This document shows positions 1 through 64,000 of a stretch of DNA of 64,000 nucleotides, one piece after another (position 1 is the stretch's first letter; each line of letters starts with the position of its first letter). This stretch comes from Chloroflexota bacterium (GTDB lineage: Bacteria > Chloroflexota > Anaerolineae > J036 > Brachytrichaceae), in contig JANXLU010000011.1 in assembly GCA_025354985.1 (NCBI GenBank), positions 1-64,000 of the forward strand, read 5' to 3'. Below the pieces are notes generated by a model that was given only the letters and a program-made list of their open reading frames with translations, was not told the origin of the DNA and ran no database searches. Made by a program: the position numbers and the translations under genes.

Positions 1-555
1 GATGAGGCCTTTTTGCAAGTGGTGGATGCCAATATCAAGCAGGCTACTCAGCAGGCGCAGGGCGCTGATTTGATCAAGGCGCTCGGCGGCGTGCGTGAGA
101 TCGCCATGCAGATTATGGCCCAGCGTCAGCCTCCCGAAATGCAAATCATAAACAGCCTGTTGCAAGTCAAGTATCCCGATGAAACACGGGCCATGCTGGA
201 AGAGCTAAAGGAAATGACCGACGACCGCTTTCTCAAGGTAATGGGTCAAATGGCCGAGCAACTCGCTCAGCAGGATCGAACCGACCTGAGCGCCAAGCTG
301 ACTCAAATCATGATTCAGGCGCGCGAGATTCTGCCGAAATATACGCCCGAGCTGGAGGCTGCGCGTGTCAAGAAGCTGGAATCGCTGGAGGACGGAGTGG
401 ATGGGGCACCTGCCGGTTCCGGTGACGTTCCGGCGGCACCAGTCACCCCGGCGGCACCCGAGAAAAAGCGCTCGCGCTCGTCGGAAGGCATCTTGCTTGG
501 CGGCGGCGCACCACCGGCGCCACCCGCCGGAAAGATTGAAATCGCCCGGCGCTAA
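1..555 (+). CDS. C-terminal part of unidentified protein (possibly CpXC-type)
   Basis: The reading frame is open from base 1, so the true start lies upstream of the window and at least 184 residues are visible. The first ~115 residues are helical and charged, with phrases such as QPPEMQIINSLLQ and YPDETRAMLEELKE. The last ~60 residues are a low-complexity Ala/Pro/Gly tail with a KKRSRSS basic patch. The helical part resembles, from memory, the C-terminal region of CpXC-domain proteins of Chloroflexota, but the diagnostic Cys-rich N-terminus is outside the window, so this is only a suggestion. It converges with the MFS gene, and a GC-rich hairpin lies between them. Confidence 0.55.
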   Translation, partial: DEAFLQVVDANIKQATQQAQGADLIKALGGVREIAMQIMAQRQPPEMQIINSLLQVKYPDETRAMLEELKEMTDDRFLKVMGQMAEQLAQQDRTDLSAKLTQIMIQAREILPKYTPELEAARVKKLESLEDGVDGAPAGSGDVPAAPVTPAAPEKKRSRSSEGILLGGGAPPAPPAGKIEIARR

Positions 556-584
556 TTTGTCGTGACCGCGACGGCGCCACGCAA

Positions 585-615
585 CACCCGGCGGTGCGAA
601 TCGAGCCGCCGGGTG
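585..615. terminator. GC-rich hairpin between convergent genes
   Basis: CACCCGGCGG and CCGCCGGGTG form a perfect 10-bp stem with an 11-nt loop, 30 bases after the stop of the first gene and 17 bases beyond the end of the convergent MFS gene. There is no T-run on either side. It may act as a bidirectional, Rho-assisted or 3'-end-stabilising hairpin rather than a classical intrinsic terminator. Confidence 0.5.
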
Positions 616-632
616 CCGTGCGATGTGTACGT

Positions 633-1919
633 TTAGGTATCCCCTAAACGCTGCGTGCCAGCCTTCTCGGCCTCGTGATCCAAATCGAGTGCGCGAAGTT
701 TTGGGGCGAGAACGAAGGTGGCGGCCACCACAATCAGCGTGACAACGCCACCCCAAAATACGCTCGAAATGGTGCCAAGCAGGCGCGCCGCCACGCCACT
801 TTCAAACGCGCCTATTTCGTTGCTCGCCCCGATGAAGATCCAGCTGACCGCGGCAATCCTGCCACGCATGCGTTCCGGAGACATGATTCGGGTGATGGCA
901 AACCGCACCACCATGCTAATGCCATCGAGCAAGCCGCTTAGCGCCAGCGCCGCAAAGGAGATCCAAAAATTCGTTGATAGCGCGAACACAATCATGCTAA
1001 TGCCAAAACCAAACACCGCCATAACCAAAATCCGACCGGCATTCCTCCGCGGTGTTATGCGCGTGCTGACGAGCATAACGCCGAGCGCACCCACGCTTGG
1101 CGCTGCGCGCAACAGTCCAAGACCTTGCGGCCCTACGTTCAAAATATCGGCGGCAAATACCGGTAGCATCGCCATCGCTCCGCCAAACAGCACCGCAAAG
1201 AGATCAAGTGCCATCGAGCCAAGCAGTACTTGACTCCGTAGAACAAAATGCACCCCGGCAGCAACGCTTTGGCGAATACTTTCACCCTCCGGTGGCACCG
1301 GTATTGGCTTGGGCGCGATAAGCGATATGCACGCGAAGGTAAGCACCATGAGTGCCGTCATTAGCCAATACGTGTTGGTCACCCCGATAAGCGCATAGGC
1401 AAACCCGCCCACCGCCGGTCCGGCAATGCTGGCAACCTGCCAGCTGCTGCTTGTCCAAGAGTTGGCATTGACCGCTACGCTCATGGGTGTAATTTGCGCG
1501 TCAAAGGCGCTCATTGCCGGGCGCTGAAAGCCGCTGGATATGCCCAGCACAAACGTGATGGCATAAATACCCACCAGCGTCACGGTAAGGTCTTTGCTCA
1601 ATGACGCAATCGCGAGAAGGGCAAGCGCGACCACGCTAAAGGCGGTGGTGACCAAAATTACCTTGCGCCGATCCATCCGATCGGCATAGTAACCACCGAT
1701 CAGCGCCAAACCCAGAGCGGGGATGGCCTCGGCCAGACCAAGCCATCCAAGCGCCAGTGCATCATGTGTAAGCTCATATATTTGGTAGCCGACAACAATG
1801 GCAAGCATGTTTCGCGCAAATCCGCTAAACAATTGTGAGCAAAGCATTGCCCGAAATTCCGGGAACCTGAGGGCGGCGAATTGATCATGTCTGGACGCGA
1901 ATGTAGTTGTAGATTGCAT
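633..1919 (-). CDS. MFS transporter, EntS/MFS_3-like exporter
   Basis: Predicted 428-residue integral membrane protein of the major facilitator superfamily, with about 12 hydrophobic segments. The conserved loop between helices 2 and 3 reads GGYYADRMDRRKV, the typical MFS DRxxRR signature. The spacing and the FRAMLCSQLFSGFARNM start resemble the EntS-like subgroup, so it probably exports a small molecule by proton antiport, with unknown substrate. The frame is open 19 codons further upstream to 1976, but the ATG at 1919 places the conserved FPEFR segment at the usual position near the N-terminus. No Shine-Dalgarno sequence is clear at either start. It is transcribed alone, downstream of and parallel to thrC, and could be read from the same transcript (86-base gap). 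Confidence 0.8.
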   Translation of the reverse strand: MQSTTTFASRHDQFAALRFPEFRAMLCSQLFSGFARNMLAIVVGYQIYELTHDALALGWLGLAEAIPALGLALIGGYYADRMDRRKVILVTTAFSVVALALLAIASLSKDLTVTLVGIYAITFVLGISSGFQRPAMSAFDAQITPMSVAVNANSWTSSSWQVASIAGPAVGGFAYALIGVTNTYWLMTALMVLTFACISLIAPKPIPVPPEGESIRQSVAAGVHFVLRSQVLLGSMALDLFAVLFGGAMAMLPVFAADILNVGPQGLGLLRAAPSVGALGVMLVSTRITPRRNAGRILVMAVFGFGISMIVFALSTNFWISFAALALSGLLDGISMVVRFAITRIMSPERMRGRIAAVSWIFIGASNEIGAFESGVAARLLGTISSVFWGGVVTLIVVAATFVLAPKLRALDLDHEAEKAGTQRLGDT

Positions 1920-2005
1920 TTGGGAAGTGCCTATTTTCCCATTGATCGGCCTCGGCCCATGCGCATGCACCTGCAAACGCTCCCTGATGCAGCGGTCAAC
2001 CGTCG

Positions 2006-3274
2006 CTACCCAAAATTCGCCATGTCGTTAAGCGAATAAATATCGCGCGGCGGACTTGCTGCCTTTAGCGCCGACCGCGGATCCTTTAGCCCGTGTCCGG
2101 TCATTTGGAGCACCACTTGGTCCGTGTGGCGGATTGTGCCACTGTCAAGCGCATGCCGTAACCCCGTGAGTGCCGCCGCGCTGGATGGTTCAACAAAGAC
2201 GCCCGTTGAACGCGCAAGCAGCGCCATGTCGGATAGCAGCTCATCGTCCTGCGCCTCAATAAATATGCCGCCACTTGAACGAACCGCCCGCAATGCCGCC
2301 ACGGCATCTTCTGGGAAATCCACGCTTATCCCACTTGCAATGGTCGTGGACGCTGTGAGGATGGGTTTTTCATCACCACGCTTCCACGCGTCAAATAAAG
2401 AGGATGCCCGCGTCGCGGTAACGCCGATAAACCGTGGCACCTCTTCTATCCAACCAACGTGCTTAAGCTCTGCAAACCCTTTGTGCACGCCGCTGATGAT
2501 GTTTCCATCCCCTACGGGCACAACCACGACGTCGGGTGCTCGAAAGACGCCGTCCTCGCCAAGCTGTTCGGCTATTTCGAATCCCGCCGTTTTTTTGCCC
2601 TCGCGTGTATACGGGTTTACGCCTGTCGTGCGGTTGTACCAGCCAAATTGTTCGGCGGCCTCCCGTGCCAAACGCACACAATCGGCGTAGGTGCCACGAA
2701 CTCGGTATACGGTGGCGCCGTTAATAAGAATTTGTGCCAGCTTCCCCTCTGGTGTGTCCATGGGAACAAAGATCACCGCACGAATCGTCGTTCCCGCACA
2801 AAGTGTGGCGAGCGCGGCGGCGGCGTTACCTGTGCTCGCCACCACAATCGTACCAATCCCCAGTGCATTGGCTTGCGCAATCACCATGGCACTCGCGCGA
2901 TCCTTAAAGCTGCTGCTTGGCAGCATGCTGTCCGCCTTTAGCCAGAGCGCACGCACATTGAAGCGTGTTTCCAAGTCGTACGCGCGATAAAGCGGGGACC
3001 AACCAACATCACCCAACGGCGTGTGCCGTGCGGAGCTCGGTGGACTGCACGGAAGGAATGGCCCATAGTGCCAGAGTGATCGATCTCGGCTTGAGGTCAC
3101 CTCGATCGGTGAAATATCGCGGGAGATGCGATCGTAGTGATAACGTGCGTCGAGATTACCCCCGCAGTTTGGGCAGGTTGTGCACAATGCGGTTGGATTC
3201 ACTGCAGATTCGCACGTAAGACACACAAATGAGCAAAGGTAGTTGGCGGCGCGTGGGTTGATACTAGAGGCCAT
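2006..3274 (-). CDS. thrC: Threonine synthase
   Basis: A 422-residue PLP enzyme that converts O-phosphohomoserine to threonine in the cytoplasm. The N-terminus has a zinc-ribbon-like set C18xxC21...C34xxC37, as in the longer bacterial ThrC class. The PLP lysine sits in SSFKDRAS. ASTGNAAAALA supplies the Asn loop, and a Gly-rich phosphate-binding turn (VPVGDGN) follows. The start was placed at the ATG at 3274, because the longer open frame to 3508 runs into the divergent amidohydrolase gene and has no ThrC homology. A TAAAAT box ends 8 nt before this ATG. Only 27 bases separate it from the divergent gene. O-phosphohomoserine versus other PLP substrates cannot be decided from sequence alone, but the zinc ribbon favours ThrC. 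Confidence 0.85.
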   Translation of the reverse strand: MASSINPRAANYLCSFVCLTCESAVNPTALCTTCPNCGGNLDARYHYDRISRDISPIEVTSSRDRSLWHYGPFLPCSPPSSARHTPLGDVGWSPLYRAYDLETRFNVRALWLKADSMLPSSSFKDRASAMVIAQANALGIGTIVVASTGNAAAALATLCAGTTIRAVIFVPMDTPEGKLAQILINGATVYRVRGTYADCVRLAREAAEQFGWYNRTTGVNPYTREGKKTAGFEIAEQLGEDGVFRAPDVVVVPVGDGNIISGVHKGFAELKHVGWIEEVPRFIGVTATRASSLFDAWKRGDEKPILTASTTIASGISVDFPEDAVAALRAVRSSGGIFIEAQDDELLSDMALLARSTGVFVEPSSAAALTGLRHALDSGTIRHTDQVVLQMTGHGLKDPRSALKAASPPRDIYSLNDMANFG

Positions 3275-3282
3275 TGTCAGGA

Positions 3283-3288
3283 ATTTTA
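3283..3288 (-). promoter_or_regulatory. -10-like box for thrC, leaderless spacing
   Basis: On the minus strand TAAAAT is followed by 8 nt and then the thrC ATG at 3274. No Shine-Dalgarno sequence is present. It fits the leaderless pattern seen at many genes in this window. Confidence 0.45.
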
Positions 3289-3301
3289 CGTTTGGTCGAT
3301 C

Positions 3302-4357
3302 ATGAAAAGCAGCTCTATTATTGATACCGATATTCATCCCGTCGTGGATGCGCGACTCGTTGCGGAATACCTTCCGCAGCCCTGGCGGATGCGTTGGGAA
3401 AGCGGTAACGCAGGATCGAGTAGTCTGGGTTATTGGAATCCAAATGGAGTGCGTCGCTCGGATGCTGTCGCACCGGACGGCGTACCAATTGCGAGCGATC
3501 CATCCCACTTGTCAAAGCTCTTTTTTGACGTGGTGGGGTTGGAATATGGTGTGTTGCTGGCCGAGCCACACCAACCATTGCTTTCTCCTGAAATGGATTA
3601 TGCGGCTGCGGTTGCCGGCGCGATCAATGATGTCATCATTCGCCATTGGCTGCCGGTTGATGCGCGTTTCAAGGCGGCAATTCTGGTATCCCCAGTTGAT
3701 CCGTATTTGGCGGCAAAGGAAATCCGTCGGGTGGGTTCAAAACCTGGCGTCGTGCAAGTGTTGCTTCCAAGCGGCGCGCGCATTCCGTATGGTCAACGCT
3801 TCTATGATCCAATATATGAAGCGGCAAGCGAACTTGGTTTGCCTGTTTCGATTCATCCTGGGACGGAAGGGGCCGGTATAAGCGGTGCACCGACGAACGT
3901 AGGTTACCCGTCGAGCTATTTTGAATGGCACACGGGCTTGATCACGACCTATATTTCTCATCTTATTTCGCTGGTTACCGAGGGCACCTTTCAAAAGTTC
4001 CCATCACTAAAATTTGTGATGGTGGAGGGTGGTGTCAGTTGGCTTCCGCCGCTGTTGTGGAGATTTGACAAAAATTGGAAGGCGCTGCGCAGAACCACGC
4101 CCTGGCTGTCTCGTCCTCCGAGTGACATTGTGCGCGAGCACGTCCTGCTCACAACCCAGCCTATTGAAGAGCCCGCGAATGGCGAGGAGTTACAGCAAAT
4201 GCTCAAGATGTTTGATGCCGAGCACATGCTAATGTTTAGCAGCGATTATCCTCACTGGGATGGCGATACGCCCAGCTTCGCCGGTCGCCATTTTCATGGT
4301 GCGCTCCATTCCCGGGTGATGAGCGAAACCGCCCGAGCGCTGTATCGTCTCGCATGA
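3302..4357 (+). CDS. Amidohydrolase-2 family metal-dependent hydrolase
   Basis: A 351-residue TIM-barrel hydrolase or decarboxylase of the amidohydrolase-2 (ACMSD-like) group. It opens with DTDIHP, the metal-binding strand of the family. LPVSIHPG supplies the mid-barrel histidine, FVMVEGGVSWLPPLL is typical of the family, and FSSDYPHWDGD near the end carries the conserved active-site Asp. Cleavage of C-C or C-N bonds in an aromatic or cyclic acid is known for the family; the substrate here is not readable. The stop overlaps the start of the next gene by 4 bases (ATGA), a small Rieske protein, so the two are translationally coupled. This suggests a redox-linked catabolic step, which is an inference. 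Confidence 0.8.
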   Translation: MKSSSIIDTDIHPVVDARLVAEYLPQPWRMRWESGNAGSSSLGYWNPNGVRRSDAVAPDGVPIASDPSHLSKLFFDVVGLEYGVLLAEPHQPLLSPEMDYAAAVAGAINDVIIRHWLPVDARFKAAILVSPVDPYLAAKEIRRVGSKPGVVQVLLPSGARIPYGQRFYDPIYEAASELGLPVSIHPGTEGAGISGAPTNVGYPSSYFEWHTGLITTYISHLISLVTEGTFQKFPSLKFVMVEGGVSWLPPLLWRFDKNWKALRRTTPWLSRPPSDIVREHVLLTTQPIEEPANGEELQQMLKMFDAEHMLMFSSDYPHWDGDTPSFAGRHFHGALHSRVMSETARALYRLA

Positions 4358-4701
4358 TTATGGCACCCGTGTGTCCTGTCATGGAATTGCCGATTGGCGG
4401 TCGTGTCATTCGTGTGGTTGCCGGAAAGTCAATCGGATTGTTCAACGTTGGTGGAAGAATCGTTGCTATACAGAACATCTGCCCGCACGAATTGGCGCCA
4501 GTTTGTTTGGGCAAAGTCCAGGGAACGACAGCCCCAGGCGCGGTGGGGCAATGGACCTACCACCGGGACGGAGAGTTTCTAATTTGCCCGTGGCATGGAT
4601 GGGAGTTTGATTTGTTAACTGGGGACTGTCTGACGGATGCCCGTAAGCTAAAACACTTTGAAACAACGGTCATGGATGGATGGGTTCATGTGCTGATGTG
4701 A
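4354..4701 (+). CDS. Small Rieske [2Fe-2S] ferredoxin-like protein
   Basis: A 115-residue soluble protein made almost entirely of one Rieske domain. The ligands are C43-x-H45 and C78-x-x-H81, the latter in ICPWHGWEFD. This CPWHGWEF form is typical of oxygenase-type Rieske ferredoxins rather than bc1 Rieske proteins. The 32-residue stretch between the two ligand pairs is about twice the usual length and carries a Gly/Ala-rich insertion. There is no signal peptide or membrane anchor. It probably carries electrons for a partner enzyme; the overlapping upstream amidohydrolase is the obvious partner by context, but no oxygenase subunit is visible nearby. An alternative start is the second ATG, two codons later. 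Confidence 0.85.
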   Translation: MIMAPVCPVMELPIGGRVIRVVAGKSIGLFNVGGRIVAIQNICPHELAPVCLGKVQGTTAPGAVGQWTYHRDGEFLICPWHGWEFDLLTGDCLTDARKLKHFETTVMDGWVHVLM

Positions 4702-4717
4702 TGCTCCCGCCACGCTG

Positions 4718-4723
4718 TATCAT
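4718..4723 (+). promoter_or_regulatory. -10-like box before the SDR gene
   Basis: TATCAT is followed by 9 nt and the ATG at 4733, with no Shine-Dalgarno sequence between. It is a candidate internal promoter with near-leaderless spacing. Confidence 0.35.
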
Positions 4724-4732
4724 CGCCCCAAT

Positions 4733-5590
4733 ATGAGGTCGCAACCCGAACCCTATATCGTTGTAACCGGAGCAAATGGCAACATTGGCAAACACGTTGT
4801 CAATCACATCCGCTCAAAGGGTGCGCGTGTGCTTGCCGTGGATCGCACCATAGAACGACCCGTTCGTGACCAGTCACGCAATATAAACGTCGAAGATTTG
4901 GGCCAGGTATTTGACGTGTTGCATGGTGCGGATGCAGTCATTCATTTGGCGGCCATCCCACATCAGCGGTTGGTATCGGCGGCAACCATTGTGCAGACCA
5001 ATGTGATGAGCACGTGGAACGTGTTGGAGGCCGCGCATAAGCTGGGCACGGCGCGCGTAGTGATCGCGTCCAGCATCCAGGCCATAAGCACTGCGACACC
5101 GCGAACGCGCCAGTTCTACAAATACTTGCCAATTGATGAGGACTTGCCGCTGGATGCACAGGATGAATATAGCCTGAGCAAAGTGCTTGGCGAAAATATG
5201 GCCGACATGTTTGCGCGCCACTACAACATGTCGGTGGTTAGCCTGCGGTTTCCGTGGGTCGCGTCACCGGAATTGCTGGCCACAGGCCCGCGAAAAGGGG
5301 ATACGGCCGACCAGATTAGTGATGTCTGCTACCTGACACTTGCCGATACGTCCGAGCTCTGCTGGCTCGCAGCCACCGTGCCACTGGAAAAAGGAACGCA
5401 TTGGCCACTGTTTGCGGCTGCTGCGGATACCTATATCGATACGCCAACGCTCGATTTCGTTCGCCGCCGTTTTCCGGATGCCGAGCTACGTGGAGACCTC
5501 AGTGGTTTCACCTCACTTGTGTCCTCGGATCGCGCGGAAAAAGTCCTCGGGTTCCGCGCCCGTGACGGATTTCGCGCGACAGCTCGCTGA
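4733..5590 (+). CDS. NAD(P)-dependent epimerase/dehydratase (extended SDR)
   Basis: A 285-residue extended short-chain dehydrogenase. The N-terminal nucleotide-binding turn is VTGANGNIGKHV, followed by the acidic end of strand 2 (AVDR), HLAAIP after strand 4, and the YSLSK catalytic motif at about residue 142. Family members epimerise, dehydrate or reduce nucleotide sugars and related compounds; the substrate is not readable. It follows the Rieske gene with a 31-base gap, so it may be part of the same catabolic unit. A strong hairpin after the stop closes the unit. Confidence 0.8.
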   Translation: MRSQPEPYIVVTGANGNIGKHVVNHIRSKGARVLAVDRTIERPVRDQSRNINVEDLGQVFDVLHGADAVIHLAAIPHQRLVSAATIVQTNVMSTWNVLEAAHKLGTARVVIASSIQAISTATPRTRQFYKYLPIDEDLPLDAQDEYSLSKVLGENMADMFARHYNMSVVSLRFPWVASPELLATGPRKGDTADQISDVCYLTLADTSELCWLAATVPLEKGTHWPLFAAAADTYIDTPTLDFVRRRFPDAELRGDLSGFTSLVSSDRAEKVLGFRARDGFRATAR

Positions 5591-5644
5591 GCCTGCGGTG
5601 CTTGGAATTACCTGGAGTGCGGGACCAAAGTTTAGTGACCCTTT

Positions 5645-5680
5645 ACCAGGCTGCCTTCGGCTCCGCACAGGCAGCCTGGT
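5645..5680. terminator. 11-bp hairpin between convergent genes
   Basis: ACCAGGCTGCC and GGCAGCCTGGT form a perfect 11-bp stem with a 14-nt loop. It lies 54 bases after the SDR stop and 16 bases beyond the end of the convergent Rieske-like gene. There is no T-run, so it is probably a bidirectional end signal that is not purely intrinsic. Confidence 0.6.
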
Positions 5681-5696
5681 CGCTCCAGTCGAATAG

Positions 5697-6083
5697 TTAT
5701 CGAGGTTTCCCCGGGATTATTCGATCGTTATATACGCGTACGCTGGCCGCGCCAGCTATTGGCAGTGGAGCGCGCGACCCGGACCGAATCACTCGCCCCG
5801 TATTGTCCAAAAGATCAAGGTTATAGAAGTCAAGCGCGTAGGCTGCTGGACCGCCATGGTAATCACCATTCCTTTTATTGCGTTCGAAAAGAATCTGAGG
5901 ATTGTTGCCTGCTATTTCACCAATAGAGAACGTTGGGAAATCACGCGGTTTGGTTCTCGGCATTGCAAATAGTATCGATGCTCCGGCTGCGCCACCCATC
6001 AAGAGTGCCATGGATGCTATCCAGATATACGACAGATATTCGCGCCTAGTTACTGATATCACGACAAACTTGTTGTCGCTCAA
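5697..6083 (-). CDS. Rieske-type membrane protein lacking the [2Fe-2S] cluster segment
   Basis: A 128-residue protein with an N-terminal RREYLSYIWIASMALLMGG segment (about residues 13-31) continuing into a membrane helix to ~41. This is closely reminiscent of the anchor of bc1/b6f-type Rieske proteins. After SIGEIAG (53-59) the usual region with CTHLGC and CPCHGS is absent: the chain has no cysteine at all. It resumes at about residue 72 with NGDYHGGPAAYALDFYN and ends with APLPIAGAASVRV...IPGKPR, which match the post-cluster end of such proteins. The frame is intact, so the loss looks like a clean in-frame deletion. It cannot carry a Rieske cluster. The start is a TTG; other starts are possible. 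It may be a dying gene or a repurposed membrane subunit. Confidence 0.65.
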   Translation of the reverse strand: MSDNKFVVISVTRREYLSYIWIASMALLMGGAAGASILFAMPRTKPRDFPTFSIGEIAGNNPQILFERNKRNGDYHGGPAAYALDFYNLDLLDNTGRVIRSGSRAPLPIAGAASVRVYNDRIIPGKPR

Positions 6084-6147
6084 ATCGGATTCACCACAAG
6101 TACTATTTCCGCAAATTTTATAGTTTCTTCATCATGGAGGCCTACAT

Positions 6148-6153
6148 TAGAAT
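6148..6153 (+). promoter_or_regulatory. -10-like box, leaderless spacing to GTG
   Basis: TAGAAT is followed by exactly 6 nt and the GTG at 6160. This supports that GTG as the start of the kinase gene and a leaderless transcript. Confidence 0.5.
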
Positions 6154-6159
6154 TCTGAC

Positions 6160-7116
6160 GTGGAAGGTTCTTCTGGCTATTTATTGGGCATCGACGGTGG
6201 GCAAACAAGTGTGCGCTGCGTCGTGGCAACTCTGGATGGCACGGTTATCGGCAAAGGCGTGGCCGAAGGTCTTACACATCTGGCGGCAGTGGGCAGCGAA
6301 GAGCGATTTGTCAGAAATGTCAGCATGGCGGTGCGCAGAGCCTTTGTTGCTGCCGGATTTGCTGACATACAGCCTGTCGTCGCGGCTGGATTGGGGTTGA
6401 CTGGCGTCAGCGCTGGAACCCCCGAAGCCGACATGGTACGACGGCTGATGAACCGCATAGTCCATGCCAATGACCTTATCATTGAGAATGATGCGCACAC
6501 TGCTTTGCTAGGGGCATTTGCTGGCGCGCCGGGTGTCATCGCAATCAGCGGCACTGGCAGCATCGTCATGGGGTTGAACGACGCAGGTCAACGTGCGCGC
6601 GTTGGGGGGTGGGGCTGGTTGGTGGGTGATGAAGGCAGCGCCGTAGCAATCGGGCGAGCCGGTTTGCGCGCCGCACTCGCGGCCTGGGACCACAGCGGTC
6701 CACGTACGGCGCTCACTCCGCTTTTGCTGGCACATTTTTCAATAACGGACTTTGCGGATGTCAAGCGCCTGGTTCACTCAACGGAGTTTGGGTCCGCGGG
6801 CTTTGCCGCCCTGGCAGCGAGTGCGAGCGCAGCAAGTAAGCAAAACGACATGATCGCCCAAAGAATCATCCGCGAGGAAGCGATCGCACTTGCCGCCAAC
6901 GTTGTAGCGGTTGCGCGACGGCTGAATCTCATCCCGGCCCAAACACTGATATCGGTGCTCGGAGGCGCCTTTGAAAACGTGTTTAACCTGCGCGAGGAGT
7001 TCATACACGCACTTGCAATACTCGCGCCAGACGCGCGGGTGGTCGCGGCCGAAGGCACCGCCTTGGATGGTTCGCTGCAAATGGCGAAGCAACTTGCAGA
7101 GGCCGCACAATCATGA
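6160..7116 (+). CDS. BadF/BadG/BcrA/BcrD-type ATPase, amino-sugar kinase-like
   Basis: A 318-residue ASKHA-fold kinase. The phosphate-1 loop is LGIDGGQTSVRC, a second Asp region is IENDAHTALLGA, and the phosphate-2/adenosine loop is AISGTGSIVMG, followed by GGWGWLVGDEGSA. This last motif is characteristic of N-acetylglucosamine kinase and MurK-like members, so phosphorylation of GlcNAc or MurNAc is the likeliest role. The GTG start is favoured because a TAGAAT box ends 6 nt upstream; no ATG fits the conserved N-terminus. The stop overlaps the next gene by 4 bases (ATGA). The APH-type kinase and peptide-importer ATPases downstream suggest a cell-wall-fragment salvage unit, which is an inference from context. 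Confidence 0.8.
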   Translation: MEGSSGYLLGIDGGQTSVRCVVATLDGTVIGKGVAEGLTHLAAVGSEERFVRNVSMAVRRAFVAAGFADIQPVVAAGLGLTGVSAGTPEADMVRRLMNRIVHANDLIIENDAHTALLGAFAGAPGVIAISGTGSIVMGLNDAGQRARVGGWGWLVGDEGSAVAIGRAGLRAALAAWDHSGPRTALTPLLLAHFSITDFADVKRLVHSTEFGSAGFAALAASASAASKQNDMIAQRIIREEAIALAANVVAVARRLNLIPAQTLISVLGGAFENVFNLREEFIHALAILAPDARVVAAEGTALDGSLQMAKQLAEAAQS

Positions 7117-8105
7117 TGAAGTTGGATCTAATGCAGGCAGTTTTGTCTGAGAAGACGGCTGCCGGTGAAGTGCCATTTGTCAATCGCGTTCTAGACAACT
7201 GGGCGCATGAACCTGGCGGTGCGACGTTTGTTCGCGCCAGCGCGAACTTTGTTTTTTCATTCAAAGATGCCGGGCGCACGCGATTTCTCCGTTTGACGAA
7301 CGCCAACCAGCGCACTCTGGATCAGATTTTGGCGGAGGTGACGTACGTGAAATTCCTGCATTCCCGGGGACTGCACGTCGCACGCATCATATCGACAATC
7401 CGCGGCGAAGACTTGGTTACACTTAATGCGCCCTACGGCGATTTTTACGTCGTGGCCTTCGAAGGCCTGCGGGGCGGGCACCTTGGGGACTCTGTCCCAA
7501 ACCCAGTGCAGTTTGCACGCTGGGGCGCCGCGCTCGGCGCACTTCACAATGCGGCGTCCACCTGTGAGACGCAGGCCCCGTTGGTTCGGCCCACTTGGTC
7601 CCAGATCCTGGGTGAGATAGATGCCCAACTGCCTGCGTCTGAGGGTGCCGCGCGGACTGAGTGTCAGCGCCTGGCGGCTGACATGGCGAACTGGACGTCA
7701 AGTCGGGACAATTTCGGGTTGATCCACGGCGATTTTGAGCTTGACAACCTCTTATGGTCAGACAAGCGACCCGGCATGATTGATTTTGATGACTGCATGA
7801 TGCATTGGTTCTCGGCCGATATCGCGTTTTCAATCGGGCGCTGGCTCATACAAGAGCGGGGAGGGTTTGACACAACGGACGATGCTGCTATTGCATTTTT
7901 GACCGGTTACCGGACCCAGCGCGCCATTGAACCGGAGGATTTAGCGTGTATCCCGGTTCATTTGCGATTTCACAACCTTATGAAGTTTGCGCGTTTGCTT
8001 ACCGCGGTGACACCACCGGGCTCGACGGGTGAATTCGCATGGATGCCGGCTTTGCGCGAAAAGCTTGTCGTGGCGATGCAAGCCTGTTGCCAGAATTTTG
8101 CTTGA
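7113..8105 (+). CDS. APH/choline kinase-family phosphotransferase
   Basis: A 330-residue protein-kinase-like small-molecule kinase. The catalytic loop is GLIHGDFELDNLLW, followed by the metal-binding GMIDFDDCMMHW. Both are intact, so it should be active. The family includes aminoglycoside and homoserine kinases and the amino-sugar kinase AmgK; the residues visible do not separate these. Its 4-base overlap with the BadF-type sugar kinase gene argues for a sugar or amino-sugar substrate rather than antibiotic resistance. It is followed by two peptide ABC ATPase genes after a 68-base gap that holds its own -10-like box. Confidence 0.75.
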   Translation: MMKLDLMQAVLSEKTAAGEVPFVNRVLDNWAHEPGGATFVRASANFVFSFKDAGRTRFLRLTNANQRTLDQILAEVTYVKFLHSRGLHVARIISTIRGEDLVTLNAPYGDFYVVAFEGLRGGHLGDSVPNPVQFARWGAALGALHNAASTCETQAPLVRPTWSQILGEIDAQLPASEGAARTECQRLAADMANWTSSRDNFGLIHGDFELDNLLWSDKRPGMIDFDDCMMHWFSADIAFSIGRWLIQERGGFDTTDDAAIAFLTGYRTQRAIEPEDLACIPVHLRFHNLMKFARLLTAVTPPGSTGEFAWMPALREKLVVAMQACCQNFA

Positions 8106-8161
8106 TCAAGATGTATCTGGCCACTGGGACAAATTGATGAGTGCAAATTGAAAATACGCAT

Positions 8162-8167
8162 TAAAAT
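8162..8167 (+). promoter_or_regulatory. -10-like box for dppD-like gene, leaderless spacing
   Basis: TAAAAT is followed by 6 nt and the ATG at 8174. No Shine-Dalgarno sequence lies between. A TTG one codon earlier is a less likely start. Confidence 0.5.
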
Positions 8168-8173
8168 CATTTG

Positions 8174-9169
8174 ATGGCTTCCAACCTAAACATAGGCGAT
8201 ACATTGATTGATGTCCAGGATCTGAAGACTCACTTCTATACCGATGATGGCGTGATCAAAGCGGTGGACGGGGTAAGCTTTAGCGTAAAGCGCGGTGAGT
8301 GTCTGGGGATTGTTGGTGAAAGTGGCTGTGGCAAGAGCGTGACATCGCTCAGCATCATGCGACTGGTGGCGCCCCCGGGGAAAGTTGCGGGTGGGCGGAT
8401 AACCTTTGACGGCAAAAACTTGCTTGAACTTCCCGAGAATGACATGACCAAGATTCGCGGAAACCGAATCAGCATGATTTTTCAGCAGCCAACCACCTGC
8501 TTGAATCCAGTGTTCAAGATTGGCGACCAGATTTCCGAAGTACTAAACATCCACCAAAGTCTTGGCAGGGAAGCCGGATCAAAGCGCGCGATTGAGCTGT
8601 TGCGCATGGTTGGAATCGCGGAGCCACAAAAACGGGCGCAATCCTATCCGCACGAAATTTCCGGCGGGCAGGCGCAGCGTGTGATGATTGCCATGGCACT
8701 GGCATGCGCACCCGAGCTGTTGATTGCCGATGAGCCAACCACCGCCCTGGACGTGACGATTCAGGCCCAGATACTTGACTTGATGCGCGGATTGCGCGAC
8801 AAAACTGGCACCGCGATCATTTTTATCACTCACGATTTGGGTGTGGTGGCCGAAATGTGCGAGCGCGTGATTGTCATGTATGCCGGCCAGGTAGTGGAAG
8901 CAGCCGATGTGCGCACCTTGTTTGCAAAACCGTTGCACCCGTATACCAAGGGGCTGATCGGCTCAACGCCGGTGTTGGGTCAGATACGAGAGCGGCTTGC
9001 CGTCATTCCCGGCACGGTACCCGCACCTCAAAATTGGCCGCCCGGATGTCGATTTGAACCACGTTGCGAGATTTGTGAAGGTAAGGCGCGCGAACGTTGC
9101 CAAAATGACATGCCGCCCTTGCGCGAGGTTGAACCGGGTCATTGGGTTCGCACCTGGCTGTACGAATAA
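8174..9169 (+). CDS. dppD: Oligopeptide ABC transporter ATPase, DppD/OppD type
   Basis: A 331-residue cytoplasmic ATPase of the peptide/nickel importer class. Walker A is GESGCGKS (about 48-55), the Q-loop is in [11 protein letters not shown], the signature is ISGGQAQRV, Walker B is [12 protein letters not shown] and the switch His is in ITHDLG. The C-terminal oligopeptide-ABC extension is present with its four-Cys cluster [18 protein letters not shown]. It pairs with the DppF-type gene 63 bases downstream. No permease or binding protein is encoded in the adjoining genes, so these subunits must work with membrane parts encoded elsewhere. Peptide versus other substrate cannot be fixed. Confidence 0.88.
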
Positions 9170-9232
9170 TCTGAAGCAAACGGACCCGGGCTTTTGTTCC
9201 GGTGTAAAAAAGAAGACAACGCTCAATCAAAA

Positions 9233-10270
9233 ATGGATTCAAACACAAACGGAAAATCACCAATCGCGCTCGATGGCACTACGGCCGAGGACCTTCTCCG
9301 TGTTGAGAATGTAAAGAAGTATTACCCAATACGCGGTGGTCTGCTCCAAACGGTCAAGGCGCAGGTCAAGGCGGTTGATGACGTTTCGTTTACGGTGAAA
9401 CGTGGTGAAACGCTGGGCCTGGTAGGTGAATCTGGCTGCGGGAAAACAACAATTGGCCGCACTATTTTGCGGCTAATACCGGCAACCAGCGGCAAGGCGC
9501 TGTTTGAGGGACAGAATATCTTTGACAAGAACGCGGCTGAGATGAAGGCGCTCCGCAAAGATATGCAGATAATTTTCCAGGATCCATACAGCTCGCTGGA
9601 CCCTCGCATGCCAATTGGCGAGAGCGTCGGTGAAGGGCTGTTGGTTCATGGCATGCGCGACGGCAGGAAGCGTAACGCCATGGTCATCGATATGCTTCGC
9701 CGCGTCGGCCTCGAGGAATATCATGCCCGTCGCTATCCACATGAGTTTTCCGGTGGTCAGCGCCAGCGTATCGGCATCGCCCGGGCACTCGCGCTAAACC
9801 CCAAGTTCATCGTGTGCGACGAGCCGGTGAGCGCGCTTGACGTATCGATCCAAAGCCAGGTACTGAACTTGCTCAAAGACTTGCAGAAGGAGTTTGGGCT
9901 CACGTATCTGTTTATTGCGCACAACCTTAGCGTTGTGGAGCACATTAGCGACCGCGTGGGCGTTATGTATCTTGGCAAGTTGGTGGAGCTGACGACGCGT
10001 GATATGGTGTTTGCCGATCCGCTACACCCGTATACAAAGGCGCTTCTGTCGGCGATCCCCATTCCGGACCCCACGGTAAGACGCGAGCGCATGATCCTCG
10101 AAGGTGATGTACCCAGCCCGGTGAATCCGCCCAAAGGGTGCAGGTTTCACACCCGCTGCCCATTTGCAATTGACAAATGCCGCGAAATCGAGCCGGTGTT
10201 TAAGGAATTGAAGCCCAACCACTTCGTCGCGTGCCATGTGGCAGACGACGAGATCAACCGCAACAAATAA
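9233..10270 (+). CDS. dppF: Oligopeptide ABC transporter ATPase, DppF/OppF type
   Basis: A 345-residue ATPase, the partner of the preceding gene. It shows the OppF-type opening [11 protein letters not shown], Walker [10 protein letters not shown]-loop [13 protein letters not shown], signature [19 protein letters not shown], Walker [13 protein letters not shown], switch IAHNLSV, and the C-terminal extension with [14 protein letters not shown]. The ATG at 9233 was chosen over an upstream TTG because the intervening residues have no family resemblance. A short GC-rich palindromic stretch follows the stop, where it converges with hemB 20 bases later. Confidence 0.88.
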
Positions 10271-10289
10271 GCGCAGCGGGCGCTGCTGC

Positions 10290-11309
10290 TTACCTCAACC
10301 ATCCGGCGGCATCCCGCGCAAAATACGTGATGATCATGTCTGCGCCTGCGCGCCGGATTGACGTTAGTGTTTCGAGCACAACTTTTTGTTCGTCAAGCCA
10401 GCCGTTTCGTGATGCTGCCTTGATCATGCTGTACTCACCGCTGACCTGATATGCCGCAAGCGGCAAACGCATCGCCGCTCGAATGCGCTGGATCACGTCT
10501 AGGTTGGTAACCGCCGGCTTGATGATGAGGACATCGGCACCCTCGCTTTCATCGTGCGCCGCTTCTTGCATGGCCTCGCGCACGTTCCCAATCTCCATTT
10601 GATATTGGGAACGGTCGCCAAATTTTGGCGCTCCCTCGGCGGCATCTCGGAATGGACCGTATAGTGCGCTTGCGAATTTGGCCGCATAGCTCATAATTGC
10701 GGTGTGACCAAACCCTTCTGAGTCAAGTGCCGCCCTGATTGCACCGACCATGCCATCCATCATGCCGCTTGGGGCAATAAAATCTGCCCCCGCACGTGCA
10801 TGAACCACGCTTGCCTTTCCAAGTTGTTCCAGGGTCGCGTCGTTCAACACATATCCGAGCGGCAATCCAGGGTCATAGCTTGTTGCGCCTTCCGTGTTAA
10901 CGATTCCACAATGACCGTGACTTGTGTATTCGCAAAAACACATATCACTAATGACAATCATAGCCGGAACCGCTCGTTTGACGGCGCCAATCGCCTGCGG
11001 AATAATGCCATTTGGATCAAGGTTTTCCGAACCCAGGTCGTCCTTGACATCAGGTACGCCAAACAATAGTACCGCTGATACGCCCACGGCTTGCAATGCC
11101 TGCACTTCGGCCACCAGTTCGTCCACCGACAGCTGTGTTTGACCTGGCATGGACGAGATTGGCTTGCGAATTCGGACGCCATGTCGCACAAATAGCGGGG
11201 CGATCAGCTGTTGCGGTCTGAGAAAAGTCTCCTGAACCAAACCGCGCACTGCTGCTGTTTGACGCAGCCGCCGAGGTCTGGCTTGTGGAAAGCTCGCAAG
11301 TGGATTCAT
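10290..11309 (-). CDS. hemB: Delta-aminolevulinic acid dehydratase (porphobilinogen synthase)
   Basis: A 339-residue cytoplasmic enzyme that condenses two 5-aminolevulinate molecules to porphobilinogen in heme and corrinoid synthesis. The zinc site is present: SDMCFCEYTSHGHCG with C124, C126 and C134, marking the zinc-dependent class. The two active-site lysines are K211 in YAAKFASALYGPFR and K264 in LIIKPA. The length is normal. It overlaps the end of hemCD by 4 bases and is last in an M20 peptidase-hemCD-hemB transcript. The next two enzymes' functions are thus co-expressed, in reverse order of the pathway. Confidence 0.95.
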   Translation of the reverse strand: MNPLASFPQARPRRLRQTAAVRGLVQETFLRPQQLIAPLFVRHGVRIRKPISSMPGQTQLSVDELVAEVQALQAVGVSAVLLFGVPDVKDDLGSENLDPNGIIPQAIGAVKRAVPAMIVISDMCFCEYTSHGHCGIVNTEGATSYDPGLPLGYVLNDATLEQLGKASVVHARAGADFIAPSGMMDGMVGAIRAALDSEGFGHTAIMSYAAKFASALYGPFRDAAEGAPKFGDRSQYQMEIGNVREAMQEAAHDESEGADVLIIKPAVTNLDVIQRIRAAMRLPLAAYQVSGEYSMIKAASRNGWLDEQKVVLETLTSIRRAGADMIITYFARDAAGWLR

Positions 11310-13111
11310 AATACCTCTATCAACGCGGTGATCATGCTCGTTTCCGAAGGTTCGGCCGCAATTGCGGCAACGGTGAGACCAAATGAAGCAGCAACGGCGG
11401 CCGTTGCCGGGCCGATGCAGATGATTTTTGTGTGGTTCACGCGCTGGCGCGTCTCGGCTGACAAGCGCGACACAAAATGTTCGACCGTGCTTCCGCTGGT
11501 AAACGTGATGGCATCCACGGCATTTGAAGCTAATAGCGCTGGCAGATCAATCGAACCTTTGGGCGCAGCGTGAGTCTGATAGGCGACTGCGCGATCTACG
11601 CGGGCGCCGGCCGCAGTTAATGCTAATTCCAGGTCCGGCTTGGCGACGTCTGAGTTTAGGATCAAAACCCGTGCGGATTCCAGAGTCCCCATCTTCGCCA
11701 ACAGGTGCCCTGGTGTTGGCCGGTCGGCGACGATCCGCGGTGCGCTCCCCAATTCTGCCGCACATGCCTCGGCCGTGGCTGCGCCAATCGCGGCAATATT
11801 CACCTCTGGAAAGGTGCATTTGAAATCGGCGCGCCATTGGGCAGCCACGTCTACAGACGTCACGCTTGTAATAATCAGCCAGTCATATTTGTTCAAACAC
11901 AGTGCCTCCAGGCACGCGTTCAGCCGGTCGGCGTCTTCTGCCGGTGAATAGGCGATCATCGGATAGAGGATTGGCTCGGCGCCCAGTTGCCTCAGTCTGT
12001 TGGCAAACTGGTTGGCATGCACAGCGGCCCTGGTGACCAGCACCCGTTTGCCCGCAAGAGGCTGGCCGTGCACCGTGTCGTAGCTGCTCCGGGTCAAACT
12101 CGCCAGGATTGCGGTTGCGCCCAAACGTCGTAGGCTATCTGCCAGGGTGCGTGCGAGGATCTCCGGGTCGCTGGTGCTTCCCGTAAGTGAGCCGTGAACA
12201 ATGTTCGTACCATCGAGCGTGCTCAGCATTCCAAACAGCGTTACGTCCCGGTCAACCACTTTGGCAAAGGCGGCCATGGGCGCCTGACAGCCGCCGTCCA
12301 GCGCGTGCAAAAAGCCACGTTCTGCTCGTACAGCTATCTCGGTGGCCGGATCATTAATAGCCGCAACGTAGCGGTTAAGTTCGTGATCGTTGATCCTGAT
12401 TTCGATGGCGAGCGCGCCCTGCGCGGCGGCCGGCAACATCACTGAAGTTGACACGGGCGCGGCGATGAGCTTCTCACCTGAGTCAAGACTGAGCGTGATT
12501 GATTGATCATCTTCCGCCCCGGACATCAGACTTAGCCGCTGGAGGCCCGCAGTTGCCAGCAAAAGCGCGTCCACGTCGCCGTGCACTAGTTTGGCCAGGC
12601 GACTATCCACATTTCCCCGAATGTCAACTATCTGCACATCAGCCCGCATAGATCGGACTTGCGCAGCGCGCCGCAGGCTGCCGGTTCCAACTCGTGAGCC
12701 GGTTGGTAGCGCAGCCAACAGCGGCGGAATGTGATTGAGAGCAGCGGTCACGTCGCCGGACTGGTGTTGCTTGTGCAGCTCGTCGCGTACCACAATGACG
12801 TCTCTGACATCACCGCGTCGCAAATAAGCCGCCAATCTCAGACCGTCCGGGGTATCCGATGGCAGGTCCTTTGCACTGTGCACCGCAAGGTCAATTTCAC
12901 CTCGAAGAAGAGCGATTTCGAGTTCCTTTACAAATACTCCCTTGTCACCGATTTTGGAAAGCGCCACGTCCACTCGGCGGTCGCCAAGTGTGGAAATAAC
13001 CTTAATGTGAATCCGCAGACCAGGATGAGCCACCTGCAATGCGGTGGCAACAAGCTCGGATTGGGCGCGTGCAAGTTTGCTGCCGCGCGTCCCAAGAATG
13101 AGTTCTTCCAA
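11306..13111 (-). CDS. hemCD: Fused porphobilinogen deaminase / uroporphyrinogen-III synthase
   Basis: A 601-residue fusion. Residues 1-~310 are HemC: ILGTRGSKLARAQ, the HSAKDLP loop at 78-84, the RRAAQ and RGNVDSRL motifs, and C275 in DGGCQAPMAA, which holds the dipyrromethane cofactor. From about residue 350 (LAGKRVLVTRAA) to the end is HemD, with the typical two-lobed synthase pattern, TSVTSV, FTSGSTVEHF and IGPATA. The fusion would pass hydroxymethylbilane directly to ring closure. The start is a TTG placed immediately after the stop of the upstream M20 gene (TGATTG), consistent with translational coupling; no better start fits the conserved ILGTRGS. The 3' end overlaps hemB by 4 bases. 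Confidence 0.93.
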   Translation of the reverse strand: MEELILGTRGSKLARAQSELVATALQVAHPGLRIHIKVISTLGDRRVDVALSKIGDKGVFVKELEIALLRGEIDLAVHSAKDLPSDTPDGLRLAAYLRRGDVRDVIVVRDELHKQHQSGDVTAALNHIPPLLAALPTGSRVGTGSLRRAAQVRSMRADVQIVDIRGNVDSRLAKLVHGDVDALLLATAGLQRLSLMSGAEDDQSITLSLDSGEKLIAAPVSTSVMLPAAAQGALAIEIRINDHELNRYVAAINDPATEIAVRAERGFLHALDGGCQAPMAAFAKVVDRDVTLFGMLSTLDGTNIVHGSLTGSTSDPEILARTLADSLRRLGATAILASLTRSSYDTVHGQPLAGKRVLVTRAAVHANQFANRLRQLGAEPILYPMIAYSPAEDADRLNACLEALCLNKYDWLIITSVTSVDVAAQWRADFKCTFPEVNIAAIGAATAEACAAELGSAPRIVADRPTPGHLLAKMGTLESARVLILNSDVAKPDLELALTAAGARVDRAVAYQTHAAPKGSIDLPALLASNAVDAITFTSGSTVEHFVSRLSAETRQRVNHTKIICIGPATAAVAASFGLTVAAIAAEPSETSMITALIEVL

Positions 13112-14485
13112 TCAGACTGTTGTCAGTTCATCCAGAAACCGGATCGAGGCTTCAATCCCTTTTTCAAAACACGCGATCGCAAAATGCTCATTCGGCGCGT
13201 GCAAGTTGTCCGTTGGCAGGCCAAAACCAAGCAAAATGACCGGTTTCTCGAGTACATCTTGAAAGTCATTCACGACCGGAATGCTTCCGCCTTCAAGGAT
13301 ATACAAGGGCTCGGAGCCATAGGTTTTGGCTGCCGCCCGCGCTGCGGCCCGGAACTGCGGCGCTTTGCGATCGATCAGGGCGGCTCGGGCGCCACCATGA
13401 TACGGCGAAATACTAAGCTCACAATTGGCCGGCATCAGTGTCTTCATGTGTGCAACAACGAGGTCATAAATCTTTCGTGGGTCCATGTAGGGCACCAACC
13501 GGCACGTGATCTTTGCGTGGGCCTCCGCCGGTAACACGGTCTTGGCACCAACACCCGTATAGCCACCCCACATGCCGTTAATTTCAAAGGTTGGTCGCGC
13601 ACCTAGCCGCTCTGCCACGGTAAAACCCGGCTCACCCGTCACGCCTGGTGCCCCGGTTTGGCTCATCATCGTAGTCTCATTGATCGGCACGCGCGAAAGC
13701 GCCATGCGTTCGTCCAATTCAAGAATGCGCACATCGTCATAGAAATGCGGGATTGTGATGACGCCTCGGTCATTCTTCATTTCTGCTAGAAGCCGTGCCA
13801 GAACCATGATTGGATTGGCTATATTGCCGCCAAAAATTCCGCTGTGAAGGTCCTGTGCGGCGGTTCTTATGGTCAGTTCAAGACCCATCAAGCCACGGAG
13901 CCCGTATTCAATGCTCGGTGTGTGCATGTCCAATAGCGCCCCGTCGGAGATTATCACAACATCGCATGCCAGTAATTCGCGGTGCGACTGAATAAGCCCG
14001 GGCAGGTTTGGACCACCGATCTCTTCTTCACCCTCAATAATGAACTTTACCGAACAGGGCAGGCTGCCAGTCGCCGCCAGCGTGCTCTCACATGCCTTTA
14101 TGTGCGCAAAATGTTGGCCCTTGTTGTCACATGTGCCGCGACCATAAAGGTCGCCGCCAACAACTGTCGGTGTGAAGGGCGGGGTCCGCCACAGTTCAAA
14201 TGGCTCCGCAGGTTGCACGTCATAGTGCCCGTAAATCAGCACGGTCGGCTTGTTTTTATCCGGATGAAGCCACTCGGCATATACGACCGGATGACCGGCT
14301 GTTTCAATAACCTGCGCTTTAAAACCAATTCGTCCTAGGTCCTTCTCGAGCCACCGCGCCGCGGCAGCCACGTCCTGTTTATGATCCGGCTGTGTGCTCA
14401 CGCTCGGGATGGCGCACAGATCAATCAATTGCTCGAGATAAGTGGATTTATGTGCGGTGGCATAGGCGAGGGATTCTGTGACCAT
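13112..14485 (-). CDS. M20 family metallopeptidase (dipeptidase-like)
   Basis: A 457-residue zinc peptidase of the M20/M28 clan. The metal site is visible as ILIYGHYDVQP (His-Asp), GRGTCDNKGQ with the bridging Asp, and EGEEEIGGP with the catalytic and metal Glu residues. A dimerisation domain lies between about residues 200 and 320. It resembles carnosinase-like and succinyl-diaminopimelate-like exopeptidases that cut small peptides in the cytoplasm. It heads the hemCD-hemB transcript with no gap. A GATAAT box ends 7 nt before the ATG. The link to heme synthesis is probably only operon layout. Confidence 0.85.
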   Translation of the reverse strand: MVTESLAYATAHKSTYLEQLIDLCAIPSVSTQPDHKQDVAAAARWLEKDLGRIGFKAQVIETAGHPVVYAEWLHPDKNKPTVLIYGHYDVQPAEPFELWRTPPFTPTVVGGDLYGRGTCDNKGQHFAHIKACESTLAATGSLPCSVKFIIEGEEEIGGPNLPGLIQSHRELLACDVVIISDGALLDMHTPSIEYGLRGLMGLELTIRTAAQDLHSGIFGGNIANPIMVLARLLAEMKNDRGVITIPHFYDDVRILELDERMALSRVPINETTMMSQTGAPGVTGEPGFTVAERLGARPTFEINGMWGGYTGVGAKTVLPAEAHAKITCRLVPYMDPRKIYDLVVAHMKTLMPANCELSISPYHGGARAALIDRKAPQFRAAARAAAKTYGSEPLYILEGGSIPVVNDFQDVLEKPVILLGFGLPTDNLHAPNEHFAIACFEKGIEASIRFLDELTTV

Positions 14486-14492
14486 ACCTTCT

Positions 14493-14498
14493 ATTATC
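14493..14498 (-). promoter_or_regulatory. -10-like box for the M20-hemCD-hemB transcript
   Basis: On the minus strand GATAAT is followed by 7 nt and the ATG at 14485. AGAAGG in the gap could serve as a weak Shine-Dalgarno, so leaderless status is uncertain here. Confidence 0.4.
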
Positions 14499-14547
14499 CA
14501 GCCACCCGCTTACTGCATAATCGTCCATAATATTGTCCTGAACTCCA

Positions 14548-17065
14548 ATGAAGTCCAAAATACTTTTGAACCTTGTTGTTCGAATCGCGAAGGTCCTCGT
14601 ACCCCTGATCCTGGCGATTGCCGCGGTGGTGGCTGGTTTTGGAGTCTATTCCGTGCGTCACGCCATGCCCCAAACTACGGCAGATGTGCACTTGCCGAGT
14701 CTGGTTGGTCGCGTGGAGGTGATCCGTGATAGGTTTGGCGTTCCGCATATTTATGCCGATACACCGGAAGATCTGTTTCGCGCCCAGGGATTCGTGCATG
14801 CTCAGGATCGATTCTTTCAAATGGAGTTTTGGAGGCGGATCGGCCAGGGGCGCCTTAGCGAGCTCCTTGGTAAAAGTACGCTTGGCCAGGATCGGTTTAT
14901 TAGAACGGTGGGTTGGAATCGATCCGCCGCACGCGACGCAGCGACACTGACCCCGGAGGCGCGCGGAGTGTTGGACGCATACGCGGACGGGCTGAACCAA
15001 TACGTCCAGCCCCGGTCAGGCGACCCATCCAGCCTGGCCTTGGAGTTTCGAATATTGCGGTTGATCAACACGTTGCCAACAATTGAGCCGTGGCAACCCG
15101 TACATTCGCTGGGGTGGGCCAAGGTGATGGCGTGGGAATTGCGTGGAGATGCCTTTGATGACGAGCTTGATCGGCTCGCTATCTTTGAGAGAGGTGGTCA
15201 GCCATTGTTGGATGCGCTTCGACCGGCGTATCCGCAGGATATGCCAGTGATCGTGCCGTCTACAGTCGCTGCCGCGAACCCGTCGAATGGTCAATTGGAC
15301 GCTCACGCGCCCGTCGATTCCCGGGCGCTGGCAGAATTGCGGGATGACGTGGCGGCGCTTGATGCTTTGATCGGGCATGTGGCCGGGCATGCGATTGGCA
15401 GTAACAACTGGGTTGTTGCGGGCTCGCAAACATCGACTGGTAAACCACTCCTGGCCAACGACCCGCATCTGAGTATTCAAATGCCTTCCATTGCTACTAA
15501 ATCGGTCTCCATTGTCGTGTCGTCAGTGCCAGCTGCCCGTATGATTTGGTTGGCGCGAGCTTCGCCGGGGTGCCGGGCGTGGTAATTGGCCACAATGTGC
15601 GCGCATCGCTTGGGGAGTAACGAATCTTGGGCCGGACGTGCAAGACTTGTTTATAGAAAAGCCTAACCCCGCGAATGCCGACGAATTTGAGTTTATGGGT
15701 GCGTTTGAACCCGCCCAAATTGTCGAAGAAACGATCAAAGTCGCGGGTGGAGAATCCGTTAGCCTGCGGGTAAAAATTACACGGCACGGTCCCATTCTGA
15801 ATGAGGCGAGTTCCGACCTAAAGACCCGACCACCGATGGCGTTACGCTGGACGGCACTCGATAAGATGAACTTGCTTGACAGTGTTTTGGGCGTTGATCG
15901 CGCCCAGAACTTTGATCAGTTTCGTGCAGCACTTCGCATGTGGGATGCTCCTTCACAAAACTTTGTTTTTGCCGATGTGGATGGCAATATTGGCTATCAA
16001 GCACCCGGGCGGATTCCAATTCGCAAAAAGTGCAACGGGGATATGCCGGTTCCGGGCTGGACCGGTGAGTATGAATGGACCGGTATGATTCTATTTGAAG
16101 AATTGCCAACCCTATTTAACCCGCCTCAGGGCTTCGTTGCGACGGCCAATAATGCGGTGGTGGATTCCGGCTACAAGTACTTCATCAGCAATGATTGGGA
16201 CTATGGCTATCGTGCCCGAAGAATCACCGAGCTCATAAAATCTCGGGATAAGGTAAGCGCCGACGATATCGCCAATATTCAGGATGACCCGCGCAGCGGT
16301 TTGGCGGACGACATAATGCCGGCGGTGGTGACGACCTTGGGCGAGCTGCCTGGAGCGGATGCCACCACGACAAGGGCTTGGGAGTATTTACGAAAGTGGG
16401 ATCACAACGATTGGCGTGACAGCGCTGGCGCGATCATTTTTGAAGTATTTTGGAACAAACTCGCTCACGCGGTATTTGACGATGAATTGGGTGAAGCGCT
16501 GGTCACGCGTGGCGTGATCGATATGGGTTCGGCGAGCAAGATGGCGTTGCGTACGGTGGTGCGTGACCCAACCGCCCGCTGGTGGGACGATAGTACAACC
16601 CCGGACATGCGCGAACAACGCGCTCAAATCATGCGTAGGGCGTTTGATGCCACGATTGCACAATTAAGTACGACATTGGGTCCTGATCCCGCACGCTGGA
16701 AGTGGGGCACGTTGCGCACGGCTACGTTTAAGAATCAAACGTTGGGACAAAGTGGATTCGCCCCAATCGAAAAAATATTCAACCGCGGCCCGTTCGCAGT
16801 CGATGGCGCCTCCGGTGATGTCAACGCCAACAGCTCCGGAGAAAGCCTGTCTGTTACAAGCGTCCCAAGTATGCGGATGATCGCAGACGTGTCAGACTTG
16901 TCTCGTTCACGCTTTATCCACACTACCGTGCAGAGCGGACATCCGTTTGCTTCCCATTATGATGACTTCATCAATGCTTGGCAAAGCACGCAGTACTATC
17001 CGCTATCTTGGACGCGGTCTGATGTAAATGCAATGGCGGTAGATACCCTGGTGCTGTCACCATAG
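14548..17065 (+). pseudogene. Penicillin acylase family N-terminal-nucleophile hydrolase, frameshifted
   Basis: Together the pieces cover a full penicillin-amidase/acyl-homoserine-lactone-acylase-like precursor of about 835 residues. There is an N-terminal membrane or signal helix (about 5-30), VEVIRDRFGVPHIYA, a spacer, and GSNNWVVAGSQT with the catalytic Ser at the new N-terminus of the beta chain. After MPSI near 15490 the expected WYEIGL is replaced: one base is lost and a GAA-like codon reads TAA. The second phase then gives an expected YDLVGASFAGVPGVVIGHN. Near 15600 an extra GC in GCGCGC restores the third phase at AWGVTNLGPD. From 15620 to 17065 the rest of the beta chain is intact. 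Three lesions within about 110 bases argue for a true pseudogene, though a local assembly error is possible. Confidence 0.85.
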
Positions 17066-17098
17066 GTGCATGGGAGCGTAATTCGCGGGTTATGCTGG

Positions 17099-18682
17099 CT
17101 AGACCGTGCCGCCCAGGTTCCACGGTTGAAATTCATCCTCACCTACGCCCAACTCTTCGCTCTTGCTGGCCTTGCCGCTCGCGACGGCAATAATCAAGTC
17201 CAAGGTCTGCGCGGCAATGGCGTCTATTGAAACGCCTTCAAGGACGGCGCCGCAGTTCACATCCATGTCCTCGACCATGCGGTTGTATGTTGTGCTATTT
17301 GTCGCGAGTTTTACACAGGGCGTTGGCTTAAACCCAAATACGCTGCCGCGACCGGTTGTAAACGCCAGCATGTTGCAGCCACTCGCTACCTGACCTGTAG
17401 CCCCGACCGGGTCATAGCCCGGGCCATCCATAAAGATTAATCCGCGTTTGGTCAACGGCTCGGCATATCCGATGACATCTATGAGCGGCGTGCTTCCGCC
17501 CTTGGCCACTGCGCCCAGGCTCTTTTCAAAGATCGTTGTCAGCCCGCCGATCTTGTTTCCGTGGCTCGGATTGTTGTCAATTTCAACGTTCATGCGTGCG
17601 GTATACGCCTCCCACCAGCGTATGAGTGCCACGAGCTTTTGGCCAACGTCCGGGCTGGCGGCCCGACGGGTCAAAAGATGCTCGGCGCCATATATCTCCG
17701 GAGTCTCGGTTAAAACCACCGTTCCGCCGTTCCTAACAATCTCGTCGCTCACTCGGCCCAATACTGGATTCGCCGTAATGCCACTCCAGCCGTCGCTGCC
17801 ACCGCACTGCAGGGCAAGCGAAAGTTCACTGATGGGCTGGGCCGTCCGAACGCTGGCATTTGCAATTGGCAGCAGCTCGTTAATGGCCCGAACACCGGCA
17901 TCAATCGTCTTACGAATGCCACCCATATCCTGAACCGTCATGCGGGGTGGGCGCGCGCCATATTGCTCCAGTTGGTAGTTGTCAACCAGCTCCTCAATGT
18001 TGTTGGTCTCGCACCCCAAACCGACCACGATGTATCCGACAATATTCGCGTGGTTCGCCATACCGGCCAATGCGCGCTGCAGCAAGGTGTAGTTTTCGCC
18101 ACCGGTGCGCATGGCGCATCCCCAACCATGTGTCAAGGGAATAACGCCGTCGACATTTGGAAATGCGGCCAGTTGTTCGGGTCCAAAATGATGGGCAATG
18201 GCCTTGCTGGTGTGCGCGGAACAGTTCACCGTGGAAAGTACGGCCAGGTAGTTTCTAGTCCCGACTTTGCCGGACGGCCTCTTGTATCCCATAAAGGTGC
18301 GGCGCTGGGATTCGGCAACCATGTCGACCGGTGTCACGTCGACGCCAAAGTCATACATACGCTCAAAATCATGCACCTTCAAATTGTGGCTGTGCACATG
18401 GTCACCCGCCGCTATATCGGCCGTGGCAAAACCAATAATCTGCCCGTAGCGCCGTAGCGGTGCCTGCTCAGGAATGGCTCGTATAGAAAATTTGTGCCCG
18501 GTTGGAATCAGCCTGCCGATGGTTACCCGACTCATATCCGCCAGTTCCACAACGGTGCCCATCTGCAAATTGGTGCGCGCGACCGCAACATCATCCAGGG
18601 GATTTAGTAACAGCGCAACATCCGTGAGCGTGACTACACCTGCTGGCGCCAGGTCGACAAAGTTAAGCGTACCAAGTGTCAT
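17099..18682 (-). CDS. uxaA: UxaA family altronate/galactarate dehydratase
   Basis: A 527-residue hydro-lyase of the UxaA/GarD family that dehydrates sugar acids such as altronate or galactarate to 2-keto-3-deoxy acids, usually iron-dependent. An N-terminal SAF-like domain occupies roughly residues 10-105 and includes HKFSIRAI and AGDHVHSHNL. The catalytic part follows from FMGYKRPSGKVGTRNY, with LTHGWGCAMRTGG, GLGCETNN, LQCGGSDGWSGITANP and a C-terminal GRGSVFGFKPTPCVKL. The length is normal for a single-chain enzyme. It overlaps ridA by 4 bases, and RidA-type enamine deaminases often accompany dehydratases. The exact sugar acid is not readable. Confidence 0.87.
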   Translation of the reverse strand: MTLGTLNFVDLAPAGVVTLTDVALLLNPLDDVAVARTNLQMGTVVELADMSRVTIGRLIPTGHKFSIRAIPEQAPLRRYGQIIGFATADIAAGDHVHSHNLKVHDFERMYDFGVDVTPVDMVAESQRRTFMGYKRPSGKVGTRNYLAVLSTVNCSAHTSKAIAHHFGPEQLAAFPNVDGVIPLTHGWGCAMRTGGENYTLLQRALAGMANHANIVGYIVVGLGCETNNIEELVDNYQLEQYGARPPRMTVQDMGGIRKTIDAGVRAINELLPIANASVRTAQPISELSLALQCGGSDGWSGITANPVLGRVSDEIVRNGGTVVLTETPEIYGAEHLLTRRAASPDVGQKLVALIRWWEAYTARMNVEIDNNPSHGNKIGGLTTIFEKSLGAVAKGGSTPLIDVIGYAEPLTKRGLIFMDGPGYDPVGATGQVASGCNMLAFTTGRGSVFGFKPTPCVKLATNSTTYNRMVEDMDVNCGAVLEGVSIDAIAAQTLDLIIAVASGKASKSEELGVGEDEFQPWNLGGTV

Positions 18683-19080
18683 GATTGTGTTGTTGGCGAC
18701 GAATCGTCCATCGCCACGATGCAGTCGATTTCGATGGGCGTGTTGCGCAAATTGCTTTGCACGGTGGTTCGTGCCGGTCGGGGCTCTGGAAAATACTGCT
18801 TGTAAATTTCGTTCATCGCGGCAAAGTCATTGTTGTCACGTAGGAATACATTTACCTTGATCGCATTCGCCAGGGTTGCCCCGGCTGCCTCGGCAATTAG
18901 TCTGGCATTGGTAAATACGCGGTGTGCCAGCATTGCAAAATCACCCTCGACCAGTTGGCCGGTTACGGGATCAACCGGAACCTGACCACTAATCCATAAC
19001 TGCCGACCGCTGGTGATGATCGCCTGAGAATATGGATTGCCCGGCTTCGCAGCCTTGTCTGTTGAAAATGATTCACGCAT
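18679..19080 (-). CDS. ridA: RidA family reactive-intermediate deaminase
   Basis: A 133-residue YjgF/YER057c/UK114 protein. It shows NPYSQAIITSGRQLWISGQ near the N-terminus, the conserved Arg in PARTTVQ and the C-terminal VEIDCIV-like strand (here IEIDCIVAM). The family hydrolyses reactive enamine/imine intermediates released by PLP enzymes and dehydratases and forms trimers. The ATG at 19080 is preferred over one two codons upstream, because a TAAAAT box ends 6 nt before it; on the longer reading the box would touch the start codon. It is first in a two-gene unit with uxaA. Confidence 0.88.
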   Translation of the reverse strand: MRESFSTDKAAKPGNPYSQAIITSGRQLWISGQVPVDPVTGQLVEGDFAMLAHRVFTNARLIAEAAGATLANAIKVNVFLRDNNDFAAMNEIYKQYFPEPRPARTTVQSNLRNTPIEIDCIVAMDDSSPTTQS

Positions 19081-19086
19081 GATCAT

Positions 19087-19092
19087 ATTTTA
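19087..19092 (-). promoter_or_regulatory. -10-like box for ridA-uxaA, leaderless spacing
   Basis: On the minus strand TAAAAT is followed by 6 nt and the ATG at 19080. The gap to the upstream gene's stop is only about 20 bases, so this would be a compact internal promoter. Confidence 0.5.
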
Positions 19093-19108
19093 GGTGCCGC
19101 CTGGTGAT

Positions 19109-20617
19109 TTATGGAATGGTGTTTGGAAGTTCGGGTCGCGCCCCCACTGCAAGGCGAATGGAATTGACGGGACTCGAAACGGAGGTGCGATATCCCAGCG
19201 CCGGAACTTGCAGGAGAACTGGTGACACGCCATACACGGCGAAATTGGCGGTTCCGCTGGCATCGGTTGCAGCGCTGTCAATCAGTGCCCCGCTGACCGG
19301 GTCGATTACGTGAACCACCATACCGTCAATCGCTTCACCCGCGTCCAGGATGCCATTCGCATTGACATCAACAAACATCACCACGGAAATCAGCGTCGTT
19401 GAAACTGGAGAACTAGTGGCCGTTGGCACACTAAATCCGGCGCTGCGCACACCAAGCGGCAAGAACGGAAGGTTTCGGTTTAGCGCAAATGGAGGCGGTG
19501 CGGCCTGGGTGGGTTGCTCTGCAGGCACAAGGGTGGTTGGCTTTGGCGTGACAACCGGTGTGAGCTTGGCTACCACTGTTGGCGTTTCGGTGCGGGTCCC
19601 GCCGATTGGTGGCACCGTGGCGGACCCCTGAAGTCCACCTATGCACCGCAGCGAATATGTCCGCTCGCTGGCAATGTTTGCCGGCGAAGGTTGCACATCG
19701 CCTATTAATAAATAGGCAAAGCCCTCTCGCGTGCTAGTCCAAGTGAACCGGCTGGCTGTATTGCCCTTGTTGGTCTCTTCAACGGATATGTCGTCGTTTC
19801 CTCCGATACCCTTGCGATCCGAATCGTAAACGATCAGGTTTGTATCGGTTCCCGGGCTCAGATCAAACGTTTCACACGTATAGGTTTCGCCGGCGTTTAC
19901 CTTAAGCCTGTAATAGTCATTATCGACGTCCGTAAGCGCCTGCGGTGCGAATGGCATAAAGTTAAGCTTGGCGTAGTCTGTGCCGATCTTGATATCCGTG
20001 GCCGTATCAAAGCTCCCATTTGGTTCAAACAAGTCCGGTTTTCCGGGGATGGGTGTGCGCGTGGCGTCCGGCAACCGCGTGGCCGTGGGCGTTTGCAGCG
20101 ACACTTCCTCAACAACTATCGAATATGTTTGTCCGGATTGGGGCGGAGCCGGATCCTTGCTCCAAACCTTAATCCAATATCTGGCATCAGTCGAAGTCCG
20201 GAATGTCACCCGTGATGCGCGGTTGCCATCCTCATAATTGTCATTGGAACCGATAAAGGTCGGGCCGTTTGCGGCGGATTTTGGCGGCGGATCACCATAC
20301 GCAAATACCTCTGTGTCCATGCTTCCAATAACTGCTGTAGTGATTTGATAACGCGAACCACCTTTGCCATAAAAGTAAAACCAGTCAATATCGCCGCCAG
20401 CTTGAGTGCCGGCAATATGGAAGTTCAGCCCGGAAAGCAATTTTCCCACTGTGAGCACGCTTCGTTGTGGCGATTGAGCCAAAACCTGTTCCGGGGTGTC
20501 ATTTGGTTCAGCTCCGTCCGGAGCGACACCGGATTGCGATAGCGCCTGATTTGAACCGATCCAGGTGGCCGCGAGGGCGGCAATTATGAAGGCCTTCCAC
20601 GCGCCCCGCATATTCAT
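19109..20617 (-). CDS. Secreted PPC-domain protein with SdrD/Cna-like C-terminal domain
   Basis: A 502-residue exported protein. The N-terminal signal peptide has a hydrophobic core FIIAALAATWIG and a likely cut near ALSQS (about 25-29). Two pre-peptidase-C-terminal-like beta domains follow, each opening with EPN (EPNDTPEQ at about 37 and EPNGSFDTATDI at about 200). They are separated by a T/P-rich linker and followed by a longer T/P-rich stretch around 340-395. The final domain begins FVDVNANGILDAGE, as in SdrD B-like repeats that bind calcium. No catalytic residues were recognised. It is likely a surface or extracellular adhesion or carbohydrate-binding protein. A TACAAT box ends 7 nt before the ATG, and it is divergent from nuoD. 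Confidence 0.75.
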   Translation of the reverse strand: MNMRGAWKAFIIAALAATWIGSNQALSQSGVAPDGAEPNDTPEQVLAQSPQRSVLTVGKLLSGLNFHIAGTQAGGDIDWFYFYGKGGSRYQITTAVIGSMDTEVFAYGDPPPKSAANGPTFIGSNDNYEDGNRASRVTFRTSTDARYWIKVWSKDPAPPQSGQTYSIVVEEVSLQTPTATRLPDATRTPIPGKPDLFEPNGSFDTATDIKIGTDYAKLNFMPFAPQALTDVDNDYYRLKVNAGETYTCETFDLSPGTDTNLIVYDSDRKGIGGNDDISVEETNKGNTASRFTWTSTREGFAYLLIGDVQPSPANIASERTYSLRCIGGLQGSATVPPIGGTRTETPTVVAKLTPVVTPKPTTLVPAEQPTQAAPPPFALNRNLPFLPLGVRSAGFSVPTATSSPVSTTLISVVMFVDVNANGILDAGEAIDGMVVHVIDPVSGALIDSAATDASGTANFAVYGVSPVLLQVPALGYRTSVSSPVNSIRLAVGARPELPNTIP

Positions 20618-20624
20618 TTCAAGG

Positions 20625-20630
20625 ATTGTA
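20625..20630 (-). promoter_or_regulatory. -10-like box for the secreted PPC protein
   Basis: On the minus strand TACAAT is followed by 7 nt and the ATG at 20617. No Shine-Dalgarno is present. It lies in the 86-base divergent region shared with nuoD. Confidence 0.5.
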
Positions 20631-20703
20631 GCTTCGTGTCATCAGCACGCTAAAAGCCCTGCCTGTGATAACATTGATCAACGACTTAGCGTGGTCCGAG
20701 AGC

Positions 20704-21993
20704 ATGGCAATCGTACAAGCCCCAATCCCAATTTACGAAGACGAGCGCAATACTGTAACTGCGCAGGATGCACAACTTGACATCACCTTTGACCAGTTAA
20801 AAAAACTGGTAAGCCCAAGGGCGCTCACTGGTGAAACCATGTTGTTAAACATGGGCCCGCAACACCCAAGCACGCACGGTGTATTGCGGTTGCTTCTTGA
20901 GCTTGACGGAGAAACGGTAATCAACTGTGTGCCGGATATCGGTTATCTGCACACGGGAATCGAAAAGACTGCCGAAGGCAAGCCATATATGAAGAGCATT
21001 CCGCTGACGGATCGCACTGATTATCTGGCCCCGATGAGCAACAACCTGGCCTATTGCGGTGCGGTTGAGAAGCTGGTTGGTGTGGACGTTCCCATTCGTG
21101 CGCAATATCTGCGCGTGATCCTTGCCGAGCTCACCAGGATGAACAGTCACCTGGTATGGCTCGGGACGCACGCGCTGGACATAGGTGCAATGAGCGTATT
21201 TCTGTATTGCATGCGCGAGCGCGAAATGATTCTCGATGTATACGAGAACGTAAGCGGCGCGCGGATGATGAGCAGCTACTTTCGCATCGGTGGACTTTGG
21301 CGCGATGTGCCTTCGAGTTTTGAACCCCAGGTGCGCAAAATCCTGGAAGTATTCCCAAAGCGGGTACTGGAATACGAAAAGTTGCTCAAGGAAAATCCGA
21401 TTTGGCGCGAACGCACGGTCGGGATTGGAAAAATTGATGCGGTTAGGGCGCTTGAATTTGGCATGACGGGTCCCAGTTTGCGTGGAAGTGGCGTGAATTA
21501 TGATGTGCGCAAGGCAGCTCCTTATAGCAGTTACGATCACTTTAATTTTGAAGTGCCACTCGGAACAAACGGGGACGTTTATGACCGATATCGCTGCAGA
21601 TTGGATGAATTTCCACAGAGCTTAAAAATTATTGAACAGGCCTTGAACAAGCTGCCTGCGGGGCCGGTGATAACCGATGACCGGAAAATTGCACCTCCAC
21701 CCAAGCACGAAATTGCGACGTCGATGGAGAGTCTGATCCATCATTTCAAGCTGTGGACGGAGGGCTTTCGGACGCCGGAAGGCGAAGTATATTTTGCCGT
21801 TGAGAGTGGCAAGGGCGAATATGGCGTGTTTTTGAGTTCAAATGGCACGCCAACGCCGCGCCGAGTGCACTTTCGAACGCCAAGTTTTAGCAACCTGCAG
21901 GCCCTGGCCTATATGAGCAAGGGTTGCATGCTGGCGGATCTTGTCGCAATCATCGGCTCAATAGATATTGTGTTGGGTGATGTTGATCGATAG
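20704..21993 (+). CDS. nuoD: NADH-quinone oxidoreductase subunit D
   Basis: A 429-residue 49-kDa-type subunit of complex I. It forms the quinone-binding cavity in the peripheral arm. The family opening NMGPQHPSTHGVLRL is present, then IGYLHTGIEK, PMSNNLAYC, RMNSHLVWLG, TGPSLRGSGVNYDVRK and the C-terminal GDVDR. The ATG at 20704 gives MAIVQAP; an upstream start at 20665 is in frame but adds residues without homology. No Shine-Dalgarno sequence is visible. It is the first gene of a nuoDEFGHIJKL block; nuoA, nuoB and nuoC are not upstream, where a divergent secreted-protein gene lies. Confidence 0.95.
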   Translation: MAIVQAPIPIYEDERNTVTAQDAQLDITFDQLKKLVSPRALTGETMLLNMGPQHPSTHGVLRLLLELDGETVINCVPDIGYLHTGIEKTAEGKPYMKSIPLTDRTDYLAPMSNNLAYCGAVEKLVGVDVPIRAQYLRVILAELTRMNSHLVWLGTHALDIGAMSVFLYCMREREMILDVYENVSGARMMSSYFRIGGLWRDVPSSFEPQVRKILEVFPKRVLEYEKLLKENPIWRERTVGIGKIDAVRALEFGMTGPSLRGSGVNYDVRKAAPYSSYDHFNFEVPLGTNGDVYDRYRCRLDEFPQSLKIIEQALNKLPAGPVITDDRKIAPPPKHEIATSMESLIHHFKLWTEGFRTPEGEVYFAVESGKGEYGVFLSSNGTPTPRRVHFRTPSFSNLQALAYMSKGCMLADLVAIIGSIDIVLGDVDR

Positions 21994-22032
21994 GATCCAC
22001 ACCATGAATTTTCCACCTGATGTTTGCATAAC

Positions 22033-22506
22033 ATGCTAAAAGAAAAACGTGCCGCTGAAGTTGCGGCTATCTTGTCCAAATATCCGCACGAGCGCGTGCG
22101 TAGCGCCGTCATGCCGCTCCTGTATCTTGCACAGGAGGAGTATGGCTTTTGCACTCCGGACTCCATGCGTGAGATCGCGCAGATCTGTTCAATCGACCCT
22201 ACCGAGGTTCAGAGTGTGGCTGGTTTTTACACGATGTATTTTGAGAAGCCCGTGGGACGGCACGTGGTCGAAATTTGCGATGACCTGCCCTGTGTGCTCA
22301 GGGGCGCGGACAAATTGGTTGACTACGCAGAAACCAAGCTTGGTATTCGCGCTGGTGAAACAACTTCAGACGGTGCAATCACGCTCAAGGTGGCCATGTG
22401 CCTGGCGGCATGTGACCGCGCACCAATGTGCCAGGTTGACCTCAAATATCACTACGATTTGACCCGGGAAAAGTTCGACGACATGGTACAGGAGCTGCGC
22501 AAGTGA
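22033..22506 (+). CDS. nuoE: NADH-quinone oxidoreductase subunit E
   Basis: A 157-residue thioredoxin-like subunit of the NADH-oxidising module. The four ligands of the N1a [2Fe-2S] cluster are visible as EICDDLPC (C-x4-C) and AMCLAACD (C-x3-C). The N-terminal helical part reads VMPLLYLAQEEYGF and VQSVAGFYTMYF, typical of the family. The ATG at 22033 is used; a TTG three codons earlier is also in frame. The stop overlaps the nuoF GTG start. Confidence 0.93.
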   Translation: MLKEKRAAEVAAILSKYPHERVRSAVMPLLYLAQEEYGFCTPDSMREIAQICSIDPTEVQSVAGFYTMYFEKPVGRHVVEICDDLPCVLRGADKLVDYAETKLGIRAGETTSDGAITLKVAMCLAACDRAPMCQVDLKYHYDLTREKFDDMVQELRK

Positions 22507-23852
22507 CCAATCATATTTTGCTGCGGGATTTGGATATCCCGGACATTAAGAATCTCGCGGTCTATAGCGATCATGAAGGCTATGCCGCTTGGAAAAAAGC
22601 CGTGACCACCATGAAGGGTGAAGAAGTCATCGGCGTGGTAAAGGATAGCGGATTGCGCGGCCGTGGTGGTGCGGGCTTTCCAGCCGGTCTAAAGTGGAGC
22701 TTTATCCCCAAGGATATTTTTCCGAAGTACGTGACTGTCAACTGTGATGAGTCCGAACCCGGCACGTTCAAGGACCATCAGTTGATTCGCGAGAATCCGC
22801 ATCAAGTGATCGAGGGAACGGCCTTATGCGCCTTTGCGATTGGCAGCAAGGTCGCATATATTTACTGCCGCGGTGAGTTTAAGGAGCCCGTCGTTCAGCT
22901 TCAAAAAGCTATAGATGATGCCTATGCGGCCGGGCTTTTGGGCAAAAATCTGTTTGGCACGAACTACAGCCTTGACATTTATGTTCACCTGGGTGCTGGG
23001 GCCTATATCTGCGGTGAAGAAAGCGCGTTGCTGGAGTCACTCGAAGGAAAAATTGGTCAGCCCAGGCTAAAGCCTCCATTCCCGGCCGTCGTAGGTCTGT
23101 ATGGCAAGCCTACGGTCATCAATAATGTCGAAACTCTGGCCAATGTTCCGGGCATTGTGCTAAATGGTGCCGCTTGGTATCGCCAAAATGGGACCGAGAA
23201 GAGCCCAGGGACGAAAATTTTCAGCGTGTGTGGTCATGTAAAGAATGCGGCTAACTACGAGCTGCCGCTCGGCAAATTTTCAATACAAGACCTGCTGGAC
23301 ATGGCCGGCGGATCGATGAGCGGATTACCGATCAAGGCCGTGCTGCCCGCCGGAAGCAGCAGCCCCATTATTCCCGCTGCAAACTTTGGCGCAAAGTTGG
23401 ACTATGAATCGATGGCCGCTATCGGATCTGTTCTGGGATCGTGCTCGTGGATATTCATGGATGAGAGTGTGGATATGGTTTGGGCGGCGCGCAAGATGAT
23501 CCGCTTCTTCAAGCATGAAAGCTGTGGAAAATGCACGCCGTGCCGTGAAGGTACCCATTGGGCGCTTAGCGTCTACGACAAGCTTCTGAGCGGTTCAGGT
23601 ACGATTGAGGACGTCAAGACAATCGAAACGGTCAACAAGTCAATTACTGGAAAGTGCTTTTGCCCGTTGGGAGAGTTTGCAACCAGCAGTATGACGTTCA
23701 CGCTCAAACATTTTCGCAAGGACTACGACGACTTTATCAGCATGAAGAAAGGCGGTCGTGCGGACTGGATGCGCGAGCTGCAACGCGATCATCACATCCA
23801 CGAGATGCACAGCGGTGCGATTCCGGTGCACGGTATCCCAGTTCATCATTGA
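22503..23852 (+). CDS. nuoF: NADH-quinone oxidoreductase subunit F
   Basis: A 449-residue subunit that binds NADH and FMN and carries the N3 cluster. The nucleotide loop is GLRGRGGAGFPAGLKW, followed by NCDESEPGTFKD and GAGAYICGEESAL. The [4Fe-4S] ligands are in ESCGKCTPCREGT and CFCPLGEFA. It starts with GTG overlapping the nuoE stop (GTGA), so it is translationally coupled. The length is normal. The C-terminal His-rich end HHIHEMHSGAIPVHGIPVHH is slightly unusual and could be a metal-binding tail. Confidence 0.95.
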   Translation: MTNHILLRDLDIPDIKNLAVYSDHEGYAAWKKAVTTMKGEEVIGVVKDSGLRGRGGAGFPAGLKWSFIPKDIFPKYVTVNCDESEPGTFKDHQLIRENPHQVIEGTALCAFAIGSKVAYIYCRGEFKEPVVQLQKAIDDAYAAGLLGKNLFGTNYSLDIYVHLGAGAYICGEESALLESLEGKIGQPRLKPPFPAVVGLYGKPTVINNVETLANVPGIVLNGAAWYRQNGTEKSPGTKIFSVCGHVKNAANYELPLGKFSIQDLLDMAGGSMSGLPIKAVLPAGSSSPIIPAANFGAKLDYESMAAIGSVLGSCSWIFMDESVDMVWAARKMIRFFKHESCGKCTPCREGTHWALSVYDKLLSGSGTIEDVKTIETVNKSITGKCFCPLGEFATSSMTFTLKHFRKDYDDFISMKKGGRADWMRELQRDHHIHEMHSGAIPVHGIPVHH

Positions 23853-23858
23853 AACAAA

Positions 23859-26135
23859 ATGGCTGATCTTGTTAATCTAACGATTGATGGCGTTGCGGTT
23901 GCCGTACCAAAGGGTACATTGATCGTTGATGCCGCAAAGAAGCTCGAGAATAACATTCCGGTTTTTTGCTACCATCCAAAACTAAAGCCGGTTGGAATGT
24001 GTCGGATGTGCCTTGTGGAAATTGGCACTCCAAAGGTCGATCCCGCCACCAAACAGGTGATTAAGGATGACAAGGGCAATGTTGTAATTGCGTGGCAGCC
24101 AAAACTAAACACGGCATGCACCAACCCGGTTAGTGAAGGGATGGCGGTGCGCACGGCAACGCCGGTTGTAGATGGCGCGCGCAGCGACGTGTTGGAATTT
24201 TTGTTGACCAGTCATCCGCTGGATTGCCCGGTGTGTGACAAGGGCGGCGAGTGTCCGCTGCAAAACTTGACGCTTGAGCATGGGCCCGGTATTAGTCATT
24301 TTGATTATGAATCCAAGCAGCACAATGCCAAACATGTTCCACTTGGCGACCTGATATTTTTGGATCGCGAACGATGTATTCAGTGTTCTCGCTGCATTCG
24401 GTTTCAGGATGACATTGCGGACGATCACGTGTTGCAGTTTCACGACCGAGGTCGACACATGGAAATCGTAACCATGAGCGAGCCTGGGTTTGACAGCTAC
24501 TTCAGCGGCAACACCACGGATATTTGCCCGGTGGGAGCGCTTACGACCGCTGACTTTCGATTCAAGGCCCGGCCATGGGAGCTTGACCACACGCCAAGCC
24601 TATGTACACATTGCGCCGTTGGTTGCAATCTCTCACTAAACACCCGCTTGGAAACCAGAACAGGTGGTCATGAGATCAAGCGCATCATGCCGCGCCAGAA
24701 CGAACAGGTTAATGAAATCTGGACCTGCGACAAGGGTCGCTTTGTTCACGAGTTTACCTCCGCCCGGGAACGATTAACCAAGCCTTTGGTTCGCAAGAAT
24801 GGCGCACTTGTCGAGACTGGTTGGGATGAGGCACTCGCGCTGATTGCAGACAAATTGCAGGGCGCTGGCAGCAGTGTGGCCGGCGTGGTCGGAGATCGCG
24901 TTCCAAATGAGGACGCCTACCTGTTTGGCAAGCTGTTTCGCGAAGTGTTGCATGCCAACAATGGACGTCATCCGGTGCAGTTGGGCATGAGCCCGTCATT
25001 GCCTATGCACTATGCCGATGTTGCCCGAGCCCACGGTCTTGGCGTAAACGCCGATTTTAAACAGCTGGGTAAGGGCGACACAATTCTCATTGTGAATGGT
25101 GATGTTGAGGAGCAGGCCCCTGTTTGGTTTCTGCGTCTCCGTCAGGCTGTCGTCGATCGGGGTGCAAAGCTCATCATCGCTCATCACCGCAGCACAAAAA
25201 TGCACCGGTACGCCTCCCGGATTATTACCTATGCCCCCGGGAATGCTGCGCAGTGGCTGGCATCGCCCGATGGCGCGCTTGACGAACTAAAGGAAGCGCG
25301 AAATCTTGTGGTTGTTTTTGGTGATGAGAAATGTGACCCTGTCAACGCCCGTGGTCTGGCGCTTGGATTGGCCGGTTTGATCACGGCCGCCGGTCACGCT
25401 GGCAAGCAGAATAGCGGGTTGTTGCCACTTTACCCGCATGCAAATACTCAGGGCGTCTATGACATGCTCGGTCTTGAAACTCCGGGGGAAGACCTGCAGC
25501 CACCTGCGGCCGTTTCGTGGACTATTGGCGTTGGTGAACCCAACGATGTGCCACCGTCGCGCGCAAGCGGAGCCAAACCTTTTGCGATTGTCCAAGAGTT
25601 GTTTTTGACCGAAATTGCACAGCAAGCCGACGTGGTTTTGCCTGTGCTCAGTTTTGCCGAGCGGGACGGGTCATTTACCAGTGGCGACAGACGTGTGCAG
25701 CGGTTTTACGCCGGGTTGCCTGTCGCACATGGATCACAGGCAAAATCGGACTGGTGGATATTCCAAGAAATTGCCCGCAGGTTGGGCGTGTCGTGGTCCT
25801 TTGGCACCGCTGCCGCAATTTTTGGAGAGATGGCCGGTCAGGTTGGTTATTACGTCGGCCTAAACTATGATGGCTTGGGCGCAAGTGAAACCCAATGGCC
25901 ACCCATGGGTCGCGAAGATTTGTATTATGGCGGCACGGTTTATGACAACGAAGGCGGCATAGGCGTACGCTATCCGACGGCGGTCGAAAGTGGTCGCGCA
26001 GTGTCCTTTAAGCCGGTGCAGCTTGTCACGCCATCCATGGGTGCGCTTAGTCGGCCGGCGCGAAGGCTTTATCAAAACGGCGAGCTCATTGGGCGAAGCA
26101 ACGTCATAGGCGCACATATCGAGGTGACACAATGA
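23859..26135 (+). CDS. nuoG: NADH-quinone oxidoreductase subunit G
   Basis: A 758-residue large subunit of the peripheral arm. An N-terminal [2Fe-2S] ferredoxin domain has CYHPKLKPVGMCRMC and a following CTNP. Next come the N5 region HPLDCPVCDKGGECPL and the N4 motif RCIQCSRCIRF with a later CPVGAL. After these comes a molybdopterin-oxidoreductase-like domain starting CTHCAVGCNL, with further ligands before WTCDKGRF. The C-terminal domain has lost molybdenum chemistry in this family. Six bases separate it from nuoF and it overlaps nuoH by 4 bases. Confidence 0.95.
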   Translation: MADLVNLTIDGVAVAVPKGTLIVDAAKKLENNIPVFCYHPKLKPVGMCRMCLVEIGTPKVDPATKQVIKDDKGNVVIAWQPKLNTACTNPVSEGMAVRTATPVVDGARSDVLEFLLTSHPLDCPVCDKGGECPLQNLTLEHGPGISHFDYESKQHNAKHVPLGDLIFLDRERCIQCSRCIRFQDDIADDHVLQFHDRGRHMEIVTMSEPGFDSYFSGNTTDICPVGALTTADFRFKARPWELDHTPSLCTHCAVGCNLSLNTRLETRTGGHEIKRIMPRQNEQVNEIWTCDKGRFVHEFTSARERLTKPLVRKNGALVETGWDEALALIADKLQGAGSSVAGVVGDRVPNEDAYLFGKLFREVLHANNGRHPVQLGMSPSLPMHYADVARAHGLGVNADFKQLGKGDTILIVNGDVEEQAPVWFLRLRQAVVDRGAKLIIAHHRSTKMHRYASRIITYAPGNAAQWLASPDGALDELKEARNLVVVFGDEKCDPVNARGLALGLAGLITAAGHAGKQNSGLLPLYPHANTQGVYDMLGLETPGEDLQPPAAVSWTIGVGEPNDVPPSRASGAKPFAIVQELFLTEIAQQADVVLPVLSFAERDGSFTSGDRRVQRFYAGLPVAHGSQAKSDWWIFQEIARRLGVSWSFGTAAAIFGEMAGQVGYYVGLNYDGLGASETQWPPMGREDLYYGGTVYDNEGGIGVRYPTAVESGRAVSFKPVQLVTPSMGALSRPARRLYQNGELIGRSNVIGAHIEVTQ

Positions 26136-27133
26136 GTCTCTTGCTTGACGTTGTCCTGAAAGTTGTCGTGGTCCTATTTGCAGTGCTTACGGGTTTTGCA
26201 TATCTGACGCTCCTTGAGCGCAAGTTCATCAGCCGGTTGCAGGCGCGTATTGGCCCGAACCGCGCCGGTCCAGCCGGGTTGCTGCAGCCTCTTGCCGAAG
26301 CCCTTAAGCTGATTTTGAAGGAAAGCTTTGTGCCGTCCAGAGCGGACAAGTTTATGTTCTTTCTGGCGCCGATTTTGTCGGTAATCCCTGCGCTTATGTT
26401 GTTCGCGGTTATTCCTTTTGGAAACAATGATGTGCTGCAATTGGCTTCGCATGTTCCTGTCGGCGTGCTACTTGTGGCGTCAATTATTGGTACCGCGGTA
26501 TACGGAATCGCAATTGCCGGGTGGTCCAGTAACAACAAGTACGCCTCTCTGGGTGGGTTGCGCGCTGCCGCCCAAGTGATTAGTTATGAGTTGGCGTTTG
26601 GCCTTGCCATGATCGCGGTGGTGCTCATGAGCAGCTCTGCCAGCCTCGCGGATATTGTTACCGCACAGTTTGGCGGTGGTATTTTGGGATGGTTCATTTT
26701 TCGCCAGCCTCTGGCCGCCAGTATTTTTGCTATAACGGCCATGGCCGAGCTCGCGCGTGCACCGTTTGATCTGGTTGAGGCGGAGCAGGAGTTGACCGCT
26801 GGCTATATGACTGAGTATGGTGGCATGAAGTTTGCGCTGTTTTACATGAGCGAATATATCAAGATGATCGCATTGAGCGGGTTGTTCGTCACGTTTTTTC
26901 TCGGTGGTTGGAACGGTCCGTTTGCCCAAGAATTTTGGCCATTGTCGCTTCTCTACTTCTTTATCAAGGTTCTGGCTTGCTTGTTGGTCATGGTTTGGGT
27001 GCGGGCAACGCTGCCTAGACTGCGGTATGACAAGCTGATGGCTTTTGGTTGGAAGGGACTGTTGCCGCTGGCACTGGCAAACGTTGTTGTGACGGCCGCG
27101 CTCATTGTGTCGGGTTTACCAGGATACAAATAG
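26132..27133 (+). CDS. nuoH: NADH-quinone oxidoreductase subunit H
   Basis: A 333-residue membrane subunit with about eight helices that forms the quinone channel between the arms. Typical features are [30 protein letters not shown], the acidic loop [34 protein letters not shown] and the C-terminal [15 protein letters not shown]. It overlaps nuoG by 4 bases and precedes nuoI by one base. Confidence 0.95.
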
Positions 27134-27134
27134 T

Positions 27135-27668
27135 ATGGGTCTAAAAAACTTCTTTGAACAAGCTTCAAAACTACCGGTAGGGTTCGCCACCGTGTTGCGC
27201 GAGCTGGGCAAAAAGCCCGTTACCGTGCAATATCCCGAGGAAACGCGACCGATGAGTGCACGGTTTCGCGGGAGGCATGAACTAAAGCGCTATGAGAACG
27301 GTCTGGAGAAATGCATTGGATGTGCGCTTTGCGCAGCCGCCTGTCCCGCGGATGCGATATATGTGGAGGCGGCCGAGAATACCAACGAAGTGCGCTATTC
27401 ACCGGGCGAGCGTTATAGCAAGACATACGAGATAAACATGATGCGCTGCATCTTTTGTGGATATTGCGAGGATGCCTGCCCAACCAACGCAATCGTGCTT
27501 GAAGCGCGTGAGTTTCCATCGGGATATACCCGCGAAGGGATGATTTACACCAAGGAAATGCTCATTGAATCACCGCCAATTAACATCGCCGCTACGCCCC
27601 AAAGAACCGAGCCGGGCGCCTATGACCGCCCGATTCTGCCGTTCCCACCCATCGACACAAGCAAATGA
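27135..27668 (+). CDS. nuoI: NADH-quinone oxidoreductase subunit I
   Basis: A 177-residue 8Fe ferredoxin-like subunit carrying clusters N6a and N6b. Ligands are [12 protein letters not shown] and [12 protein letters not shown], with the [15 protein letters not shown] lead-in typical of the subunit. The ATG at 27135 follows the nuoH stop by one base and is preferred to an in-frame upstream codon inside nuoH. Its C-terminus overlaps nuoJ by 4 bases. Confidence 0.95.
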
Positions 27669-28165
27669 GCGCTGAATTTCTCGTATTCCTGGTTGTCGCC
27701 CTAATTTCTGTGGCTTCCGCACTGGGGCTTTTGCTTAGTAAGAACGCGATCTACGCCGCCATGTTTTTGATTTTGAATATGGTTTCACTCGCGGTGATTT
27801 ACCTGCTGTTGAACGCTCCCTTTATTGCGGCGGTGCAAGTGGCCGTTTATGCCGGTGCCATTATGGTTTTGTTTGTGTTCGTTATCATGTTGCTCGGTGC
27901 GGAAAAACTAAATGCACCCGAGACCCGCCCGGGTCTTAAGTGGCAACAACCATTGGCCCTTGCACTGGGTGTGGCGCTGGCGTTTCAGGCCCTGTATGTG
28001 GTCTTTGCACGGGGAATTACGGCACCGGCAAATGTAATTGAGGCAGGTCCGCTTGCAATTGGTCGCTTGCTTTTTACCACCTACCTATTTCCGTTTGAGG
28101 TTGCGTCGATCTTGCTGCTGGCCGCAATGGTGGGCGCCGTGGTGTTGACAAAGAAGGACAATTAA
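27665..28165 (+). CDS. nuoJ: NADH-quinone oxidoreductase subunit J
   Basis: A 166-residue membrane subunit with five predicted helices. The conserved [17 protein letters not shown] helix is present and the C-terminal helix ends [18 protein letters not shown], both hallmarks of NuoJ. It overlaps nuoI by 4 bases and is one base from nuoK. Confidence 0.94.
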
Positions 28166-28166
28166 G

Positions 28167-28469
28167 ATGACGGATATTCAACCGGTAATTCTGTTGAGTG
28201 CGTTGCTGTTTACGATCGGTGTCGTCGGCGTTATTAGCCGCCGAAATGCGCTCATCATTTTTATGTGCGTGGAGCTGATGCTAAATAGTTCAAATTTGGC
28301 ATTGGTGGCGTTTGCACGACAGTGGGGCAACTTGGACGGGCAACTTTTTGTATTCTTTGTCATGGCAGTGGCGGCGGCGGAGGTTGCCGTCGGGCTGGCG
28401 CTGATGGTTGCCATCTTCCGAACCAAACACAGCACAAACGTCGATGAACTTTCGCAGTTAAAGGGCTGA
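28167..28469 (+). CDS. nuoK: NADH-quinone oxidoreductase subunit K
   Basis: A 100-residue, three-helix antiporter-like subunit. It has [20 protein letters not shown] with the conserved membrane Glu and a second acidic helix [15 protein letters not shown]. The length and layout are standard. Confidence 0.95.
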
Positions 28470-28503
28470 CGCGCAGGCTTGATTGCGCGACCAAAAAGAC
28501 ATC

Positions 28504-30420
28504 ATGGCTATTCTTTTGCTTCCAATTCTCATCCCTTTGATTGCCGCGGCCATCAATGCGGTGTTTGGTCCCAAGCTGGGTGAACGAACGTCCGGCTGGC
28601 TGGCAACGCTGGCCTGCATGGCGTCGTTTGCCTGCAGCGTCGTGTTGTTCGCGCAGGTTGCCGGCCAGTCTGAAGGTGGTATGAACACCAACTTGTTCCC
28701 TTGGGTTTGGGTTGAAAACCTGCACGTTTCTTTCGGCCTGCTCGTTGATCGTCTCTCTGCGGCATTAATGCTGATCATCACCGGAGTGGGTGCGCTTATC
28801 CATCTTTATTCGATCGGATACATGCATGGCGATTCGCGATTCTCGCGCTATTTCGTCTATCTCAACCTATTTGTGGCCTTCATGTTGGTATTGGTCATGG
28901 GCAACAACTACCTCATGATGTTCGTTGGCTGGGAGGGTGTCGGCCTCTGCAGTTACTTGCTGATTGGCTTCTGGTACGAAAAAGCAAAGAACACCGATGC
29001 CGCACGCAAAGCATTTGTCCTCAATCGTATAGGCGATGTTGGGTTTATTGTCGGCCTATTGCTGATGTTCTCTGTGTTCCAGTCGCTAAATTTCTCGGAT
29101 GTGCTGGGCGTGGGTGAAACCGGTTTCAAAATTGGCGCTGCTCAGTTGCCGTTTGTCGGCTTGATTACGCTGCTCTTGCTGGTTGGCGCCACTGGTAAAA
29201 GCGCCCAAATCCCCTTGCTTGTATGGTTGCCGGATGCCATGTCCGGCCCCACTCCGGCATCCGCTTTGATCCATGCGGCCACGATGGTTACGGCCGGAAT
29301 CTACATGATCGTTCGCTCGCATGTGCTGTTTGACGCGGCGCCCTCCAGCGCAAATGTGGTCGCCCTGGTGGGTGCATGCACAGCTCTGCTGGCAGGTTCC
29401 ATTGCGCTGCGGCAATATGACATAAAGAAAGTGCTGGCCTATTCCACGGTCAGCCAGTTGGGTTTCATGGTCGCCGCGGCCGGGTTGGGAGCGTATACAG
29501 CCAGCATATTCCACTTGATGACGCACGCGTTTTTCAAGGCACTGTTGTTTTTGGCCGCGGGTAGTGTGATCCACGGCATGGAGCATTATGCGCACAACAT
29601 GGCTGCCAGCCATGATGAAAAGCATATTGACCCGCAGGACATGCGCAACATGGGTGGATTGGCGCGCAAAATGCCGTTGACAGCCTTGACGTTTCTTGCG
29701 GGAGCGCTATCGCTGGCGGGCCTGCCCCCATTCAGCGGTTTTTGGTCAAAGGACGAAATAATCCTGGCCGCGCTTGAGCGCAATCCGGTCGTGTTCGCCT
29801 TGCTTGCGGTGACAGCGGTTATTACTGCGTTCTATACAGGGCGCCAGCTTATGCTGGTATTTTGGGGAACCGCACGGACGCGCGATGCGCGCAACGCGCA
29901 GGAGAGCGGACCATTGATGACGCTACCTTTGCTCTTGCTCGCCATTTTGGCGCTGTTTGGCGGGCTTCTGAATTTTCCGGGTGGTCTATGGCTGGAACAT
30001 TGGCTGGAACCTGTTCTGGGCGCAGAACCTGCGGCCGGTTTTAATGTTGCAATTGCGATTTTGTTTTCCACATTGACAATTGTGGCTCTATTGGTCGCAT
30101 TTGGTCTATATCGTTACGGGGGCCGCGAGACCCAGGTTAAGGCGCAGACGGGTCTAAAAGGTGCCCTAAACCGTGGATGGTATCTCGATGACATTTATCG
30201 CGCGATCTTCGTCATACCGTTTTACGCACTCGCAAGCTTTTTGGCTCGTGTGTTTGACTTGGGCGGCATTGACGGTGTGGTAAATGGCATTGGCAGGCTA
30301 GTCAACACGGTTGCGCTCGGCGCGCGACGCTATCAGTCCGGTTTTGTGCGTATGTACGGATTGGTGATGTTGTTTGGCGTGGTTGCCATGTTGACGTGGT
30401 TCATGCTTAGCGCACGATAG
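28504..30420 (+). CDS. nuoL: NADH-quinone oxidoreductase subunit L
   Basis: A 638-residue antiporter-like proton-pumping subunit. It shows NNYLMMFVGWEGVGLCSYLLIGFW split over helices 4-5 (conserved Glu), the TGKSAQIPLLVWLPDAMSGPTP lysine region, LIHAATMVTAGIYM, STVSQLGFM, THAFFKALLFLAAG, and a C-terminal extension with a lateral helix. The ATG at 28504 is preferred to an upstream TTG. It closes the nuo block: nuoM and nuoN, which normally follow, are absent and an unrelated kinase-like gene starts immediately after the stop. Confidence 0.93.
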   Translation: MAILLLPILIPLIAAAINAVFGPKLGERTSGWLATLACMASFACSVVLFAQVAGQSEGGMNTNLFPWVWVENLHVSFGLLVDRLSAALMLIITGVGALIHLYSIGYMHGDSRFSRYFVYLNLFVAFMLVLVMGNNYLMMFVGWEGVGLCSYLLIGFWYEKAKNTDAARKAFVLNRIGDVGFIVGLLLMFSVFQSLNFSDVLGVGETGFKIGAAQLPFVGLITLLLLVGATGKSAQIPLLVWLPDAMSGPTPASALIHAATMVTAGIYMIVRSHVLFDAAPSSANVVALVGACTALLAGSIALRQYDIKKVLAYSTVSQLGFMVAAAGLGAYTASIFHLMTHAFFKALLFLAAGSVIHGMEHYAHNMAASHDEKHIDPQDMRNMGGLARKMPLTALTFLAGALSLAGLPPFSGFWSKDEIILAALERNPVVFALLAVTAVITAFYTGRQLMLVFWGTARTRDARNAQESGPLMTLPLLLLAILALFGGLLNFPGGLWLEHWLEPVLGAEPAAGFNVAIAILFSTLTIVALLVAFGLYRYGGRETQVKAQTGLKGALNRGWYLDDIYRAIFVIPFYALASFLARVFDLGGIDGVVNGIGRLVNTVALGARRYQSGFVRMYGLVMLFGVVAMLTWFMLSAR

Positions 30421-31419
30421 TTGCAGCCGTCCGCACAGCCGATTGACTACGGTCACGACATGACTGCTCAGGACGGCGGTGAGCTGACACGGGTAACCCG
30501 TTTGGTTCAGCCGGTATTTCCGGGCAGCCGTGCTGTTGAGGTTAGCGAGCTTGCTGGTGGCATGTCGGCTGCCAGCCATATCGTCACTCTTATAGACGAA
30601 CGCGGGACACGACAGCAGGTTGTCATACGTATTCCGAGAACCACGCAGAACAATTCACATACTGCTCAAGCTGAGTTCGATATCCTGCGTCTGATTCAAT
30701 CTCTGGGTCTTCCCGTGCCTGCGCCACAATTATTGGATGGGTCGTGCAGAATCATTCCCAATCCGTGTATCGTGATGGAGTTTATAAGCGGCACGCATGA
30801 TTTCGCGCCTGTATTGCCCGAGGTGTATGCCGTCAAATATGCCAACATGCTCTGGCGCATCCACGCAGCCGAGCTCGACACTGACAAGATTGCGCTCTTA
30901 CGCGGTCAGCCGCCAAAGCCTGATTGGCTGATAGGTCCAGCGCCATTGCAAACTGAAAACTACATGCAGGAAGGCCGGCTTCGTGATCTGTTGGCCCACA
31001 ACTGGCCTGCGCGCGGGTTTAACCCACCTAGATTGGTGCATGGCGACTATTGGCCGGGCAACGTGCTGTGGCGGGATCGCGAAATTGTGGCGGTTCTCGA
31101 CTGGGAGGACGCACGATTTGCGGACCCGTTGATGGATCTTGCCATTGCCCGCCTCGATCTTGCACTAATCTTTGGTGCGCACGTGGCCGCCGCATTTGCA
31201 AAGGCTTATCGCGATCAGGCTCGGGGCATTAGCTTTGATCATCAAGCGCTGTGGGATTTGTGCGCAGCAATTCGATTCGTGCGACTATCACGCCTAAACC
31301 TTGCCAGTTGGGCGGCCGGTTACCAGCACTACGGTCGGTTTGACATCACCGAGAGCTTGCTCCGTGATCGGTATACGGTATTTGTTACGAACGCGTTAGA
31401 AGAGCCTCCGTTTGGGTAA
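30421..31419 (+). CDS. APH family phosphotransferase
   Basis: A 332-residue aminoglycoside-phosphotransferase-fold kinase. The catalytic loop is RLVHGDYWPGNVLW and the metal-binding segment is AVLDWEDARFADPLMDLA; both are complete. The substrate is unknown; the fold covers drug, choline, homoserine and acyl-CoA-linked enzymes. The longest reading starts with a TTG directly after the nuoL TAG. The ATG at 30460 is an alternative that still includes the whole fold. Its position where nuoM would normally lie suggests a rearrangement of the nuo operon rather than a functional link. Confidence 0.75.
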   Translation: MQPSAQPIDYGHDMTAQDGGELTRVTRLVQPVFPGSRAVEVSELAGGMSAASHIVTLIDERGTRQQVVIRIPRTTQNNSHTAQAEFDILRLIQSLGLPVPAPQLLDGSCRIIPNPCIVMEFISGTHDFAPVLPEVYAVKYANMLWRIHAAELDTDKIALLRGQPPKPDWLIGPAPLQTENYMQEGRLRDLLAHNWPARGFNPPRLVHGDYWPGNVLWRDREIVAVLDWEDARFADPLMDLAIARLDLALIFGAHVAAAFAKAYRDQARGISFDHQALWDLCAAIRFVRLSRLNLASWAAGYQHYGRFDITESLLRDRYTVFVTNALEEPPFG

Positions 31420-31587
31420 TACCTGGTAGCAGGCACCTGACTGAATCGTGCGGTGTCGCAGGTTTTGACGTTTTAACCTCCGAATGATTGGGGTCACACG
31501 CTTCTGTGATTGAAGCTAGTATTGCTACGCTGCGCGGATCGCTATGCTTGTCGCAACGTTATTGCGACTAATAGATTCAACAAAAAT
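31420..31587. other. Short intergenic region with weak inverted repeats
   Basis: No gene was recognised. AGGTT...AACCT around 31461-31480 can pair weakly. TCACA-N6-TGTGA at 31494-31509 is a short palindrome of unknown meaning. The upstream frame of the next small gene is open through part of this stretch but lacks family resemblance. Confidence 0.35.
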
Positions 31588-31794
31588 ATGGATGAGCTAA
31601 CAACTCTTGTGATTGAAAGGGCGATTGTTACGCGAGAACAGGCGCAAAACGCCATCCTGGTTGTTGTTGGGTATCTAAAGGGTAGGTTGCCTTCGCCCAT
31701 TGCGGGGCAAATCGATATTCTCGTTTCAGAAGGCGGCTTTTACGATGGGACCAGTACCATTGGCACCAGCCGTGGCGGCCTCAAAGGAGATTGA
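31588..31794 (+). CDS. Small conserved-looking protein, possible DUF2267-like
   Basis: A 68-residue soluble protein, MDELTTLVIERAIV followed by REQAQNAILVVVGYLKGRLPSP, then a Gly-rich end (GGFYDGTSTIGTSRGG). The helix-REQAQ-helix-KGRLP-P layout recalls, from memory, small DUF2267-like proteins in which EQA...LKxRLP is common. That match is tentative. The ATG at 31588 is used; the frame is open further upstream to 31510. It sits two bases before tatA and its end overlaps the strong tatA Shine-Dalgarno, so the two are co-transcribed. Confidence 0.5.
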   Translation: MDELTTLVIERAIVTREQAQNAILVVVGYLKGRLPSPIAGQIDILVSEGGFYDGTSTIGTSRGGLKGD

Positions 31795-31796
31795 AA

Positions 31797-31988
31797 ATGG
31801 CAGAACTTGGTGGACCGGAAATACTTGTGATTTTGGTTCTAATTGTGCTCCTTTTTGGGGTGGGGCGTCTTGGAAAAATAGGTGGCGAAGTTGGCAAGTC
31901 AATTCGAGAATTTCGCCTTGGTCTTCGAGGGGATGAGCCCGCTCGTCCAAACGCTAGCACCGACATAAAGCCCGATTCTGAAAAATAG
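31797..31988 (+). CDS. tatA: Sec-independent translocase subunit TatA/E
   Basis: A 63-residue protein with a short N-terminal periplasmic part, one hydrophobic helix (ILVILVLIVLLFGVGRL), the Phe-Gly hinge and an amphipathic helix (GKIGGEVGKSIREFRLGL) followed by a charged tail. This is the standard TatA layout that forms the pore for folded Tat substrates. AAAGGAG lies 7 nt before the ATG, one of the few strong Shine-Dalgarno sites in the window. TatC is not nearby. Confidence 0.92.
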   Translation: MAELGGPEILVILVLIVLLFGVGRLGKIGGEVGKSIREFRLGLRGDEPARPNASTDIKPDSEK

Positions 31989-31996
31989 GAAAACCT

Positions 31997-32002
31997 TACA
32001 AT
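31997..32002 (+). promoter_or_regulatory. -10-like box for the histidine kinase gene
   Basis: TACAAT is followed by 9 nt and the ATG at 32012, with no Shine-Dalgarno. The spacing would give a leaderless or nearly leaderless transcript. Confidence 0.45.
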
Positions 32003-32011
32003 ACCGCTTCC

Positions 32012-33871
32012 ATGCGGAAACCCTCTTCAGGTTGGCTCCAGAACCTTGACCCAAAGCGCAGTCTTGCCGTGCGACTCGCTTTGGTAGTTGGTGCCTCAAG
32101 TCTTTTTTTGTCGCTTGTCGCTGGGACGCTGGTTGGCGTGATTCAGCGTGCCGAGGTTACGCGCCAAATCGGAACGTTGCACCAGCAACTGGCTGAACAA
32201 TTGGGTGAAGCGCTTGACAGCGACATAGCATCGCGGATTCAAGACATCCGTGTTTTGGCTGTGTTGCTTTCTTCATATGTCGACGCCGATTCATCTGATG
32301 TGCAGCAGGCGATTTTGCAAGGTGTTTATGGCGAATACACCGGTTATTCGTGGTTGGCTCTGGCGGATCCCGGTGGAACCGTAACGCTTGCCACGGGTGA
32401 CATTCTTGCAGCATCCCTGGCTTCCAAATCGCAGTTGTTTCAGGCCGGGTCTAGGACACCTTACGTCGGTTTATCACAATGTCCACCGGTGGACACCCGC
32501 ATAGAAACCGGTAACAACCAAAAGGCCATGTGTGGACTGATTGATTTTTCATCTGCGCTAACCAAAAAAGATACACGGCTCAGTGCAACATTGGGTGCTC
32601 GCCTGGGTATAAGCTGGGCGGAATCGATTGAACGCCAAATTTTGTCTCCGTTAAGGGAAACGCGAACGGTGGAGGCGTTCGTTGTAGATTCGGAAGGTGC
32701 CGTATTGGTAAGCGATTCCGATGCCATTTCTGGAAGGTTGCAACTTAATCACATTACCGATTCGTCAAACGCGCTCGGATATGAGGTCGTTCGCTGGCCG
32801 GATGGACGTGACTATCTTACGGGCTTTTCAGTGAGTGATGGATTCGGCACCTACAAGGGCCTGGGCTGGCGGGTCATTGTTCGAGAGCTTGCCGCGGATG
32901 CTCTGGCCCCTGCAACTGTTTTGGCTCAGCGGACCGCGGCCATTACAGTTGGGGTCGGCTTGCTTACAGCCTTTTTGTGTGCGGCCCTGATCAACCGATT
33001 TGTGCGGCCGTTGACTGCGATTGCTGCAGCAGCCGATCGTATTCGTGTTTCACACGATTCGACCATTCCCGTGGTCGCGGGCGAGGATGAAATTGCACGC
33101 GTGTCCAATTCGCTTAACAGCCTCGTGGGCGCCCTGGATGATCGCAACCGCGCTTTGCTACTAGCCAATAATTCACTTGAAGCCCGCGTGCGCGACCGTA
33201 CTGTTGAAATTGAGCGACTTAGCGACGAGAACCAGCAGGTCGCCGTGTCTCGGGAGCGACTACGCATGGCTCGCGACCTTCACGACACGCTCGCCCATAC
33301 CCTTGCCGCGGTTCTCACCCAGGTCCGCTTGATGCATAAACTGGCTACTAAGCAAAACGTCACCCAATTGGCAGACGAACTGCAACGAGCGGAAGAGGCG
33401 ACCCGACTAGGCTTGCAGGAAGCCCGCGCCGCAATCACGCAGTTGCGGAGCAATCCTGTACGAGAGTTTGGGCTGGAAAGTGCGCTGCGACAGCTGGCGA
33501 AGAATTTTGGCAATCGAACCGGCATTCGCATGGTCCTTGAATCAAGGGGAACGTTGCCCGATCTCCAAAACGCGCGTGCCGAAACAATGTTTAGAATCGC
33601 CGAGGAAGTATTCCATAATATTGACCGACATGCTCATGCAAAGTCCGTTTTGATTGAGCTAAGTGAGACCTCGAACGCGGCACTCAAGCATGTTTCAATG
33701 CACATCGTTGATGATGGCGTCGGCTTTGATCCAATCCACGTGCAGGATGCAGGCGCACATCATTTTGGAATGCGGGGCATGATCGAGCAGGCCGCACTCA
33801 TTGATATGGCGTTTCAACTGACGAGCGCGCCAGGTCGGGGAACCGAGGTTACGCTGAGTGGGTACTGGTAA
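32012..33871 (+). CDS. Sensor histidine kinase, NarL-type (HisKA_3)
   Basis: A 619-residue membrane sensor. One helix lies at about 18-46 and a second at about 308-330, with an extracytoplasmic Cache-like sensor domain between them. A Cys pair (SQCPPVD and KAMCGLID) sits within the sensor. A HAMP region follows (about 330-385), then a coiled coil around 390-415, the HisKA_3 dimerisation helix with RMARDLHDTLAHTL (phospho-His near residue 424), and a HATPase from about 525 (EEVFHNIDRHAHA; DDGVGF; GMRGMIEQAALI). The cognate regulator is the next gene, 12 bases downstream. The stimulus is unknown. Confidence 0.9.
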   Translation: MRKPSSGWLQNLDPKRSLAVRLALVVGASSLFLSLVAGTLVGVIQRAEVTRQIGTLHQQLAEQLGEALDSDIASRIQDIRVLAVLLSSYVDADSSDVQQAILQGVYGEYTGYSWLALADPGGTVTLATGDILAASLASKSQLFQAGSRTPYVGLSQCPPVDTRIETGNNQKAMCGLIDFSSALTKKDTRLSATLGARLGISWAESIERQILSPLRETRTVEAFVVDSEGAVLVSDSDAISGRLQLNHITDSSNALGYEVVRWPDGRDYLTGFSVSDGFGTYKGLGWRVIVRELAADALAPATVLAQRTAAITVGVGLLTAFLCAALINRFVRPLTAIAAAADRIRVSHDSTIPVVAGEDEIARVSNSLNSLVGALDDRNRALLLANNSLEARVRDRTVEIERLSDENQQVAVSRERLRMARDLHDTLAHTLAAVLTQVRLMHKLATKQNVTQLADELQRAEEATRLGLQEARAAITQLRSNPVREFGLESALRQLAKNFGNRTGIRMVLESRGTLPDLQNARAETMFRIAEEVFHNIDRHAHAKSVLIELSETSNAALKHVSMHIVDDGVGFDPIHVQDAGAHHFGMRGMIEQAALIDMAFQLTSAPGRGTEVTLSGYW

Positions 33872-33883
33872 CCTTAATTACTG

Positions 33884-34564
33884 ATGGCCGATCAAATAAT
33901 TAAGATGATCATTGCTGATGATCAGGAGTTAATCAGGCGTGGTCTGTCAATGATGCTCTCGCTGGAACCTGATATCGCTGTGCTTGGACAGGCGGTTAAT
34001 GGCGAAGAGGCGTTGGAATTGGCACGTCGCCATCACCCTGATATCGCGCTGATGGATTTGAAGATGCCCGGGATTGGTGGCGTCCAGGCGATACGTGCCA
34101 TACGTGCCGAATGCACTGGTACCCAGGTCGTCGTGCTGACGACCTATGATACTGATGACATGGTTTTTGATGCCATCAGGGCCGGTGCGCATGGGTATCT
34201 ATTGAAGGATGCGTCTGAATTGGAAGTCCTTGACGTTGTGCGTGCGGTTCATCGGGGAGAGTCGGTTATGGATACGACGATTGCCCGCAAAGTTATGAAT
34301 GAGTTTAAGCGGGCAACTGATGTGGGAGGCCGGAGCTCGGATGGTGGCGCAATTGGATTCCCAGCCGAAACTCTTACCGATCGCGAAACCGAAACGTTAC
34401 AACTCCTGGCCGTCGGGCATACTAATTCTGAGATTGCTGGAAAGTTGTTCCTGTCAGAAGGCACGGTTCGGAATTATGTAAGCAAAATTATGGCCAAGCT
34501 GCACACCAATGATCGAACGCAGCTGGCGATAAAGGCGTTGCGCACTGGCATTGCGCGATTGTGA
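33884..34564 (+). CDS. Response regulator, NarL/FixJ family
   Basis: A 226-residue transcription factor. The receiver domain has the acidic pocket IIADDQELIRRG, the phospho-acceptor Asp near residue 58 in IALMDLKMPG, the switch Thr in VVLTTYD and the Lys in YLLKDASE. A linker of about 30 residues precedes a LuxR-type helix-turn-helix, LTDRETETLQLLAVGHTN followed by FLSEGTVRNYVSKIM. It is the partner of the preceding kinase. The gene 163 bases downstream, a histidine-rich protein, is a candidate target by position only. Confidence 0.92.
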   Translation: MADQIIKMIIADDQELIRRGLSMMLSLEPDIAVLGQAVNGEEALELARRHHPDIALMDLKMPGIGGVQAIRAIRAECTGTQVVVLTTYDTDDMVFDAIRAGAHGYLLKDASELEVLDVVRAVHRGESVMDTTIARKVMNEFKRATDVGGRSSDGGAIGFPAETLTDRETETLQLLAVGHTNSEIAGKLFLSEGTVRNYVSKIMAKLHTNDRTQLAIKALRTGIARL

Positions 34565-34727
34565 CTCTAATCATTACCTCTAGTGCGACCAATCACTAGC
34601 AAAGCTTGAACTGGCGCACTAAGCTATCAGTATCGTCGCGCCTTCAGATCGCTGCGGCCCACGCGTGTGGACCTTAGGACTATAGCAGTCGGGGCGCGCG
34701 CGCATAGAAATTAGAGAAAGGAACATT

Positions 34728-35291
34728 ATGGCAGATAGCTTACCAGTCGTCCCAGCAACGCATCCTCCGACGCCGGCCGATGCGTCAACCCCTGACCACG
34801 TGCAACATTCGGATACGATGCACAGCCACAAGCAGGCTGCGCACCCGGCAGCTGCGGGTGACCATCAACACACCCACGCGCATGATGTGGGCGATGTGGC
34901 TCATACCCACAGCAGCGCCGATCAGGTGCACCCCGATCATCCGGATCATGCCGCCACGCATCACGACGCCCACGACGCCAGTGCACCAGGCCCGGCAACA
35001 ACATTGCCGCAAGGCGCGGGTTCTAGCGTGAGCGCGAATGCGCCCGTGTTGCCCGCATCTACGGCGCCGGTCGCCGCAGACGAGGCCGACCCGGTCTATG
35101 TACACAATGGGGACGGCCACCACACCCATAAGCATGTGCACGGCACACGCCATCATCATAGGCATCATCATCACCATGCCGCAGGTGATCAGCCACATAC
35201 GCATGATGCTTCAAACCAACTGCATGGTGATAATCCACAGCACGAAGCGACACATCATCGACCCCATCCAACCGCATCGGGCAACAACTAG
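34728..35291 (+). CDS. Histidine-rich low-complexity protein
   Basis: A 187-residue soluble protein with about 39 histidines (roughly one in five), many Ala, Asp, Pro and Thr, no cysteine, no signal peptide and no membrane helix. Two His-rich blocks (about 11-82 and 123-182, the latter with an RHHHRHHHHH run) flank an Ala/Pro/Ser-rich linker with no His (about 83-122). The repeated HTH and HxH patterns suggest binding of Ni, Zn, Co or Cu. The codons are GC-rich and keep the phase throughout. AAAGGAA precedes the ATG by about 6 nt, and a strong terminator follows the stop, so it looks like a real, expressed single gene. Metal storage or buffering is an inference. Confidence 0.75.
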   Translation: MADSLPVVPATHPPTPADASTPDHVQHSDTMHSHKQAAHPAAAGDHQHTHAHDVGDVAHTHSSADQVHPDHPDHAATHHDAHDASAPGPATTLPQGAGSSVSANAPVLPASTAPVAADEADPVYVHNGDGHHTHKHVHGTRHHHRHHHHHAAGDQPHTHDASNQLHGDNPQHEATHHRPHPTASGNN

Positions 35292-35315
35292 GGTCGGCGA
35301 ACGAACAACAGTGTT

Positions 35316-35347
35316 AAGCGCCAATTCCAGATATGGAATTGGCGCTT
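35316..35347. terminator. Strong hairpin terminator between convergent genes
   Basis: AAGCGCCAATTCC and GGAATTGGCGCTT form a perfect 13-bp stem with a 6-nt loop, 24 bases after the His-rich gene and 11 bases past the end of the convergent aldo/keto reductase gene. TTT ends the right side. It is likely bidirectional. Confidence 0.8.
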
Positions 35348-35358
35348 TCATGTTTGGT

Positions 35359-36336
35359 TTATGCGAAGAGGGCGCCTATCTGTGCGGACACGGACGGGTC
35401 AAGGCGCAATGCCAATGCCCGTGCACCCGGTATCAAATGCTCGGGTTTGCGGGGTCCAACGATTGGCGCGGTAACAAAATCCTGCGCTAAGAGCCAGGCA
35501 AGCGCAAGCGTTGCCATGTCGACATTATGCGTTTTGGCGATTTCAGCCAAGCTCGAAAGCCCGCGATACGTAGCTGCAGTTGTGAGCCGCTCGTACGGTT
35601 CCGGTCGAAGCGTCATGCGTGACCCTGGTGGAAATGGCTGATCCGCAGAATACTTGCCGGTGAGCCATCCTCCGGCCAATGGGCTAAAGGGGGTGTAGCC
35701 AAGATTCTGATCACGAATTAAGGGGAGCAATTCTCGCTCGTCACTGCGTTCAAGCAGGCTGTAGCTGTTTTGAATCCATTCAAATCTGGGCCAGCCATAT
35801 TTATCGCTAATCCAGAGCGATTTGGCCGTCAGCCACGCCGGCATATTGCTTGCGCCGATATAGCGAATCTTTCCAATATGGACCAAATCATTTAGCGTGC
35901 CGAGGGTTTCTTCAAGTGGTGTTGATTGGTCCGGTTCATGGATCAAATACAAGTCCAGCTCCTCAACACCCAACCGGGTGAGACTAGCATCCACTTGGCT
36001 CATGATGTGTGCCCGGGACAGACCCCTGTCATTTGGTCCCGGGCCAACCGGATTGAAGACTTTGCTGCTAATGAGTAACTGACTCCGCACCCGCGGGCCC
36101 TTGGTGCGGAGCCAATTGCCGATAAAAGTTTCGCTTGCCCCGCCACCATAGGCATTTGCGGTGTCGAAGACGGTGATACCCATATCCAATGCCGCATCCA
36201 TCAGCGCGTGTGCCTGCGGCTCGGTTTCACCCGCACCGAAAAACGCGGGTGCGCTTCCAATCCCGCCGAAGTTGCCGCATCCGAGAAATAGTGCGCTCAC
36301 GGACAGCCCACTGGAACCGAGTCTTACATAGCGCAT
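35359..36336 (-). CDS. Aldo/keto reductase
   Basis: A 325-residue NADPH-dependent TIM-barrel oxidoreductase. The family features are FDTANAYGGGASETFIG (catalytic Asp and Tyr), SSKVFN (Lys), LDLYLIHEPD (His), IRYIGASNM and the cofactor region VGPRKPEHL. It resembles the general-stress/YhdN-like and potassium-channel-beta-like groups. A small ORF, apparently frameshifted, ends 8 bases before its start, so the two probably share a transcript. Confidence 0.88.
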   Translation of the reverse strand: MRYVRLGSSGLSVSALFLGCGNFGGIGSAPAFFGAGETEPQAHALMDAALDMGITVFDTANAYGGGASETFIGNWLRTKGPRVRSQLLISSKVFNPVGPGPNDRGLSRAHIMSQVDASLTRLGVEELDLYLIHEPDQSTPLEETLGTLNDLVHIGKIRYIGASNMPAWLTAKSLWISDKYGWPRFEWIQNSYSLLERSDERELLPLIRDQNLGYTPFSPLAGGWLTGKYSADQPFPPGSRMTLRPEPYERLTTAATYRGLSSLAEIAKTHNVDMATLALAWLLAQDFVTAPIVGPRKPEHLIPGARALALRLDPSVSAQIGALFA

Positions 36337-36344
36337 CCCCGCAA

Positions 36345-36642
36345 TTATGCGTTGCCTTTCTTTGTCGGATCGCCCTTCTTCGCGTTAAGCATTACGGCTT
36401 GGGCCACATAGTCCTGGATTGCGCTTTCATTGATGTCGGCCATCTGTCGGATTTTTAGGACGTTGCTCGGGCGACACCTTGCCTGCAACGTATTCATCAA
36501 CACCCGAACCGCGCAATGGGCTTACATTTGGGACACGAGGTGATCGCGCTGCTACACCACTAGTTTTTCTGGAACCGCCGGACTTGGTGCTCGAATCAAA
36601 TTTGCTGCCCGTTGCTTTCATGATTAACCCGCCTGTTAACAA
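36345..36642 (-). pseudogene. Small unidentified ORF with an apparent frameshift
   Basis: From the ATG at 36642 (or 36621) the first ~55 residues are basic and Ser/Gly/Pro-rich, ending GVDEYVAGKVS. In that phase the frame then runs EQRPKN and soon stops. Switching phase near 36470 gives SNVLKIRQMADINESAIQDY followed by VAQAVMLNAKKG and a stop at 36345, 8 bases before the aldo/keto reductase start. The second half has the amino-acid balance of a real protein, so one indel seems to have split a gene of about 93 codons. The product is not recognised. The second half could alternatively start at its own ATG (ADINES follows it). Confidence 0.45.
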
Positions 36643-36702
36643 ATTGGACTACCATAAATGTAGTTTAGCGGTGCGACCATATTTTCGCATGCTGAAAATC
36701 GC

Positions 36703-38424
36703 TCACCTCGTCGCCAATTTCTTGTAACTGTCTGCTTCCGCCAGCAATTGCTCAGCGCTTTGCTCACCAGCGGTTCCGGCCGTTCCCAACATGAGCGCAA
36801 GTTCTTGAACACGCTGAGGTCTGACCGCCAGACCCGATGTATGCGTGCGCGTGCGGACGCCAGAGTCACCCTCGTCAACAAGCTGTTTCTCAACTTTGAA
36901 ATGCGCGTCTGCGTAGCTGGCGAGTTGGGGTAGATGGGTAATGCACAGTACCTGATGTGCGTGAGTCAAGTTCCAGAGTTTTTGACCAACGATTGTGCCC
37001 ACTCGCCCGCCAATCCCCTGATCGACCTCGTCAAAAATGAGCGTCGGCACGCGGTTGGCGGGACGCTGTGCTAGAACGGCCTTTAGCGCCAGCATTAGTC
37101 TGGCGGTTTCGCCACCCGAAGCAACCTTGACTAGCGGCTTAAGCCCTTCACCAACGTTTGGAGCGATCAAAAACTCAACGGCATCCGCACCGGTTGAATC
37201 CACTGGTTGCTGGTGGAGATCGACCTCGAATTTGGCGCCGGACATTTTTAGCTCATCCAATTGGCGTTCTATCTGCGAGCAAAGTGACTGTGTCGCTCCG
37301 CGACGGTTTTGGCTCAGGGTCTTTGCAAGTGCATCCACTTCATTCTGAAGGGCCGCAACCTTGTCCTTTAGATCCGCCAATCGTTCGTCCGCGCCTTCGA
37401 TTTGATCCAGCTCTCGTTGTGCTTGCTCACCAAAAGCGATCATAGCTTCCACACTTTCGCCATATTTGCGCTTAAGTTTCTTGAGCGCCTCCAGCCGGTG
37501 CTCTACTTGTTGCAAACGCTTTGGATTGAATTCCAGCCCGTCTCGATAATCCGCAATTGACCGGGCAATGTCGTTCAACAGTGATGTTGCCTCATCCAGG
37601 GTGTCGTGCAACGTCCCGAAACTCTTATCGTAACGCGTTAGTTGCTGCAGTGCCTTGCCAACCCGTGCCAGGTTGTCCAGCGCAGCTGGCGCATCCCTTA
37701 GGCCACTTTCATAAAGCGCAGCATAGCTTTCCGATGTCAACTCTGCGATGGTTTCAGCGTTTGCAAGACGGGTGTGTTCGTCGGTCAACACGGCTTCCTC
37801 ACCCGGCTTTAGGCGCGCTGCACTTATTTCTTCAACCTGAAATTTGAGCATGTCCAACCGGCGCACTTGCTCCCGCTGGTTGCGTTCGGTATCAGCCAGT
37901 GCCTGCTGCACGGTCCTCAATGCCGCTACGCGGGCGCTTAGGTGGCGTCGCGCATCCCAGGTATTCGCGAAATCATCAAGCAGGTTAAGATGCTCTTTTA
38001 CACGCAGCAGGCTGAGATGCTCGCTTTGCCCATGCACATCAACCAATCGTTCGCCGATCTCACGCAGCGCGGCTTGATTGATGGCACTGCCATTGATCCG
38101 ACAGACCGAGCGACCGTTTGACCGTACCTCGCGCGCAAGCGTCAGCTCGTCCGCATCCAGGTCGAGCGCGTGGGCCGAGAGTGCCCCGCGAATCGGTTCG
38201 ACCAGTTCAGAGTCAAGTTTGAATAGACCCTCAATCAATGCCCGGTCACAGCCATTGCGCACCATTCCGGGTTCGGCCCTGTCACCGAGTAGCAACGCAA
38301 TTGAATCGATCAGAATGCTTTTGCCGGCGCCGGTCTCGCCGGTGATGACGTTTAAGCCGGCGGAAAACGAAAGATCCAACGTGTCAATGATCACAAAGTC
38401 GCGCACGCGCAGTTCGCTTAACAT
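36703..38424 (-). CDS. recN: DNA repair protein RecN
   Basis: A 573-residue SMC-like ATPase of double-strand-break repair. The start is canonical: MLSELRVRDFVIIDTLDL, with Walker A GETGAGKS at residues 29-36. A central coiled coil of about 300 residues follows, with the QSEHLSLL hinge-side segment. The C-terminal half has the signature VASGGETARLMLALK and Walker B TLIFDEVDQGIGG, then THLPQLASYADAHFKVEK. The length is normal. It stands alone, divergent from the lacI remnant. Confidence 0.95.
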   Translation of the reverse strand: MLSELRVRDFVIIDTLDLSFSAGLNVITGETGAGKSILIDSIALLLGDRAEPGMVRNGCDRALIEGLFKLDSELVEPIRGALSAHALDLDADELTLAREVRSNGRSVCRINGSAINQAALREIGERLVDVHGQSEHLSLLRVKEHLNLLDDFANTWDARRHLSARVAALRTVQQALADTERNQREQVRRLDMLKFQVEEISAARLKPGEEAVLTDEHTRLANAETIAELTSESYAALYESGLRDAPAALDNLARVGKALQQLTRYDKSFGTLHDTLDEATSLLNDIARSIADYRDGLEFNPKRLQQVEHRLEALKKLKRKYGESVEAMIAFGEQAQRELDQIEGADERLADLKDKVAALQNEVDALAKTLSQNRRGATQSLCSQIERQLDELKMSGAKFEVDLHQQPVDSTGADAVEFLIAPNVGEGLKPLVKVASGGETARLMLALKAVLAQRPANRVPTLIFDEVDQGIGGRVGTIVGQKLWNLTHAHQVLCITHLPQLASYADAHFKVEKQLVDEGDSGVRTRTHTSGLAVRPQRVQELALMLGTAGTAGEQSAEQLLAEADSYKKLATR

Positions 38425-38558
38425 GATGATTGGTCAGGCATTTAAAATGCAATAGCACAAATGTTCTTAAATTCTACCCGGAAATTGACCACCTCTTGAC
38501 CGGTCGACGTTTTTATCGTACGCTAATGTCAGCATCCTCGTCAAGGTTGTCGTGAGCG

Positions 38559-39412
38559 ATGTCAGTCTCCATGCAGAACATAACAATTAGGCAGGTCGCC
38601 GATCGAGCAAAGGTTTCAATCAAAACCCTTTCTCGCGTCGTAAACAACGAAGACGAGATTGCTGAAGATACACCTCAGCGGGTATTGGCGACAATTGGGG
38701 AACTTGGGTACACGTCAAAAATGTTGGCACGCAGTCCTGCAACCCAACGCTCGCACATGATCGGTCTGGTTGTCCCGGACATATGCAACCCGTTTTTTGC
38801 CGTGGTTGCCCGCGGAGTGAAAAAGATTGCCCGCATTCATTCCTATTGGGTTGTTATCGCAAACACGGACATGAACGTGGAGTTTGTAGCGCTCGAATTG
38901 CTGGTCTCGCACGGTGTGGATGGCATCGTCAGCTGGTTGCAAGAGGACACCAATTCATCGGGATGATAATCGGCGGCTCAGGCAATCCAAAGCTGGCTCA
39001 ACGGGTTCGTGCCCATCAGGACGTGATGTTGGAACATGGTCTTGGATTCGAGACTCTTAAGGTGGAGTCCGGCATCGCCACGCCACATGGAATGTCGCAC
39101 CACGGCGATCGAGCCAATGGTGCGGCAACCCAAAATTTCAGCGCTCTTTTATTACAACGATCAGCTGGCACCGGGCACTATCCGGGCCGGTATGAATTGG
39201 GCAGAAAAGTTCCTGCCGATTTTGCGATTGCGGGCTTCGGCGACATTGCATATGCGGCGTTGGCGACCCCGGCGCTGACCACGGTCAGGCTTGACAAACG
39301 TGAAATTGGTCGCGCCTCAACGCGATTGTTGATTGACAAGATCAATAATCCATCCAGGGATTTCCCGGTTACTGAAAGTTTTCCCGAGCTAATCGTCCGC
39401 GAATCGACATAG
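38559..39412 (+). pseudogene. LacI-family regulator, heavily degraded
   Basis: The N-terminus is a good LacI helix-turn-helix, ITIRQVADRAKVSIKTLSRV, followed by the first ligand-domain strand HMIGLVVPDICNPFF. After LLVSHGVDGIVSW (about 38930) the phase changes and roughly 60 codons of the usual core are missing before ARGHQFIGMIIGGSGNP. The phase changes again near 39120 to give ISALFYYNDQLAPGTIRAG and once more near 39215 to return to VPADFAIAGFGDIAY and TPALTTVRLDKREIG. Three phase changes plus an internal deletion mean no functional repressor. It sits directly before the sugar transporter genes it probably once regulated. Confidence 0.85.
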
Positions 39413-39415
39413 AAT
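39410..39415 (+). promoter_or_regulatory. -10-like box for the sugar transporter, leaderless spacing
   Basis: TAGAAT, which includes the TAG stop of the lacI remnant, is followed by 6 nt and the permease ATG at 39422. This would let the transporter be expressed independently of the dead regulator gene. Confidence 0.5.
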
Positions 39416-39421
39416 ACTCAA

Positions 39422-40351
39422 ATGACCAAGACGAGCACAGCGCTGACATCCTTTGACACAAAAACGTGGTTCAAGCTTTGGAGCAGAGGTGAAACGTACC
39501 TGGCCTTATTGTTTATTCTGCCGAGTTTGTTGGGCTTCATAATATTCTTTGGCGTTCCCGCAGTTCGCGGACTATTTATCAGCCTCACCGACTGGAACTT
39601 GCTTCAGCCAGCCAGCTGGAAGGGTTTTGAAAACTACGTCACCCTTTTTAATGATGAGGACTTTTGGCTGGCAATGAAGGCCACGGCATATTATGTAATA
39701 TTGAACATCCCACTTCAAACGGCTGTCGCGGTTCTCATGGCCGTGCTGATGGATCGTTTGAGCCGGTCGCTGTTTGTGCGCGGGGTGCTTGTGCTTCCAT
39801 GGCTGATTCCAAATGTTGTCGTTGGACTGCTATGGCTGTGGATGCTTGATCCACAATTGGGATTGGTCAATCAGGCGATTCAGGCGCTTGGATTCGAACG
39901 CTTGGGTTTTCTAGGCTCCCCGGAGCTCGCCATGCCGTCCATTGCCGCGATAAATATTTGGCGACACGCGGGATACACCGCTCTTTTGATATTTTCCGGT
40001 TTGCAAACCATTCCCAAAGAGTTGTATGAGGCCAGTTCAATTGACGGTGCTGATGAGCGCACCGCTTTTTTTAGGATAACTATTCCGCTGCTTCGCCCTG
40101 TGCTTGTTTTTGTGTTGGTTACAACCGTCATTGGCTCGTTTCAAATATTCGACACGATTGCCATCACCACAAAGGGTGGTCCAATTGGAGTCACCCGCGT
40201 GCTCTTTTGGTACATTTACGAGTTTGCATTTGCACGATTCAAAATGGGTTTTGCGATGTCCGCAGCCGTTGTTCTGTTTGCGATATTGATGGTCATAACA
40301 TTGATTCAAATGAGATTCTTGCGGGCCAACGAGTCCGACCTTGGTTCATAG
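39422..40351 (+). CDS. Sugar ABC transporter permease, MalF/UgpA type
   Basis: A 309-residue inner-membrane permease with six main helices. It opens with YLALLFILPSLLGFIIFFGVP. The EAA loop, which docks the ATPase, is ELYEASSIDGADERTAFFRI followed by TIPLLRPVL. It belongs to the CUT1 class that imports oligosaccharides. It pairs with the next gene (13-base gap) and with the binding protein further downstream. No ATPase gene is in the cluster, as is usual for CUT1 systems that share an MsmK-like ATPase. Confidence 0.9.
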   Translation: MTKTSTALTSFDTKTWFKLWSRGETYLALLFILPSLLGFIIFFGVPAVRGLFISLTDWNLLQPASWKGFENYVTLFNDEDFWLAMKATAYYVILNIPLQTAVAVLMAVLMDRLSRSLFVRGVLVLPWLIPNVVVGLLWLWMLDPQLGLVNQAIQALGFERLGFLGSPELAMPSIAAINIWRHAGYTALLIFSGLQTIPKELYEASSIDGADERTAFFRITIPLLRPVLVFVLVTTVIGSFQIFDTIAITTKGGPIGVTRVLFWYIYEFAFARFKMGFAMSAAVVLFAILMVITLIQMRFLRANESDLGS

Positions 40352-40364
40352 GACCATTCCAATC

Positions 40365-41276
40365 ATGACAAATACCCTTCCTCGAACCTCGCCATTCACA
40401 AAGTTTTTTAGCGGGCGAACCCTGGCCTGGCTGGTTCTCTCGCTCTTGATTTTTGTGACACTTCTGCCATTTTGGTGGATGATCCGGACTGCCCTTTCTT
40501 CCAACCGTGAACTGTTTGCAAATGCCACGTCGCTGTTGCCGGTTGGTTTGACTACCGGCAATTTTTGGCGCGTTCTTGGCTTTTTAACAATTGACGAATC
40601 ACAGGCACTCGGCGGATCGGGTCAAAAGTTGAACTTTTTTCTATATTTGCGAAACTCGATAATTGTGACATGCTCCGTGGTATTCGGCCAGTTAACGTTC
40701 TCCGCACTTGGAGCATATGCATTTGCCCGGTTGAAGTTTCCATTTAGAGAAAAAATATTTGGCCTCTATTTGACGGCATTAATCATTCCCGGGATCGTGC
40801 TGTTGATCCCAAATTATGTCCTCATGCGCGAACTGGACTGGATCAAGACCTTTCAGGGGATCATTGCACCCACGTTCTTGTTTTCACCATTTGCCGTGTT
40901 CTTTCTCAGGCAATATTTCCTGGGTATCAATCGGGAATTGGAAGAGGCGGGTCGGTTGGATGGCGCATCCCTGTTCGGCGTATTCTGGCGGATTATTTTG
41001 CCGATAAGCATGCCGCCTATCACTACACTGGCGATTCTTACCTTTATCGGCACTTGGAATGACTATTTGTGGCCGCTGTTGATCGGTGGCTCGGAAGAGG
41101 CGACCCGCGTCCTCACAGTTGCGCTCGGTATTTTTCGATCACAGACACCGCAAGGTACCCCGGATTGGACGGGACTGATGGCGGGCGCGCTTGTAAGCGC
41201 CGGGCCCAGCATCCTGGTGTTTCTACTACTTGGACGACGAGTAATTAACTCAATTCAGTTTACGGGCTATCGATGA
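40365..41276 (+). CDS. Sugar ABC transporter permease, MalG/UgpE type
   Basis: A 303-residue partner permease. It shows PFWWMIRTALSSNRELF after the first helix, FSALGAYAFARLKFP, and the EAA loop ELEEAGRLDGASLFGVFWRI followed by ILPISMPP, then GTWNDYLWPL. The ATG at 40365 is preferred to an upstream TTG inside the preceding gene. A small hairpin after it may separate its expression from that of the abundant binding protein. Confidence 0.9.
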   Translation: MTNTLPRTSPFTKFFSGRTLAWLVLSLLIFVTLLPFWWMIRTALSSNRELFANATSLLPVGLTTGNFWRVLGFLTIDESQALGGSGQKLNFFLYLRNSIIVTCSVVFGQLTFSALGAYAFARLKFPFREKIFGLYLTALIIPGIVLLIPNYVLMRELDWIKTFQGIIAPTFLFSPFAVFFLRQYFLGINRELEEAGRLDGASLFGVFWRIILPISMPPITTLAILTFIGTWNDYLWPLLIGGSEEATRVLTVALGIFRSQTPQGTPDWTGLMAGALVSAGPSILVFLLLGRRVINSIQFTGYR

Positions 41277-41301
41277 GCCCATTTGTTTCGGTACCCCACG
41301 G

Positions 41302-41317
41302 CACGCCAAGCGGCGTG
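41302..41317 (+). terminator. Short hairpin between permease and binding-protein genes
   Basis: CACGCC-AAGC-GGCGTG forms a 6-bp GC stem, followed by a weak T-rich stretch (GTTTAAG). It could be a partial terminator or an RNA-processing barrier that lets the binding protein be made in excess. Confidence 0.35.
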
Positions 41318-41361
41318 ACGGTTTAAGTACAAATAGTTGGACAAATCAAAAGGAGAATGAA

Positions 41362-42759
41362 ATGAACGCGATTCGCAAACAACACGTGTTTGCCGCAGCC
41401 GTCACCACACTGATGGTGGCAGCCTGCGCCGCACCCACCGCCGCACCTGCGCCCACCAGCGCACCGGCGGCGGCAGCACCCACGAAGGCGCCCGCGCCGG
41501 CCGCCGCTGCACCCGTTACCATCAAGTATGTGATGTGGGACAGCAACCAGCAGCCGGCCTACGAGGCATGCGCCGCCGAGTTCACCAAGAAGAACCCGAA
41601 CATTACCGTGAAGATTGAACAGCTCGGCTGGGATGACTACTGGAACGGATTGAACACCGGCTTCGCCAGCGGTACGGCCCCGGATGTATTCACCAACCAC
41701 TTGGCCAAGTATCCAGAATATGCGCTCAAGAAGGTGATCTATGACATAGAGCCATTCGTCAAGCGCGACAATGTGGACACCAAGCAGTATCTTGGTGAAT
41801 TGGCCAACCTATGGTCACGAAATGGTCAGCGTTTCGGTCTGCCCAAGGACTGGGACACCATTTCCGTGGTGTATAACGCCGACCTGCTCAAAAAGGCGGG
41901 CGTTGATCCTGCATCGGTTAAGAACCTTGACTGGAATCCGGCCGATGGCGGCAGCTTCGGCAAGCTGATCACCCAGCTAACCATTGACAAGAATGGCAAG
42001 AACGGCGCTGATGCCGCGTTCGACAAAAAGAACGTTGCTCAGTTCGGATTCACTCCTCCCGGATCCGGTGGTTTCGCCGGTCAAACAGAGTGGAGCCACT
42101 TTGCAGCCAGCAACGGCTTCTCATTGGTTGATGGCGTCTGGGGCACCAAGTATCACTATGATGATCCCAAGCTCGCCGAGAGCATTCAATGGCTTGCGGA
42201 CCTAAACCTGGTCAAGGGCATTACGCCACCATTGGCCGATATCAAAAGCCTTGGCAACACCACGCTGTTCAAGAACGGCAAAGTTGTGGCCACGACCGTT
42301 GGTTCATGGCAGATTGGCGATGTGACCAAAGACGTCAAGTTCCCGGTCATTTTCGGTTTGTTGCCAAAGGGACCCGTGGGTCGCAAAAGCATGTTTAACG
42401 GATTGGCGGATTCGATCTGGATCGGAACCAAGAATCCCGAGCAGTCTTGGGCGTGGGTGAAGTATGCTGCGTCAAATGAGTGCGAGAAGATCGTTGGCAC
42501 CAAGGGTGTTGTGTTCCCCGCGACTCCCGACGGCGTTGCCGAGGCGCTCAAGGTTTACACCGGTCGTGGTCTGGACGTGACCGCTTTCACCGATTTGGCC
42601 ACTGACCCGAAGGCCACCTTCTTGTTCCCAATTACCGACAACGGTGCGGAAGTTCAGAAGATCATGGACCCGGTCATGGACAGCATTTTCTTGGGAAAGG
42701 AAAAGGCGGCAGTTGCATTGACCGCTGCAAATACCAAGGTCAACGCGCTATTCAAATAA
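41362..42759 (+). CDS. Sugar ABC transporter substrate-binding lipoprotein
   Basis: A 465-residue lipoprotein of the CUT1 solute-binding family. The signal peptide ends at the lipobox VAAC (C22), followed by an Ala/Pro-rich tether to about residue 50. The mature fold begins TIKYVMWDSNQQPAYEACAA and includes PNITVKIEQLGWDDYWNGLN, YGLPKDWD-type FGLPKDWDTISVVYNADLL and GSWQIGD. The codons are strongly biased to C- and G-ending forms (AAC, AAG, GAC, GGC), unlike its neighbours, a sign of high expression. AGGAG lies 6 nt before the ATG. The substrate is probably an oligosaccharide; a nearby GH36 remnant hints at alpha-galactosides. Confidence 0.92.
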   Translation: MNAIRKQHVFAAAVTTLMVAACAAPTAAPAPTSAPAAAAPTKAPAPAAAAPVTIKYVMWDSNQQPAYEACAAEFTKKNPNITVKIEQLGWDDYWNGLNTGFASGTAPDVFTNHLAKYPEYALKKVIYDIEPFVKRDNVDTKQYLGELANLWSRNGQRFGLPKDWDTISVVYNADLLKKAGVDPASVKNLDWNPADGGSFGKLITQLTIDKNGKNGADAAFDKKNVAQFGFTPPGSGGFAGQTEWSHFAASNGFSLVDGVWGTKYHYDDPKLAESIQWLADLNLVKGITPPLADIKSLGNTTLFKNGKVVATTVGSWQIGDVTKDVKFPVIFGLLPKGPVGRKSMFNGLADSIWIGTKNPEQSWAWVKYAASNECEKIVGTKGVVFPATPDGVAEALKVYTGRGLDVTAFTDLATDPKATFLFPITDNGAEVQKIMDPVMDSIFLGKEKAAVALTAANTKVNALFK

Positions 42760-42800
42760 CCCGGGTGGATTGAATTCCATCGGGATTTGGTGAGCTTAGC

Positions 42801-42832
42801 ACATGGCGGGAGCCGCAATTCTCCCGCCATGT
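42801..42832 (+). terminator. 12-bp hairpin after the binding-protein gene
   Basis: ACATGGCGGGAG and CTCCCGCCATGT form a perfect 12-bp stem with an 8-nt loop, 41 bases after the stop. The following T content is low. It likely ends or stabilises the binding-protein mRNA. Confidence 0.7.
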
Positions 42833-42883
42833 CTGTGTACCATGTCTACGACGATTGCACATGCCTCTTGAAATTCAATAATT

Positions 42884-44572
42884 ATGAGGTGCCTGAATAT
42901 GTTGCTAAATTCGTTTGTGTTCGACCGAAATCGCCTGATGGGTCTGTTGACTATGTGCGGCGTGCTCACAGTGTCGTGCACCGGGTCTGTGGCGCCACAA
43001 AAAAACGAACCCGTGGCAACCGGCGTTGCAGTCCATGTTCGGCAAGTGGCTCAAACAGTGCCGTCCGCTTGTGCGGGTTTGTTTATCGAGCATCCACTCG
43101 ACTTTATGACGTCGACGGCAAGTGGCACGGTAAAAAATTTCGAGAGTAATGGCTCGGGTGTTGCCGCAGGTGACCTGAATGGCGATGGGTTGATTGATCT
43201 TGTCTTTGCCAATCTTGGGCAACCTGCCGTTATATTTTGGAACGACGGTCACCTCAACTTTCGAAAGCAGGCGCTGGATGTGATGGATGTGCGTGCTCCC
43301 GCCATTGTGGACGTGGATGGTGATGGGCAACCTGACATTGTTTTTACCCAGCGTTTTGGTCCACCGTTCTGGATGCGAAACCGTGGCGGAGAATTTGAAC
43401 GTGTGAATTTGGGCAATGTGTTTGAGCCGGCATATTCTATGGCCTGGGCTGACCTCAATGGCGATGGCAGGTTGGATTTGGTTACCGCGTCATACAACGC
43501 GGAACTGGCTAAAGAGCAGGCAAACAACTTCCTGTTTAACCGAATTGGCGGCGTCATGGTCTACACAAATCTTGGTGACGCACAATTTTCAGCGACAAAA
43601 ATAAGCCCCGAAGCTCAAGGTCTTGCACTGTTGGTCACTGACCTAAATCACGATGGCCGACCCGATATTTGGGTGGGTAACGATTTCGATGTTATGGACG
43701 AAATTTGGTTAAACACAACTGCCGGATGGGTAAAGAGCACCATGCAACCTGCAACTTCCCACAGTACCATGAGCTTAAGCGTTGCCGATATTGACAATAG
43801 TGGCATGCCAGCCGTATTTGAAAGCGACATGAAGCCGTATGATGTAGGCGTCCACACCATGGTTGAATGGCTGCCATTAATGCAAACCATGCGCAAGAGC
43901 CAACCGAAGGATGATCCACAGGTGCAGGAGAATGTCTTGATGCAACAGCGTGGCAACGGCACTTGGCAGAACCGTGCGCCGGACATGGGCGTTGATGCGA
44001 CCGGTTGGACTTGGTCGGCACAATTTGGTGATTTGGATCAGGATGGATTTGTAGATCTGTATACGGTAAACGGAATGATTGACCGCGATTTTTTTCGTCA
44101 TCTGCCAAACACTGAATTAGTGGAACAAAATAGGGCATTCCGCAACCTGGGTGGGTCCGGGTTTGCATTGGCTGATGATTGGGGCCTAGCATCAACCTCC
44201 AGTGGTCGGGGCATGATCATGGTTGACCTTGACAACGACGGAGATTTGGACATTGTAATCAATAACTTGCTCGCCCCGGCACAAGTTTTTGAGAATCGAC
44301 TATGCTCCGGTTCTTCGCTTGAAGTACAGCTACAACAGCCCGGAAGCAACCACTTTGGTGTAGGCGCAAGGCTTGAGTTGCAAACGTCCATGGGAACTAT
44401 GACGCGTGATGTCCACGTAGGCAGCGGTCATATATCGGCTGATGCACCGCGTGTGCATTTTGGATTGCCAAAGGATGCGACCATAAACAAATTAGTAGTA
44501 ACGTGGCCTGATGGAATAGCAAGTTCTGTGCCGAGCCCTGCACCCAATCAGATTATTGAGGTGACCCGATGA
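42884..44572 (+). CDS. FG-GAP repeat / ASPIC-UnbV (CRTAC-like) lipoprotein
   Basis: A 562-residue exported protein. The signal ends at a lipobox-like LTVSC (C32). It contains at least six FG-GAP/VCBS calcium loops, such as GDLNGDGLIDLVF, DVDGDGQPDIVF, ADLNGDGRLDLV, DLNHDGRPDIW, GDLDQDGFVDLY and VDLDNDGDLDIV, forming a predicted beta-propeller. The C-terminal domain is of the ASPIC/UnbV type (VGARLELQTSMG, VHFGLPKDATINKLVVTWPDG). Function in bacteria is largely unknown; the repeats bind Ca2+ and probably protein or glycan. Its stop overlaps the start of a multi-helix membrane protein, so the two are likely a functional pair. Confidence 0.85.
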   Translation: MRCLNMLLNSFVFDRNRLMGLLTMCGVLTVSCTGSVAPQKNEPVATGVAVHVRQVAQTVPSACAGLFIEHPLDFMTSTASGTVKNFESNGSGVAAGDLNGDGLIDLVFANLGQPAVIFWNDGHLNFRKQALDVMDVRAPAIVDVDGDGQPDIVFTQRFGPPFWMRNRGGEFERVNLGNVFEPAYSMAWADLNGDGRLDLVTASYNAELAKEQANNFLFNRIGGVMVYTNLGDAQFSATKISPEAQGLALLVTDLNHDGRPDIWVGNDFDVMDEIWLNTTAGWVKSTMQPATSHSTMSLSVADIDNSGMPAVFESDMKPYDVGVHTMVEWLPLMQTMRKSQPKDDPQVQENVLMQQRGNGTWQNRAPDMGVDATGWTWSAQFGDLDQDGFVDLYTVNGMIDRDFFRHLPNTELVEQNRAFRNLGGSGFALADDWGLASTSSGRGMIMVDLDNDGDLDIVINNLLAPAQVFENRLCSGSSLEVQLQQPGSNHFGVGARLELQTSMGTMTRDVHVGSGHISADAPRVHFGLPKDATINKLVVTWPDGIASSVPSPAPNQIIEVTR

Positions 44573-45390
44573 ACGTGACATTGCAGAAAACCGTGCCGGT
44601 TGCTGGAAGCCCGGTTCTTGTCCTGTTGAACCCGCGCCAATTTGCAGGCCCAATGTTGTGGGCGCTTGCACTTGGAGGCGTCGTGGCGTCGCTTGGAGCA
44701 TGGCGGTTTGATTTGCCAAAATGGGCCATGACCGCCATCGTCATCGGATTTTGGCTGCCGGTAATGGCTGCAAAATGGAAGGCGGAATTACCTAAACTAG
44801 GCCTTGTTCTCACACTTGTGAGCGTTCTGCTAACAACACAAAGCCTGCATACGCTGGAACACGTCGCGCAATGGGTTCAGTACCATCTATTTTTTTGGAC
44901 GTTGCGCGAGTCTAACGGGTTTCTTTCTCCGCTAAATGCAGAGTGGGTGCATTTTGTTTGGAACGTGTATGTACTTGCGGCGGTTTTTGCCCTCGTGATT
45001 GGTGGAATGCGAAATCCATTTGCCTGGCTGTTATTGGGCGTGGCGTTCTTTCATACGATTGAGCATACGTATATGTTTGTCCGCTACCAAATGGTGCTTT
45101 TGGAACTCCAGCAGCTTGGTGTGGGCACGGGCGTCACCGCCCAGGGTCTCCCTGGAATTTTGGGGCGCGATGGCTGGCTTGCGCGCAGTACTTTTACTCA
45201 AGGCACCTTTCTATGTTCGCTGCCCGGCCTGACTACGGCAACGCGCCTTGACGTTCACTTTTGGTGGAACGTCCTGGAAATGGTGACGCTTGCCGCCGCC
45301 GCTCACGTTCATTTGCAACGCTCATCCATCAAGGTTCATGATTCATTTCAACCCAACGACCAAAACCTTCAATCTGCTCCTAAGCACTAG
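44569..45390 (+). CDS. Six-helix membrane protein with duplicated HTxEH motif
   Basis: A 273-residue membrane protein with about six helices (roughly 25-45, 52-68, 76-100, 125-146, 150-172, 228-248). Two related halves are visible. Helix 3 has HTLEH (94-98) followed by QWVQY, and helix 4 has VHFVWN (127-132). Helix 5 has HTIEH (162-166) followed by MFVRY, and helix 6 has VHFWWN (229-234). So a two-helix unit with H-x-x-E-H and VHFxWN is repeated. Such His/Glu in helices could bind metal or heme within the membrane. I do not recognise the family. It is translationally coupled (ATGA) to the CRTAC-like lipoprotein gene, suggesting a membrane-anchored complex. Its 3' end overlaps the start of the GH36 remnant. 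Confidence 0.7.
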   Translation: MNVTLQKTVPVAGSPVLVLLNPRQFAGPMLWALALGGVVASLGAWRFDLPKWAMTAIVIGFWLPVMAAKWKAELPKLGLVLTLVSVLLTTQSLHTLEHVAQWVQYHLFFWTLRESNGFLSPLNAEWVHFVWNVYVLAAVFALVIGGMRNPFAWLLLGVAFFHTIEHTYMFVRYQMVLLELQQLGVGTGVTAQGLPGILGRDGWLARSTFTQGTFLCSLPGLTTATRLDVHFWWNVLEMVTLAAAAHVHLQRSSIKVHDSFQPNDQNLQSAPKH

Positions 45391-45997
45391 TGTTTACGCT
45401 TTCCAAATAGACCACGGTGATCGCGTGATTCACCTTGGTTGGTTTGCCAATCCGACAGATTTTGCCTAGGGTTTGATCGAGGGCCTGACAGACATTTCAG
45501 ATTCCAACGGTCCGGCGTCCTTTGAATGGAACACCCGCCGTGATGAACTTGTCAGTTTTGGTGATGTTACGTATCACGAGAACGCGCTTAAGATCAGTTT
45601 TGAAAACCCAGGCAATTTTGTGTCCTTGGAGGAAGCACCCGACAAATTGATTCGTGATGTTCGCCCCAGATACGTTGGTCACGAGGTGATCCTGTCGGGT
45701 GAGCCCGGTCTTGCACCGGCCCATGGTCAGGATCCCGCGAACGTATCCCAACGAGAAACGCTGCGCGTTACGCTTGTTGACGCGAACCAAAAATTCCAGA
45801 TTGTTCTGTGCTAATGAATCACGACCGAATGTGATGGTATTGAACGCTGGTGTGAACTCGCCAATTTTGGAGATTCAATTGTTCGGGTTGAAGCCTGTGC
45901 ATTCGCATCTATGCATGTTCCAAATAGCGCCTCAGAGCTGACCACGGTGGCGGGTGCATGGGCGCGCGAATTTTCGCAGCAGCGCGAGCATCATTAA
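45338..45997 (+). pseudogene. Remnant of a GH36 alpha-galactosidase N-terminal domain
   Basis: One reading phase from the ATG at 45338 gives an N-terminal domain like that of GH36 alpha-galactosidases: TSVYAFQIDHGDRVIHLGWF, then VSFGDVTYHENALKISF, RYVGHEVI, ETLRVTLVD, and after two stops RWCELANFGDSIVRVEA and VAGAWAREF. The phase is interrupted by TAG (45467), adjacent TAA and TGA (45812-45817) and TAA (45995), with no frameshift needed. The whole catalytic domain is missing. It is thus a decayed fragment of about 200 codons. It starts inside the end of the membrane-protein gene. With the dead lacI it marks the loss of an alpha-galactoside-use locus. Confidence 0.75.
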
Positions 45998-46145
45998 TGT
46001 TGATGACGTTGAGGAATTCCGTGCAACCGGCTGTCAGTTAATGACCCTGGGTATTCCCGGCCATGCCAATAAGTCCGCAGGATTTAGCACCACACTGTTT
46101 CTAAATCAGGTGCAAGCAGATGGTCAGCCTGGCTGACCAGGCAGG
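45998..46145. other. Non-coding stretch with overlapping hairpins
   Basis: No gene was recognised. A phase from 45954 reads without stops for 60 codons but has no family resemblance. Near the end, GGTCAG-CCTGG-CTGACC (46122-46138) and GCCTGG-CTGA-CCAGGC (46127-46142) are two mutually exclusive hairpins, lying just before the Rex-like operator. There is no T-run. Confidence 0.4.
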
Positions 46146-46163
46146 TTGTGAAAGTTTTCACAA
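46146..46163. promoter_or_regulatory. Rex-like operator upstream of ndh
   Basis: TTGTGAAAGTTTTCACAA is an 18-bp inverted repeat with perfect 8-bp arms TTGTGAAA/TTTCACAA. It matches the known operator of the NADH/NAD+-sensing repressor Rex (TTGTGA-N6-TCACAA). It ends 8 bases before the -10-like box of ndh, so it covers the -35 region. Rex is known to repress ndh in Bacillus; the same logic fits here. Confidence 0.8.
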
Positions 46164-46170
46164 TCTCGCG

Positions 46171-46176
46171 TACAAT
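46171..46176 (+). promoter_or_regulatory. -10 box of ndh, near-leaderless
   Basis: TACAAT is followed by 8 nt and the ATG at 46185. TTGTGA, part of the Rex-like site, lies 19 bases upstream as a possible -35. No Shine-Dalgarno is present. Confidence 0.6.
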
Positions 46177-46184
46177 TAAAAAAC

Positions 46185-47432
46185 ATGATCAAAAAACCGG
46201 TTGTGGCTGTCATTGGGGCGGGGTTTGGCGGATTGGCCGTGGCACGCGCACTAAAGGGAGCCGACGTGGAGGTGCATCTCATTGATTCGCGCAATCACCA
46301 TATTTTCCAGCCACTCCTGTATCAAGTTGCTACAGCGGGTCTCGAACCCGAAGAAATTGCTCATGCTATCCGGGGTGAAGTAAGGCGTCAAGCCAATGTG
46401 CGGTTTCGCATGGCGCGCGTTGTAAGCGGCGATCTACTTGCCAAATTACTTGTCACCTCGACTGGAGAATCGATTGCGTTCGATTACCTTGTGCTGGCCG
46501 CTGGGGCTGTCACCAGTGACTTCGGAATTTCAGGCGTAGCCGAACATGCATTTGGCCTGAAAAGTTTGGAAGATGCCATTGCTTTGCGCAGCCACATCGT
46601 GAAAAAGTTTGAGGAAGCAGATGCGCTTGAGCGGAAGGTTCCCGATGGCATGTTAACCTTTGTTGTCGCTGGCGGGGGACCGACCGGAGTCGAGATGGCC
46701 GGAGCACTTACGGAACTGTTTGACAAGGTCCTTCGCAAAGACTTTCCGAATCTCGATTTTGGCGCAGTGCGCGTGGTGTTGCTCGAAGCCCTTGACAGGT
46801 TGCTGCCGCCGTTTGATGTTCGACTGCAACAATACACACTGGCGACACTAAAAAAATTTGGCGTCGACGTGCGATTTGGCGCCCAAGTAATCTCAGTTAC
46901 CACGGAAGGTGTTACGCTCAAAGACGGTTCGGCAATTCCGGCGAAAACCGTGGTTTGGGGAGCCGGGATCACAGGCAATCCACTTGCCTCACACCTTGCA
47001 TTGCCGATGGTACGGGGTGGTCGCGTTGCTGTAAATGATGATTTGACAGTTCCAGGTATACCCGGTGTATTTGTAATTGGCGATCTTGCTGCCGGCAAGG
47101 ATGTTCATGGCAATGTGTATCCGCAGCTGGCCCAAGCGGCAATCCAGGGTGGAAAGCATGTGGCGTTTCAAATAGTCCGGCAAATCAACAATTTGCAGAC
47201 GCAACCGTTTGCATACAAGGACCCGGGATTTATGGCAACCATTGGCCGCCAGGAAGCAGTAGCGCAATTTCCATCCGGACTTAAGGTCAGGGGAGCAATC
47301 GCCTGGATTATGTGGTTGTTTCTGCACTTGTTATATTTGGTCGGTTTTAGAAATCGCACACAAGTACTCATAAATTGGATATGGAGCTACTTCTCTTATG
47401 AACGCGGCGCGAGGTTGATAATGTGGCAATAA
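46185..47432 (+). CDS. ndh: Type II NADH dehydrogenase (NDH-2)
   Basis: A 415-residue single-chain flavoprotein that passes electrons from NADH to quinone without proton pumping. The FAD loop is VAVIGAGFGGLAVARAL, followed by HHIFQPLLYQVATAGL. The NADH loop is VVAGGGPTGVEMAGAL, and FVIGDLAAG near 300 holds the flavin end. The C-terminus is amphipathic and aromatic (WIMWLFLHLLYLVGF, QVLINWIWSYFSYERGAR) for membrane attachment. It gives the cell an alternative to the complex I encoded in the same window. The Rex-like operator upstream indicates induction when NADH is high. It is followed by a TIGR01777 epimerase gene 2 bases later. Confidence 0.92.
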   Translation: MIKKPVVAVIGAGFGGLAVARALKGADVEVHLIDSRNHHIFQPLLYQVATAGLEPEEIAHAIRGEVRRQANVRFRMARVVSGDLLAKLLVTSTGESIAFDYLVLAAGAVTSDFGISGVAEHAFGLKSLEDAIALRSHIVKKFEEADALERKVPDGMLTFVVAGGGPTGVEMAGALTELFDKVLRKDFPNLDFGAVRVVLLEALDRLLPPFDVRLQQYTLATLKKFGVDVRFGAQVISVTTEGVTLKDGSAIPAKTVVWGAGITGNPLASHLALPMVRGGRVAVNDDLTVPGIPGVFVIGDLAAGKDVHGNVYPQLAQAAIQGGKHVAFQIVRQINNLQTQPFAYKDPGFMATIGRQEAVAQFPSGLKVRGAIAWIMWLFLHLLYLVGFRNRTQVLINWIWSYFSYERGARLIMWQ

Positions 47433-47434
47433 TC

Positions 47435-48340
47435 ATGACAAGAAAAATCGTAATCGCGGGTGGCAGCGGATTTATAGGTCGCGGGCTTGAGGCGCATTTC
47501 TCATCCAAGGGGGATAACGTCACGGTCCTGACAAGGACCCCATCCAAACCAAACCATGTTGGCTGGGACGGCAAAACGCAGGGTGCGTGGGTTGAATCAC
47601 TTGAGGGGGCAACCGCCCTGATAAATCTGACCGGGAAAAACATTAACTGCCGATGGAACGATGAGAACAGGCGCGAAATAATTGCATCGCGGACCGAGGC
47701 CATCGCAGTTTTGGGCTCGGCACTTCGAACCCTGCAGAAAGCACCCAAAGTTTGGATTCAAAGTGCGGGTATTGATTTTGTTGGTGATGGCCCGGTTGGC
47801 CGGGATGAGTCCGCACCCCGAGCGCCCAGTGGATTTCTAACCGAGATTTGCGCTTTGTGGGAGCAAGCCTTCGCGGCTCAATCCGACGTGCCCATCAGAC
47901 GCACTTTGTTTCGCATTGGGCCGGTCTTGGGGCAGGGCGGCGGCCCATTGGTGCCGCTGGCCACGCTTGCAAAGCTCTTTCTGGGCGGGTCAGTCGGCGC
48001 CGGCACACAGCATTTCAGTTGGATACATTTGGGCGATTTGGCCGGAATTTTTGACTGGGCCATTGACAATCAAAACGCATCGGGAACCTATCACGCTGTT
48101 GCGCAAAATCCGTCAACAAATGCGCAATTTATGTTTGCATTGCGCAAGGCCTACGGCCGGCCCTGGTCTCCGCCCGTTCCATCTTTTGCGGCCCGCATTG
48201 GGGCGGAGGTGATTGGCTCGCCCGCAGATATCGTGTTGGGTGGGTCTTATGGCGTGCCCGCACGATTGCTGGCAGAGGGCTATAAATTTAGGTTTCCGAC
48301 CGCGGACTCGGCGCTTGCGGATCTCATTCCGAAGCGCTGA
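47435..48340 (+). CDS. TIGR01777-family epimerase (YfcH/SDR39U1-like)
   Basis: A 301-residue atypical SDR. The nucleotide loop is IVIAGGSGFIGRGLEAHF. Family signatures are WDGKTQGAWVESLEGATALINLTGKNINCRW, here read in two parts around LINLTGKNI, then IQSAGIDFVGD, FRIGPVLGQGGG and WIHLGDLAGIFDWAI, with a C-terminal GVPARLLAEGYKFRFP. The reaction is unknown; homologs are widespread. It begins two bases after the ndh stop and so shares the Rex-controlled transcript. Confidence 0.88.
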   Translation: MTRKIVIAGGSGFIGRGLEAHFSSKGDNVTVLTRTPSKPNHVGWDGKTQGAWVESLEGATALINLTGKNINCRWNDENRREIIASRTEAIAVLGSALRTLQKAPKVWIQSAGIDFVGDGPVGRDESAPRAPSGFLTEICALWEQAFAAQSDVPIRRTLFRIGPVLGQGGGPLVPLATLAKLFLGGSVGAGTQHFSWIHLGDLAGIFDWAIDNQNASGTYHAVAQNPSTNAQFMFALRKAYGRPWSPPVPSFAARIGAEVIGSPADIVLGGSYGVPARLLAEGYKFRFPTADSALADLIPKR

Positions 48341-48355
48341 GTTTCAGTCCGTATT

Positions 48356-49342
48356 TCAGGCCCAAGCCTCGGATTTCCCACTTCGTAGCACACGTTCGAT
48401 CACATTCATGTTCGCGACGGCGTCCTCAAGCGGGGTCGGGACTGGCGTGTCATTCAGCACCGACAACGCAAAAGCGTCACCCTGTGCCGAGTATTGATCG
48501 GTGGTAGGAAACGCGATCTCCTGAATGTCGCCACCGCGCTGCAGCCAAATGCGGCAGGGCTTGTCTGGTGGCGCATTAAACGGAATTTCAATTTCGATAC
48601 GGCCCGTGATGCCATAAATATTCACGCGCTGGTAGTTTGTAAGTTGGGTGCTGCATGTGAAGGTTGCGGTAGACCCACTTCCAAAATCGAGGATGCCGCT
48701 GGCCAGCCGATCCGTATGAAATGTTGGATCGTAATCGACGATGCCCATGACTCTTGTTGGCTCTCGGCCAAAGATCAGGCGTGATACAGATATGTTGTAG
48801 CAGCCAATATCCATGAGACCGCCGCCGCCGATTTCCGCAATATTGCGAACGTTGGCAGGGTCATTGTTAAAGTAGCTAAAGAACGAATGGATGGTCCGTA
48901 AATCGCCAATTGCGCCTTCTGATACCAACGCTTTGGCTTTGATCCATTGGGGATGGAAACGATACATGAACGCCTCCATCACTTTTATGTGCGGATGTTG
49001 CCTGGATATAGCCAGCAACTCATTGGCTTCAGCTACAGATAAAGCGATTGGCTTCTCGCAGAGCACATGTTTGCCAGCCTGGATTGCTTTGATTGTCCAC
49101 GGTACGTGCCCGTGGTTGGGCAGCGGGTTATATATGGCATCCACCTCCGTGTCCGCCAATAACGCTTCATAGGATCCGTGTGCTCGGGTTATCCCAAGTT
49201 TCCGTGCGGCAGTTTCAGCCGCCTCTTGAGTACGTGACGCAATCGCCACGACCTCTGTAAATTGCCCACCCTGCATGGCCGGCGTCACCTTGGCCATCCC
49301 GATGTTTGCGGTCGAAATAATACCGATGCGAAGTTTTTTCAT
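48356..49342 (-). CDS. Gfo/Idh/MocA family oxidoreductase
   Basis: A 328-residue NAD(P)-dependent dehydrogenase. It starts RIGIISTANIGMAKV, with the typical DAIYNPLPNHGHVPW and AGKHVLCEKPIALSVAEA, the EAFMYRFHPQW helix and a C-terminal beta-sheet domain. The EKP motif is intact. Members oxidise or reduce sugars and polyols, including deoxygenating or dehydratase-like steps. It follows the GH20 gene on the same strand, so it may process the released sugar, but a TATAGT box 6 nt before the ATG gives it its own candidate promoter. Confidence 0.88.
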   Translation of the reverse strand: MKKLRIGIISTANIGMAKVTPAMQGGQFTEVVAIASRTQEAAETAARKLGITRAHGSYEALLADTEVDAIYNPLPNHGHVPWTIKAIQAGKHVLCEKPIALSVAEANELLAISRQHPHIKVMEAFMYRFHPQWIKAKALVSEGAIGDLRTIHSFFSYFNNDPANVRNIAEIGGGGLMDIGCYNISVSRLIFGREPTRVMGIVDYDPTFHTDRLASGILDFGSGSTATFTCSTQLTNYQRVNIYGITGRIEIEIPFNAPPDKPCRIWLQRGGDIQEIAFPTTDQYSAQGDAFALSVLNDTPVPTPLEDAVANMNVIERVLRSGKSEAWA

Positions 49343-49348
49343 GGATGC

Positions 49349-49354
49349 ACTATA
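49349..49354 (-). promoter_or_regulatory. -10-like box for the Gfo/Idh gene, leaderless spacing
   Basis: On the minus strand TATAGT is followed by 6 nt and the ATG at 49342. It lies within the 29-base gap after the GH20 stop. Confidence 0.5.
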
Positions 49355-49371
49355 AACGCCCCGAACGCCAT

Positions 49372-51231
49372 CTATTTACTTGGTCCAACTTTGAGTTCTT
49401 TTAAGCGCTTTATTGAATCATTCAGACCACCTGGCCGGTTTCTGGCCAGCCAGATTTTTCGGTAGCGCTTTAGTAAGTCAGCTTGCTTTTTTACAAACAT
49501 AGCACTGTTGACTTTGTGACCAAGCGCATGCAAGGTGTAGTCCCCACCAAGTTTCAACCAATCTGCTGCCATTTGAAGTTCATCGACAATCAAATCGGCG
49601 TCTGGGCGCGTCATTTTGTGCTTATGTAGTGGTTTGATACTTTGATCTATCGACTTGCTGTGTTGACCAATCTGTTCACGCGTTATCGCCATTTTTTGTG
49701 CTACCTCGGCAGGCGTTGATCTTAGTACAACAGGAGCATTCATAACAAACACGACCGGGTTTCCGTTGTGGGCGCGCTTAAAGGATTGGTATACGTTTCC
49801 AATATCGAATGCCACTGCGCCCACGGTTCCGGATACGTCATCAAACAGATGCCGGCTGATTGCATCTGCAATCTGGATCGATTTGTTTGCGTCACAGGTC
49901 CAGCTCACCGCCGCTCCAAATCCATAACCCAGCATGCTGGCCACCTGTGGCTGCCAATGACCGAAGTCCCCCCAATCGGTGATCAGATAGCCTACTGCGC
50001 CATGCTTCAAGCCACTCTCCGCTGCGTTTAGCAAGTTGCCAAGAGCGTTCTGGGTGCGTCCGGCAAAGCTGTTCCAGCTGGCCGTCCCGGGGCATACATA
50101 GAATGGAATACCCGACGCGGCAAAAAGGGCGCTGTTCTTGTCAAACGGGTGGTCAAATTCATAGCCCCATTCAAGTGCGATCGCGTCTTTTGGTAGCTCC
50201 GCAACCAACTCGGGGTAATTGATGATGATGTCGCCCCAGAACATCATGGTGCGCTGGCGTTTGGTGCACTCCAAATAGATTTTCTGTACAAAGTCCAAAT
50301 ACACGCGTCCCCTGCCTTTTTGGAGAACTTCGTCGGCGCTCGCGCCAAATCCAAGATCGATGGTTTCGTCGCAGCCCACGTTAAACAGGCCGGACGAGAA
50401 ATTCGGCAACAACTCATCGTACAGCGAGCGGAGCAGGGCAATGCTTTCTGGGTGAAGCGGATTTAATCCGAATGGTCCCTGGCGCTGACGACCCCATGCG
50501 GTGTATGGCCCATGGGTTTCGGCAAGATGTGAATAGGCTTCCTTTTTTAGCCATCGGTGAAAATGACCAAAGGAATTCGTGCACGGTACAAGTTCAACGT
50601 GGCGGGCACGGCAAAAAAAATCAACTTGCTGAATCTCGGCCGCGGTAAACGGAGAGGCATCCTGCCAAACGTCCCGGTGAGCACGATACGCAAAGGTGTG
50701 TTCCGCATACAAATGCAGTTGATTGATCTTGAGCGACGCCAGGCGGTCGATCAAATCGAGCAACGTACTCAGTTTGGGCACCTTGTCCCGCGAAATGTCG
50801 AGCATGAGCCCTCGCACCGGAAAATCCGGATGATCAGCGATATGCAAACACGGAAGTACTAACCGTCCAATGAGCCAATGAATGGAAATTAGCTGCAGCA
50901 GTGTGCAGACGCCATAGAACACACCTTGGGTGCTGCCACCTGTAACTGTGATCGATTCGGCGTGAATCTCAAGTGCATAGCCCTGCACATGGTGAACTTT
51001 GTCCGAATCTATATTCAACGTTATTCCGCGCGCAGGTTGAGTGAGGACGGAATTCGAGCCAATGGTGCAACCAAAGCCATGTGACTGCAACGATAGTGCC
51101 AATCGGTTCGCACTAAACCAGAGATTGTTGGTGTGCGATCCAATCAACATGATTTCAACGTCATGGGAGTCATCAAGGGCAAAAACGCCGTCGCTTGTCT
51201 GCAGTTTGCGTGGGTGCGGAAGCAGATTCAT
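49372..51231 (-). CDS. GH20-type beta-N-acetylhexosaminidase-like glycosidase
   Basis: A 619-residue protein without a signal peptide, so probably cytoplasmic. An N-terminal GH20b-like alpha/beta domain (about 1-125) ends with YALEIHAESITVTGGSTQGVFYG-type text (GGSTQGVFYG is the clearest). The TIM barrel follows from FPVRGLMLDISRDKVP. The catalytic Asp-Glu pair is in NVGCDETIDLG near residues 289-290, and WGYEFDHPF and DWGDFGHWQP line the barrel end. The C-terminal ~150 residues are helical and charged. It should release terminal amino sugars. The ATG at 51231 is supported by a TAATAT box ending 6 nt upstream. It is divergent from an MFS carrier. Confidence 0.82.
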   Translation of the reverse strand: MNLLPHPRKLQTSDGVFALDDSHDVEIMLIGSHTNNLWFSANRLALSLQSHGFGCTIGSNSVLTQPARGITLNIDSDKVHHVQGYALEIHAESITVTGGSTQGVFYGVCTLLQLISIHWLIGRLVLPCLHIADHPDFPVRGLMLDISRDKVPKLSTLLDLIDRLASLKINQLHLYAEHTFAYRAHRDVWQDASPFTAAEIQQVDFFCRARHVELVPCTNSFGHFHRWLKKEAYSHLAETHGPYTAWGRQRQGPFGLNPLHPESIALLRSLYDELLPNFSSGLFNVGCDETIDLGFGASADEVLQKGRGRVYLDFVQKIYLECTKRQRTMMFWGDIIINYPELVAELPKDAIALEWGYEFDHPFDKNSALFAASGIPFYVCPGTASWNSFAGRTQNALGNLLNAAESGLKHGAVGYLITDWGDFGHWQPQVASMLGYGFGAAVSWTCDANKSIQIADAISRHLFDDVSGTVGAVAFDIGNVYQSFKRAHNGNPVVFVMNAPVVLRSTPAEVAQKMAITREQIGQHSKSIDQSIKPLHKHKMTRPDADLIVDELQMAADWLKLGGDYTLHALGHKVNSAMFVKKQADLLKRYRKIWLARNRPGGLNDSIKRLKELKVGPSK

Positions 51232-51237
51232 GCCTAA

Positions 51238-51243
51238 ATATTA
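51238..51243 (-). promoter_or_regulatory. -10-like box for the GH20 gene, leaderless spacing
   Basis: On the minus strand TAATAT is followed by 6 nt and the ATG at 51231. It shares an 83-base divergent region with the MFS gene, whose own box is at 51303. Confidence 0.5.
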
Positions 51244-51302
51244 CCTGTGTTTTGAAATGGATATTCCTTCAATGGCAAACCCCGCGTGGGGCAAAACTGC
51301 GG

Positions 51303-51308
51303 TAATCT
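51303..51308 (+). promoter_or_regulatory. -10-like box for the MFS gene, leaderless spacing
   Basis: TAATCT is followed by 6 nt and the ATG at 51315. No Shine-Dalgarno sequence is present. Confidence 0.45.
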
Positions 51309-51314
51309 ACCAAT

Positions 51315-52514
51315 ATGCCAACTCTATTGCGCAACCGAGTGCTCATGGCCCTTTCACTCAGTCATTTCACGTGTGACCTCTACTCGGGTTCCATACCGAT
51401 GCTGCTGTTATTTGCATCGCGATCACTTGGTTTTGGCTTGACAGAGGCAGGCTTGGTTGGCACGGTCTATGGAATTTTTTCATCACTTACCCAACCGTTG
51501 TTTGGATATTTGGGAGATCTAAAGGGCGGTCGTTGGTTCGTGGTTGGCGGGGTGGCTGTCATGACCGTCTTTCAAATGCTCATGGGCCTGGCGCCAAGTT
51601 ATTGGCTGCTGATTCTGTGTGCAGCATTTGCGGGGATGGGTAGTGCTGCATTTCACCCCCAGGGTGCGAGCGGTGCCAGTCGTTCCGGGGGAGACAAGAA
51701 AACCTCAGCCATGTCGATTTTTATGTTTGGCGGTAACTTTGGGTATGGGACCGGTCCGGCTTTGGCTGGTGTAATCGGTGATGTGCTCGGCCGGGCTGCA
51801 CTGCCGATCATGTCACTTGTCGGCTTAATACTTGTTCCTGTGTTATTCAAGTTGACAGGCGGATCCGGCTCGCCAAGCCGAATTGTTCCGGGCAAAACCC
51901 TGTTGAAAGTCAATCCGGCGTTTACCAAGCTCGGCGTGGCCGCACTCTTGATAACCATGATGGCACGTGCCTGGCTGCAAGCAGCTGCCACGTTTTTCAC
52001 ACCGGTATTTTTTACGACCTTGCGCGGATTTACCGCGGCACAGGCTGGAACGCTTAGTACGATAAATCTGTGGTCGCTCGCGCTTGGAACTCTGGTAGGC
52101 GGGCTGTTGGCCGACCGCATCGGTCCGCGTCGGGTGATGCTGTTTTCGTTCTTATGCAGTGCCCCACTCATGTTTTTGTATTGGAACGTTGTGGGCGTAC
52201 CGTTGTATCTTGTCGCTGTCACGATGGGATTTTTGGTGGGGTGGGCCTGGCCTCCACTAATCGTGCTTTCCCAAGAGCTGTTTCCCAAGAGCGCAGGGTT
52301 GGCCAGTGGAATCGCGCTTGGATTTGCATTTGCCATGGGTTATGTTGGCCAGGGCATCAATAGTTTCCTTGCCGCACCAGAACGGCTTGGGCTTATTGGT
52401 AGCATGATGATTGTTCCGGTTTTGGGCCTAGTTGGTGCATTGGCCATGCAGGCCCTGCCAAAGCGCGAAGCAATTGCCGCGAGCGCTGCGGCGCGCCTGA
52501 CCCTGGCTCAATAA
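51315..52514 (+). CDS. MFS transporter, fosmidomycin-resistance-like (Fsr)
   Basis: A 399-residue, about 12-helix carrier. It resembles the Fsr group: ALSLSHFTCDLYSGSIPMLL at the start, FGYLGDLKGGRWF for the helix 2-3 loop, and GMGSAAFHPQGASGASRSGG, a hallmark of Fsr-type proteins. The second half repeats the loop as GGLLADRIGPRRVML. It may export a toxic or metabolic compound. It is divergent from the GH20 gene, so a role in sugar uptake or efflux cannot be excluded. Confidence 0.83.
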   Translation: MPTLLRNRVLMALSLSHFTCDLYSGSIPMLLLFASRSLGFGLTEAGLVGTVYGIFSSLTQPLFGYLGDLKGGRWFVVGGVAVMTVFQMLMGLAPSYWLLILCAAFAGMGSAAFHPQGASGASRSGGDKKTSAMSIFMFGGNFGYGTGPALAGVIGDVLGRAALPIMSLVGLILVPVLFKLTGGSGSPSRIVPGKTLLKVNPAFTKLGVAALLITMMARAWLQAAATFFTPVFFTTLRGFTAAQAGTLSTINLWSLALGTLVGGLLADRIGPRRVMLFSFLCSAPLMFLYWNVVGVPLYLVAVTMGFLVGWAWPPLIVLSQELFPKSAGLASGIALGFAFAMGYVGQGINSFLAAPERLGLIGSMMIVPVLGLVGALAMQALPKREAIAASAAARLTLAQ

Positions 52515-52543
52515 CTCGGGCTCGGTTGTGCTGCACGATCGGT

Positions 52544-52549
52544 TAAAAT
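52544..52549 (+). promoter_or_regulatory. Candidate -10 box for carAB
   Basis: TAAAAT lies 29 bases after the MFS stop and would start a transcript with a leader of about 130 nt before carA. No convincing -35 was found. Confidence 0.35.
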
Positions 52550-52648
52550 TGTTGGGGATGATTTTTTGTTCGCGTCGAAGCAGTCCGCCCCCAAGGTTCA
52601 GTCTGGAGCCCGGATCGAAAATTCGGCGCTATCCAGAGGTGCTTTTGC

Positions 52649-52682
52649 AGGGCGTTCATCAATTTGAATGCCCTCTTTTTTT
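52649..52682 (+). terminator. Intrinsic terminator in the carAB leader (attenuator)
   Basis: AGGGCGTTCA and TGAATGCCCT form a 10-bp stem (one G-U pair) with a 6-nt loop, followed by C and seven T residues. This is the clearest intrinsic terminator in the window. It ends 3 bases before the carA ATG, so it cannot simply end the MFS gene; read from a carAB promoter it would stop transcription before carA. Just upstream, ATCCAGAGGTGC...GCAGGG (52631-52652) is loosely like PyrR-binding RNA, and CGCCC (52586-52590) could pair with GGGCG of the left arm. Pyrimidine-controlled attenuation is likely in principle; the PyrR link is weak. Confidence 0.75.
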
Positions 52683-52685
52683 GTC

Positions 52686-53819
52686 ATGAATCAACCAGTT
52701 GCGCTTTTGGCGCTTGCAGATGGGACGCTTTGGCCGGGAATTGCGCTTGGAAAGCCGGGTGAGACAAGTGGTGAGATCGTCTTTAACACCAGCATGACTG
52801 GCTACCAGGAGATCTTGACCGACCCCAGTTATTATGGTCAGGTCGTCACCATGAGCCAGCCACATATTGGCAACTACGGCACAAACTACGCTGACGACGA
52901 GAGCAATCGCGCATTCGTAGCCGGTTTGATCGTCCGGTCGGCAAGTCCCACGACCAGCAATTATCGATCCGAAAAGTCCATGCAGGACTATATGGCTGAT
53001 CGCGCCATTGTAGGCATTGCCGACGTCGACACGCGCGCGTTGGTTCGGCACATCCGAACTTATGGTGCGCAAAATTGCGCCATCAGTACCGGCAACCTTG
53101 ATCCAGAAAGGCTGATTGCACTGGCGCGCCAAGCTCCGGATATGAACGGCTTGGACCTCGTTCGCCACGTCACGTGCAACGCGCCCTATACGTGGAATGA
53201 ACCTTCAAACTCTGCTTGGTTAATGGATGAACAGATAATACAGGCGGATCACGCAGCTAGTTTTCACGTCGTGGCTTATGACTATGGGATCAAGCGCAAT
53301 ATTTTGCGTCTACTGACCTCATATGGGTGTCGGGTGACAGTTGTGCCTGCAAGCTATCCGGCTCAGGACGTGTTTTCCTTAAACCCGGATGGCGTTTTTC
53401 TGTCGAATGGTCCGGGAGACCCTGCAGCAACAACGTATGCCATCGAAAATGTGCGTGCCCTGCTCGGCAAAATTCCAATCTTTGGCATATGCCTGGGCAA
53501 CCAGATTCTCGGTTTGGCATTGGGCGGCGACACCTACAAAATGAAGTTTGGTCACCGGGGTGGCAATCAACCCGTGCAGTTTTTAGATACAAAAAATGTC
53601 GAAATTAGCGCACACAATCACGGATTTGCCGTGCGCCCGGATTCATTGCCTGCGGGCGTTGAAGTCACACATGTGAACCTAAATGATGGGTGTGTTGAGG
53701 GGTTGCGCGCTCGGGATTTGCGAGCCTTTGCTGTTCAATATCATCCCGAAAGTAGCCCGGGACCGCACGATTCACACTATTTGTTTGCCGAGTTCATCAG
53801 GTTGATGAAAAATAAATGA
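52686..53819 (+). CDS. carA: Carbamoyl-phosphate synthase small subunit
   Basis: A 377-residue glutaminase subunit that delivers ammonia to CarB. The N-terminal domain reads [37 protein letters not shown] and [12 protein letters not shown]. The class I amidotransferase domain has the nucleophile Cys in [12 protein letters not shown] and the His/Glu in [10 protein letters not shown]. The ATG at 52686 fits the family start; an ATG at 52668 is in frame but lies inside the terminator hairpin. No Shine-Dalgarno can be placed, since the hairpin ends 3 bases before. It overlaps carB by 4 bases. Confidence 0.95.
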
Positions 53820-56800
53820 AACGCACCGATATACATTCCATCCTAATCATCGGCGCCGGGCCGATCGTTATCGGCCAGGCCTGTGAGTTCGACTATTCTG
53901 GGGTGCAAGCATGCAAGGCGCTGCGCAAGGAGGGTTACCGCGTCATCCTCGTCAATAGCAACCCCGCGACGATCATGACTGATCCGGAGTTTGCTGATGC
54001 GACGTATATTGAGCCATTGACCGTTGAGATAGTCGAGAAAATCATTGCGGTGGAAAGGCCGGATGCCGTACTTCCGACTGTTGGCGGACAGACGGCGCTA
54101 AATCTGGCCATGGATTTGCATCGGCTGGGGATTCTCGAGAAGTATGGTGTGCAGCTTATCGGCGCAAAACCTGAAACTATCGATGTTGCTGAAGATCGTC
54201 TCAAATTTAAGGTCGCCATGGAGGCCGTTGGATTGAAGTGCGCCCGGAGCGGCATTGCCCACACGGTGGCTGAGGCTGAGGTCATTGCCCGGGAGGTCGG
54301 GTTGCCCACCTTGATCCGGCCTAGTTTTACCCTTGGCGGCAGCGGCGGCGGCATCGTATTTACATGGGACGAGTTTCGGGCCAAAGTCGAACATGGACTG
54401 CGCGAGAGCCCGGTGCACGAAGTGTTGATCGAGCAAAGCGTATTGGGATGGAAGGAATTTGAGCTCGAAGTAATGCGTGATAAGAATGACAACTTCGTGG
54501 TCGTGTGCAGCATTGAAAATATTGATCCCATGGGCGTGCATACGGGCGACAGCATAACCGTCGCCCCGACACAAACGCTGACCGACAAGGAGTACCAGCG
54601 GCTTAGGAACCAGGCCAAGTTGGTCATGACGACCGTTGGTGTTGAAACCGGTGGTAGCAATGTGCAGTTTGCGGTAAATCCAGCAAATGGCGATGTTTTG
54701 GTTATTGAGATGAACCCGCGCGTCAGCCGGAGCAGTGCGCTGGCTAGCAAGGCCACGGGATTTCCAATCGCCAAGATCGCGGCATTGCTCGCAGTTGGTT
54801 ACACGCTGGATGAAATCAAAAATGACATCACCAAGGTCACTCCCGCAAGCTTTGAGCCCAGCATAGACTATTGCATAGTAAAGATGCCGCGATGGGCTTT
54901 TGAAAAGTTCCCTGGTGCAGACGCTGTTCTGGGGCCCCAAATGAAAAGCGTTGGCGAGGTGATGGCCATTGGTCGCACGTTTGCCGAGGCGCTAAACAAG
55001 GCCTGTCGTGGTTTGGAAATTGGTGCAGACGGTTTTGGCGGGCCAATTAAGCAAAAGCCCGAGCCAATGAACATCCCAACCGCATATCGCTTGTTTGCAG
55101 TTAGCGATGGCCTAAGGGCGGGAATGACGGTTGAACAGGTCTGCACGCAAACGGCGTTTGATCCGTGGTTTGTCGAGCACATGTCACTGATGCTGGATGC
55201 CGAACACGGGCTTGAAACGAGCACGGTTGGCTCCCGAATTGATGGCGCGCCGGAGGGCCAAAAGTTGGTTCTGGACGTGCTCGGTACCGCGGCCATACGT
55301 TCCGCAAAAAGGCTCGGGATCAGCGACAGTATGATTTCCCGGGCATTAAACAAGTCTGCTCTGTACCGGCCCGGTGACATGCTATCGGCCCGGGATGTGC
55401 GAATGGCGCGTCTGGCTGCTGGGATTAAGGCCAGGTTTCACCGTGTAGACACGTGCGCAGGCGAGTTTGAGGCCCACACGCCCTACTTATATTCCCATTA
55501 CGAGTCGTTGGATGAGGCCGAGCCGACGAACCGGCGCAAAGTCATCATACTGGGTGGCGGTCCCAACCGTATTGGACAGGGAATTGAGTTTGACTATTGC
55601 TGCGTGCATGCCTGTCAAAGCCTCAAAGAACTGGGTTTTGAAACCATCATGGTGAACTGTAACCCGGAAACGGTGAGCACTGACTACGATACGGCGGATC
55701 GCCTCTATTTTGAGCCGCTCACCGTTGAAGATGTACTAAACGTCATTGACACCGAGAAGCCTGAAGGCGTAATTGTTCAGTTTGGCGGGCAAACACCGCT
55801 AAACCTTACCAAGGGTTTGGTTGCCGGTGGTGCACCGATTTGGGGCACATCGCCTGATTCGATAGACATTGCCGAGGATCGCATTCGATTTGGTGAATTG
55901 CTTCGCGAACTTGAAATACCTGGCCCCCCTTGGGGTAGCGCCAGCTCGCTTGATGAGGCACTGGTCGTGGCGCATTCAATTGGCTATCCGGTGTTGGTTC
56001 GACCAAGCTACGTTATTGGCGGTCGGGCGATGGAGATTGCCCATAACGATGAGCAGTTGGAACGTTTCCTGGCCGCGGCAACACTGGTGAGTGACGGGGC
56101 GCCGGTTTTAGTTGACAAATATCTTGAAGATTCGTTTGAAGTTGATGTTGACGCACTGTGTGATGGCGAGACCTGCGTCGTCGCCGGCGTTATGGAGCAT
56201 ATTGAGGAAGCCGGGGTTCACAGCGGAGATAGCGCCTGTGTCATGCCTCCTTACAAAATTACCCTATATCACCACAATCAGCTTGAGGACTACACGATTC
56301 GTTTGGCAGAGCGACTAAAGGTTAAGGGCCTGGTAAACGTTCAATATGCCATTAAAGACGAGGTTGTATATGTGTTGGAGGTGAACCCGCGAGCCAGCCG
56401 CACGGTGCCCTATGTTAGCAAGGCCACGGGCGTTCCATTGGCGAAATATGCCGCATGGATACAAGCTGGCAAGACACTGGCCGAAATTGGCTTTACTGAG
56501 ACCCCCGCTCTAAAGGGCTTTCATGTCAAGGAAGTGGTACTCCCGTTCAAAAAATTCCCTGGCGCCGACTACCGTCTTGGTCCGGAAATGAAAAGCACCG
56601 GTGAGGTCATGAGCAGTGCTTCCACGTTTGGAATGGCTTTTGCCAAGGCGCAAGCGGCGGCCGGTAGCCCGCTGCCGACCGCAGGTGCGGTTTTGATCAC
56701 AGTGAACGATAACGACAAGGCCGCTGCAATGAAAATTGGCAAGGATTTTCACCGGTTGGGGTTCAAAATTTTTGCCACGCAAGGCACTGCGCACGCGTTG

Positions 56801-57079
56801 CGGAGTGTCAACGTGGACTGCGAAATGGTTGGCAAATTTGCAGATGGGTCACACTTGATAGAAGATTTGATCAAGTCAAAGACGGTGCAAATCGTGATAA
56901 ACACCCCGTTGGGAGCGGGCGCCAGAGATGACAGTCGCATCATGCGCACGCTCAGCGTGCTGTATGGCATTCCGCTGTTGACAACCTTGAGCGCCGCTCA
57001 AGCCGCCGTCTTGGCGATTCAAGCTCTGGCAAAGGGCGGGATGCAAGTCCAAAGTCTTCAGGATCGCATGAAGGGTTAG
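53816..57079 (+). CDS. carB: Carbamoyl-phosphate synthase large subunit
   Basis: A 1087-residue synthetase with two homologous ATP-grasp halves. It opens [20 protein letters not shown], and the second half opens [20 protein letters not shown]. Both halves show the ATP-grasp Arg/Gly-rich loops ([24 protein letters not shown]) and the metal-binding ends ([40 protein letters not shown]). The C-terminal allosteric MGS-like domain (about 940-1087) is present. It makes carbamoyl phosphate for arginine and pyrimidine synthesis. The length is normal. Confidence 0.96.
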
Positions 57080-57081
57080 GT

Positions 57082-57825
57082 TTACCGCCCAAATTCCAAT
57101 CGTTCAATCAGCTTGGCAGGAAGACCGGCCTTGCGCATTCGTTGCTGGGTCTGCTTGACATCATATTCGCAGCGATAGTTGGTCCAAACGCGTTCAGACG
57201 TGTCGAGGAGGGCGTAGCTGGCGCGCGCGTCACCGTCGCGCGGTTGACCAAGACCACCCGGGTTGAGAATGTAGCGACAATTTTTTCGCAACATAAACGG
57301 GACCCCTGGCTCTGGAAAGTTTACGCGCACGGTTTTGCTGCCAGAGTCTTCCACAAAAATAAGGGGGACGTGCGTGTGTCCAAGCAAGCAGATCGATGAC
57401 TTGAACAATGGGAAATTATCTTCAGCGGTTGCCACATCGAGCATGTATTCCCAAATCGGTTCACGCGGGCTCCCGTGGACAAGCGTAAAGTCCCCCCGCG
57501 ACAGGGTTTCCGGTCGTTGGTCAAGGTAGCTCAGGTTATATGGATGCAGCGTGGCACGAGTCCACCGTGCTGCATCGGCGGCGCTGTCATGGAATGTGTT
57601 CAGGTCCAGCTTGCCCAACACTGCGTAATCATGGTTGCCCGTTAGACAATCGTGGGCCAGAGTGCGTAACAGCTCGACACATTCATTTGGGTCGGGACCA
57701 TACCCCACTACGTCGCCCAAGCACCAAACAATATCATGCCCAAGGTTTCGAGACTTTGCATCTGCCAGCACGGCCTCAAATGCCGCAAGATTTGAATGAA
57801 TATCGGAAATGATTAAACAGCGCAT
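57082..57825 (-). CDS. Calcineurin-like metallophosphoesterase (YfcE-like)
   Basis: A 247-residue cytoplasmic phosphodiesterase or phosphatase. The five metal motifs are complete: SDIHSN, GDVVGYGPDP, GNHDYAV, LVHGSPRE and LGHTHVP. The compact size fits the YfcE/MJ0936 group with unknown natural substrates. It is last in a minus-strand row rplY-lipoprotein-sufU-this gene, 19 bases after sufU, and converges with carB (2-base gap). Confidence 0.88.
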   Translation of the reverse strand: MRCLIISDIHSNLAAFEAVLADAKSRNLGHDIVWCLGDVVGYGPDPNECVELLRTLAHDCLTGNHDYAVLGKLDLNTFHDSAADAARWTRATLHPYNLSYLDQRPETLSRGDFTLVHGSPREPIWEYMLDVATAEDNFPLFKSSICLLGHTHVPLIFVEDSGSKTVRVNFPEPGVPFMLRKNCRYILNPGGLGQPRDGDARASYALLDTSERVWTNYRCEYDVKQTQQRMRKAGLPAKLIERLEFGR

Positions 57826-57844
57826 CAGGTTGCCAATGGCGAAG

Positions 57845-58231
57845 TTACAAGTTGATTTCCAGGGTGGGCTGTGCGCACGAAAGGGCGCGCTTCAAGGTCT
57901 CCAGGCATAACAAGGCGCACTTCACCCGCGCCACGCTCAATGGCACGCCAATCATTTCCAGGACGAAAGTGCCGGGTAACGCACATAGCTCGTCTGCGTC
58001 GCGCCAAGCCACGGCTTCACATAACATGCTGGCCGCAGCCTGGCTCACAACACAACCTTTGCCATCAAATGCGATTGATGATATTGCGTTTGTTGAATCC
58101 ACGGTAAGGGCAATATGTACTTGGTCGCCGCATATGGGGTTTCGCAACTCGTGTTCATGAGTAGGATGATCCAATCGCCCCTTGTGTCTGGGGTTTTCAA
58201 AGTGGTCCAGGAGATTCTCGCGAGGATCCAT
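57845..58231 (-). CDS. sufU: Fe-S cluster scaffold/sulfur-transfer protein, SufU/IscU type
   Basis: A 128-residue scaffold-like protein. The start MDPRENLLDHFENPRHKG is typical. The metal/cluster ligands are visible in NPICGDQV (Cys and Asp), GKGCVVSQAAASML (Cys) and RVKCALLCLETL (Cys). SufU-type proteins accept sulfur from the desulfurase SufS; no sufS is in the window. A longer frame to 58360 lacks homology, so the ATG at 58231 was chosen. It lies 10 bases after the lipoprotein stop. Confidence 0.85.
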   Translation of the reverse strand: MDPRENLLDHFENPRHKGRLDHPTHEHELRNPICGDQVHIALTVDSTNAISSIAFDGKGCVVSQAAASMLCEAVAWRDADELCALPGTFVLEMIGVPLSVARVKCALLCLETLKRALSCAQPTLEINL

Positions 58232-58241
58232 GAACGATTCC

Positions 58242-58928
58242 CTAGGATTCCACCTGCAGCTCAACCGTTGTGGTGCCGGCTGATCCGCAATCAATGTGCA
58301 CACGCAGCGCCCCAATAGGCGTCGCCTGATCGACAACCCATATCCAGGCCGCACCGCCATCAGCTGTGACAGACTGTGGTACCACGCGTGCGGGTGTCAC
58401 AAGTGCGCCACCATTGGCGTCAATTGTAGCCAATGTGCAGGTGGCGCCAGGTTTTGCTTGAATCGTAACCGTGGCAGGTCCTTTTCTTAACACCTGCGCA
58501 GATGCAGACACCACGCGCACACCGGTGCTTGATATTACCTTCGGAGCTTGCGTCGCCAGTCCATCTCCCGGACCCGCACCGCGCACTTGTCGATTGGGCA
58601 CGGGTGTTTGAGTCGCCACTTTGGTTGGGGGCGCGGCCAGCGCCGTTACGGTTGCCGCGGTTGCCGTGTTAGTTGCAGCAATGTTAGCAGTGGCGGCAGG
58701 ACCTACCGTGGGGCTGGTCGCTCGGGTTGCGGTTCCGGCAGGGGTGACCGTGGGCAGGTTTGTGACGCCGGGCGTCAGCAGAGAAGACTGAAGCGGCGAT
58801 AGCGGCACGCGACCGGCGCAGGCGCCGAGCGCAACGACTGCGGCGGCGGCAAACTGCAGCGAGACGATTTTTCGCAATGACACGCTACTAGAAAAGAAAA
58901 ACCGGGCAACAAAGTCACGCATCTCCAT
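58242..58928 (-). CDS. T/A/P-rich lipoprotein of unknown function
   Basis: A 228-residue (226 from the second ATG at 58922) exported protein. The signal ends at a lipobox, ALGAC, followed by a T/A/P-rich tether to about residue 125. The remaining ~100 residues look like a beta-sandwich with VLRKGPATVTIQAKPGATC and AAWIWVVDQATPIGALRVHI, reminiscent of Ig-like domains. No catalytic motif was seen. A TATACT box ends 9 nt before the second ATG. It lies between rplY and sufU on the same strand. Confidence 0.6.
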   Translation of the reverse strand: MEMRDFVARFFFSSSVSLRKIVSLQFAAAAVVALGACAGRVPLSPLQSSLLTPGVTNLPTVTPAGTATRATSPTVGPAATANIAATNTATAATVTALAAPPTKVATQTPVPNRQVRGAGPGDGLATQAPKVISSTGVRVVSASAQVLRKGPATVTIQAKPGATCTLATIDANGGALVTPARVVPQSVTADGGAAWIWVVDQATPIGALRVHIDCGSAGTTTVELQVES

Positions 58929-58931
58929 ACC

Positions 58932-58937
58932 AGTATA
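58932..58937 (-). promoter_or_regulatory. -10-like box for the T/A/P-rich lipoprotein
   Basis: On the minus strand TATACT is followed by 9 nt and the ATG at 58922 (3 nt before the alternative ATG at 58928). Confidence 0.35.
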
Positions 58938-59012
58938 GACGCATGACCATTGTGCCCGGGGTTTTGCATTATTCCGCCAAACAGGGGACCAGCACGTTCG
59001 GCGATCGGGAAG

Positions 59013-59783
59013 TTATTTCTTCTTGGCGGCTGGCGCAGCGGCTGCAGGCTTGGCTCCAGCAGCTGGCTTGGCGCCCGCTGGCGGTTTTGCACCCGCAGCT
59101 GGCTTCGCACCAGGCGCAGCCTTGGCTCCCGCCGCTGGCTTGGCTCCGGGCGCGGCCGGGTCTTCCTTCTTGCCCTTCTCAATGACCTCGACCTCCGCGG
59201 CGCCGGCGGCCTCATCCGCCTTGGATTCAACAAAGCGGCTGATTCTTGCAACTTCAGCTGTGGGCTCTTCCAAAACATCGATCGAAGCGGGGATTGCCAA
59301 ATCGCTGACGTGCAGGGCCTGATCGATGGCCAGCTTACTTACATCAATCTTGATTTCCTCGATTAGGTCCTGGGGTAGGCACCGAATACGCAGTTCGTTA
59401 ATTTCGCGAATTAGGACGCCTACGCCACTCTTGACATCGGCACTTTCGCCAATGAAGTGAATAACGATCTTGGCGGCTAGCTTTTCGGTCATGCTCACTT
59501 CCAAAAAGTCAATATGTTCAAGCGTTTTCTTGATGGGATCACGTTGGATTTCGCGCGTCAACACCATTTTTGGCCCGGCGTTGGCCACGTTCAATGTGAT
59601 CAGGCTGTTGCGACCGGCCTTGCGCAACACGTTGGTCGCATCGCGCAGGTCCAATTGCAAGCTGACCGGCGTGACGTGTGATCCATACACAATCGCAGGC
59701 ACTTTGCCGCTGCGGCGCAGCGCGCCTATTCCCTTGCCGATGGCGGTGCGCACTTCGGCGTTCATTTCAATTTTTTCTGCCAT
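59013..59783 (-). CDS. rplY: Ribosomal protein bL25 (CTC form) with Ala/Pro/Lys-rich tail
   Basis: A 256-residue long-form L25/Ctc that binds 5S rRNA. Residues 1-~95 are the L25 core (NAEVRTAIGKGIGALRRSGK, VPAIVYG, FLEVSMTEKLAAKI follows), and ~95-190 the TL5/CTC beta domain (LRIRCLPQDLIEEIKIDVS). The last ~55 residues are a low-complexity tail of repeated PAAGAK-like units ending AAKKK, with at least seven copies. The tail is unusual and may be flexible and RNA-binding. AGGAG precedes the ATG by 8 nt. A 185-nt leader separates it from a TATAAT promoter box. pth is not adjacent. Confidence 0.92.
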   Translation of the reverse strand: MAEKIEMNAEVRTAIGKGIGALRRSGKVPAIVYGSHVTPVSLQLDLRDATNVLRKAGRNSLITLNVANAGPKMVLTREIQRDPIKKTLEHIDFLEVSMTEKLAAKIVIHFIGESADVKSGVGVLIREINELRIRCLPQDLIEEIKIDVSKLAIDQALHVSDLAIPASIDVLEEPTAEVARISRFVESKADEAAGAAEVEVIEKGKKEDPAAPGAKPAAGAKAAPGAKPAAGAKPPAGAKPAAGAKPAAAAPAAKKK

Positions 59784-60020
59784 ATTGATTTCTCCTGTTC
59801 AACCGCCCATCGGGGCAGTTCCCAGCGTGACCGAAGATCAGGTTGAATTTGGCTTGCGCCTCCTGGTAATGATCATGTGGGTTCATTTGTGACCTGTACT
59901 GGTCACCCCCTACTCACGATTGGTGCTGCTTTGATGCTATGGTGTGCGGACTAAGCTGAACCTAACCATTATACTGTGGTGTTTAGGCCGCAACCGCACC
60001 TGATATCACCCAAATAAAGC
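59784..60020. other. Divergent intergenic region with rplY promoter and long leader
   Basis: No gene was found in these 237 bases. They hold the rplY Shine-Dalgarno and leader, and the TATAAT box (minus strand) at 59968-59973. The part next to 60021 shows no clear promoter for the plus-strand gene. No obvious ribosomal-protein-binding structure was recognised. Confidence 0.5.
59968..59973 (-). promoter_or_regulatory. -10 box (TATAAT) of rplY
   Basis: A perfect consensus TATAAT on the minus strand, about 185 bases before the rplY ATG. A CGGTTG lies 17 nt upstream as a weak -35. It gives rplY a long leader, in contrast to the leaderless genes around it. Confidence 0.55.
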
Positions 60021-60506
60021 ATGCGTGAGAAGTTCTTTTCGAAATCCCTTACTCCGAATCAGCCATTGCCGGGTTCGATTGAATTTTCTGCCAGCATTCA
60101 GATAAGCGAGGCTGACTTTGGTGTTGCCGAAGGCCCTTCACCATTTGCAGTTTCGGTGACTTCAGATGGCGTGGATGCCGGCCGAATCGTTGGGTTTGAA
60201 GGAGTCGGGCATAAGATCATAGGTATGCACGGTCTGAAGCCTGACCCGGACGCCCAGCGTGGATTTGAAATTACGGTTTATCGCATGAGTGCACTGCTAA
60301 TTGGCCACAAACTCGATGCGGCGGTCTTTGCAAGTCTGGAGCGCTGGCTGCTAAAGCGCGGCTGGCGTGGCAATATCGTCAAACGCTTGAAATATAATGA
60401 TGCCGCAAACGTGCTGCCCGTCAGAACATTTTGGCTAAGCCAGGGATTTGAGCTGTTGACGTGGACAAATGAGTGGGATGAGCACGTCGTAAAGCGCTGG
60501 CGCTAG
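60021..60506 (+). CDS. Uncharacterised protein, weakly GNAT-like
   Basis: A 161-residue soluble protein not recognised with confidence. The C-terminal third (AANVLPVRTFWLSQGFELL) resembles the last strand-helix of GNAT acetyltransferases, in which the xFWxSxGF phrase is common. The acetyl-CoA loop (Q/RxxGxG/A) is not evident, so catalysis is doubtful. The N-terminus is basic and polar. It precedes a DUF697-type gene by 27 bases. Confidence 0.5.
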   Translation: MREKFFSKSLTPNQPLPGSIEFSASIQISEADFGVAEGPSPFAVSVTSDGVDAGRIVGFEGVGHKIIGMHGLKPDPDAQRGFEITVYRMSALLIGHKLDAAVFASLERWLLKRGWRGNIVKRLKYNDAANVLPVRTFWLSQGFELLTWTNEWDEHVVKRWR

Positions 60507-60520
60507 GCAAATCAGTGCAA

Positions 60521-60526
60521 TAAAAT
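60521..60526 (+). promoter_or_regulatory. -10-like box for the DUF697 gene, leaderless spacing
   Basis: TAAAAT is followed by 7 nt and the ATG at 60534. The upstream ATG at 60528 is only one base from the box, so it could not be transcribed from it. Confidence 0.45.
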
Positions 60527-60533
60527 CATGGCA

Positions 60534-61583
60534 ATGAAGTTTCCAACATTGGCTATCGGCACTGCGGGTGGCATTCTAAATATATTGCGAGAGATTGATG
60601 TTCGTCCCATTAGGGTGGCGGCAGATACGCCGTTTTCCTTGGTTCTGACGAGCCGCGACATGCCAATGGCCGATCATTTGGTTGACATTTTGTACCGTGG
60701 GCTGTGCGACGAGGTGCTTCCACCGCGGCGTACGTGCGCGGCGCTTAAATTGGATCAAGTTCTTTCGATTGCCAAGGGGCTTGACGTCGTTGTTATTGTG
60801 ACCCGTGAGGATTATGACAACGCGGCGGAAATCCGCTTGTTACGGCTACTGGAGCAGCAAAAAATCCCGGTTATTGTGGCGTTTGTGCGTGGTGATTCAA
60901 CTATGACCAACCAACCGCCGCTACGGCATCAATGGTTGCCTGCGCACATCGTCGAGATTGATGAACCAATTGCGGATGCCGCCGCAAAGAGGCATTTGGT
61001 CAGGGCCATCCGGGGACTTAAATCAGTAGATGATCTTGCGCTTGCCCGTCATTTGCCAGCTTTTCGTGAGTCGGTTGCACGCGGATTGGTGGACGATTGC
61101 GCGGTTGCAAACGCCGCATACAGCTTTGGAACCGGTCTTGCCGAGCTTGTTCCGGGTGTCAACATCGCGTTGACGGCCGCCGATATGTTTGTGCTGACCA
61201 AGAATCAATTGGTTATGGCTTATAAGATTGCTCTGGCTATGGGGATCACCGGCGACATTCGCGAGTTGGCCCCAAAACTTGCTGCGGTTTTGGGCGCCGG
61301 GTTTCTTTTCCGCCAGGCTGCGCGCAGCCTGATCGGCCTGGTACCCGGGCTGGGCATTGTTCCAAAGGTGGCTGTGGCATATGCTGGCACGCAGGCCGCT
61401 GGTGAAGCTGTTTTACGATGGTGTGCCACGGGCGAACGATTGAGCAACGACTCGTTGCGGGCCTATTTTGATGCGGCAATACAGCGCGGGCGGATCATCG
61501 CCGATAATTTTCTCGCCAAGCGCAAAGTGGCAGGCGTGAAATCAAAACGGCCAACACCAATTGCGCCAATTGATCGGCCATGA
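60534..61583 (+). CDS. DUF697 (YcjF-like) membrane protein
   Basis: A 349-residue protein. The C-terminal part from about residue 190 (SFGTGLAELVPGVNIALTAA to LIGLVPGLGIVPKVAVAYAG) resembles DUF697 of the YcjF/TIGR01620 group, with several hydrophobic helices and Gly-rich turns. The N-terminal ~180 residues have the strand pattern of a Rossmann/GTPase-like domain (VVVIVTREDYDNAA; IPVIVAFVRGD), but no P-loop GxxxxGKS is present, so it would not hydrolyse GTP. YcjF-like proteins often pair with a P-loop GTPase; none is adjacent. Function is unknown. Confidence 0.7.
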   Translation: MKFPTLAIGTAGGILNILREIDVRPIRVAADTPFSLVLTSRDMPMADHLVDILYRGLCDEVLPPRRTCAALKLDQVLSIAKGLDVVVIVTREDYDNAAEIRLLRLLEQQKIPVIVAFVRGDSTMTNQPPLRHQWLPAHIVEIDEPIADAAAKRHLVRAIRGLKSVDDLALARHLPAFRESVARGLVDDCAVANAAYSFGTGLAELVPGVNIALTAADMFVLTKNQLVMAYKIALAMGITGDIRELAPKLAAVLGAGFLFRQAARSLIGLVPGLGIVPKVAVAYAGTQAAGEAVLRWCATGERLSNDSLRAYFDAAIQRGRIIADNFLAKRKVAGVKSKRPTPIAPIDRP

Positions 61584-61588
61584 CCGGG

Positions 61589-62485
61589 TCACATGGTGAG
61601 AATCTTCTTCCAGTCAAGTTGTTGGGCATACGCACGCCCCATCCGTTCAAGTTCGCCGATCGACTTGACATCATCCATTTCAATCGGATAGTCCAGCTTT
61701 GGATTAATGCGCACCGTGGCGGATGTTTTGAAGTGGCGTTCGGTGATTTGAGTTTGTTGCTGAGAGGGTGCATCCAACAGCTCGCCGACAATCCAGCGCA
61801 CCCAATCGATCAAGTTGCCCGGTGCGGACGATCCGCCATCCACAAAACCCGTGCCCAGCGAAATAACGGTTGTGGTAGCCGGATCATAATGCGTGTCAGA
61901 ATAATAGAAGGCTTCGACGCAGCTTTGATACAGCGGGTTTCCGGCCACACCAACGCCTCCATCAACACAAACACCGATCGTCGGAACATAAAATGGTTCA
62001 AAAAATGTTGGCGCGGCGGCTGATGCCGTTACCACGTCAGCAAGTTTCAAGTGGCCGGTTGACTGTCCATTTGCATTGTTATCGCGCACAAAGAACCACG
62101 GATGTCCATCGGACACGCGGGTGGCCGTGATCATGACCTCAATCGGGAGTTCGTTAAGCGTGACTTCACCGGTGTAGCTCGCAATGAATTTACGCAGGGG
62201 TTCCACGGCATACTTATAAGAACCAATGGAGCGGACGAACAGCAACCAGTCCGTCACGAAGACTTTTGGCCCCAAGTTTCTATATACTTCCAGAAGTTGT
62301 TCCGCCTTAATCCCAAGCGCAAGTCCAGCGGTGATGATCGCTCCAGTGCTGGTGCCGCCAATGAACGAGAAAATTTGGCGGGCTTGCAAGCTCGTTTGTC
62401 GCTCGAGCTCGACTAGCGCACATAGGGGAATAATGCCGCGGATGCCACCGCCGTCGATTGAAAGAAGTGCTTTCTTGGTCGCCAT
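61589..62485 (-). CDS. Patatin-like phospholipase
   Basis: A 298-residue acyl hydrolase with the Ser-Asp dyad. The oxyanion loop is SIDGGGIRGIIPL (12-17), the nucleophile is in GGTSTGA (S45), and the catalytic Asp is in VCVDGGVGVAGNP. It lacks a signal peptide, so it acts on membrane lipids from the cytoplasm. The fold is shared with CapV, an effector of CBASS phage defence, but no cyclase gene is nearby, so a housekeeping or toxin-like role is not decided. Its promoter region contains a 19-bp inverted repeat ending one base before the ATG. Confidence 0.85.
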   Translation of the reverse strand: MATKKALLSIDGGGIRGIIPLCALVELERQTSLQARQIFSFIGGTSTGAIITAGLALGIKAEQLLEVYRNLGPKVFVTDWLLFVRSIGSYKYAVEPLRKFIASYTGEVTLNELPIEVMITATRVSDGHPWFFVRDNNANGQSTGHLKLADVVTASAAAPTFFEPFYVPTIGVCVDGGVGVAGNPLYQSCVEAFYYSDTHYDPATTTVISLGTGFVDGGSSAPGNLIDWVRWIVGELLDAPSQQQTQITERHFKTSATVRINPKLDYPIEMDDVKSIGELERMGRAYAQQLDWKKILTM

Positions 62486-62486
62486 G

Positions 62487-62538
62487 TATTAGTTAGATTT
62501 CAATTAGATTATAGCATCAAATTGAAATCTAACTAATA
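62487..62538. repeat. Perfect 19-bp inverted repeat with TATAAT in its loop
   Basis: TATTAGTTAGATTTCAATT (62487-62505) and its exact complement (62520-62538) flank a 14-base spacer. On the minus strand the spacer contains TATAAT, and the far arm ends one base before the patatin ATG at 62485. The near arm includes the stop of the SIS gene (62529-62531). It could be a terminator for the SIS gene, an operator around the patatin promoter, or an RNA hairpin that hides the patatin start. Confidence 0.7.
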
Positions 62539-63635
62539 ATCTCGCTTGTTCGAATTCTGCTGACCCCACCACCGCCTTCAATGCTTCGACCTCCGCCAAA
62601 CGAACGAAAATATGGCTCACCTATGATCTCTGATCTGTGGGCGGCAAACAGCATTCCTGGAATTGCTGAGAGAAACGGAGAAATCCATTCATGTGGCGTC
62701 GGGTTGTTCCGGTCAAATACTCTGGCAAAATCAAACCGGATGACCTTGCGCCCAATTGTGTTCATTGCCGTGATCACCTCGGCGGCGCGCGAAGCATCCG
62801 CGCCATTTGGCCAGGTGATGACAATGGTTGGTGTCGTTGTGGTTTTGGCGAAATACTGCAGGTGTGCCCATTCTTCAATATCCTGAGCACTGGCGGAATC
62901 GCCCGACGCTTCAATGATTTTTGCGGCGCAGAATTGCGCCACACTAAAACTGGGTCCACTGCCACATGTTAGAAATTCGCCCGCACTTTGTGTTTCCAAC
63001 GCAGCGGCTCTCGCCCACGTATCCGCGTGCTCAATAACACGCGAAATTTGCTCGGGTAGCGCACGGATTGCTGCTTGTGTTTGCGTGGCAAGTTGGCTGC
63101 GCACTTGTTCCCCTGCGCCAATGGCTCGGGCGATGAGCACAAGCATTAGCATCGAGGCATAAAAAGATCTCGCACCCGGAACCACCACGCCCTGGGCGTT
63201 TGGGATATCGGGTACGCTGGTTGCGGCAACGCGCCCGGCAATTTTTCCTAAAGGAGTGACGGCACTACTGGTAATGGCAAGTGTGGGGATTTGCCGCCTA
63301 TTGGCACGCAGAATCGCCTCCACCGTTCGTGACACGCCGCCGCTGACTGAAATGCCAATAACCAATGTGCGACTCTTGTCCGCTAAGTTGCGAATGGCAT
63401 AGCGAGAAAACTGCATGGCTGTTTGCGGCTCGCTGGGAATGCCCGTAATAGATTCAAATGCGAACCGAACCGCGCCTGCAGCAAAATATGAGTCACCGCA
63501 CCCGGTCAGGTAGATCTGGTTGGGAATTGCACCGGCGTCTCCCAGGCCGAGGCCATCAACCTCCTGTTCAAATTTCGGTGTGAGGGTCTCAATAAGATTT
63601 GGAAGCGAAAGGACGTGCTCGCGAAACAGATTCAT
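62529..63635 (-). CDS. SIS-domain sugar isomerase/aminotransferase-like protein
   Basis: A 368-residue protein with two SIS domains, like the isomerase half of GlmS and AgaS-type deaminase/isomerases. The first SIS opens [20 protein letters not shown] and contains [16 protein letters not shown]; the second has [19 protein letters not shown] and [14 protein letters not shown], with the typical Glu. No glutaminase domain is present. It probably handles a phosphosugar or amino sugar. The start overlaps the sigma-factor stop by 4 bases. Confidence 0.82.
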
Positions 63636-64000
63636 GAATCGCCGACATAGTCCTTCAACCGGCGCGAATGAACGGGATGACGAAGTTTTCTAAGCGCCTT
63701 TGCCTCGATTTGGCGTACGCGTTCGCGTGTTATTTTGAAGAGATCGCCCACTTCCTCAAGCGTGCGGGCACGGCCGTCACGAAACCCAAAGCGCAATTCC
63801 AAAACATCGCGCTCGCGCTCATTGAGGCTGGCCAGGGCATCCCGCACCTGATCCTTGAGCATCTCGAGTTGTGCGCTGTCTGATGGAGACATCTCACTCT
63901 GATCCTCTATGAACTCGCCGAAATTGCTGTTTTGTTCGCTGCCTACCGGTGCATCCAGGCTTACCGGCTCGGAGCTAACGCGCATGATGCTCTGAATTCT
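63632..64000 (-). CDS. Sigma-70 family RNA polymerase sigma factor, C-terminal part
   Basis: Only the last ~123 residues are in the window; the frame is open to base 64000 and continues beyond. Region 3.2-like [19 protein letters not shown] and FIEDQ lead into region 4, [19 protein letters not shown], and the region 4.2 helix-turn-helix [18 protein letters not shown]. This is the pattern of primary (RpoD/SigA-type) or close group-2 sigma factors. The stop overlaps the SIS gene start. Confidence 0.9.

Follow-up and report, generated by a model that had tools for sequence, protein, structure and literature searches.

What reads the inverted repeat immediately upstream of the type II NADH dehydrogenase gene ndh, and is complex I under the same control in this organism? 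The repeat lies in what we call the window, the whole 64,000-nucleotide stretch of DNA that was analyzed, which is part of contig C85 of a 4.19-Mb genome that is 95.8% complete. It has the sequence TTGTGAAAGTTTTCACAA (positions 46146–46163, with no strand assigned), in which the arms TTGTGAAA and TTTCACAA form a perfect 8-bp inverted repeat around a two-nucleotide GT center. When set against the 18-bp Rex operator form TTGTGAA-N4-TTCACAA, it shows no mismatches. The initial annotation, which had read the repeat as a Rex operator, was correct on re-reading in its sequence, its coordinates, and its 8-bp arms. A sigma-70 consensus scan places a predicted promoter over the site (46148–46176, plus strand, score 9/12), with a −35 hexamer GTGAAA (46148–46153) inside the repeat, a 17-bp spacer, and a −10 box TACAAT (46171–46176). 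The gap between the operator and this box is 7 nt, one less than had been annotated, while the 8 nt from the box to the ndh ATG at 46185 agree with the earlier count; the operator thus ends 21 bp 5′ of the start codon. Because there is no obvious Shine–Dalgarno sequence and the −10 box is only 8 nt from the ATG, the ndh mRNA is probably leaderless, with a 5′ end predicted near 46184.

The gene itself (46185–47432, plus strand) encodes a 415-residue protein with two domains above their cut-offs, PF07992 (182.1 bits) and PF22366 (NDH2_C, 35.2 bits), and by this domain content the product is a bona fide NDH-2. Its closest named relatives are from a Candidatus Roseilinea metagenome-assembled genome (58%) and another Anaerolineae assembly (57%). 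A second, distant NDH-2-like protein is encoded at C20:17542–18786 (35% identical, in an open frame of 576 aa), and no Rex site was found upstream of its gene. Upstream of ndh, the interval that separates it from a membrane-protein ORF (45473–46130) holds a short ORF without a Pfam match and then an apparent decayed frame; by eye the latter is possibly MOSC-like, and it may be a pseudogene or a sequencing error.

How much weight can a single palindrome carry? With up to three mismatches allowed, 0.06 matches are expected in the 64-kb window, and TTGTGAAAGTTTTCACAA is the sole match, found once per strand. Nor does the 4.19-Mb genome hold any other exact TTGTGA-N6-TCACAA; this is unremarkable by itself since, by our own arithmetic, 12 fixed bases should be matched exactly about 0.25 times in 4.2 Mb of even composition. 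Of the 28 genomes of the order, 14 contain the exact pattern, with about 35 sites among them, whereas the reversed pattern, used as a control, is absent from all 28. We scored the site with a weight matrix trained on seven sites from sister genomes, with the nuo and ndh sites left out. TTGTGAAAGTTTTCACAA reaches 25.4 bits; the best of 39,997 random 130-bp stretches reaches 15.1 bits, the background chance for such a stretch to reach 15 bits is 0.0016, and none attains 25.4. That score, the recurrence of sites at orthologous ndh genes described below, the position on the promoter of a known Rex target, and the extension of the arms to 8 bp all argue against a chance palindrome without function, which we consider very improbable. 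An inverted repeat directly 5′ of a gene could also be an RNA element, that is, a transcribed hairpin or terminator. Here, the repeat is upstream of the predicted −10 box and so outside the ndh transcript, and A/T-rich arms with a 2-nt center would make a poor hairpin; an Rfam scan of 45.0–48.6 kb returned no matches, and no terminator-like sites were found. We give this explanation almost no credence.

The obvious candidate reader is encoded in the genome. A search found one genuine rex gene (L001:1399–2100), so that lack of a Rex homologue is no objection to the annotated operator. The product matches solved Rex proteins (best E 2.2e-45) and the NCBIfam Rex models, and it aligns with Thermotoga maritima Rex over 198 residues (E 2e-45). 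When mapped by eye on this alignment, 9 of the 12 T. maritima DNA-contact residues are kept, including Arg48 and Lys49, which read bases in the T. maritima Rex–NAD+–operator structure 7WB3 (PMC8836258). The changed contacts are Glu34 to Arg, Lys43 to Ser, and Arg60 to Gln, of which Glu34 and Arg60 are described as non-conserved within the Rex family (PMC8836258). One observation counts against Rex, namely that no operator was found at this genome's own rex promoter. Autoregulation of rex was accordingly set aside, and TGTGTTAnnAT, an element found at several of the order's rex promoters, has the look of an extended −10 and not of a Rex site. The rex gene shares one base with a hisA-like gene, after which comes a hisF-like gene (L001:1399–2858). 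Roseilinea-like genomes carry Rex-like sites such as TTGTGAAGCGTTTCACAC (L268, L270, L272, and L273, near 1501) 60–70 bp 5′ of a gene for a histidinol dehydrogenase-like, NAD-using enzyme (names from sequence), and a Rex–histidine link is possible.

The classical CRP consensus is TGTGA-N6-TCACA, with which TTGTGAAAGTTTTCACAA is compatible, and the site might thus be read by a regulator of the CRP/FNR family. A study of Shewanella oneidensis reports direct regulation of NADH dehydrogenase genes by Crp (PMC12210985), and other genomes of the order hold CRP-type proteins together with more CRP-like sites, for example TTGTGATTTTTGTCACAA before spoVS. In this 95.8%-complete genome, however, no HTH_Crp_2 protein scores above the cut-off (best 22.3 bits, cut-off 27); sub-threshold matches are all that it has, where most relatives have several such proteins. 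Three cNMP-binding domains are present, two of them in proteins with non-HTH domains (one a DUF1003) and the third at a place without an HTH_Crp_2 match. The inner AA....TT bases of TTGTGAAAGTTTTCACAA are moreover Rex-like. A CRP/FNR-type reader is therefore improbable, and Rex is by far the likeliest one because a rex gene with the base-reading residues is present and a CRP-type HTH was not found. Taken together with the ndh operators in two other genera, this makes the annotated Rex reading a better fit than its rivals, and we are confident, short of certainty, that the palindrome at 46146–46163 serves as operator for Rex, the NADH-sensing repressor. One other genus has TTGTGATTTTTGTCACAA-like sites repeatedly in the vicinity of spoVS (L162, L163, L165, and L167, near 3000–3080). 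Such spoVS-associated sites are perhaps CRP-type; the bins G007 and G009, in which rex was not found, are among the carriers. These same two bins hold an exact TGTGAA-N4-TTCACA (L257:10–25 and L259:1501–1516) roughly 100 bp upstream of a 2-oxoacid:ferredoxin oxidoreductase-like gene (name from sequence).

Close ndh homologues occur in nine of the 28 genomes, eight of them with upstream DNA. An operator lies 21–42 bp before the ndh start in four of these eight, from three genera: this genome, G025 (TTGTGACAGATTTCACAA), G010 (TTGAGAATTATTTCACAA), and G007 (TTGAGAATTTTTTCACAA). The matching sites in the two other genera are 30–42 bp before the start. The G010 and G007 sites resemble the T. maritima crystal operator TTGAGAAATTTATCACAA (7WB3), in which the TTGAGAA half-site variant is also present (PMC8836258). 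The operator is missing in the other four, G006 and three Roseilinea-like genomes. Two features of this distribution count against Rex: most of the site-less genomes (the Roseilinea-like genus and G006) do have rex, and the 87%-complete bin of G007 has a near-perfect ndh site, yet a search of it for rex found none.

Within this genome, ndh is provisionally the single predicted Rex target. A scan for sites with up to two mismatches to TTGTGAAN4TTCACAA gave eight sites, the same number as in the control. Eight other sites with one mismatch in the core, including C66:82638, were rejected, as all fall in predicted ORFs (one near an ORF end), and the same applies to four of the five one-mismatch TTGTGA-N6-TCACAA sites. 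The fifth, TTTTGATATTGGTCACAA at C91:12161, lies 67 bp before a lipoprotein-like ORF, and a weak further candidate, TTGCAACATTTTTCACAA, lies 24 bp before a CofD-like ORF (L011; name from sequence). We call the single target provisional because the genus is broad and the genome-wide scan covered sites with up to two mismatches.

Is complex I under the same control? The initial annotation had noticed no similar site before nuoD, and our scoring bears this out: upstream of the complex I genes nuoD to nuoL (20704–30420, plus strand) the best score is 6.7 bits, versus 25.4 bits at ndh, and the nuoA, nuoD, nuoM, and nuoN promoters range from −4.1 to 6.7 bits, which means no operator. Since complex I here is without an operator, it is probably regulated differently from NDH-2, as had been proposed. 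The three genus-mates G001, G002, and G003 present the opposite arrangement. No NDH-2 was found in them at E 1e-5, and with completeness values of 91, 94, and 78%, respectively, a joint loss through incompleteness is unlikely. The sisters' complex I genes are scattered in much the same way as those of this genome, in nuoABC, a cluster started by nuoD, nuoM, and nuoN (NCBIfam confirmed subunit N; the names A, B, C, D, and M come from sequence, partly via this genome's genes). Rex-like operators precede nuoA, nuoD, nuoM, and nuoN in all three sisters (12/12; loci L215–L220, L228, L229, L277, L148, L155, and L224). These end 4–39 bp before the start codon and score 15.8–23.6 bits, all above the 15.1-bit background maximum. 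The sequences are TTGTGATAAAATTCACAC (or a variant ending in CAT) at nuoA, TTGTGATAAAATTCACGA at nuoD, TTGTTCAAAAATTCACAA at nuoM, and TTGTGAATTTGTTCACAA at nuoN (TTGTGAATTTGTTTGCAA in G002). The 12 sites are not independent because the sisters are close (nuoN 85–98% identical); this genome is further removed, with a nuoN 59% identical to theirs, so that the genus is a broad one. Further candidate sites in the sisters lie before genes for FtsH, a Na+/sulfate-type symporter, DoxX, P450/ribosomal protein S20, and an M23 peptidase, and a polyprenyl synthase-like gene of G001 also has a Rex-like site. The present genome carries two nuoB copies, at C53:3109–3588 and C34:2104–2544, whose products share 91% and 57% identity with that of G001; they hint that it may have another complex I set, perhaps a partial one.

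From these sequence comparisons, Rex appears to control complex I in the genomes that lack NDH-2, and NDH-2 in the present one. That Rex switched its respiratory targets within the genus, controlling all four complex I units in the NDH-2-less sisters and being reduced in this lineage to a near-dedicated NADH sensor for a single NDH-2 operon, with complex I left free, is a proposal for which we see about equal grounds for belief and for doubt. Two histories may underlie the contrast. In the first, ndh and its operator are old, were lost together in the sisters, and the nuo operators were gained there; we consider it because other genera have ndh operators too. In the second, the nuo operators were lost in the present lineage.

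The mechanism that we propose follows from homologous systems. At a low NADH/NAD+ ratio, Rex–NAD+ dimers would bind 46146–46163, where they would occlude the −35 region and so deny RNA polymerase access to the ndh promoter. As NADH builds up, Rex–NADH would leave the DNA, and ndh would then be transcribed, probably with the downstream epimerase gene, so that NDH-2 could re-oxidize NADH into the quinone pool without proton pumping. In a cell with both enzymes, complex I would operate outside Rex control and NDH-2 would serve as an NADH overflow valve, an arrangement that would be physiologically sensible. In our opinion, what merits a specialist's time is the difference in targets among closely related genomes. 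It offers a natural comparison of the choice of redox feedback, which would act on the energy-conserving dehydrogenase if this is the sole one and on the non-pumping one if both exist, and the site itself provides, for an uncultured order of Chloroflexota, a concrete candidate NADH switch that can be tested cheaply.

The downstream gene (47436–48340, plus strand) encodes a TIGR01777 family (YfcH-like) oxidoreductase/epimerase (230.5 bits, NCBIfam cut-off 207.35). Its ATG is 3 nt downstream of the ndh stop, and on account of this gap co-transcription of the two genes is likely. The two genes had been described as a small redox regulon; the 3-nt gap speaks for this description, but no epimerase homologue adjoins ndh in any other genome examined, and the claim is weakly supported. 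With the linkage absent elsewhere, conservation gives no sign of an NADH-linked role for the epimerase. NADH control of the epimerase may be a by-product of its position, and the Rex site alone assigns it no function.

The proposed circuit is of a known kind, Rex acting on ndh and nuo, in a new instance, and its new element is the target contrast within one genus. A survey of Rex regulons was reportedly published by Ravcheev and others in 2012. Our literature search found no paper pairing Rex, Chloroflexus, and regulon, with that survey outside its scope. A close functional parallel is Bacillus subtilis, in which Rex represses yjlC-ndh (as cited in PMC5355995), in agreement with the annotated statement that Rex represses ndh in Bacillus, and also controls cydABCD, lctP-ldh, and ywcJ. 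In both organisms Rex acts, here by prediction, on an operon holding a type II NADH dehydrogenase gene. The ndh gene is the second one in the B. subtilis operon, whereas here it is the first and is followed by the TIGR01777 gene, and B. subtilis Rex has several further targets, whereas no further clear target was found here. With Staphylococcus aureus, the likeness is in the operator: TTGTGAAAGTTTTCACAA agrees with all 14 fixed positions of the consensus TTGTGAAW4TTCACAA (PMC2883068), with a spacer AGTT that places one G in W4, and the Rex targets reported there are mostly fermentation and nitrate genes (PMC2883068). In Streptomyces avermitilis, nuoA1-N1 and ndh2 each have Rex bound in their upstream regions, and the nuoA1 footprint runs from −42 to −16 (PMC5355995), a position resembling that of the operator described here. 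There, both targets are in one genome; here, the predicted complex I and NDH-2 operators are divided between different species of one genus.
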